33,778 nucleotides of DNA. It comes from Pelagibacteraceae bacterium AG-426-L23. GTDB taxonomy: Bacteria; Pseudomonadota; Alphaproteobacteria; Pelagibacterales; Pelagibacteraceae. Position numbers and translations under genes: made by a program. Below the pieces are notes generated by a model. It had not been told where the DNA came from and did no database searches. It saw nothing but the letters and a program-made list of their open reading frames with translations. The stretch is from contig QCNU01000005.1 in assembly GCA_003213115.1 (NCBI GenBank), positions 1 to 33,778 of the forward strand. Direction: 5' to 3'. The first letter of the stretch is position 1. Each line of letters begins with the position of its first letter. Positions 1-33,778 of this stretch are shown here, piece by piece.

Positions 1-692
<692 letters not shown>

Positions 693-734
693 CCCAATCT
701 GATCAAAAAAATAAACTGATTTATACATAAGTAT

Positions 735-762
735 TTGCATATTCACGTTTTGCTTGTAATAT
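735..762 (+). promoter_or_regulatory. Candidate sigma-70 promoter for leuA
   Basis: TTGCAT (735-740), a 16-nt spacer and TAATAT (757-762), preceded by TG. This would start transcription near 769, only a few bases before the ATG at 776. A 10-bp direct repeat, TGCATATTCA (736-745 and 762-771), overlaps both boxes and could be an operator or chance. Seen by eye only. Confidence 0.35.
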
Positions 763-775
763 GCATATTCAATAT

Positions 776-3401
<2,626 letters not shown>

Positions 3402-3419
3402 TTTTTTGATTAAGTTTAA

Positions 3420-4274
3420 ATGTCTGCGAGTAGAGAAGATTTTGGTATAGCGATACGATCTGCCCTATTAAAAAAAGGGGCTAGACAAAAATTTTCTTTA
3501 TTCTTTCTTATAATCATTTCTTTTTTAATTTTTTTTCTAGACTCTATAAAATTTACAGCGGTGGATATAACTAGAAGTTTTTTAAGAGATGGAATTTATA
3601 GAGCTTCATCAATTGCATCGTCACCAATACGTTTTGCTAAATACTCTGGTGATAAAATTAAACTACACTTTTCAATTTATGATGAAAATAAAATTCTCAA
3701 AGAAGAATTAAATAGACTTAAAAATAAAGATTTTGATTTTGAGTTTCTTAGTTCTAAAAATCGCGACCTACAAAAATTGATTGAAACTGACGCAGAAATA
3801 GTAGAGGAAACAGTTTTAGCAAAAGTTTTATTGGATAAAGACAGCCCATTTTTAAAATCTATAATAATCAACAAAGGTAAAAATTCACAAATAAAAAAAG
3901 GTATGCCAGTGGTAGATGGCAATTATCTTGTCGGGAAAACAGTAGAAGTAAACTACCTGTCTTCAAGAGTTTTATTACTTAATGATTTAAATAGCAGAAT
4001 ACCTGTCACATTAGAGCCAGATGCTACCCAAGCAATATTAGTGGGCAATGCTGAAAAAAATCCAGTTTTAGAGTATCTACCAGAATTTTTTGAAGTTGAA
4101 GAAGGAAAAACTGTTTTCACCTCAGGTAAAGATGGCATATTTCCTGCTGGGATACCAGTAGGTAAAATTTTTCTTGAAGAAAATATAGCAAAAGTAAAAT
4201 TATTTTCAGATCCAAATCAAATTTCTTTTTTAAATATTGTTTTAACAAATACAGATGAGGTAGAAAGCTTTTAA
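3420..4274 (+). CDS. mreC: Rod-shape-determining protein MreC
   Basis: Bitopic inner-membrane protein with a periplasmic body that bridges MreB/MreD to PBP2. It is 284 residues. A charged N-terminus is followed by one hydrophobic segment at about 24-42, a coiled-coil region (about 80-120, rich in E, K, L and N), and then the beta-rich MreC domain with a recognisable stretch VDGNYLVGKTVEV. The start is 18 bases after mreB, and the stop directly abuts the mreD ATG (TAA-ATG). The order mreB-mreC-mreD is the classic one, which makes the call firm despite weak sequence conservation. Confidence 0.93.
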   Translation: MSASREDFGIAIRSALLKKGARQKFSLFFLIIISFLIFFLDSIKFTAVDITRSFLRDGIYRASSIASSPIRFAKYSGDKIKLHFSIYDENKILKEELNRLKNKDFDFEFLSSKNRDLQKLIETDAEIVEETVLAKVLLDKDSPFLKSIIINKGKNSQIKKGMPVVDGNYLVGKTVEVNYLSSRVLLLNDLNSRIPVTLEPDATQAILVGNAEKNPVLEYLPEFFEVEEGKTVFTSGKDGIFPAGIPVGKIFLEENIAKVKLFSDPNQISFLNIVLTNTDEVESF

Positions 4275-4793
4275 ATGGCGATACTATATAAAAACTTAAA
4301 ACTGAAAACTTTATCTTTAGGGCCGTTAATATTGTTATATTTTTTATCAGTAACTGAAATAGACACCCAATTCTCAAACTATTTTGAAATCTTGTCATTC
4401 AATTTACAACTGATAATAGTTTATTATTGGGTAATGAAAGATCCTAGCATATTAGGTAATGGACATATATTTTTTGCAGGAATCATTAATGATGTAATTA
4501 TGGGTCTCCCTATGGGACTGAGTGCTTTGGGTTATTTAATTACCGCATTGGTAGCGATGTATATAAGAAGTGTAACTGTAAAAATGACGTTTTTTACAGA
4601 CTGGTTTACTTTTATTTTAGCAATCTTTTTTTCTCAATTTATAAACTTAATTTTAATATCAAATTTTTCTGATTTAAATATTTCGTATTCTGTTATATTT
4701 TATAACTCTCTTTTTACATTCATCTTTTACCCAATATTTTGGGTATTATTCAATCCTTACTTAACTATAATTTCCAGATTTAATAATGATTAA
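4275..4793 (+). CDS. mreD: Rod-shape-determining protein MreD
   Basis: Small integral membrane protein of the elongation complex, partner of MreC. It is 172 residues and almost entirely hydrophobic, with about five predicted membrane segments. The conserved feature is the central GHIFFAGIINDVIMGLPMG region, typical of MreD (a FAGLLxDxxxGxxxG type motif). It directly abuts the mreC stop, and its last 8 bases overlap the start of the PBP2 gene. The identification rests on position plus this motif, because MreD sequences diverge strongly. Confidence 0.9.
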   Translation: MAILYKNLKLKTLSLGPLILLYFLSVTEIDTQFSNYFEILSFNLQLIIVYYWVMKDPSILGNGHIFFAGIINDVIMGLPMGLSALGYLITALVAMYIRSVTVKMTFFTDWFTFILAIFFSQFINLILISNFSDLNISYSVIFYNSLFTFIFYPIFWVLFNPYLTIISRFNND

Positions 4794-6726
4794 TTTTACT
4801 GAAGGAACAGTCAATAAATCTAAACTTATAAGTAGACGAATGTTTACTTTAACAGTAGCTAAATTTATTATTTTCGGAGGGATTTTTGGCAGGTTAGTAT
4901 CTTTACAAATCAATGAGTCTAAAAAATATAGAACTTTATCTGACAAAAATAGGTTTAGAGAATGGAGACTTGCTCCTCAAAGGGGAGTTATTAAAGATTA
5001 TTTTGATAACGAGATAGCCTCTAATAAGAGAGTTTATCAACTTCATATAACTCCAGAAAATGCATCTAATATTGAAGGATTATTTTTCAGAATTCAAAAC
5101 ATTTTAAATTTATCGAACGAGAGAGTCTTCTCATTAAAAAGAAAAATGGCTAAACAAAAACCATGGGAACCAATAATTGTTTCAGATAATTTAACCTGGT
5201 CGGAGTTTTCTAGGATAAATTTATTTTTACATGAATTACAAGGAGTTGAAGCTGTAGTTTCAGTAGCCAGAATTTATCCATACAAGTCTACTTCCCACTT
5301 AATTGGCTACGTTTCCCAAGCTAGTGCAAAGGATTTACAAAAAAAAGAATACCTAAGAAATATGTCTGTTCCTGGTATTTCAGTTGGAAAAACAGGACTA
5401 GAACACAAACTAGATGAAAATATAATTGGTAAGGTTGGTTTTCAAAGATATGAAGTAAATGCATTTGGAAAAAGAATACGTCAAATAGATTTGGACAAAG
5501 GACAGGCAGGACAAAATTTCAAAACTACTCTTGATTTAGATGTTCAGGAGTTTGCTGCAAAAACTATTGAAAATTTAGCAGCATCTATATGTGTTATGGA
5601 TATCTATAATGGTGATGTTATTACAATGGTATCTTCACCTACTTATGATCCTAATGCATTTGTTCACGGGATTGATAAAAAGTCTTGGAAATATCTTCTA
5701 GATCATAGAGATAAGCCTCTAACTAATAAGTCAATAGCAGGATTGTATCCACCCGGATCAACTATTAAAACCATTGTTGCATTAAGCGCGCTAGAGAACG
5801 ATATAGCAAATACAAAGTCTAACGTTTATTGCAAGGGAGTAATAGATTTTTACGGGGAAAAATTTCATTGTTGGAAAAAAAAAGGACATGGGTCTATGAA
5901 CATGAGAGATGCTATTAAACAATCTTGTGATATTTATTTTTATGAAATAGCTAGAAAACTTGGTGTAGATAGATTATCTGAAACCGCTAAAAGTTTTGGT
6001 TTAGGTAGCAAAACTTTAGGAGGTTTTTTAGAGGAAAGATCTGGAGTAGTTCCTAATACAAAATGGAAAAAAAAATTTATTGGAAAAAATTGGTATTTAG
6101 GAGAAACGTTACACAGTGGTATTGGTCAAGGATACTTTTTAAGTACTCCTATGCAACTATGTTTAATGACTGCGCAATTAGCAAACGGAGGTTACAAAAT
6201 TAAGCCTCGAATAGTTATTGATCCTAATAAAAAAAATCAAGATAACTTAAAAGAATATATCGAATACAAAAATGCTAATCCTAATATTCCATTACCTGTT
6301 GATATTTTAGTTTCAAATTTTAATCTTGAACCACTATTTAGAAATCAAGAAAATATCAATTTTATAAAAGATGCTATGTTTGCTTCCACAAATGAACCAG
6401 GTGGAACTTCTTATAGGTCAAGATTAACAAAAAAAGAATTTAGGTTTGCTGGTAAGACTGGCTCCTCTCAAATTAAAAGATTTACTGAAGCGCAAAGAGA
6501 AGCTGAAGTTAAACAAACTGAACTAAAGTATTTGGATAGGGACCATGCTCTCTTTATAGCCTTTGCTCCTTATGACAACCCTAATTACGCTATAAGTGTA
6601 GTTGTTGAGCACGGTGGAACAGGAAGTAGTGCAGCTGCTCCTGTAGCAAAAAAAGTTATTCAAAAAGTTTTAGAGCGGCATGAGTTACGAATGATAAACA
6701 AAAGTAAATTGGGTGAGGAAATATAA
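4786..6726 (+). CDS. mrdA: Penicillin-binding protein 2 (elongation-specific peptidoglycan transpeptidase)
   Basis: Class B PBP that cross-links new peptidoglycan during side-wall growth, partner of the RodA polymerase. It is 646 residues. There is one N-terminal membrane anchor (about 20-40), then the PBP dimerisation/pedestal domain with RGVIKD (66-71), then the transpeptidase domain. The three active-site motifs are intact: SxxK as S325-T-I-K328 in YPPGSTIKT, SxN as S380-C-D382, and KTG at 557-559 (AGKTGSSQ). The middle motif reads SCD, as is usual in PBP2. The start overlaps mreD by 8 bases. The stop overlaps the rodA start by one base (TAATG), which suggests translational coupling. Confidence 0.96.
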   Translation: MINFTEGTVNKSKLISRRMFTLTVAKFIIFGGIFGRLVSLQINESKKYRTLSDKNRFREWRLAPQRGVIKDYFDNEIASNKRVYQLHITPENASNIEGLFFRIQNILNLSNERVFSLKRKMAKQKPWEPIIVSDNLTWSEFSRINLFLHELQGVEAVVSVARIYPYKSTSHLIGYVSQASAKDLQKKEYLRNMSVPGISVGKTGLEHKLDENIIGKVGFQRYEVNAFGKRIRQIDLDKGQAGQNFKTTLDLDVQEFAAKTIENLAASICVMDIYNGDVITMVSSPTYDPNAFVHGIDKKSWKYLLDHRDKPLTNKSIAGLYPPGSTIKTIVALSALENDIANTKSNVYCKGVIDFYGEKFHCWKKKGHGSMNMRDAIKQSCDIYFYEIARKLGVDRLSETAKSFGLGSKTLGGFLEERSGVVPNTKWKKKFIGKNWYLGETLHSGIGQGYFLSTPMQLCLMTAQLANGGYKIKPRIVIDPNKKNQDNLKEYIEYKNANPNIPLPVDILVSNFNLEPLFRNQENINFIKDAMFASTNEPGGTSYRSRLTKKEFRFAGKTGSSQIKRFTEAQREAEVKQTELKYLDRDHALFIAFAPYDNPNYAISVVVEHGGTGSSAAAPVAKKVIQKVLERHELRMINKSKLGEEI

Positions 6727-7850
6727 TGTTTACATCAAGGTCTATTCAATCAACACTAAGCTTTAGAGATAAAATCTTTTCTATAGATTACATTTTAGTT
6801 TTTTCAATTCTTATTTTAGGAGTTATCAGCATGTTTGCAATGTATTCTACTGACGGAGGTAGCTTTGCGTATCATACGAAAAGCCACATACTCAGGTTTT
6901 TTGTCTTTTTTTCTTTATTCATTATAATTTCTTTTTTTCCTATTAAATTTTGGTTTCAAAGTAGTTTAATTATCTATTTAGTTTTTTTCCTTTTATTAGT
7001 TGGAGTGAAATATTTTGGTTTAACTTCTTCAGGATCACAAAGATGGATAAATCTTTATGTTATCAATCTACAACCCTCAGAGTTGATGAAAATTGGATTA
7101 ATTCTATTTTTAGCGAAATATTATCACAGAATTCCAGTCAGTGATGTTAATAAATTTAGATTTTTATTTCTCCCAATTATATGTGTCACAGCCCCGGCAT
7201 TACTTGTCATCAGTCAACCAGATCTCGGAACAGCAATTTTAATTGTTGCAGGAGGAATAATAGTTGCTTGGCTTGCTGGAATTAAATTTAAGTTTTTTGC
7301 TTATATTTCAATTATTTTTTTAGCTTTAGCTCCAATAGCTATTTCTTTTTTAAAACCTTATCAAAAAGAGAGAATTTTAACTTTTTTAAATCCTGATAGA
7401 GATCCCTTAGGAGCGGGTTATCAGATAATTCAGTCAAAAATTGCTATTGGCTCTGGCGGCCTTTTTGGAAAAGGATTTCTTAATGGGTCACAAAGCTATC
7501 TAGATTTTTTACCTGAAAAACACACCGACTTTATTTTTACCCTTTTTTCTGAAGAATTTGGATTTTTTGGGTCAGTTTTTATTTTATTACTATATTCAGT
7601 GATTTTATCTAGAATTGTCAAAATTGGACATCAAACTAGAAGCAATTTTGGTAAGCTATATTGCTATGGTTTTGCAGGTGCTTTCTTTGTGTATGTGGTA
7701 GTTAACATGGGAATGGTTTTAGGATTACTACCTATAGTGGGAGCACCCCTACCAATAATGTCATACGGTGGTTCTTCAATGCTGGCGATAATGATGGGCC
7801 TAGGAATTGCGATGTCTTGTAAGATATATAAGGATGCACCGGTAAACTAA
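6726..7850 (+). CDS. rodA: Rod-shape-determining peptidoglycan polymerase RodA (SEDS family)
   Basis: Membrane glycan polymerase that uses lipid II, working with PBP2 and MreBCD. It is 374 residues with about ten hydrophobic segments. SEDS signatures are visible: LQPSELMKIGLILFLA near 120, ISQPDLGTA near 165, the FLPEKHTDFIFT periplasmic loop near 265, and the C-terminal GLLPIVGAPLPIMSYGGSS near 340. Length and motifs match RodA better than FtsW, and so does the position next to PBP2. A one-base overlap links it to mrdA. After it come about 80 bases without an obvious terminator before the bactofilin gene. Confidence 0.96.
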   Translation: MFTSRSIQSTLSFRDKIFSIDYILVFSILILGVISMFAMYSTDGGSFAYHTKSHILRFFVFFSLFIIISFFPIKFWFQSSLIIYLVFFLLLVGVKYFGLTSSGSQRWINLYVINLQPSELMKIGLILFLAKYYHRIPVSDVNKFRFLFLPIICVTAPALLVISQPDLGTAILIVAGGIIVAWLAGIKFKFFAYISIIFLALAPIAISFLKPYQKERILTFLNPDRDPLGAGYQIIQSKIAIGSGGLFGKGFLNGSQSYLDFLPEKHTDFIFTLFSEEFGFFGSVFILLLYSVILSRIVKIGHQTRSNFGKLYCYGFAGAFFVYVVVNMGMVLGLLPIVGAPLPIMSYGGSSMLAIMMGLGIAMSCKIYKDAPVN

Positions 7851-7933
7851 ATTCGACCTATTTTGGTTAAATTTTATCAAAATTAGTGCTTGTTAATAAA
7901 GACTTAAGATGGTTAAATTTAAATAATTATAAA

Positions 7934-8419
7934 ATGTTTGGATCAACTAAAAATAAAATATTTACAGAAAGAAAAGATACTGAGAGATCTTTAATCAGTG
8001 AAACTGTGAGTATAGACGGAACAGTAAACAGTTCAGGTGCTATTGATATTGCTGGATTGATTAAAGGTCCGGTTATTTCAAGCGAAGTAGTAATTAAAGA
8101 CACTGGTTCTATTTCAGGAACAGTAGAGGCAGACAGAGTAGAGGTACACGGACATCTAGACGGTAAAATTTCTGCATCAAATGTCGTTATAGGCAGCACA
8201 GGAGTTGTTAAGGGCGATATTGAATTTTCAAACAACCTTAGAACTGAAGATGGAGCAGATATAGAAGGATTTGTTAAGAAGAATTCTTCAGCAGGCAAGA
8301 AAGACTCAAAACCAGTGGGTGATTTTCTATTTTCAAGAGCAAGTAAAAAAGAAGAAAAGACTAAAAAAAACGGCAAACCTTCGAGTTCAGCAAATAAAGA
8401 ATCCGAATCACTGTTATAA
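7934..8419 (+). CDS. Bactofilin family cytoskeletal protein
   Basis: Bactofilins are self-polymerising beta-helix proteins that form membrane-associated scaffolds and affect local cell shape. With ATG at 7934 the protein is 161 residues. The N-terminal tail is followed by the beta-helix core (about 20-115), seen as regularly spaced short repeats: VSIDGTVNSSGAIDIAGLIKG, SISGTVEADRVEVHGHLDGKI, STGVVKGDIEF. A long, Lys/Ser-rich, disordered-looking tail closes it. A GTG at 7886 in the same frame would add 16 residues unlike any bactofilin start, so 7934 is preferred. A weak promoter candidate (TTGTTA at 7890, TTAAAT at 7913) would give a short leader. Its position after mreBCD-mrdA-rodA suggests a cell-shape role (inference). 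Confidence 0.88.
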   Translation: MFGSTKNKIFTERKDTERSLISETVSIDGTVNSSGAIDIAGLIKGPVISSEVVIKDTGSISGTVEADRVEVHGHLDGKISASNVVIGSTGVVKGDIEFSNNLRTEDGADIEGFVKKNSSAGKKDSKPVGDFLFSRASKKEEKTKKNGKPSSSANKESESLL

Positions 8420-8452
8420 TCTAACGCACTATTAATCAATTAAAGTATCAAA

Positions 8453-8458
8453 TATAAT
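8453..8458 (+). promoter_or_regulatory. Candidate -10 box upstream of the D-amino-acid-dehydrogenase-like gene
   Basis: A consensus TATAAT 18 bases before the ATG at 8476. The upstream TTAATC (8432-8437) is a poor -35 with a short 15-nt spacer. It is plausible because the gene begins a new functional set, but in A+T-rich DNA such boxes also arise by chance. Confidence 0.3.
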
Positions 8459-8475
8459 AAGTACAGAAATACTGT

Positions 8476-9720
8476 ATGACTTATAAATGTAAATCAGTTG
8501 GAATTATTGGAGCAGGTATTCAAGGGACCTGTATAGGTCTTCAATTAATTAAAAAAGGAATACCAGTAACTATTTTTGATAAAAATGATCCAGGGAAGAT
8601 GACCTCTTACGGCAATGCAGGTCATTTTTCTCCCTATGCAGTATTACAATTAAATAGACCAGATGTTTTATATGATGTTCCAAAGATGCTTTTCAGTTCT
8701 TATGGACCTTTGGCGTTAAAATGGAATTATATTCCTAAAATGATTCCTTGGATTTTTCGTTATCTAAAATCTTGCAATAAAAAATCTATGATGCATACAG
8801 CTAAATATATGCATCAGATTTTAAATTTATCAATGGATGCTTATGAAGAAATTTTTCAAGAAATTGATGTAACTAATTTGGTAGAAAGAAAAGGAATTAT
8901 TTATATTTGGACAAAAGATAATTTAAAAAGTAGAAAGTTAGAGATCAAAGTAAGAGATAAACTTGGTATAAAGCAAAAGCTTTTAACTCAAGACGAAATA
9001 TTAGATTTGGAGCCAAATTTAAATCGTGTTTTCCATGAAGGTATACTTTATGAAGACGCTATTCATGCAAGAGATCCTTACGGCATTACTACGAAGATAT
9101 TTGAGCAGTATATAAAAAGAGGTGGAAAATTTATTAAAGCGAAAGTAAAAAGTTTAAAACAAACAAATGAGACTGAAACCTTAATCAAAACTGACACAGA
9201 GGAATATAGATTTGAAAAATCTGTAATTGCGTGCGGAGCATTTTCTAAACTATTGACCGATCAGTTGAGCGAGCATATTCCCTTAGATACCGAGAGAGGT
9301 TATCATGTCCATTTTAAAAACATGGAACATTTAATAAAGCGCCCAGTAATTTTTTTGGATAGAGGTTTTGGTATGACGCCAATGAATCAAGGTCTTAGAG
9401 CTGTTGGAACAGTCGAACTTGGAGGTTTGAAGAATCCACCATCAAAAAAGAGAATTGATTATATAGTAAGATGCGCTCAAGAATTATTACCTCAATTAGG
9501 AAAACATGAAGACGAATGGTTAGGCTTTAGACCAACATTACCAGACTTTCTTCCAGTTATGGGCCCTTCTTTAAAAAATAAAAATATAATTTATGCTTTT
9601 GGTCACCATCATTTAGGGTGGACATTAGGAGCAATCACAGGCAAGATTATCTCTGGAATTGTAACGGAAGAAAAAACAAATTTAGATTTATCTCCTTACA
9701 GTTCTTCAAGATTTAATTAG
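8476..9720 (+). CDS. FAD-dependent oxidoreductase, D-amino acid dehydrogenase (DadA)-like
   Basis: Member of the DAO family. By family it would oxidatively deaminate a D-amino acid (or a related secondary amine) to the 2-oxo acid, passing electrons to the respiratory chain. It is 414 residues. The N-terminal dinucleotide fold reads VGIIGAGIQGTCIGLQL (about 8-24) and is followed by the DadA-like TSYGNAGHFSP (about 44-54). Near the C-terminus are GFRPTLPDFLPVMGP and the FAD-contacting GHHHLGWTLGA segment. DadA is usually about 415-435 residues. The substrate cannot be read from sequence, and hydroxyproline or other imino acids are possible. It is followed after 7 bases by an EamA transporter and then a 2-hydroxyacid dehydrogenase, suggesting one catabolic unit. 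Confidence 0.85.
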   Translation: MTYKCKSVGIIGAGIQGTCIGLQLIKKGIPVTIFDKNDPGKMTSYGNAGHFSPYAVLQLNRPDVLYDVPKMLFSSYGPLALKWNYIPKMIPWIFRYLKSCNKKSMMHTAKYMHQILNLSMDAYEEIFQEIDVTNLVERKGIIYIWTKDNLKSRKLEIKVRDKLGIKQKLLTQDEILDLEPNLNRVFHEGILYEDAIHARDPYGITTKIFEQYIKRGGKFIKAKVKSLKQTNETETLIKTDTEEYRFEKSVIACGAFSKLLTDQLSEHIPLDTERGYHVHFKNMEHLIKRPVIFLDRGFGMTPMNQGLRAVGTVELGGLKNPPSKKRIDYIVRCAQELLPQLGKHEDEWLGFRPTLPDFLPVMGPSLKNKNIIYAFGHHHLGWTLGAITGKIISGIVTEEKTNLDLSPYSSSRFN

Positions 9721-9727
9721 GAGTTTT

Positions 9728-10621
9728 TTGTCAAAAAATTATTTAGCTTATTTATTTCTAGTACTAGCAGCATTGTTTTGGTCAGGTAATTTTATTGTTG
9801 GAAAGTTCGCCACATTATTTGAAATTCCTCCACTAACCTTAAATGTTTTTAGATGGATTTCAGTTTGGTTTATATTAATACCTTTTACTTACAAAGAAAT
9901 TTACAAGAATTTACCTTATATTAAAAAAAATTGGCTTGTTATTAGTTTTATGGGAGTAATTACAATAAGTACTTTTAACTCTGTTGTTTATTTTGCACTA
10001 AATTATACTCAAGTAATAAATGCAGTTCTAATGTTAGCTGCTATTCCAGCAGCTACAATTGTGCTTTCGTCTTTAATGAAAATTGAAAAAACAAATATTT
10101 TTCAAATTCTTGGACTGTTGTTGTCAATTATAGGAATTGGATCAATCATTTCCAACGGCGATATTCAAAAAATTATTTCTTTAAGTTTTAACAAAGGTGA
10201 CTTATGGATGCTAGTTTGTGTAGTTACGTGGTCTCTTTATACTACTTTACTTAAAAAACATAAATTTAAATTTTCACAGTTTACTTTAATTCAGCTAATG
10301 GTTTCTGTTGGGATACTTTTTTTGATACCTCAATTTTTTTATGAAAAATCTATTGGTCTAGAACTAAATTTAAACGAAGCATTTTTTTTAATTCTTTTTT
10401 ATGTGGTTATGTTTCCGGCTATTGCTGCTTATTACTGCTGGCAAAAAGGTGTTCAGATAATCGGTCCGAATAGATCTACCATGTTTGTTCAATTGATGCC
10501 TTTATTCAGTGCAGTCATGGCGATCATAATCTTTAAAGAAAAATTTGAATTATACCATTTTACTGGAGCAATTTTTATACTAAGTGGTATTTATCTTTCT
10601 AATAGGAAAATAAATGATTAA
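9728..10621 (+). CDS. EamA/DMT-family transporter
   Basis: Inner-membrane transporter of the drug/metabolite superfamily, which usually exports amino acids or other metabolites. It is 297 residues with ten hydrophobic segments in two five-segment EamA repeats. Typical family sequence is seen at the start of the first repeat (ALFWSGNFIVGKFA, about 16-29) and in the second (GDLWMLVCVVTWSLYTTLLKK near 158). The start codon is TTG, supported by an AGGAG Shine-Dalgarno at 9719-9723, which overlaps the stop of the upstream gene. The last 8 bases overlap the next gene. The substrate is unknown. The neighbours suggest a D-amino acid, a 2-oxo acid or a 2-hydroxy acid (inference). Confidence 0.87.
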   Translation: MSKNYLAYLFLVLAALFWSGNFIVGKFATLFEIPPLTLNVFRWISVWFILIPFTYKEIYKNLPYIKKNWLVISFMGVITISTFNSVVYFALNYTQVINAVLMLAAIPAATIVLSSLMKIEKTNIFQILGLLLSIIGIGSIISNGDIQKIISLSFNKGDLWMLVCVVTWSLYTTLLKKHKFKFSQFTLIQLMVSVGILFLIPQFFYEKSIGLELNLNEAFFLILFYVVMFPAIAAYYCWQKGVQIIGPNRSTMFVQLMPLFSAVMAIIIFKEKFELYHFTGAIFILSGIYLSNRKIND

Positions 10622-11564
10622 AGTTGCAGTTTTAGATGATTATCAAGAAGTATTTCAACAAATAGTTGAAACAAAAAAATATAGTGGAAAATATAATTTT
10701 AAAGTTTTTAATGAACCATTTGAAAATGAAAGCGCAGCAATAGTTGCACTTGAAGACTTCGAAGCTCTTTTTATAATGCGAGAAAGAACACAAATATCAA
10801 AATCATTTATAAATTCCCTCCCGAAGTTAAGGTATATTATGACATCAGGTATGCGGAATAATGCCATTGATCTTGAAGCAGCGAAAAAAAATAAGATAAT
10901 TGTTTGTGGAACAGAAATTAATTCTAATCCTGCAGCAGAGATTACATGGGCTTTAATTTTAGGCTTGTTCAGAAACATGAAACAAGAAATTGATAATATG
11001 TTTCAAGGTTATTGGCAAACATCAATAGGCTTGGAATTAAAAGGTAAATTATTAGGCCTAATTGGACTTGGGAAGATAGGGACTCAAGTCGCAAAAATTG
11101 CGAAAGCATTTGGAATGGAGGTTTGTGCATGGAGTGAAAATTTAGATTTATCTCATGCTAATCAGATCGGAGTTTTACCAATGAGTAAAGAAGATTTATT
11201 AAAAACAGCTGATATTGTTTCAATTCACGTTGTGCTTGGAGATAGATATAAAAATTTAATTACAAAAAAAGAGTTAGAGATGATGAAAAAATCATCTTTT
11301 TTGATAAATACATCACGTGGTCAAATTATTAATGAAAATGATTTAATTGAAGCCCTTAAAGATGAAACAATTGCAGGCGTAGGCTTAGATGTTTATGACA
11401 AAGAACCTCTTCCCCAAGATCATAAATTAAGATTTCTTTCAAACGCTCTGTTATTGCCTCATATCGGCTACGTTACTGCTGAAAATTATTCAAAATTTTA
11501 TTTGCAAATGATAGAAAACCTTGAGGGATGCTTAGAAAATAAACCTTTAAGGTTAATTTCGTAG
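10614..11564 (+). CDS. D-isomer-specific 2-hydroxyacid dehydrogenase
   Basis: NAD(P)-dependent interconversion of a 2-oxo acid and a D-2-hydroxy acid, cytosolic. It is 316 residues, the normal length. There are two Rossmann-like domains. The nucleotide-binding motif GLGKIG is at 151-156 within the second. The catalytic triad Arg235 (NTSRGQIIN), Glu264 (YDKEPL) and His283 (LPHIGYV) is complete. The gene overlaps the EamA gene by 8 bases, so it is probably translated from the same mRNA. With a DadA-like oxidase upstream that would produce 2-oxo acids, a role in reducing or processing that product is plausible (inference). It could alternatively be a glyoxylate/hydroxypyruvate reductase or a SerA-like enzyme, though no ACT domain is present. 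Confidence 0.9.
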   Translation: MIKVAVLDDYQEVFQQIVETKKYSGKYNFKVFNEPFENESAAIVALEDFEALFIMRERTQISKSFINSLPKLRYIMTSGMRNNAIDLEAAKKNKIIVCGTEINSNPAAEITWALILGLFRNMKQEIDNMFQGYWQTSIGLELKGKLLGLIGLGKIGTQVAKIAKAFGMEVCAWSENLDLSHANQIGVLPMSKEDLLKTADIVSIHVVLGDRYKNLITKKELEMMKKSSFLINTSRGQIINENDLIEALKDETIAGVGLDVYDKEPLPQDHKLRFLSNALLLPHIGYVTAENYSKFYLQMIENLEGCLENKPLRLIS

Positions 11565-11571
11565 ATTTTTC

Positions 11572-11611
11572 TATTTAGATTCTTCCATTGTTATTTAGGC
11601 CCTTCCATTGT
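11572..11611 (+). repeat. Imperfect 20-bp tandem duplication
   Basis: Two adjacent 20-base units (11572-11591 and 11592-11611), each starting TATTTAG and ending CTTCCATTGT. They differ at three central positions (ATT versus GCC). They lie just after the hydroxyacid dehydrogenase stop, in the spacer before the first lipoprotein. No function is evident. Confidence 0.7.
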
Positions 11612-11708
11612 AGGTTGTATTAGATAAACTCATTATGACTGATTCGGTTTATTTTAAAATAAGCAGATTTATGCTTAAAGATTGAGGGGAATATAAAAAA
11701 AAGGGAGT

Positions 11709-12110
11709 ATGAAAAAAATATTTGGTCTTTTGATCACATTATTATTATTAAACGGTTGTGCTGAATCGGTTGCTTTACTCGGCACTTCAGCTGGCGGAGC
11801 ATCTAGCGGAAAAATGCTTCAATCTTCTGTAAATTCAGCAATAAGTTATGGAGTTAAAAAACAAACAGGGAAGACTCCTTTAGAGCACGCTCTTGCATAT
11901 GCAGAAGAAAAAAATCCTGAGAAAAAAGAGGAACCCTGCTTTTCTTTTATTCAAAAAACTAATTCAGCAGTTTGTTTAATTTTAAAAAAACAATTAAACT
12001 TAACCAAATCTAAAATTATAAACGAGAAAAAGAACCAGTCTTTAAAGGACCTCACTTCATCACTACAAACCAATATAAACAAAAATTCCAAAATTAAGTA
12101 TCTAGATTAA
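11709..12110 (+). CDS. Small predicted lipoprotein, paralogue 1
   Basis: Family not recognised. It is 133 residues. The N-terminus is a lipoprotein signal: MKK, a hydrophobic core, then lipobox LLNGC with the acylated Cys at 17. The mature part begins AESVALLG and continues through a Gly/Ser/Ala-rich stretch, a well-conserved block (NSAISYGVKKQTGKTPLEHA), and a Lys/Asn-rich C-terminus with two Cys in the region CFSFIQKTNSAVC. The next gene (12254) is a close paralogue: identical lipobox, shared block and the same Cys pair, but a longer tail. A GGGAG lies one base before the ATG, unusually close for a Shine-Dalgarno. The gene is probably exported to the periplasmic face of a membrane. Its role is unknown. 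Confidence 0.8.
   Translation: MKKIFGLLITLLLLNGCAESVALLGTSAGGASSGKMLQSSVNSAISYGVKKQTGKTPLEHALAYAEEKNPEKKEEPCFSFIQKTNSAVCLILKKQLNLTKSKIINEKKNQSLKDLTSSLQTNINKNSKIKYLD
11830..11926 (+). repeat. 97-bp block identical to 12375-12471 (copy 1)
   Basis: Every base matches the second copy 545 bases downstream. The match begins at TAAATTCAGC and ends in the A-run after CCTGAG. Flanking parts of the two genes differ at many synonymous sites, so identity stops abruptly at both ends. It encodes the shared NSAISYGV...NPEKK segment. Confidence 0.95.
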
Positions 12111-12253
12111 TCAATTTTAAAAGAAAACCTGAGGTAGAAAACTTAAGTTTTAACTATCATAAGTTGTGTTAATAAAAATTTAGATAATCACAATTAGCTT
12201 TTTTTTATAAAAGAAGCAGATATATAAAATCATTCAAAACATACCAATAAATT

Positions 12254-12742
12254 ATGAAAAAAGTATTTTTTTTACTATCGACTGTTTTATTGCTAAATGG
12301 TTGTGCCGAATCTGTTGCATTACTTGGTGGTTCAATTGGCGGAGCATCTAACGGCAAGATTGTTCAGTCTTCTTTAAATTCAGCAATAAGTTATGGAGTT
12401 AAAAAACAAACAGGGAAGACTCCTTTAGAGCACGCTCTTGCATATGCAGAAGAAAAAAATCCTGAGAAAAAGCAAGAGACTTGCATTTCTTTTATTGAAA
12501 GAACAAGATCTGAATTTTGTACGATTTTAAATAAACAAATATCATCAACGAATAGCGCAGTAAAAGAGAAGACATTAGAAATTGTGAAAAAATATCCTAA
12601 AAATAACAAGACTTCTGAAAATACAGTCTTAGAGGAAGAAAATTTTATGAGTAGTTTTCTTCTTAAAACATCACCAAGAAAACTTGCTATAGCTGTACAA
12701 GCTAAAATGAAAGAAAAATCAAAAAATAAAGATCTAAAATAA
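12254..12742 (+). CDS. Small predicted lipoprotein, paralogue 2
   Basis: Family not recognised. It is 162 residues. The signal peptide ends in lipobox LLNGC with Cys17, followed by AESVALLGGSIGGASNGK, which parallels paralogue 1 with small changes. The central block is identical in DNA to paralogue 1. The C-terminal half is longer and differs: Cys pair CISFIERTRSEFC, then a Lys/Ser-rich stretch, then SFLLKTSPRKLAIAVQAKMKEK. It has its own 143-base upstream spacer, which contains the palindrome AAAACTTAAGTTTT (12138-12151) but no clear terminator. The function is unknown. Retention of both copies in a compact genome suggests that both are used. Confidence 0.82.
   Translation: MKKVFFLLSTVLLLNGCAESVALLGGSIGGASNGKIVQSSLNSAISYGVKKQTGKTPLEHALAYAEEKNPEKKQETCISFIERTRSEFCTILNKQISSTNSAVKEKTLEIVKKYPKNNKTSENTVLEEENFMSSFLLKTSPRKLAIAVQAKMKEKSKNKDLK
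12375..12471 (+). repeat. 97-bp block identical to 11830-11926 (copy 2)
   Basis: Second copy of the exact 97-base direct repeat inside the tandem lipoprotein genes. It is bounded by a T/G mismatch at the left edge (12374 versus 11829) and a G/A mismatch at the right (12472 versus 11927). Confidence 0.95.
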
Positions 12743-12778
12743 GATTTAACATCTCTGTTTTTTTTGATAACTTCAAGT

Positions 12779-14029
12779 GTGAAAAAAAACTATTCCATAT
12801 TTAATATTTTAAAAAATTCTCTCTCAAATAATGAGAATTGGAAAAAAATGTGGAGAAGTCCTGAACCGAAAAAATCTTACGATATAATAATAATTGGTGG
12901 TGGAGGACATGGCTTGGGTACAGCTTATTATCTTGCAAAAGAACATAAATTAAAAAATATTGCTGTCATAGAAAAAGGTTGGCTTGGAAGCGGTAACACA
13001 GGCCGTAACACGACCATAATAAGATCAAATTATTTGTGGAACGAAAGCGTTTATCTATATGATCATGCTCTTAAGATATGGGAGAATTTATCTAACGAAT
13101 TAAATTATAACGTTATGTTTAGTCAAAGAGGAGTGCTAAATCTTGCGCACAACGAACATGATGTAAAAGAAATTAAGAGAAGAATGAGTGCTAACAGATT
13201 AAATGGGATAGACTCTAAATGGATAAATACTCAAGAAATAAAAAAACTTGTTCCGATAATGAATACTGACAATTTACGTTATCCCGTTTTAGGAGCATCC
13301 TATCAACCAAGAGGGGGAGTAGCTCGTCATGATGCAGTCGCTTGGGGGTTTGCAATGCGTGCTGATGAAATGGGTGTAGATATTATTCAAAACTGTGAAG
13401 TCAAAAATATCATAACTAAAAGCGGAAAAGTTACTGGAGTTGAAACAGATAAAGGAATAATTAGCGGGGAAAAAGTTGGAGTGGTAGCATCAGGACACAG
13501 CAGTATCCTAGCAAAAACTGCTGGCATTAAATTACCTCTTCAAAGTAGACCATTGCAGGCTTTAGTCTCTGAGCCAATTAAACCTGTAATAAATACAGTA
13601 GTGATGTCAAATGCTGTACATGCTTATGTAAGTCAATCAGACAAAGGTGAACTTGTTATCGGAGCGGGAACTGACGGCTATAATTCTTTTACTCAAAGAG
13701 GAGGTTACGATGTAATAGAAGATACTGTCAGAGCAATTGTAGAGCTTTATCCAATTTTTGGAAAAATGAAAATGCTTAGGCAGTGGGGCGGTATAGTTGA
13801 TATTTGTCCGGACGCTAGCCCTATAATTAGCAAGTGTGAGATTAACGGACTATATTTTAATTGTGGATGGGGTACAGGAGGATTTAAAGCTACTCCGGGA
13901 AGTGCAAATGTTTTTGCATATACTATTGCTAATGATGATCCGCACCCAATTAACGCTCCTTTCAATTTAAATAGGTTCGTTACTGGCAAACTAATTGATG
14001 AACATGGAGCTGCTGCTGTTGCGCATTAA
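12779..14029 (+). CDS. soxB: Sarcosine oxidase, beta subunit
   Basis: FAD- and FMN-binding subunit of heterotetrameric sarcosine oxidase, which oxidatively demethylates sarcosine to glycine using oxygen. With the GTG start at 12779 the protein is 416 residues and begins [14 protein letters not shown], as related SoxB proteins do. A TTG at 12764 is the alternative. No Shine-Dalgarno is visible for either. The FAD fold [18 protein letters not shown] is at about 36-53. The segment [14 protein letters not shown] contains His184, which probably corresponds to the histidine carrying covalent FMN in characterised enzymes. The C-terminal [16 protein letters not shown] segment is conserved. soxD follows after 3 bases. 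Confidence 0.94.
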
Positions 14030-14032
14030 AAT

Positions 14033-14383
14033 ATGTTAGTAATCAATTGTCCATATTGTGGTGAGAGAGATCAGTCAGAATTCTCAAATGGTGGAGAGGC
14101 CCATGTAGCTAGACCTAAAAATCCAGAGACTCTCGATGACAAAAAATGGTCTGAGTATGTTTTCATCAGATTAAATCCTAAAGGTATATTTAATGAGCGA
14201 TGGGTTCATACGCACGGATGCAGAAAGTGGTTTAATGCTATCAGAAATACTTCAACCGATGAAATTCTGAAAGTATATAAACTTAACGAAGAACCACCAT
14301 CTATTGGTGAATTTGATACAACACTTAAAACTCCATCTGGGGAACCTGATTTAGGTTCTGGAAATTTTACAGTCAAAAAATGA
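14033..14383 (+). CDS. soxD: Sarcosine oxidase, delta subunit
   Basis: Small zinc-binding structural subunit of heterotetrameric sarcosine oxidase. It is 116 residues, slightly longer than the usual 90-100. The four zinc ligands are visible: Cys6 and Cys9 (NCPYCGERD), His59 (RWVHTHGC) and Cys63, matching the positions known in crystallised enzymes. The FSNGGEAHVARP segment is also family-typical. The extra length is a C-terminal tail. The stop codon overlaps the soxA start (ATGA), so soxD and soxA are probably translationally coupled. Confidence 0.94.
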   Translation: MLVINCPYCGERDQSEFSNGGEAHVARPKNPETLDDKKWSEYVFIRLNPKGIFNERWVHTHGCRKWFNAIRNTSTDEILKVYKLNEEPPSIGEFDTTLKTPSGEPDLGSGNFTVKK

Positions 14384-17370
14384 CAGCATTAAATAATAAT
14401 AAGAACTCTCGTGTTACTGACTCAAATAAAGTCTCTTTTATATTTGATGGAAAAAAATATTTTGGATTTGACGGGGACACAATTGCATCAGCTCTTTTAA
14501 GAAATAATATTAAAATTATTGGTAGAAGCTTTAAGTACCATAGACCAAGAGGTATTTATACTTGCGGTATAGAGGAACCTAATGCGCTTGTACAAATCTT
14601 AAGCGAAAAAGACGAACCGAACACAAGAGCTACAGTAAAAAAGATCTATAGCGGTATAAAAATACTTAGCCAAAATCGTTGGCCATCTTTAAAAAATGAC
14701 TTTGGATATATTAATAATTTATTATCCCCAATATTTTCAGCAGGCTTTTATTATAAAACTTTTATGGGCCCAAAAGGTTTTTGGAAAAATATTTATGAAC
14801 CTTTGATTAGAAGATCTGCTGGATTGGGTAAACCACCAAAGGAATTTAGGTCTAAAAGCATTCATCATCATCACAATGTGGATATTGTTATAGTTGGCGC
14901 AGGTCTAAATGGTCTTTTAGCTGCAAGTAAGTTTATAGATACAGACTATGATGTTCTTATTTTAGAGCAAGATAATATATTAGGCGGCTCTCTAAACTCT
15001 TCACAAAAAATAAAGACTATTGATAACCTAGATACTCATGTCTGGACAAAAAAAACAGAAGATTTATTAAAAAAATCTAAAAATATTAAAATTTTAAAAA
15101 ATACATTAGCAACATCTTACAATCAAATTAATCATATAATTGCATTAGAAGATAATTCGGTTGGAAAACCGTTAGCCTCTCACAAACCTGAATTAATTTT
15201 ACATAAAATTAGAACTAAACATACCATATTATCAAATGGTCATATTGAGAGATTAATTTCTTTTAGGAACAATGATTTGCCTGGAATAATGCTAGCTGGG
15301 TCTTTTGAAAAATATATTTTTAGATATGGAGTAATCCCTGAAGCTGAGCCAATTATTTTTACTAATAACTCCTCGACTTTTAGTCTTTTAAAATCATTAG
15401 TAGATCTTGGGTGCAAACCTAAAGCCTACATTGATGTGAGAGACGAAAGTTCAATTGAAAAAAAAACGAAAACCATTTTAAAAACAAATAAAATTCCTTT
15501 TTATTTTAGCTCAGAAATTGAAGGATGTGATGGAAACAAAAAATTAGAAACAATATCTATTAGGAATAAAGAAAAGCAAATTGAAAAGATTTCAGGAACT
15601 ATGCTTTGTATTTCAGGAGGTATAAATCCTGATGTTCATTTATTTACTCAATCAAAGGGGTTAATTAAGTGGGATGAGAAATATTTAACATTTAAACCAG
15701 AAACTGCTTTTCAAAATACAATTACTATAGGATCTGCTAATGGAAGTTTTAACTTTAAAAGAATTATTGAGGAAATAAATGAGAAGTTATCATTATTTAA
15801 TATAAACGAATTAAAAATAGATTTAGAAATCGATTGTCCTGAGGATCTTAATATAATGGAACTTTGGGAAACAAATAATGAAAAAAAATCTTTTTGGTCA
15901 AAGTCATTCATAGACATTCAAAATGATGTAACTACAAAAGATTTACATCAAGCAGTTTCAGAAGGTTTTGATAGAATTGAACATTTAAAGCGCTTCACAA
16001 CTAATAGCATGGGAACAGATCAAGGAAAGATAAGTAGTATTAATTCACTAGGGATCGTATCTAAAATTTTAAAAAAAAATATTTCTGAAGTTGGAACTAC
16101 AATTTATAGGCCACCTTATGCGCCTTTAAGCTTCTCTGCTATTGCTGGAAGGAGTACTTATGAGTTTTATGACCCAACAAGAAAAACATCTATTCATTCT
16201 TGGCATGTTAAAAATCGCGCTATTTTTGAGGATGTAGGACAATGGAAACGCCCTTGGTATTTCAAAAAAAATGATAAAGAAACCATGTATGAAGCTGTTC
16301 AAAGAGAGTCTAAAGAACTAAGAAATGCAGCAGGAATTTTAGATGGAAGCACTTTAGGGAAAATTGAAATCAAAGGAAAGGATGCATTAGAGTTTGTAAA
16401 CCTAATATATACGAATGCTTTTACCAAAATGAAACCAATGACAGCGCGTTATGCACTTATGTTGGGAGAAGACGGAATGATCAAAGACGATGGAATAGTG
16501 TGCAAAATCAACGACCAACACTTTATTGTAACAACAACAACGGGTGGAGCTGCCAAAGTTTTATCTGATATGGAAGAATATGCCCAGACTGAATGGCCTC
16601 ATTTGAATGTTTATTTAAACTCTATAACTGAACAATTTTCTACTTTTAATATTAGTGGGCCAAAATCTAGAGCTATTATGAGAAAGGTGTTTAGTGATGT
16701 TGACTTTAGTAATGACAAGTTTCCTTTCATGTCTTTTAAAAAAGTTAATTATTTAGATACTGAAGTAAGAATTTTAAGAGCTAGTTTTACTGGCGAACTT
16801 GGATATGAGGTCTATGTTACTCCAAAATATGGACTGGAACTTTGGGAAAAATTTTTTAGATATGGAGAAAATTTAGGATTAATTCCTTACGGCACTGAAA
16901 CGATGCATTTGTTGAGAGCTGAAAAAGGTTACATTGTTGTAGGACAAGACACAGATGGAACTGTAACTCCATTAGACTTAAATTTAAACTGGATGATAGG
17001 TAAAAATAAAAAAGATTTTATTGGTAAAAGATCACTAAGCAGAAGTGACACATCAAGGAAAGGAAGAAAGCAACTAGTTGGTATTTTAGCAGTTGATAAG
17101 AGTAAAATTATTGAGGAAGGCCAACATGTAGTTAAATCGAGCTCCATACCTTCAAAAATAAAATTTCCTGTTAAATATTTAGGTCATATTACTTCAAGTT
17201 ATCATAGTCCAACATTAAACCATTATATTGCCATGGCAATGGTGGAAGGAGGCAATGATTTAATTGGAAAGAAACTCTATGTCACTCAAAATAAAAGCTC
17301 AGAAAATATAAGTGTTGAAATTGTTAAACCTGTGTTTTTAGATCCAGAAAATAAAAGGCTTTTATCATGA
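14380..17370 (+). CDS. soxA: Sarcosine oxidase, alpha subunit
   Basis: Large NAD- and folate-binding subunit of sarcosine oxidase. It is 996 residues, the full family length. Order of parts: an N-terminal ferredoxin-like domain without iron-sulfur cysteines (RPRGIYTCGIEEPNALVQI near 55-73), a dinucleotide-binding domain with GAGLNG at 173-178, a second Rossmann-like part with PGIMLAGS near 300 and ISGGINPDVHLF near 410, a linker (IDIQNDVTTKDL), and then a C-terminal GcvT/aminomethyltransferase domain from about 600. The last binds tetrahydrofolate and would convert the released methyl carbon to 5,10-methylene-THF. The N-terminal dinucleotide motif reads GAGLNG where many homologues have GAGPAG. 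It overlaps soxD and soxG by 4 bases each. Confidence 0.95.
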   Translation: MTALNNNKNSRVTDSNKVSFIFDGKKYFGFDGDTIASALLRNNIKIIGRSFKYHRPRGIYTCGIEEPNALVQILSEKDEPNTRATVKKIYSGIKILSQNRWPSLKNDFGYINNLLSPIFSAGFYYKTFMGPKGFWKNIYEPLIRRSAGLGKPPKEFRSKSIHHHHNVDIVIVGAGLNGLLAASKFIDTDYDVLILEQDNILGGSLNSSQKIKTIDNLDTHVWTKKTEDLLKKSKNIKILKNTLATSYNQINHIIALEDNSVGKPLASHKPELILHKIRTKHTILSNGHIERLISFRNNDLPGIMLAGSFEKYIFRYGVIPEAEPIIFTNNSSTFSLLKSLVDLGCKPKAYIDVRDESSIEKKTKTILKTNKIPFYFSSEIEGCDGNKKLETISIRNKEKQIEKISGTMLCISGGINPDVHLFTQSKGLIKWDEKYLTFKPETAFQNTITIGSANGSFNFKRIIEEINEKLSLFNINELKIDLEIDCPEDLNIMELWETNNEKKSFWSKSFIDIQNDVTTKDLHQAVSEGFDRIEHLKRFTTNSMGTDQGKISSINSLGIVSKILKKNISEVGTTIYRPPYAPLSFSAIAGRSTYEFYDPTRKTSIHSWHVKNRAIFEDVGQWKRPWYFKKNDKETMYEAVQRESKELRNAAGILDGSTLGKIEIKGKDALEFVNLIYTNAFTKMKPMTARYALMLGEDGMIKDDGIVCKINDQHFIVTTTTGGAAKVLSDMEEYAQTEWPHLNVYLNSITEQFSTFNISGPKSRAIMRKVFSDVDFSNDKFPFMSFKKVNYLDTEVRILRASFTGELGYEVYVTPKYGLELWEKFFRYGENLGLIPYGTETMHLLRAEKGYIVVGQDTDGTVTPLDLNLNWMIGKNKKDFIGKRSLSRSDTSRKGRKQLVGILAVDKSKIIEEGQHVVKSSSIPSKIKFPVKYLGHITSSYHSPTLNHYIAMAMVEGGNDLIGKKLYVTQNKSSENISVEIVKPVFLDPENKRLLS

Positions 17371-17888
17371 AAGAAATATTCTCAATAAGTGGAATTGATA
17401 TTTTTCAAAGAGAATTTAATCAGATAATGATTAGAGGTAACGAACATAATCAACTTAACCAGATTGTTAACAAAGAGGTATCTCTCAATCTTCCAGACAA
17501 AAATCTACAAATTATTAATAATGATAATATTTTGATAGCTAGGCATTCATTTGATCAGTGGAATTTAATTTACTTTAATGATCAAAATTACAGAGATGTA
17601 TTAAAACTTGTTTCAAATTTAAACTCAAATAATCAAGTTTGTGCGTCAGATTACTCTTATGGACAGGTATATTTTGACATTTCAGGAGAAAAGAAAAATT
17701 ATTATTTAAATAAATTAACACATTTTGATTTAAGGTTAAAAAAGTTTCCGGTAAATACAATGGCACAAACACTTATTGCTAGAATAGATTGCTCAATTTA
17801 CCATCTTAAAGAAAAATATATTATAACGTGCAATAAATCTTTTGAGGATTATTTTACCCAACGTTTAGCTGACTCAATTAATTTATAA
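17367..17888 (+). CDS. soxG: Sarcosine oxidase, gamma subunit
   Basis: Smallest folate-side subunit of heterotetrameric sarcosine oxidase, related to the GcvT fold. It is 173 residues. Conservation in this family is weak. Recognisable parts are VNTMAQTLIARIDCSIYHL (about 129-147) and a C-terminal SFEDYFTQRLADS, typical of SoxG. The position after soxA, with a 4-base overlap, decides the call. Its stop shares one base with the start of the DUF2237 gene (TAATG), so the operon continues beyond the oxidase. Confidence 0.88.
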   Translation: MKEIFSISGIDIFQREFNQIMIRGNEHNQLNQIVNKEVSLNLPDKNLQIINNDNILIARHSFDQWNLIYFNDQNYRDVLKLVSNLNSNNQVCASDYSYGQVYFDISGEKKNYYLNKLTHFDLRLKKFPVNTMAQTLIARIDCSIYHLKEKYIITCNKSFEDYFTQRLADSINL

Positions 17889-18259
17889 TGAAAAAACAAA
17901 AAAATGTATTAGGGGAAGATCTAGAGAGTTGTTCAACCGATCCAGTAACTGGTTGGTTTCGAGACGGTTGTTGCAACACTGACGAAAATGATCGAGGACT
18001 GCATACAGTTTGTGTAAAAGTTAATGATGAATTTTTAGAATGGTGTAAAAAAGCAGGCAATGATTTAATTACTCCACACCCAGAATTTGGTTTTCCAGGA
18101 CTTAAAAATGGGGATAAATGGTGTGTTTGTGCGAGCTGGTACGCTAAAGCATTAGAAGCTGGCAAAGGATGTCCAATATATTTAAAAGCCACTCATCAAA
18201 AAACTTTAGAATTAGTTCCTATTGAAAAGTTAAAAGATTTTGCAGTAGACCTTTCCTAG
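17888..18259 (+). CDS. DUF2237 family protein
   Basis: Conserved protein of unknown function, 123 residues, the typical length of this family. The family pattern is clear: NVLGEDLESCSTDPVTGWFRDGCC at the start, HTVCVKV in the middle, and a C-terminal half with GDKWCVCASWYAKALEAGKG and CPIYLKATH. Cys is frequent (seven visible), and conserved Asp/His/Trp positions hint at a ligand- or metal-binding pocket (inference). It has a one-base overlap with soxG and may be co-translated with sarcosine oxidase. The stop is only 3 bases from the stop of the convergent ETF-QO gene, with no room for a terminator. Confidence 0.88.
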   Translation: MKKQKNVLGEDLESCSTDPVTGWFRDGCCNTDENDRGLHTVCVKVNDEFLEWCKKAGNDLITPHPEFGFPGLKNGDKWCVCASWYAKALEAGKGCPIYLKATHQKTLELVPIEKLKDFAVDLS

Positions 18260-18262
18260 GAT

Positions 18263-19870
18263 TTACATATTACCATACTTAGGTCCACCACCACCCTCAG
18301 GCGTTACCCAAGTAATATTCTGAGAAGGTTCTTTTATATCGCAAGTTTTACAGTGGATACAATTTTGCGAATTTATTACAAATTTTTCTTGCTGAATTTC
18401 ATAAACTCCAACCGGACAATATCTTTGAGCTGGCTCATCATATTTGCTTAATGTGTAACTTATCGGCAAATTTTTATCTTTTAATTTTAGATGTACTGGC
18501 TGATTTTCGGTATGATTAGTTCCCGTTAAATAAACAGAACTTGTTTTGTCAAAAGTAAGTTTACCGTCAGGTTTTGGATATTCTATTTTTGGCATTTCTT
18601 TTGAAGGTTTTAATGACTCATGATCAGCATGCTTATGTTTTAAAGTAAAAGGCAACTTACCTCTAAATAGAATTTGGTCTAATCCAGTAAAAATAATTCC
18701 TAAAATTAATCCCCAATTAAAACTTGGTTTGACATTTCTTGCAGCATGCAACTCTTTATATACCCAACTTTTTTTAAACAGCTCTTCATAATAAGATAGT
18801 TTTCTTTTATTTTTCATGTGTTCAACAATAGTTTCCGCTGCAATCATTCCACTCTTCATTGCAGTATGTGTTCCTTTAATCTTAGGCATATTTAAAGTTC
18901 CTGCATCACATCCAACTAGTAGAGCGCCTGGCATATACATTTTAGGTAAACTTTGAAGACCACCCTCAATTAAAGCTCTTGCACCAAAAGAAATTCTTTT
19001 TCCTCCCTCAAGCATTTTTCTAATAGCTTTATGTGTTTTAAATCTCTGAAACTCATCGAAAGGTGAAAGATGTGGATTTTGATAATCAAGCCCAATAACA
19101 TAGCCAATATAAATTTGTTTTTTTTCTGCGTGGTAAATAAAACTCCCCCCATAAGTTTTGCTATCTAATGGCCAGCCTGCTGTATGCATTACCAAACCTT
19201 CTTGATGCTGTTCATCACTTACTTCCCAAATTTCTTTTAAACCAATACCATACTGTTGAGGATTTTTTCCCTCATCAAGGTTAAATTTTTTAATTAATTC
19301 TTTTCCTAAGTGACCTCTACAACCCTCTGAGAAAACTGTAACTTTAGCATGAAGTTCCATTCCCTCTTGGTATCCATCTTTTTTGTTTCCTTCTTTATCT
19401 AAACCCATATCTGATGTTGCAACTCCTTTAATAGAACCATCGTCATTATAGAGAATTTCACTAGCCGGAAACCCAGGAAAAATTTCAACACCTAACTTTT
19501 CAGCCTGTTCTGCTAACCAACGACAAAGGTTAGCTAAACTTACGATATAGTTATTATGATTTTTTTGAACTGCTGGTAAAAGCCAAGTTGGCCAACTCAA
19601 CGAAGAATTTTTTCCTAAAAATAAAAACTTTTCTTTTGAAACTTTTGTTTTAACCGGCGCTCCTTGTTCTTTCCACTTCGGTAACAATTCATCAAGGGCT
19701 TTAGTTTCTAAAACATTTCCACTTAAAATATGCGCTCCTACTTCAGAACCTTTTTCTAAAATACAAACATTTAAATTAGAATCAATTTGTTTGATTTTAA
19801 TTGCTGTAGACAACCCTGCCGGTCCTGCACCAACTATAACCACATCATATTGCATTGCTTCTCGAGCCAT
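18263..19870 (-). CDS. Electron transfer flavoprotein-ubiquinone oxidoreductase
   Basis: Membrane-associated FAD and 4Fe-4S enzyme that takes electrons from reduced ETF and reduces ubiquinone. It is 535 residues, the usual size. The N-terminal FAD motif VVIVGAGPAGLSTAIK is at about 10-25. GCRGHLGKEL and LLVGCDAGTLN segments are family-typical. The C-terminal ferredoxin-like part holds the four cluster ligands Cys485 (RYCPVGVYE), Cys504, Cys507 and Cys510 (NCIHCKTCDIKEP). It is the last gene of dmgdh-like, etfB, etfA, ETF-QO, 21 bases after etfA, so the whole path from methylamine dehydrogenase to the quinone pool is encoded in one run. The symbols fixC, etfD and ETFDH are used in different organisms. 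Confidence 0.95.
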   Translation of the reverse strand: MAREAMQYDVVIVGAGPAGLSTAIKIKQIDSNLNVCILEKGSEVGAHILSGNVLETKALDELLPKWKEQGAPVKTKVSKEKFLFLGKNSSLSWPTWLLPAVQKNHNNYIVSLANLCRWLAEQAEKLGVEIFPGFPASEILYNDDGSIKGVATSDMGLDKEGNKKDGYQEGMELHAKVTVFSEGCRGHLGKELIKKFNLDEGKNPQQYGIGLKEIWEVSDEQHQEGLVMHTAGWPLDSKTYGGSFIYHAEKKQIYIGYVIGLDYQNPHLSPFDEFQRFKTHKAIRKMLEGGKRISFGARALIEGGLQSLPKMYMPGALLVGCDAGTLNMPKIKGTHTAMKSGMIAAETIVEHMKNKRKLSYYEELFKKSWVYKELHAARNVKPSFNWGLILGIIFTGLDQILFRGKLPFTLKHKHADHESLKPSKEMPKIEYPKPDGKLTFDKTSSVYLTGTNHTENQPVHLKLKDKNLPISYTLSKYDEPAQRYCPVGVYEIQQEKFVINSQNCIHCKTCDIKEPSQNITWVTPEGGGGPKYGNM

Positions 19871-19891
19871 GAAATGACTATATCAAACTAA

Positions 19892-20845
19892 TTATTTTTG
19901 GATAGTATTGAGTTTATTAAGTTCTGATAAAAGTTCTGGAAGAGCTTTAAATAAATCTGCTTCTAAACCGTAATCTGCAATGCTAAATATCGGAGCCTCT
20001 CCATCTTTATTAATTGCGACAATTATTTTGCTCTCTTTCATACCAGCTAAGTGCTGAATTGCTCCAGAAATTCCAACAGCAATATACAAATCTGGAACGA
20101 CTACTTTTCCAGTTTGACCAACCTGATGATCATTGCTTATGTAGCCAGCATCAACTGCAGCACGTGAAGCACCAACTGCAGCATTAAGTTTGTCTGCAAT
20201 GTCGGTAATAAGTTTAAAATTTTCTCCACTTTCTAATCCTCTTCCTCCAGATATAACAACTCTTGCAGTGCCAAGTTCTGGTCTTTCAGATTTTGTTACT
20301 TCTCTTTTAATAAATTTTGAAAAATTGGGAACATCTACTGCATTTACTTTTTCAACTTGAGCTGAACCTCCTGTTTTGGGAGCAGGTTCGAATGATGTCG
20401 GTCTTATAGTTACACATTTTTTTTTATCATTACTTTTTACAGTGGCAAAAGCATTTCCAGCATAAATAGGTCTTACAAAGGTATCAGGAGAAATCACTTT
20501 TATTATATCACTAACTTGTGATGTGTCTAATGCAGCTGCAACTCTAGGCATAAAGTTTTTTCCAAAGGTATTAGCTGACGCAACAATATGATTATATTTT
20601 TCTGATTGTTTTATTACTAATGGTGCTAAATTTTCAGGTAAATAGTTTTGATAATTAGGAGAGTCACAAAGCAAAACATTTTTAACTAAAGAAACTTCAG
20701 CAACTTCTTTAGCAACATTTTCACATCCACTTCCTACTACTAAAACGTGTACATCTGGATCAATTTTAGATGCAGCAGTAATCGCATTTAAAGTAAATGG
20801 CTTAAGATTTTTATTATTATGTTCTGCTATTAATAACACCGCCAT
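19892..20845 (-). CDS. etfA: Electron transfer flavoprotein, alpha subunit
   Basis: FAD-binding subunit of ETF, a soluble electron shuttle between flavin dehydrogenases and ETF-QO. It is 317 residues, the normal length. The N-terminal domain starts [12 protein letters not shown]. The C-terminal FAD-binding domain contains the signature [12 protein letters not shown] (about 194-205), [36 protein letters not shown] and [12 protein letters not shown]. The start codon overlaps the etfB stop by one base (TAATG), consistent with coupled synthesis of the two subunits. Confidence 0.96.
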
Positions 20846-21594
20846 TAGATTACCTTTGCTTCATTTTTCAGTTTGCTTACTAACTCAGCTACGTTTGAAA
20901 CTTTAATTCCCGCTTTTCTCTTTGGTGGTTCCTCTACTTTTATTTGATGAACTCTATTTGTAATATCTACTCCTAAATCTTTAGCAACAATCTGTTCAAT
21001 TGGTTTCTTTTTGGCTTTCATAATATTTGGTAGAGATGCATAACGAGGTTCGTTTAATCTTAAATCACAAGTAACTACGGCTGGCAAATTAACTTCTATG
21101 GTTTCTAAACCTTCATCAATTTCTCTTACGACTTCTAAACTCTTATCTTTAAGAGTAATTTTTGAACTAAAAGTAGATTGAGGCCAATTGAGCATGGCAG
21201 CCAACATTTGACCTGTTTGATTACAGTCGTCATCAATTGCTTGCTTTCCTAAAAAAACCATATCTGGCTTTTCTTTTTCAACAACTTTTTTTAAAATTTT
21301 TGCTATTCCTAAAGGTTCTATGTAGCCTTCTGATTTGACGTGTATTCCTCTATCAGCACCGACCGCTAAAGCTTTCCTAATAGTTTCTTGAGCTTTATCT
21401 TCACCAATAGAAACTGCTATAACCTCTTTGACTTTACCTGACTCTTTAAGTTTTACCGACTCTTCTACAGCATTATCATCTGGAGGATTAGTTGACATTT
21501 TCACGTTATCTGAATGCACACCAGAGCCATCTTCTTTAACTCTGATCTGAACGTTATAATCAATCACTCTTTTAACTGCTACCAAAATTTTCAT
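20845..21594 (-). CDS. etfB: Electron transfer flavoprotein, beta subunit
   Basis: AMP-binding subunit of the heterodimeric ETF. It is 249 residues. The start [20 protein letters not shown] and the [16 protein letters not shown] segment (about 37-52) are typical, and the ETF-beta signature lies around [24 protein letters not shown] (about 162-186). The ATG directly abuts the stop of the dehydrogenase gene upstream (TAA-ATG), and the stop overlaps etfA. This arrangement supports the upstream enzyme being an ETF-dependent dehydrogenase. Confidence 0.96.
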
Positions 21595-24027
21595 TTAAGC
21601 TCTTATTAATTTATTTTCGGAGTCATATGGCGAGTCTTCAATTATAGAAACTTCATGCATTTTACCTAGTATATCTATTTTAAGTTTTTGTCCAACTTTA
21701 GCTAATTCGGGTTTTACCATTCCCAATGCTATAGATTTGTTTAATCTAAAACCAAAATCCCCACCTGTAGCTCTTCCTACTACAGAACCATTTTGATAAA
21801 TTGGATTATTTCCCAATACATCTGCGTCTGAAATCCCATGAACTTCCATAGTAACTAATTTATTTGAAAAGCCTTTTGCCCTCCATTTATCTAATGCCGC
21901 ACGTCCAATAAAATCACCTTTATTGGGATGAATAAATCTATCTAATCCAGATTCATAAGGCGCATACTCTATAGAGAGTTCAGTACCAACAAGCTTGTAA
22001 GACTTCTCTACTCTTAAACTATTCATGGCTCTTATCCCATAAGGTTTAAGATTATATTCTTTTCCAGCTTCCATGAGCTTATCAAATATATGATTTTGAT
22101 ACTCGATTGGATGATGAAGTTCCCAACCTAACTCTCCTACAAAGTTTACTCTCATAGCATTACATGGAGCTAAACCTATATTAATATTTTGTGCACTTAA
22201 CCATTTAAATTTCTCATTAGAAAAATCTGCTTTTGAAACTTTTTGCATCAACTTTCTGGCTTTAGGTCCTGAAACAACCAGTACTCCCATACTATTGGTT
22301 AAATTTTCATATTGTACAGTGCCGTCATTTGGCATCCATTTATGAATCCAGTCATGATCTAATCTTTGAAAAGCTCCTGCGGAAACTAAATAGAAGCTAT
22401 CTTTAGCTTCTCGCATTATTGTGAATTCAGAATGCACGCCTCCTTTTGTATTTAAAGCATGGCATAGGTTAATACGTCCAATTTTTTTAGGAAGTTTATT
22501 TGCTACCAGTTTATCTAAAAACTCTTCTGCACCTGGTCCTTTAATTCTACATTTTCCAAATGCTGACATATCTAATAGCCCAACATTTTCTCTTACATTT
22601 TTACATTCCTTTTCAACACTTTTAAACCAATTAGACCTTCTAAACGACCAATCGTCTTCTTGTTTCTCTCCATCGGTTGCAAAAAAATTAGCTCTTTCCC
22701 ATCCAAATTTTTGACCAAAAACTGCACCTAATTTTTTAAGTCGATCATAACATGGAGCCTGTCTTAATGGCCTACCTGCCTCCCTTTCTTCGTCCGGGTA
22801 ATGTACAGTAAAAACATTGGCATAAGCTTCTTCGTTTTTTTCCATTAAATAAGATTTTGTAACGTAGGACCCATATCTCCTTGGTTCAACGCCAAGCATA
22901 TCTATTGTTGGTTCACCATCTACGATCCATTCAGCTAATTGCCAACCAGCACCGCCAGCCGCTGTAATTCCGAAGCTATGTCCTTCATTGATCCAAAAAT
23001 TTTTTAAACCCCAAGCTGGCCCAACAATGGGATTTCCATCTGGCGTATAACAAATAGCTCCGTTGTATACTTTTTTTACACCTACTTCAGCAAAGGCTGG
23101 GACTCTTTTAATTGCACCTTCAATATGAGGCGCTAAACGATCCAAATCCTCTTGAAATAATTCATACTCACTATCTTTTGAAGGTCCGTTAACATAACAA
23201 CACGGTGCGCCTTTTTCATAGGGTCCTAAAAGAAATCCACCTGCCTCTTCTCTCATATACCAAGAGTTATCGCTATCCCTAAGAACTCCCATCTCTGGTT
23301 TGCCCTCTTTTTTTCTTTTTTGAATTTCTGGATGAGGTTCTGTTACAATAAATTGGTGCTCAACTGGAATCGCAGGAACTTCTAAACCAACCATTTTACC
23401 AGTCTGTCTTGCAAAGTTTCCACTACAAGAAACAACATGTTCACAATTAATAGAACCTTTGTCTGTCTCAACAGTCCACCCATCTTTGTTTTGTTTAATA
23501 CCAACTACTGTAGTATTTCTATAAATTTCAGCTCCACAATTTCTTGCACCAGCAGCTAATGCTTGAGTAAGATCGGCTGGCTGGATGTATCCATCTTCTG
23601 GATGCTGTATTGCTCCAACTAAACCTTCAATATTACAAAGTGGCCAGATTTCTTTTACTTGCTCTGGTTTTAAAAATTTTACATTCACTCCGATAGTTTT
23701 TGCTACACCTGCATACTGGTGATATTCATCCATACGATCTTGTGTTTGAGCCAAACGAATATTTGATACAACGCTAAAACCAACTTTTTTCCCAGTTTCT
23801 TCTTCTAAAGATTTATAAAGTTTCACAGCGTATCGATGAAGTTGTCCTACAGAATAACTCATGTTAAAAAGAGGTAATAATCCTGCTGCATGCCAAGTTG
23901 ATCCTGATGTTAACTCTTTTCTCTCAACCAAAACAACATCTGACCATCCTTTTTTAGCAAGATGGTAAAGTGTGCTTACGCCCACTGCACCTCCACCAAT
24001 TACAACTACTTTAGTTTTTGATTTCAT
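21595..24027 (-). CDS. ETF-linked dimethylglycine/sarcosine dehydrogenase-like flavoprotein with GcvT domain
   Basis: Oxidative N-demethylation of dimethylglycine or sarcosine, with the methyl carbon passed to tetrahydrofolate and electrons to ETF. It is 810 residues, comparable with mitochondrial DMGDH and SarDH. The N-terminal DAO domain has the FAD motif GGGAVG (11-16). The stretch SGSTWHAAGL with His46 corresponds to the site of covalent FAD attachment in mitochondrial DMGDH. The C-terminal half (about 430-800) is the aminomethyltransferase/GcvT folate domain, including LVVSGPKARKLMQKVS and NFVGELGWELHHP. Unlike SoxBDAG all parts are in one chain. Substrate preference (dimethylglycine, sarcosine or another N-methyl amine) cannot be read from sequence. 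It is directly followed by etfB, etfA and ETF-QO, supporting an ETF-dependent dehydrogenase. Confidence 0.9.
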   Translation of the reverse strand: MKSKTKVVVIGGGAVGVSTLYHLAKKGWSDVVLVERKELTSGSTWHAAGLLPLFNMSYSVGQLHRYAVKLYKSLEEETGKKVGFSVVSNIRLAQTQDRMDEYHQYAGVAKTIGVNVKFLKPEQVKEIWPLCNIEGLVGAIQHPEDGYIQPADLTQALAAGARNCGAEIYRNTTVVGIKQNKDGWTVETDKGSINCEHVVSCSGNFARQTGKMVGLEVPAIPVEHQFIVTEPHPEIQKRKKEGKPEMGVLRDSDNSWYMREEAGGFLLGPYEKGAPCCYVNGPSKDSEYELFQEDLDRLAPHIEGAIKRVPAFAEVGVKKVYNGAICYTPDGNPIVGPAWGLKNFWINEGHSFGITAAGGAGWQLAEWIVDGEPTIDMLGVEPRRYGSYVTKSYLMEKNEEAYANVFTVHYPDEEREAGRPLRQAPCYDRLKKLGAVFGQKFGWERANFFATDGEKQEDDWSFRRSNWFKSVEKECKNVRENVGLLDMSAFGKCRIKGPGAEEFLDKLVANKLPKKIGRINLCHALNTKGGVHSEFTIMREAKDSFYLVSAGAFQRLDHDWIHKWMPNDGTVQYENLTNSMGVLVVSGPKARKLMQKVSKADFSNEKFKWLSAQNINIGLAPCNAMRVNFVGELGWELHHPIEYQNHIFDKLMEAGKEYNLKPYGIRAMNSLRVEKSYKLVGTELSIEYAPYESGLDRFIHPNKGDFIGRAALDKWRAKGFSNKLVTMEVHGISDADVLGNNPIYQNGSVVGRATGGDFGFRLNKSIALGMVKPELAKVGQKLKIDILGKMHEVSIIEDSPYDSENKLIRA

Positions 24028-24073
24028 TTTTTTAGAATATGATAATTCAAGTAAGATTTAAATGATTAAAATT

Positions 24074-24538
24074 TTATATAGACTCCCCAACAGGCTGTGG
24101 CTGCGAGACTACTGTTGTTAACCAACAATTTTTTAGTTTTCCGTCTTTCAAATACTTTTCAACCTGCCATTTAAATTTAAAGTATTTATTATTAACATCG
24201 AGAACCGTAACTTCAAAAATAGCTAATTTCTCGTTAGAATAAATTTCTTTTATGTCGTGTTCTGAATGGTCTATCAGCATTTTATAAGACTCTCCTTTAA
24301 TCATTTCTCTAAAATTATCCAAAGGACCTGTGAACGCTTTATTATTTGGATGAGCGAATTCCCAAGTTTGATCAATTCCAGCGTCTTTATAATTTTTATC
24401 GTTTTTCATTAAGCCGGTTAATTGTATTTTAACAACTTGAAATGGTTTAATATCACTATTTGGTTTAATTATTTTTGCGTTTAATGAGTTTATATTTACA
24501 ATAAATAATATTATTAAATATTTAAAAAGATTATTCAT
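24074..24538 (-). CDS. Exported DUF4864-like protein
   Basis: Function unknown. It is 154 residues with an N-terminal signal peptide (MNNLFKYLIILFIVNINSLNA, likely cleavage after Ala21). The mature part looks like the DUF4864 fold: VVKIQLTGLMKNDKN near the start, WEFAHPNNKAFTGPLDNFREMI in the middle, then alternating beta-like segments ending KNCWLTTVV. That family assignment is by eye and moderate. The start overlaps the preceding quinone-reductase-like gene by 4 bases (ATGA), so the two are probably co-expressed. Forty-six bases separate it from the dehydrogenase gene that follows on the same strand, with no terminator seen. Confidence 0.72.
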   Translation of the reverse strand: MNNLFKYLIILFIVNINSLNAKIIKPNSDIKPFQVVKIQLTGLMKNDKNYKDAGIDQTWEFAHPNNKAFTGPLDNFREMIKGESYKMLIDHSEHDIKEIYSNEKLAIFEVTVLDVNNKYFKFKWQVEKYLKDGKLKNCWLTTVVSQPQPVGESI

Positions 24539-25104
24539 AAATTATTAGCAGTTTTCTCAACGTCTTTTAAAAATTCTTTTCTTTTTTCTTCACTTACAAA
24601 TGGAACAGCAAAATATCTTCTGTAATTAATATTTCTTATACCACATATATGAAATACCCCTCTCTTCAATCTCCTGATTGGTAAATTTAAAAAAAAGGTA
24701 GTAACAGCTAATCTTGGAGACCCATATGTGCAGAAAATTATTGCTTTTTTATCTTTAAGGTTTCCTAGAGGGTATCCGTAGTTTCCAACTAGTCTTTTAA
24801 ACCTAAAAGCCCAAGGAGGTGCTAAAACTTTATCTATCCATCCTTCAACTATTGCAGGCATTCTAAAGTTCCAAATAGGTGCGATTAAAACTATTGTGCT
24901 ACATTTTTCTATTCTTTTTCTATGATTTAAAACTTCTGGTGTCGGATTCTCACCAGCATATACGGGATCAAATTTCTCTTTATAAAGATCAACACAATCA
25001 ACTTCATGCCCTCTTTTTTTAGCTGTCTCTATAAAAGTGTTTTTAATTGCAGCATTAAAAGATTTGTTGTCATAATGTCCGTAAACTATAAAAATTTTTT
25101 TCAT
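24535..25104 (-). CDS. Flavodoxin-fold NAD(P)H:quinone oxidoreductase-like protein
   Basis: FMN/FAD flavodoxin-like fold of the NQO1/KefF/MdaB type, normally a two-electron reductase of quinones. It is 189 residues. The N-terminus KKIFIVYGHYDNKSFNAAIK is the flavin phosphate-binding region (Gly-His rather than the usual Ala-His-Pro). The segment IVLIAPIWNFRMPAIVEGWIDKVL (about 72-95) is the hallmark of this family, followed by the glycine-containing FCTYGSPRLAV loop. Start and stop overlap both neighbours by 4 bases (ATGA), placing it in a three-gene unit with the rhodanese and DUF4864-like genes. The real substrate is unknown. Confidence 0.87.
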   Translation of the reverse strand: MKKIFIVYGHYDNKSFNAAIKNTFIETAKKRGHEVDCVDLYKEKFDPVYAGENPTPEVLNHRKRIEKCSTIVLIAPIWNFRMPAIVEGWIDKVLAPPWAFRFKRLVGNYGYPLGNLKDKKAIIFCTYGSPRLAVTTFFLNLPIRRLKRGVFHICGIRNINYRRYFAVPFVSEEKRKEFLKDVEKTANNL

Positions 25105-25493
25105 TCTTCATTATCAAAATAATAAGGTAAATTCTCATTAATCCATCCAGGGCTTACGCCGTTTCCTTCATAACCATCAATGATATTTATACATTCATAG
25201 TTTTCTTTAGAAAGAAGGTGAGATGCAAGCGCAGACCTGGAACCAGATCTACAAATTACAAGTAATTTCTTTTTAACATCAATTTTTTCTTTGACTTTAT
25301 CAATAAAGCTAAGATCAACTTTTCCACCAGCATCTCTTACAATAGTTACGAAATGAGTTTTTGTTCCGATTTTCTTGCCATCTGGTCTTCCAGTTGTTTT
25401 CCACTCACCCGGTGTTCTGACGTCTAATATTTCTGCGTTAGTATTTTCTTCTAAATATTTTTTGATTTCTGATGAATTTATTTCTTTTATCAT
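25101..25493 (-). CDS. Single-domain rhodanese-like sulfurtransferase
   Basis: Rhodanese domain protein, 130 residues, predicted cytosolic. The fold is recognisable from ILDVRTPGEWKTTGRPDGKK (about 21-40) and from the active-site loop LLVICRSGSRSALASHLL, in which Cys81 would carry the persulfide. The CRSGSR loop is a normal six-residue rhodanese loop, so the enzyme is probably active. The C-terminal NIIDGYEGNGVSPGW is also typical. It lies between metY and the quinone-reductase-like gene. A sulfur-handling role next to a sulfhydrylase is plausible (inference). Confidence 0.9.
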   Translation of the reverse strand: MIKEINSSEIKKYLEENTNAEILDVRTPGEWKTTGRPDGKKIGTKTHFVTIVRDAGGKVDLSFIDKVKEKIDVKKKLLVICRSGSRSALASHLLSKENYECINIIDGYEGNGVSPGWINENLPYYFDNEE

Positions 25494-25498
25494 TTTAA

Positions 25499-25532
25499 TT
25501 ATAGCCCCTAATATAAATTAAAGGGGCTATAA
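25499..25532 (-). terminator. Inverted repeat after metY, possible weak terminator or 3' stem
   Basis: An 11-bp perfect stem (25499-25509 with 25522-25532; core TATAGCCCCT/AGGGGCTATA) around a 12-nt A/T loop, lying between the metY stop and the rhodanese start. Read on the minus strand it is followed by only TTAAAATG, so there is no real U-tract. Partial termination, or protection of the metY 3' end, are both possible. Confidence 0.5.
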
Positions 25533-25550
25533 ATCAATTACCTTAATGTC

Positions 25551-26843
25551 TTAAGCAGCTAAAGCTTGCTTAATATCTCCAATAATATCATCTGGATGTT
25601 CAATACCAATTGAAAGCCTAACATATCCAGGTGTTACTCCAGCAGCTAATAATTCCTCGTCACTAAGCTGACTATGAGTAGTAGTTGCAGGGTGAATCGC
25701 TAAACTTTTAGCATCTCCTATATTTGCAACGTGGTATAGCATTTTTAAATTGTCAATAAATTTAGAACCAGCCTCCCTAGTTCCAACATCCATTCCAACT
25801 AAAGATCCATAACCACCTTTCATGTATCTTTTTGCCCTCTCTTTAATTTCCCCTTGATGATTTGTTGGGTAGATTATATTTTTAACTTTCTTTTCTGTCT
25901 CTAAGTATTTTACAACTTTTTCAGCATTAGCACAGTGTTGTTTCATTCTAAGAGCTACAGTTTCCAAACCTTGTATGATTTGAAAAGCATTGAAAGGACT
26001 AAGCGGTGCTCCTAAATCTCTTAGTAAAACCACTCTAGCTCTAATAGCAAAAGCAACATTAGCTCCAGTTAGTTTAGGAACATCTCTTCCCCAAACTGCT
26101 CCTTTGTAACTTGGATCTTCTTGGTTAAACAAAGGTTGCCTTTTTGGATTTGCCGTCCAGTCAAAATTTCCTCCATCGACAATTATTCCACCGATAGTAG
26201 TTCCGTGACCCCCAATGTATTTCGTTAAAGAGTGCATAACAACCGCCGCACCATGCTCTATTGGTTTGCAAATTACTGGAGAAGCAGTGTTATCTATTAT
26301 TAATGGGATACCATGCTTTTTTCCAATGTCAGCAACTTCTTTAATAGGAAATACTCGAAGATATGGATTAGGACAAGACTCTCCATAGTAAGCTCTTGTT
26401 TTTTCATCCGTTAGCTTTTCAAAGTTTTTAGGATCCGCTGGGTCAGCAAATCTTACTTCAATACCTTGCATACCTAAAGTATTTTTAAATAAGTTTACTG
26501 TTCCACCATATAAATCTGTTGAAGCAACAACATTATCCCCATTTTGTGCAACGTTTTGAATACAAAAAGCTGATGCAGCTTGACCTGAACCAACTGCTAC
26601 CGCAGCTAATCCACTTTCTAAAGCTGCAACTCTCTTCTCAAGAACATCACAAGTTGGATTCATAATCCGTGTATAAATATTACCAAACTCTTTCAAACCA
26701 AATAAGTTTGCGGCAGTCTCCGCATCTTTAAATTGATAAGAGCTAGTTTGATAAATTGGTACTGCAACAGCAGTAGTAGCCGGATCACTTCTGTATTCTC
26801 CTCCGTGTAAACCAATAGTTTCCGGATGTTTAAAGTTAGCCAT
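25551..26843 (-). CDS. metY: O-acetylhomoserine sulfhydrylase (aminocarboxypropyltransferase)
   Basis: PLP enzyme that makes homocysteine from O-acetylhomoserine and sulfide, the direct-sulfhydrylation route to methionine. It is 430 residues, the normal length for MetY and longer than MetB/MetZ types (about 380-400). The PLP lysine is Lys208 in MHSLTKYIGGHG. Other family signatures are PIYQTSSYQFKD (about 29-40), YTRIMNPTCDVLE and the GSGQAASA pocket. A strong AGGAGG lies 6 bases before the ATG and is part of the leader controlled by two SAM-binding pseudoknots (see 26856-27017). The gene starts a long same-strand series that reaches the ETF-QO gene. Confidence 0.96.
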   Translation of the reverse strand: MANFKHPETIGLHGGEYRSDPATTAVAVPIYQTSSYQFKDAETAANLFGLKEFGNIYTRIMNPTCDVLEKRVAALESGLAAVAVGSGQAASAFCIQNVAQNGDNVVASTDLYGGTVNLFKNTLGMQGIEVRFADPADPKNFEKLTDEKTRAYYGESCPNPYLRVFPIKEVADIGKKHGIPLIIDNTASPVICKPIEHGAAVVMHSLTKYIGGHGTTIGGIIVDGGNFDWTANPKRQPLFNQEDPSYKGAVWGRDVPKLTGANVAFAIRARVVLLRDLGAPLSPFNAFQIIQGLETVALRMKQHCANAEKVVKYLETEKKVKNIIYPTNHQGEIKERAKRYMKGGYGSLVGMDVGTREAGSKFIDNLKMLYHVANIGDAKSLAIHPATTTHSQLSDEELLAAGVTPGYVRLSIGIEHPDDIIGDIKQALAA

Positions 26844-26849
26844 TTTTTT

Positions 26850-26855
26850 CCTCCT
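26850..26855 (-). promoter_or_regulatory. Strong Shine-Dalgarno of metY, candidate SAM-V target
   Basis: AGGAGG on the minus strand, 6 bases before the metY ATG. This is one of the few perfect Shine-Dalgarno sequences in the window. It follows the 3' strand of the second pseudoknot by 5 bases, so ligand-stabilised folding could block the ribosome. Confidence 0.85.
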
Positions 26856-26906
26856 TTTTAGTACTTCGACATTATGTCAGGCGTACAATACAGTTCAAAT
26901 GCCTGG
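26856..26906 (-). ncRNA. SAM-V-like riboswitch (second aptamer of the metY leader)
   Basis: An H-type pseudoknot is seen on the minus strand: P1 5' strand CAGGC (26901-26905), a 14-nt A/U-rich loop, P2 5' strand GUAC (26883-26886), P1 3' strand GCCUG (26878-26882), a loop of 13 nt, P2 3' strand GUAC (26861-26864), then UAAAAAGGAGG. The order of strands, the A/U-rich first loop and the CUAAA after P2 match the SAM-II/SAM-V architecture. SAM-V is the class known next to Shine-Dalgarno sequences of methionine-cycle genes in Pelagibacter. Predicted effect: SAM binding stabilises the pseudoknot and hides AGGAGG, lowering metY translation. The class call is by architecture and context, not a covariance-model hit. 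Confidence 0.8.
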
Positions 26907-26923
26907 TTTTATTTTGAAAGTTC

Positions 26924-26952
26924 AAAAAAAAACCACCGGCTAAAGCGGTGGT
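26924..26952 (-). terminator. Intrinsic terminator inside the metY leader
   Basis: Minus-strand hairpin with a 7-bp stem ACCACCG/CGGUGGU (26946-26952 with 26932-26938), a 7-nt loop CUUUAGC and a following run of nine U (26932-26924). It lies between the two pseudoknots, 11 bases after the first. The loop plus adjoining stem bases are complementary over 9 bases to the 3' end of the first pseudoknot, giving a ready antiterminator. Confidence 0.88.
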
Positions 26953-26963
26953 CATATGATCTA

Positions 26964-27017
26964 GTCGCTTTAGCAGGAATTTTTTAAGCGCTCCGCAATT
27001 TGATTTAAATCAGCGCT
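26964..27017 (-). ncRNA. SAM-II-like riboswitch (first aptamer of the metY leader)
   Basis: An H-type pseudoknot on the minus strand: P1 5' strand AGCGCU (27012-27017), a 15-nt A/U-rich loop, P2 5' strand GCGG (26993-26996), P1 3' strand AGCGCU (26987-26992), a loop of about 10 nt, P2 3' strand CUGC (26973-26976, one G-U pair), then UAAAGCG. The same layout recurs in the second aptamer. SAM-II followed by a terminator and then SAM-V at the Shine-Dalgarno is an arrangement reported for Pelagibacter methionine genes. Predicted logic: high SAM locks P2 and frees the terminator; low SAM lets the 3' strand pair with the terminator loop. Confidence 0.75.
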
Positions 27018-27025
27018 ATGTACGA

Positions 27026-27055
27026 ACTATATTAGAATTAGTATAAACAAGTCAA
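27026..27055 (-). promoter_or_regulatory. Candidate promoter of metY
   Basis: Minus strand TTGACT (27050-27055) and, 18 bases on, TATAGT (27026-27031); TAATAT (27029-27034) with a 15-base spacer is an alternative. Transcription would start near 27018-27020, directly before the first aptamer, as expected for a riboswitch leader. It lies back to back with the msrB start at 27106. Confidence 0.6.
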
Positions 27056-27105
27056 TACAAATTTGCTTAATTTTTATATCAAAAAAAATGCTATAAAAGA
27101 AAATA

Positions 27106-27477
27106 ATGATCAAATTGAATAAAAATTTAACACCAGAGCAAAATTTCATCTTAAAAGAAGAGGGTACTGAACCACCAGGATCCAGCCCTTTAAATCAAGA
27201 GAAAAGAGAGGGTGATTATTATTGCGCAGGTTGTGGAACTAAACTTTTTAGTTCATCAATGAAGTTTGATAGCGGATCAGGTTGGCCATCTTTTTTTTCA
27301 TCTCTACCTGATGTTTTCGAAACAAAAACTGACACACTTATAGGATACGAAAGAACTGAATATCATTGTAAAAAATGTGGCGGTCATCACGGACATATAT
27401 TCGATGACGGACCAAAACCAACAGGAAAAAGATATTGCAACAATGGTGTTTGCCTGATCTTTAAGCCAAAGAGTTAA
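27106..27477 (+). CDS. msrB: Peptide-methionine (R)-S-oxide reductase
   Basis: Repairs methionine-R-sulfoxide in proteins using thioredoxin, cytosolic. It is 123 residues, the usual single-domain length. Structural zinc ligands are in two CxxC pairs, Cys40/Cys43 (YYCAGCGTKLF) and Cys88/Cys91 (YHCKKCGGHHGHIFDDG). The family core SGSGWPSF is at 57-64. The catalytic Cys is Cys111 in GKRYCNNG. Cys116 close behind it is a possible recycling cysteine (inference). It is divergent from metY across a spacer that holds the metY promoter and riboswitches. No separate promoter was recognised. The next gene starts 12 bases after the stop. Confidence 0.95.
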   Translation: MIKLNKNLTPEQNFILKEEGTEPPGSSPLNQEKREGDYYCAGCGTKLFSSSMKFDSGSGWPSFFSSLPDVFETKTDTLIGYERTEYHCKKCGGHHGHIFDDGPKPTGKRYCNNGVCLIFKPKS

Positions 27478-27489
27478 AATTAAATCTTA

Positions 27490-28224
27490 ATGCCCTCTTC
27501 AAAATCTAGAGCTTTAAATATTTATAAAAAGTATAAATTTTTAAGACCTTTGTATGTTTTCTATAATATTTACATTAGAAATTTTAAATTTTTATATAAT
27601 GGTTCTCAATTTGGTGAAGAAGAAATTTTAAAAAAATTATTCAGGAAAAACTTTAAAGGTACTTATCTTGATATTGGATGTTTTCATCCAACTAAATTTA
27701 ATAATACAAATAAATTATACAAAGCTGGATGGACTGGAATTAATATTGATTTAAATCCATTTACTATAGACTTATTTAAATTTGCAAGACCTAGAGATAT
27801 CAATATATGTGCTGCTCTTTCCGATAAGAAAAAAAAAACTAAACTTTTTTATCATCACGACCTTAGTTCCCAAAATACTTTAAGTCCAAATCACGTAAAG
27901 TGGATGGAGGGGCATTTTAGATTAAAAAATCTTGGTGTAAGAAATATTAAAACCAAAAAATTAAAAGATATTTTAAATTATCATAGTGTCAAAAAAATTG
28001 ATTTTTTAAATATTGACATTGAGGGCGTAGAGTATGAAGTTATATCATCAATTAATTTAAACAAATTTAAAGTTCAAGTAATTTGTATTGAGATACTTGA
28101 ATACAATAAAATTCAAAAAATTAATAAGAAAAAAATAATTAAGTACCTAAAAAAAAATAATTTTAAAAAAGTAACAAAGATTAGAGAAAACTATATTTTT
28201 AAAAAATCACATAGTAAACAATAA
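27490..28224 (+). CDS. FkbM-family SAM-dependent methyltransferase
   Basis: Class I methyltransferase fold of the FkbM type, often acting on sugars or lipids of surface polymers. The actual substrate is unknown. It is 244 residues. The SAM-binding motif I is TYLDIGCFHPTKFNNT (about 58-73). NIDLNP follows at about 85-90, FLNIDIEGVEYEVI (about 173-186) is the FkbM signature, and VICIEI lies near 197. The N-terminus is basic (KSRALNIYKKYKFLRPLY). A+T content is very high with many Lys and Asn codons, more so than neighbouring housekeeping genes. Its last 26 bases overlap the convergent small membrane protein gene. Confidence 0.87.
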   Translation: MPSSKSRALNIYKKYKFLRPLYVFYNIYIRNFKFLYNGSQFGEEEILKKLFRKNFKGTYLDIGCFHPTKFNNTNKLYKAGWTGINIDLNPFTIDLFKFARPRDINICAALSDKKKKTKLFYHHDLSSQNTLSPNHVKWMEGHFRLKNLGVRNIKTKKLKDILNYHSVKKIDFLNIDIEGVEYEVISSINLNKFKVQVICIEILEYNKIQKINKKKIIKYLKKNNFKKVTKIRENYIFKKSHSKQ

Positions 28225-28540
28225 AAATTAATAAAGCATATTCTAAAACTGTTTTTACTTGTATTAACTTTTTTTCTCCAAATTTATTCTCTAAGAATTT
28301 ACCTGAGAAAAAAAACATTAAGTGAACCAAAATAATAGATATAATAATTCCAATTAATGTTGATTTAATTGAGAAGTTTTTAAAACCAAAATAACACGCT
28401 AAAATGAAAGTTATCCAAGATACTTTTGATATAAAAAATTTAAATAATAATGCTGTTTTAGTGCTAAAAATAGACTGAGTTCTTATAAAAGAGTAGGACC
28501 AAATAAGACCTAGCAGGAAGCTTAAATATTTTATAATCAT
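28199..28540 (-). CDS. Small hypothetical membrane protein
   Basis: Not recognised. It is 113 residues with about four hydrophobic segments (about 1-19, 30-50, 58-78 and 95-113), and short Lys-containing loops. It occupies the only stretch between the FkbM methyltransferase and ccdA. It starts 23 bases before the divergent ccdA start, and its tail overlaps the FkbM gene end to end by 26 bases. The clear membrane-protein pattern and the lack of any other gene here support it being real. No family motif is seen. Confidence 0.6.
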   Translation of the reverse strand: MIIKYLSFLLGLIWSYSFIRTQSIFSTKTALLFKFFISKVSWITFILACYFGFKNFSIKSTLIGIIISIILVHLMFFFSGKFLENKFGEKKLIQVKTVLEYALLIFIVYYVIF

Positions 28541-28563
28541 TATATGAATATTATCATTATATT

Positions 28564-29277
28564 ATGTTAATTAAATGTTTCTTAGCTTTTGGTGCTGGTT
28601 TTATAAGTTTTCTTACACCGTGCGTTTTACCAATTATACCAGGTTATATTTCTTATATAACTGGAAAAAAGCTCGAGGAAATGGAGCTCAACAGAAGATT
28701 AATTTTAACTAAAACAATTATATTTTCTCTTGGTTTTTCTTCAGTTTTTGTATCTTTAGGAATTGCTGCATCATTTATTGGAAATGTTTTATTATTTTTT
28801 TCCAACGAGTTACGAATATTTGCTGGGTTAATAATAATATTTTTTTCATTACAGTTGTTAGGTATTTTAAATCTAAACTTTTTAAATAAAGAAAGAAAAA
28901 TAGAGACTAAAAGTTTTAAAGATAATTATATTTTTCCTTATGTTGTAGGTGCAGCATTTGCTTTTGGTTGGACACCTTGCATTGGTCCAGTTTTAGGATC
29001 AATCATTGCATTGTCAGCATCTGAAGCTACGATTAACAAGGGTGCTTTATTACTCTCATTTTATTCTTTTGGATTAGCAATTCCTTTTATTCTTTCTGGT
29101 TACTATATAAACATTTTTTTAAATACTAAAAAAAGTTTTAGCAAGCATTACGGAAAAGTTATGAAAACTGGTGGAGTGATATTGCTTGCTACTGGAATTC
29201 TTATTTTAACAAATAAAATTCAAGTAATAAGTTATTATATTTTGACAACATTTCCATTCCTTATTAGTCTTGGTTAA
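28564..29277 (+). CDS. ccdA: Cytochrome c biogenesis / thiol-disulfide transporter CcdA
   Basis: Inner-membrane protein that passes reducing equivalents from cytosolic thioredoxin to periplasmic thiol proteins, needed for cytochrome c assembly and related tasks. It is 237 residues with six hydrophobic segments and no DsbD alpha or gamma domains, hence the short CcdA form. The two redox cysteines are in the expected membrane motifs: Cys20 (SFLTPCVLPIIPGY) and Cys139 (FGWTPCIGPVLG). The stop overlaps the following kinase start by one base (TAATG). Confidence 0.94.
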   Translation: MLIKCFLAFGAGFISFLTPCVLPIIPGYISYITGKKLEEMELNRRLILTKTIIFSLGFSSVFVSLGIAASFIGNVLLFFSNELRIFAGLIIIFFSLQLLGILNLNFLNKERKIETKSFKDNYIFPYVVGAAFAFGWTPCIGPVLGSIIALSASEATINKGALLLSFYSFGLAIPFILSGYYINIFLNTKKSFSKHYGKVMKTGGVILLATGILILTNKIQVISYYILTTFPFLISLG

Positions 29278-30173
29278 TGAGCGATATTACTGTCCTTGGA
29301 ATATTTGTTGCTGACATAAGTTTTTTAGGAGAAAAAATTCCTACGACAGGTGAAACTATTCTTGGCGATAGTTATAATATTGGTCCAGGTGGAAAAGGAT
29401 GCAATCAAGCTATAGCGATTTCTAGATTAGGTGGAAAAGTAAATTTTATTTCCAAACTAGGAAACGACGATTATGGAAAGCTAGCTATAAATAAATTAAA
29501 AAAAGACAACATAAATACTTCAAATATAATTATTTCAAAAAAACATAAAACTGGTGTTTCAGGAATTCATGTTGACCGCAACACGGGAAAAAATGCTATT
29601 ACAGTTATTAGGGGCGCGCCTGAAAGCTTAACTATAGATGAAATTGATACAAATATAATTAAGCGATCAAAAATATTTTTAACGCAATTAGAAATACCAT
29701 TAGATGTAACTTTCCACTGTTTAAAACTAGCTAAAGAAAACGGTTTAATTAATATATTAAATCCAGCTCCAGCAAGTGAACTTAAAAATGATTTTTTTGA
29801 ATTAGTTGATTACTTTACGCCAAATGAAACTGAAGCAGAGTTTTATACTGGAATTAAAATAAATAGTGAAAAGGATGCAAAAAATAGTGCAAATAAACTT
29901 TTAAACATGGGAATAAAAAAAGTAATAATAACTTTAGGTGAAAAAGGATTATTTTTTTCTGACGGTAAAGAAGAAATATACCTTAACGCAAGTCCAATTA
30001 AAGCGATTGATACTACAGGAGCAGGAGATGCCTTTAATGGAAGTTTTTCATTTGCGTTATTAAAAGGGAAACCAATAAAAGAATGTTTAGAATTTGCTAA
30101 TAAAGCTGCTGGACTATCTACTACAAAGCTTGGAGCTGGAGATGGTATGCCTTTTTTAAAAGATTTAAGCTAA
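29277..30173 (+). CDS. PfkB-family sugar kinase, ribokinase-like
   Basis: Phosphorylates a sugar (probably ribose or a nucleoside-derived sugar) with ATP, cytosolic. It is 298 residues, the normal ribokinase length. PfkB signature 1 is GPGGKGCNQAIAISRLGG (about 36-53). Signature 2, with the catalytic base Asp251, is DTTGAGDAFNGSF (245-257). LNPAPAS (161-167) and TPNETEAE (181-188) are ribokinase-typical. It is translationally coupled to ccdA by a one-base overlap. It ends inside the convergent glutaredoxin gene with a 9-base overlap. The exact substrate is not certain. Confidence 0.9.
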   Translation: MSDITVLGIFVADISFLGEKIPTTGETILGDSYNIGPGGKGCNQAIAISRLGGKVNFISKLGNDDYGKLAINKLKKDNINTSNIIISKKHKTGVSGIHVDRNTGKNAITVIRGAPESLTIDEIDTNIIKRSKIFLTQLEIPLDVTFHCLKLAKENGLINILNPAPASELKNDFFELVDYFTPNETEAEFYTGIKINSEKDAKNSANKLLNMGIKKVIITLGEKGLFFSDGKEEIYLNASPIKAIDTTGAGDAFNGSFSFALLKGKPIKECLEFANKAAGLSTTKLGAGDGMPFLKDLS

Positions 30174-30419
30174 TAATTTATCTAATTCTCCACTTTTATT
30201 AGCTGCTTGAAGCTGATCATTTCCTCCTACGTAATGATCTCCTATAAAAATTTGAGGTATTGTCCTTGCGCCATTAGTTCTTTTTAGCATTTCTTTAGCT
30301 TTATCTTTGTTTTTCCAGACATCAATTTCTTCAAAAGGAACATTCTTACTTTTTAATAAAGCTTTTGCATGATCACAATATGGACAAGGGCTACCAGAAT
30401 ACATTACAACTTTTTTCAT
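30165..30419 (-). CDS. grxC: Glutaredoxin 3-type dithiol glutaredoxin
   Basis: Small glutathione-dependent thiol-disulfide oxidoreductase. It is 84 residues. The active site CPYC is Cys12 to Cys15 (GSPCPYCDHAKAL). The cis-Pro loop is ARTIPQIFIGDHYVGGND (about 52-69), with GSH-binding residues typical of GrxC. It is the second gene of a two-gene unit: its ATG overlaps the stop of the DUF2805-like gene by 4 bases. Its stop region overlaps the end of the ribokinase-like gene on the other strand. Confidence 0.95.
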   Translation of the reverse strand: MKKVVMYSGSPCPYCDHAKALLKSKNVPFEEIDVWKNKDKAKEMLKRTNGARTIPQIFIGDHYVGGNDQLQAANKSGELDKLLA

Positions 30420-30718
30420 AAATTATTTATATCACTTAACTTTATTTTTTCTCTTAATTTTTTTCTTTCTAATTTAAATTTTTTTCTATGTTTTATGCTT
30501 TTTTTACCTACCCTTTTTCTCCATAGCTTAAAAGACCTAGGTTTGAGGTTTTTTCTCATTATTTTAATAACTTCACCTTCATTTTTGCCTGTTTTTTCTT
30601 TTATTTCTTCGAAGGTTATCCTATCAGCCCACGCTGCCCAAATTATCCAATTATTGTCATTTTTTTTTGGCTCGGGATTTTTTACACGTGTCTGAGGGAT
30701 TAAACTTTTCTTCTTCAT
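30416..30718 (-). CDS. DUF2805 / TIGR03643-like small basic protein
   Basis: Conserved protein of unknown function, 100 residues. The central part WIIWAAWADRITFEEIKEKTG followed by NEGEVIKIMRKNLKPRSFKLWRKRV has the family pattern and resembles a small helix-turn-helix-like unit (inference). The C-terminal third is extremely rich in Lys and Arg (KKSIKHRKKFKLERKKLREK), suggesting nucleic-acid or ribosome contact (inference). It is co-transcribed with glutaredoxin (4-base overlap), and 25 bases of A/T separate it from the divergent LysE-type gene. Confidence 0.78.
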   Translation of the reverse strand: MKKKSLIPQTRVKNPEPKKNDNNWIIWAAWADRITFEEIKEKTGKNEGEVIKIMRKNLKPRSFKLWRKRVGKKSIKHRKKFKLERKKLREKIKLSDINNL

Positions 30719-30743
30719 TTAAATATATATAGTTATTAAATAT

Positions 30744-31358
30744 ATGTTTCCCATAGATTATTTAATCTTTTTACAAATAATATTATTTTTATTTATAACA
30801 CCAGGGCCTCCAAGAGTTGTAATAGTGTCTCATACACTCAATTATGGATTAAAGCGTTCAGTTTGGACAGCTTTTGGTGATATTTCTGCAAATTTTTGTC
30901 AGGGTGTTTTAGTAGTTTTTGTTATAGGAACATTCCTAAAAAATAACCCAGATGTTTTAAATTATTTAAAATGGCTTGGTATACTTTACATAGTCTATTT
31001 AGCATATGATACTTACTCAGCAAAAATTAAATTAATTGATGTTAAATCTATTAAATCAAAATCTTTATTTTCATTTTATAAAGATGGATTTTTGGTAGCC
31101 GGCCTAAGTCCAAAAGCATTAATATTTTTTGGAACTATCTTCACTTCATTTATAGATTTTAATTTGAATTATTACGTTCAGTTTATTATTTTAATGGCCA
31201 CTTATATTATTTTGGATTTTATTACTCTCATGATTTATGGATTTGCTGCTGAAAGAGTTGCAGTTTGGCTGAAAGGAAAGCCAAAGACTTTAAATACAAT
31301 CTCTGCGTGTGTTCTTTTAATTATTGCCCTATATGTCGCTGTTACTCAAACCTATTAA
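30744..31358 (+). CDS. LysE/RhtB-family amino acid exporter
   Basis: Inner-membrane efflux protein for amino acids or similar small molecules. It is 204 residues with about six hydrophobic segments. The family signature FITPGPPRVVIVSHTLNYGLKRS (about 17-39) is a variant of the usual TPGP(A/N) motif. The central LKWLGILYIVYLAYDTY and GFLVAGLSPKALIFFGTIF stretches are typical. The substrate is unknown. It begins 25 bases from the divergent DUF2805 gene, so their promoters must overlap. No terminator is seen after it. Confidence 0.88.
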   Translation: MFPIDYLIFLQIILFLFITPGPPRVVIVSHTLNYGLKRSVWTAFGDISANFCQGVLVVFVIGTFLKNNPDVLNYLKWLGILYIVYLAYDTYSAKIKLIDVKSIKSKSLFSFYKDGFLVAGLSPKALIFFGTIFTSFIDFNLNYYVQFIILMATYIILDFITLMIYGFAAERVAVWLKGKPKTLNTISACVLLIIALYVAVTQTY

Positions 31359-31371
31359 TTAATTCTTCCTG

Positions 31372-31400
31372 TTGTCATTATCAATATTTCTTGTTTTAAT
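31372..31400 (+). promoter_or_regulatory. Candidate promoter of the Liv-type transporter operon
   Basis: TTGTCA (31372-31377), a 17-base spacer and TTTAAT (31395-31400), followed by a TTAATTAATTAATT stretch and a good Shine-Dalgarno AGGGGGA (31423-31429), 5 bases before the ATG at 31435. The leader would be about 25-30 nt. Confidence 0.45.
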
Positions 31401-31434
31401 CTGTCATTAATTAATTAATTAAAGGGGGAAACAA

Positions 31435-32676
31435 ATGAATAAAATAGCAAAACTATTTATTACATTTATTTCAGCTTTAACTCTAACACTAGCAAGTATT
31501 ACTTCTTCTTTTGCAAAAGTTGAAGGTGAGTACATCGTGTTAGGTTCTGCGATATCTCTTACAGGAAAATATTCATCTAACGGAGTGCACACTCAAAACG
31601 GATACAACATGGCTGTTGACCGAATTAATAAAATGGGTGGCGTAAAAGTTGGAGGAAAAAGTTATAAATTTGAGATCATTTACTATGATGATGAATCAAA
31701 TCCTAAAAGAGCCGCTCAGTTAGCTGAAAGACTAATCAAACAAGACGGCGTTCATTATATGCTTGGACCATACAGTTCAGGGTTAACGAAAGCCATTGCA
31801 CCTGTAACCGAGAAATATAAAATTCCTATGGTTGAAGCAAACGGTGCATCAAGATCTTTATTTACAAAAGGATATAAATATTTGTTCGCGGTGCTATCAC
31901 CTGCAAACCAATACCTTGAAGTAGCGATCGATCTTGCAGTCGAAAAAAATGGTGGTAAACCAGTTAAAATTGCACAGGCATTTGAACAAGATGCTTTCTC
32001 ACAAGACGTGAGACTTGGAATCTTAGATGCTGCAAAAAGAACAGGTTCTAAAATCATCATTGACGATAAATTACCAAAAGAGCTAAATGATATGGCTGCT
32101 ACATTGGCAAAAGTAAAAGCTACTAAGCCAGATGTACTAGTAGTATCAGGACACACAAAAGGCGCATTAACTGCAATCAGACAAATTTCTGAAATGAAAG
32201 TTGATGTTCCTATGTTAGCTATGACACACTGTGATGCTGCAAAACTTTCTAAACAACACGGAAAGAAATCAGAATACGCATTGTGTGCTTCTCAATGGCA
32301 TAAAAACTTAAGCTACAAAGATAGTTTCTTTGGAAGTGGTAAAAAGTATGACAAAGACTTTAAAAAAGAATTTGGTTATGCTCCACCTTACCAATCAGCT
32401 GAGTCATCTGCCGCTTTACTAGTGTTTAAAGATGCGTTCGAGAGAGCGAATTCTTTTGATAGAGATAAAGTTAGAGATGCTCTTAAGACTACAGAAATGC
32501 AAACTTTCTACGGAAACATCAAATTTGGTCCTGGCGGTCAAAACGTTGCTAAGCCAATGATCTTGTTCCAAGTAAGATGTAAAGGTGATACGTGTGAGAA
32601 TAAAGTTGTTGCTCCAACAAAATGGGCTTCAGACAAATTCTTTCACCCAATCCCTAAGTGGTCTGAAAGAGGTTAA
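31435..32676 (+). CDS. Branched-chain amino acid/amide-type ABC transporter substrate-binding protein
   Basis: Periplasmic type I binding protein of the LivJ/Peripla_BP_6 family. It is 413 residues. The Sec signal peptide is MNKIAKLFITFISAL through SSFA, with likely cleavage after Ala27 and a mature start KVEGEYIVLG. Family features are LGSAISLTGKYSSNG (about 36-50), a YDDESNPKRAAQLAERLI segment (about 84-101) and GPYSSGLTKAIAPV. Four Cys residues in the C-terminal half may form two disulfides. The gene has a strong Shine-Dalgarno and uses C-ending codons for Asn, Phe and Tyr more than neighbours, suggesting high expression. A strong terminator follows before the permease gene. The ligand cannot be told from sequence: amino acids, amides or osmolytes are possible. 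Confidence 0.92.
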   Translation: MNKIAKLFITFISALTLTLASITSSFAKVEGEYIVLGSAISLTGKYSSNGVHTQNGYNMAVDRINKMGGVKVGGKSYKFEIIYYDDESNPKRAAQLAERLIKQDGVHYMLGPYSSGLTKAIAPVTEKYKIPMVEANGASRSLFTKGYKYLFAVLSPANQYLEVAIDLAVEKNGGKPVKIAQAFEQDAFSQDVRLGILDAAKRTGSKIIIDDKLPKELNDMAATLAKVKATKPDVLVVSGHTKGALTAIRQISEMKVDVPMLAMTHCDAAKLSKQHGKKSEYALCASQWHKNLSYKDSFFGSGKKYDKDFKKEFGYAPPYQSAESSAALLVFKDAFERANSFDRDKVRDALKTTEMQTFYGNIKFGPGGQNVAKPMILFQVRCKGDTCENKVVAPTKWASDKFFHPIPKWSERG

Positions 32677-32696
32677 TACTTTTTAAATATATTGTT

Positions 32697-32730
32697 AAAT
32701 GCCCCCTAAAATTTAGGGGGCATTTTTTTT
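32697..32730 (+). terminator. Strong intrinsic terminator between binding protein and permease genes
   Basis: Inverted repeat AAATGCCCCCTAAA / TTTAGGGGGCATTT with a GC-rich core and a run of eight T (32723-32730). It starts 20 bases after the binding-protein stop and ends 10 bases before the permease ATG. It is probably leaky and sets a high binding-protein to permease ratio. Confidence 0.9.
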
Positions 32731-32740
32731 AAAATATTTT

Positions 32741-33634
32741 ATGGATTTTTTGATTTTTCAGGCTCCGATTTTAATGGTCCAAGCCTCTTTGGACGGAATT
32801 CTTTTGGGAATTCTATTTGCACTAATTGCATATGGGATGGCACTTCAATGGGGTGTGATGAATATAATAAATATAGCCCAAGGCGATTTAGTAATTTTAG
32901 GTGGATACATTGCTTATAGTATGTATCTCGCAGGTATTCATCCAGGTTGGGGTGTAATTGTATCACCTATTGTAATGTTTTTTGTTGGATGGGGATTATA
33001 CAAACTTGTCATAAACAAAGTAGTAGATCGAGATCTTTTTATTTCAATTTTAGCAACTTTTGGTATCGCAATTGTGTTTCAACAACTAATGAATTTTATT
33101 TTCGGAGCAGACGTTGTAGTTGCACAATCAGAATATGGAACAACAATGTTGTTTGATAATTCTGTAACCTTACCGAATTCAAAAATATTCTCTGCTTTTA
33201 TAAGTTTATTATATGCAGTGGTATTAGTTATTTACATGAAGAAATCAAAATTAGGTAGAGCTATTAGAGCAACAGCACAAAATGCTAGAGCAGCTAAGAT
33301 CTTAGGGGTTGATACTGAAAAAGTTTATGCTGCAACATTTGGAATTAACGCTGCACTTTGTGGTGTTGCTGGTGCTTTAATTGCAATTACATTTACATTG
33401 CACCCTTACGTTGGATTACCATATACAGTTAGATCTTTTATGATCGTAATCGTTGCTGGACTAGGAAATTTACCTGCAGTAGCTGTTTCAGGTATGGGAC
33501 TAGGGGTTTTTGAGGAATTTGCTGATTATATTCTAGGCACAGAATTTAGAATTGGCTCAGTATTCATGTTATTAGTTTTTATACTTGTTTACAGACGATT
33601 TAAACTTTCTAGAAAGAGAGAATATCTAAAATGA
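32741..33634 (+). CDS. Branched-chain amino acid-type ABC transporter permease (LivH family)
   Basis: Inner-membrane permease partner of the preceding binding protein. It is 297 residues with about eight hydrophobic segments. LivH signatures are YGMALQWGVMNIINIAQGDLVILGGY (about 31-56), the cytoplasmic coupling segment LGRAIRATAQNARAAKILGVD (about 171-191) that contacts the ATPase, and IVAGLGNLPAVAVSGMGLGV near 247-266. No Shine-Dalgarno precedes the ATG, which lies just after the terminator U-run, in line with lower expression. The stop overlaps the following lipoprotein start by 4 bases. A LivM permease and ATPases would be expected further downstream, outside the window. Confidence 0.94.
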   Translation: MDFLIFQAPILMVQASLDGILLGILFALIAYGMALQWGVMNIINIAQGDLVILGGYIAYSMYLAGIHPGWGVIVSPIVMFFVGWGLYKLVINKVVDRDLFISILATFGIAIVFQQLMNFIFGADVVVAQSEYGTTMLFDNSVTLPNSKIFSAFISLLYAVVLVIYMKKSKLGRAIRATAQNARAAKILGVDTEKVYAATFGINAALCGVAGALIAITFTLHPYVGLPYTVRSFMIVIVAGLGNLPAVAVSGMGLGVFEEFADYILGTEFRIGSVFMLLVFILVYRRFKLSRKREYLK

Positions 33635-33778
33635 GAAAAATTTTTATCTCTTTCATTTGTTTAGTTTTTGTAAAAGGCTGCGCTAAGCCTGAGGTGGTAA
33701 ATATTAAACAACCTAATGACTATAATTTAGACTGTAATGGTCTTGAGATTTCAATTGAGGAAGCTCAAAAGCTGAAAA
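33631..33778 (+). CDS. Predicted lipoprotein, N-terminal part (3' end outside window)
   Basis: The ATG overlaps the permease stop (ATGA) and the frame stays open to the window end (49 codons). The protein starts MRKIFISFICLVFVKGCAKPE, a lipoprotein signal with a lipobox-like VKGC, Cys17, although Lys in the lipobox is unusual. The mature part reads VVNIKQPNDYNLDCNGLEISI and continues. It is too short for a family assignment. The position inside a Liv operon, before any LivM gene, is noteworthy. Confidence 0.72.
   Translation, partial: MRKIFISFICLVFVKGCAKPEVVNIKQPNDYNLDCNGLEISIEEAQKLK

Follow-up and report, generated by a model that had tools for sequence, protein, structure and literature searches.

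A probable tandem SAM-II-like/SAM-V riboswitch with a candidate antiterminator in a metY leader of Pelagibacteraceae

We analyzed a stretch of DNA of 33,778 nucleotides (the window), in which the leader of metY lies on the minus strand and consists, from 5΄ to 3΄, of a promoter-like site, a first pseudoknot, a terminator, a second pseudoknot and metY itself (Table 1). An earlier note on this DNA, which did not give the strand, had described two H-type pseudoknots, a terminator with a U run between them, AGGAGG and the ATG of metY after the second pseudoknot, and CUAAA at the 3΄ side of P2 in both; each of these elements was found on the minus strand, and the identity of metY was confirmed with TIGR01326 (551.7 bits; cut-off, 495.1 bits). 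The promoter-like site is shared by relatives, since TTGAC is located 35–39 bases upstream of P1 in all 82 tandem loci identified in the genus. On the other side of the leader lies a divergent msrB, so the intergenic region is common to msrB and metY, two methionine-related genes placed back to back. Because this upstream neighbor is divergent, the metY leader should have its own transcript, and attenuation of that transcript is the only role open to the terminator.

Table 1. Positions of the elements of the metY leader and of the flanking genes in the window
Feature	Position	Strand	Sequence or basis
msrB	27106..27477	+	TIGR00357, above cut-off
Promoter-like site (sigma-70-like)	27026..27055	-	TTGACT, 18 nt, TATAGT; 8 bases upstream of SAM-II P1
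SAM-II-like pseudoknot aptamer	26966..27017	-	RF00521, 20.4 bits (below cut-off); pair counts; model R1, 105.3 bits (not independent, as the window is among the sequences of the model)
P1 of first pseudoknot	27017-27012 with 26992-26987	-	AGCGCU with AGCGCU
Third strand of first pseudoknot	27011-27005	-	GAUUUAA
P2 of first pseudoknot	26998-26993 with 26976-26970	-	includes GCGG (26996-26993) with CUGC (26976-26973)
Ligand strand of first pseudoknot	26974-26969	-	GCUAAA (CUAAA at 26973-26969)
Antiterminator 5΄ arm (candidate)	26966..26974	-	GCUAAAGCG, overlaps ligand-binding CUAAA; 9 contiguous pairs with 26939-26947
Intrinsic terminator	26924..26953	-	GACCACCG-CUUUAGC-CGGUGGU, then U run; sequence pattern
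Terminator stem-loop	26953-26931	-	U run 3΄ of the stem
Antiterminator 3΄ arm (candidate)	26939..26947	-	CGCUUUAGC, top of terminator 5΄ arm and loop; complement of 5΄ arm
SAM-V aptamer	26848..26913	-	RF01826, 77.6 bits, E = 2.7e-11; AGGAGG at 3΄ end
P1 of SAM-V	26905-26901 with 26882-26878	-	CAGGC with GCCUG
P2 of SAM-V	26886-26883 with 26864-26861	-	GUAC with GUAC, then CUAAA
Shine-Dalgarno sequence	26855-26850	-	AGGAGG
Start codon of metY	26843	-	ATG
metY, O-acetylhomoserine (thiol)-lyase, regulated gene	25551..26843	-	430 aa; TIGR01326

The second half of the leader is SAM-V. In the covariance-model scan that the earlier note had proposed, the score of this half (77.6 bits, E = 2.7e-11 for the whole window) was far above the gathering cut-off of RF01826 (41 bits), and it was the sole gathering-level RNA match that the Rfam scan returned in the 33,778 bases. 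The window resembles the known family (RF01826; crystal structure of a metY aptamer, 6FZ0, PMC6061858) in P1, P2, P3, the third strand AUUUGAAC, CUAAA and a Shine-Dalgarno sequence at the 3΄ end of the aptamer with the start codon within about 10 nt, and there is no material difference between the aptamers. The small P3 hairpin (GAC/GUC) had been absent from the earlier note. Alignment of relatives, also proposed there, revealed compensatory changes in both halves of the leader. Among the 82 tandem loci of the genus, two-sided changes were observed in P1 (U-A/C-G) and P3 (G-C/A-U) of SAM-V, and in P2 one pair is A-U in 80 loci, G-U in 1 and G-C in only one.

The first half is SAM-II-like and is not filed under RF00521, so that of the pair named in the earlier note, SAM-II and SAM-V, the latter stands as named and the former in this weaker form. 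When 451 bases were scanned, RF00521 matched at the first pseudoknot with E = 0.023, below its gathering cut-off of 36 bits, and 4 of the 20 genus loci scanned had a match at E ≤ 1 (22.0–26.3 bits), the other 16 having none. In a whole-genome search with the same model, the place of the metY leader was absent from the scored candidates (150 of 244); the best match lay elsewhere (16.3 bits, E = 0.156), and at the loose setting all 14 control genomes also matched, which makes that search uninformative. The model was also silent on a control: at E ≤ 3 it found no match in 23,857 bases that include the SAM-II domain of HTCC1062 bhmT, a stretch larger than the 451 bases scanned in the window, which makes the comparison a rough one. 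That domain is reported to bind SAM with a KD of 1.2 μM (PMC5069961). Because RF00521 misses a domain with reported SAM binding, the score below the cut-off says little about the window, and Rfam was set aside as the sole arbiter of this half.

We compared the window with SAM-II (RF00521; PMC1273637) and found the same single stem with a pseudoknot, a GAUUU third strand, the UUGC/GCUAAA core, a promoter just before P1 and a terminator after P2. The window differs from SAM-II in its score, in that the long P2a of many SAM-II aptamers is not seen, and in the complementarity of its terminator loop to the ligand strand, which was compared within the order Pelagibacterales only. The pairs of P1, P2 and the terminator were then assessed in 44 of the 82 genus sequences against 500 shuffles. 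Pairing was kept in 99.8% of the cells (shuffled mean, 98.1%), and fell to 32–52% when the partners were slid by 1–3 columns. Changes on both sides occurred in 2 of the 19 pairs and in 21 cells, values reached by 3 and 0 of the 500 shuffles, respectively; compensatory changes lie in P1 (UA/CG/UG) and P2 (UA/GU) of the SAM-II-like pseudoknot. One of the five pair measures, the number of further pair types, showed no excess over shuffles (493 of 500), and all pair and locus counts come from related sequences and are not independent events. UUGC and GCUAAA are invariant in the alignment of 82 sequences, and the window has GAUUU, AUUGC and GCUAAA. A side observation concerns the third strand: at the position aligned with SAM-II U10, 60 of the 82 loci have G (GAGUU for GAUUU), mostly together with a C just before UUGC (54 of 82), and 1 locus has C; GAGUU might represent an altered ligand contact.

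A covariance-model search of 101 genomes sampled from the genus gave 84 SAM-V matches, located in 82 of these genomes. All 84 leaders were read, and 82 of them carry the SAM-II-like pseudoknot, the terminator (by pattern) and GCUAAAGCG; the two exceptions (L055 and L073) both come from one genome, G072, with 7% contamination, and stand upstream of a different gene. It is this recurrence upstream of 82 of the 84 SAM-V matches that raises the first pseudoknot above chance. Model R1, which comprises the first pseudoknot and the terminator of 44 sequences including the window, found matches at E ≤ 0.001 in 183 of the 197 genomes sampled across the order (10 of 10 genera), many of them weak (42–58 bits) and including SAM-II-like elements with another terminator or none. 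Of 118 genomes sampled from the family, 67 had SAM-V at E ≤ 0.001, 63 of them with a score over the cut-off, and 11 of 14 genera were represented. A loose pattern for the SAM-V core upstream of metY, applied to the named genome collection, was found in 31 of 80 cases; the 49 without it include some with a coding gene between leader and metY and some without such a leader, the pattern misses some leaders that by eye are SAM-V-like (L289, L293), and these loci were given no weight.

The top of the terminator 5΄ arm together with the loop, CGCUUUAGC, is perfectly complementary to GCUAAAGCG, which forms the 3΄ strand of the SAM-II-like pseudoknot and contains CUAAA; pairing between the two excludes both the pseudoknot and the terminator. 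Folding energies were computed with ViennaRNA, which folds without pseudoknots or ligand energies. Once the 3΄ arm has been made, this antiterminator is part of the minimum-energy fold without ligand, which has –25.1 kcal/mol over the full stretch; compared like for like, P1 with the 9 antiterminator pairs had –19.0 kcal/mol, and P1 with the 7 terminator pairs –17.7 kcal/mol. The antiterminator had P > 0.5 in 74 of the 82 genus loci, and the terminator was the predicted fold in 8.

The arms barely vary within the genus, and the useful evidence is therefore found in diverged genera. In L197 (GCUAAAUAG/CUAUUUAUC), two neighboring pairs are changed on both sides (UAG/CUA for GCG/CGC), and its arms form 8 of 9 pairs with their own partner, compared with 7 and 6 when swapped with the arms of the window. 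ACG with CGU, an A-U for G-C at one pair, was observed in L173, L175 and L168, with mismatches elsewhere; the own partner pairs no better than that of the window in L173 and L175, and worse in L168 and L191. When 17 distinct arm pairs were compared in a fixed register, all 9 positions paired in 5, 8 of 9 in 8 and 7 of 9 in 4. Moreover, an unrelated terminator, GCCCAG-UUUAG-CUGGGC (L199, L204, L205 and L210), again has UUUAGC opposite GCUAAA; L200, which has a relative of this terminator, shows a mismatch opposite GCUAAA, and in L201–L203, L206 and L212 the match to part of the CUAAA box is limited to 5 contiguous pairs. No matching terminator loop was seen in L163, L166, L169, L170 and L213, and L074, L140 and L160 carry the normal GCUAAAGCG. 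With complementarity that is exact in the window and in nearly all of the genus, one clear covariation and a few partial ones, we regard the antiterminator as likely, if not proven.

The earlier note had referred to such a pair in Pelagibacter, a reading that the covariance-model scan and the compensatory changes support, with the first half as SAM-II-like. A tandem is indeed found in 'Ca. Pelagibacter ubique' HTCC1062, but it stands before bhmT (PMC2704228; PMC11508383; PMC9481103), and the metY and mmuM leaders of this strain are listed as SAM-V only, as far as PMC2704228 and PMC5069961 treat them. One of our sampled genomes, G126, is HTCC1062, as 3 of its 4 SAM-V matches fall in the SAM-V intergenic regions given in PMC2704228; the fourth (L156:1464-1528 (-), 1126163-1126227; 57.6 bits) lies directly upstream of an ORF that by eye is OsmC-like. 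The window resembles the bhmT tandem in the order of SAM-II, terminator with U run, SAM-V and Shine-Dalgarno sequence, and in a linker complementary to the CUAAA strand; it differs in its position before metY, in belonging to another genus of Pelagibacteraceae and in P2 (GCGG/CUGC, versus GCAG/CUGC there). Across 120 described SAM-II/SAM-V tandems, a terminator follows SAM-II in every case and the target of SAM-V is the ribosome site; a later count gave 149 tandems, and riboswitches of this kind were termed 'bi-mechanism' (PMC9481103). By analogy, the metY leader of the window very probably works like these published tandems, as another member of the class, to which the present analysis adds a proposed mechanism, the antiterminator suggested by the sequence comparison.

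A 2024 report on the full-length HTCC1062 bhmT RNA found that the linker silences SAM-II, and its authors state that SAM-II and the linker may form an aptamer with an expression platform and that the domain is not fully understood (PMC11508383); the words 'terminator' and 'antiterminator' are absent from its main text. In the numbering of that report, we found that linker positions 66–73 (CGCUUUAG) are complementary to SAM-II positions 45–52 (CUAAAGCG), which include the ligand contacts U46, A47 and A49; U10, U11, A20, U21, U22, U46, A47, A49 and U82–90 all match the sequence under this numbering. On this model, the refolded full-length RNA would sit in the antiterminated ON state, in which case the SAM-II half must act during transcription.

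Taken with the order found here, SAM-II-like pseudoknot first, terminator between and SAM-V at the ribosome site, which is the arrangement of the tandem class, we consider it highly likely that metY is controlled by a tandem SAM-II/SAM-V bi-mechanism riboswitch in its leader, through which high SAM would shut off the gene at two levels; SAM binding by the window copy, the co-transcriptional timing and both gene-control outcomes are what we infer from the sequence. Transcription would start just upstream of the first pseudoknot. If SAM binds the emerging SAM-II pseudoknot, GCUAAAGCG would be held in P2 and the ligand pocket, CGCUUUAGC would remain free, the terminator would form and RNA polymerase would stop. 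Without SAM, GCUAAAGCG would pair with CGCUUUAGC (9 bp), and this antiterminator would use up the terminator 5΄ arm and loop and permit readthrough. In the messages that are read through, the SAM-bound fold of SAM-V would draw in the Shine-Dalgarno sequence and block initiation. The published KD values of SAM-V, 15 μM (metY) and 120 μM (bhmT), versus 1.2 μM for bhmT SAM-II (PMC5069961), would by extrapolation make the transcription checkpoint of the window copy more sensitive than the translation one.

An unlikely alternative is that SAM-V alone functions, preceded by a degenerate SAM-II-like relic and a hairpin that attenuates constitutively. A relic would account for the score below the Rfam cut-off and for the low SAM response in vitro of the SAM-II half within the full-length HTCC1062 bhmT tandem RNA (PMC11508383); however, a relic should drift, whereas the third strand and GCUAAA are conserved, as are P1 and P2, with compensatory changes. 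The isolated and the oligo-released SAM-II half do respond to SAM (PMC11508383), and the silence of the refolded full-length RNA would be explained by the antiterminator. Very unlikely is a two-input gate whose halves sense different ligands, for example through a drifted SAM-II pocket: the frequent G at the U10-aligned position points that way, as the presumed SAM-V equivalent of U10 is in contact with the uridine by which the adenine of SAM is read (PMC6061858), but the equation of U10 with SAM-V U8 is our own, and the window keeps U (GAUUU), together with AUUGC and GCUAAA. Chance pseudoknots in AT-rich leader DNA would suit the weak RF00521 match (20.4 bits, with 16.3 bits reached elsewhere in the genome and the window place missing from the 150 of 244 candidates scored), but are scarcely credible in view of the SAM-V E-value of 2.7e-11 and the recurrence of order and sequence in 82 of the 84 genus matches.

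The tandem riboswitch of the window is one of 27 genus loci in which metY directly follows SAM-V; in the other 55 of the 82 tandems it does not. In such relatives, the GGAG region of SAM-V (SD1) can pair with an anti-SD that is itself able to pair with a second GGAG (SD2) before the next gene. This SD1/anti-SD/SD2 arrangement was found by pattern in 53 of the 55 non-direct loci (e.g. L015, L016, L018 and L040) and in none of the 27 direct loci, the window among them. The next gene in these loci is metY or an ORF that, judged by eye, resembles a homocysteine methyltransferase gene or metE. The longest stem from the GGAG region has at least 7 bp in 55 of 55 non-direct loci, in 16 of which it begins after GGAG, and at most 6 bp in the 27 direct loci. 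Likewise, the two sets differ in the P2a dinucleotide of SAM-V, with CC in all 55 non-direct and CU in all 27 direct loci. Direct and non-direct loci may, however, correspond to two clades, which would make this one contrast and not 82. A leader peptide after SAM-V was also considered for these relatives, in view of an ATG at that place, and is disfavored, since the length of the frame varies while the stem of at least 7 bp persists in all 55 loci: the first frame after SAM-V has 17 codons in 25 of the 55 loci, 21 in 11 and up to 41 or more elsewhere, and only 2 codons in L028 and 4 in L016.

Some leaders listed as SAM-V only also contain an upstream SAM-II-like element. A short-stem SAM-II-like pseudoknot (CCGAUUUG.UCC.AUUGC.GG ... 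GCUAAA) was present in 13 of the 15 printed SAM-V leaders without an R1 match. It stands directly before SAM-V, without an obvious terminator, in the HTCC1062 metY (L154) and mmuM (L155) leaders and in L097, L098, L100–L104, L106, L164, L055 and L073; it is absent from L171 and L189 and, by eye, from the fourth SAM-V leader of G126. When 147 genomes sampled from the family were searched with the bare pattern of the short element, it occurred 14 times, in 13 genomes that belong to one of the 14 genera, 10 at loci that were the source of the pattern and 4 at new ones; all 14 lie just upstream of a SAM-V core, and the reversed control gave 0 matches. In HTCC1062-like leaders, CCGAUU in the 5΄ strand of the short element and AAUCGGU before SAM-V were compared in 17 loci, with longest stems of 5–9 bp, some of which lie elsewhere in the linker, and shuffled linkers were as good in 5 to 709 of 1000 cases in single loci. 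Our literature search, with the founding report (Poiata 2009) outside its scope, returned no published description of the SD1/anti-SD/SD2 layer or of the short element.

These observations can be combined, tentatively and at somewhat less than even odds, in the reading that SAM-II before SAM-V is the usual plan of the family, with expression platforms so far overlooked, in which the linker is an antiterminator paired with the ligand strand, the HTCC1062 metY and mmuM leaders carry short-stem SAM-II-like halves, and SD1 is an anti-anti-SD that frees the downstream site (in about two-thirds of the sampled loci of the genus). Its antiterminator part concerns the window, and the short element and the anti-anti-SD concern relatives. 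If this plan holds, the SAM-V aptamer of HTCC1062 metY, which has been studied by itself, would form only the latter part of a double sensor. The metY leader of the window is a clear example of a single ligand that would be sensed at both levels, and the antiterminator offers a testable reason for the silence of a good SAM-II aptamer in the full-length RNA. SAR11 bacteria, very abundant in the sea, possess few protein regulators. Functional RNAs have been given a central role in the response of SAR11 to low sulfur (PMC5069961). The earlier note had linked the control by SAM to homocysteine as the product of MetY; SAR11 MetY is instead described as making methionine directly from methanethiol (PMC5069961), and feedback by SAM is sensible either way.

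Judging by these side findings, covariance models may undercount SAM-II/SAM-V tandems. Two further arrangements were seen among relatives. In L143, L144, L145, L148, L150, L153 and L194, SAM-II with the same kind of terminator lies upstream of an ORF that by eye is metF-like, with no SAM-V visible in these loci. In L208, L209 and L211, a SAM-II-like pseudoknot is directly followed by eight U upstream of a gene that by eye is metX-like, and here the aptamer itself could be the terminator.
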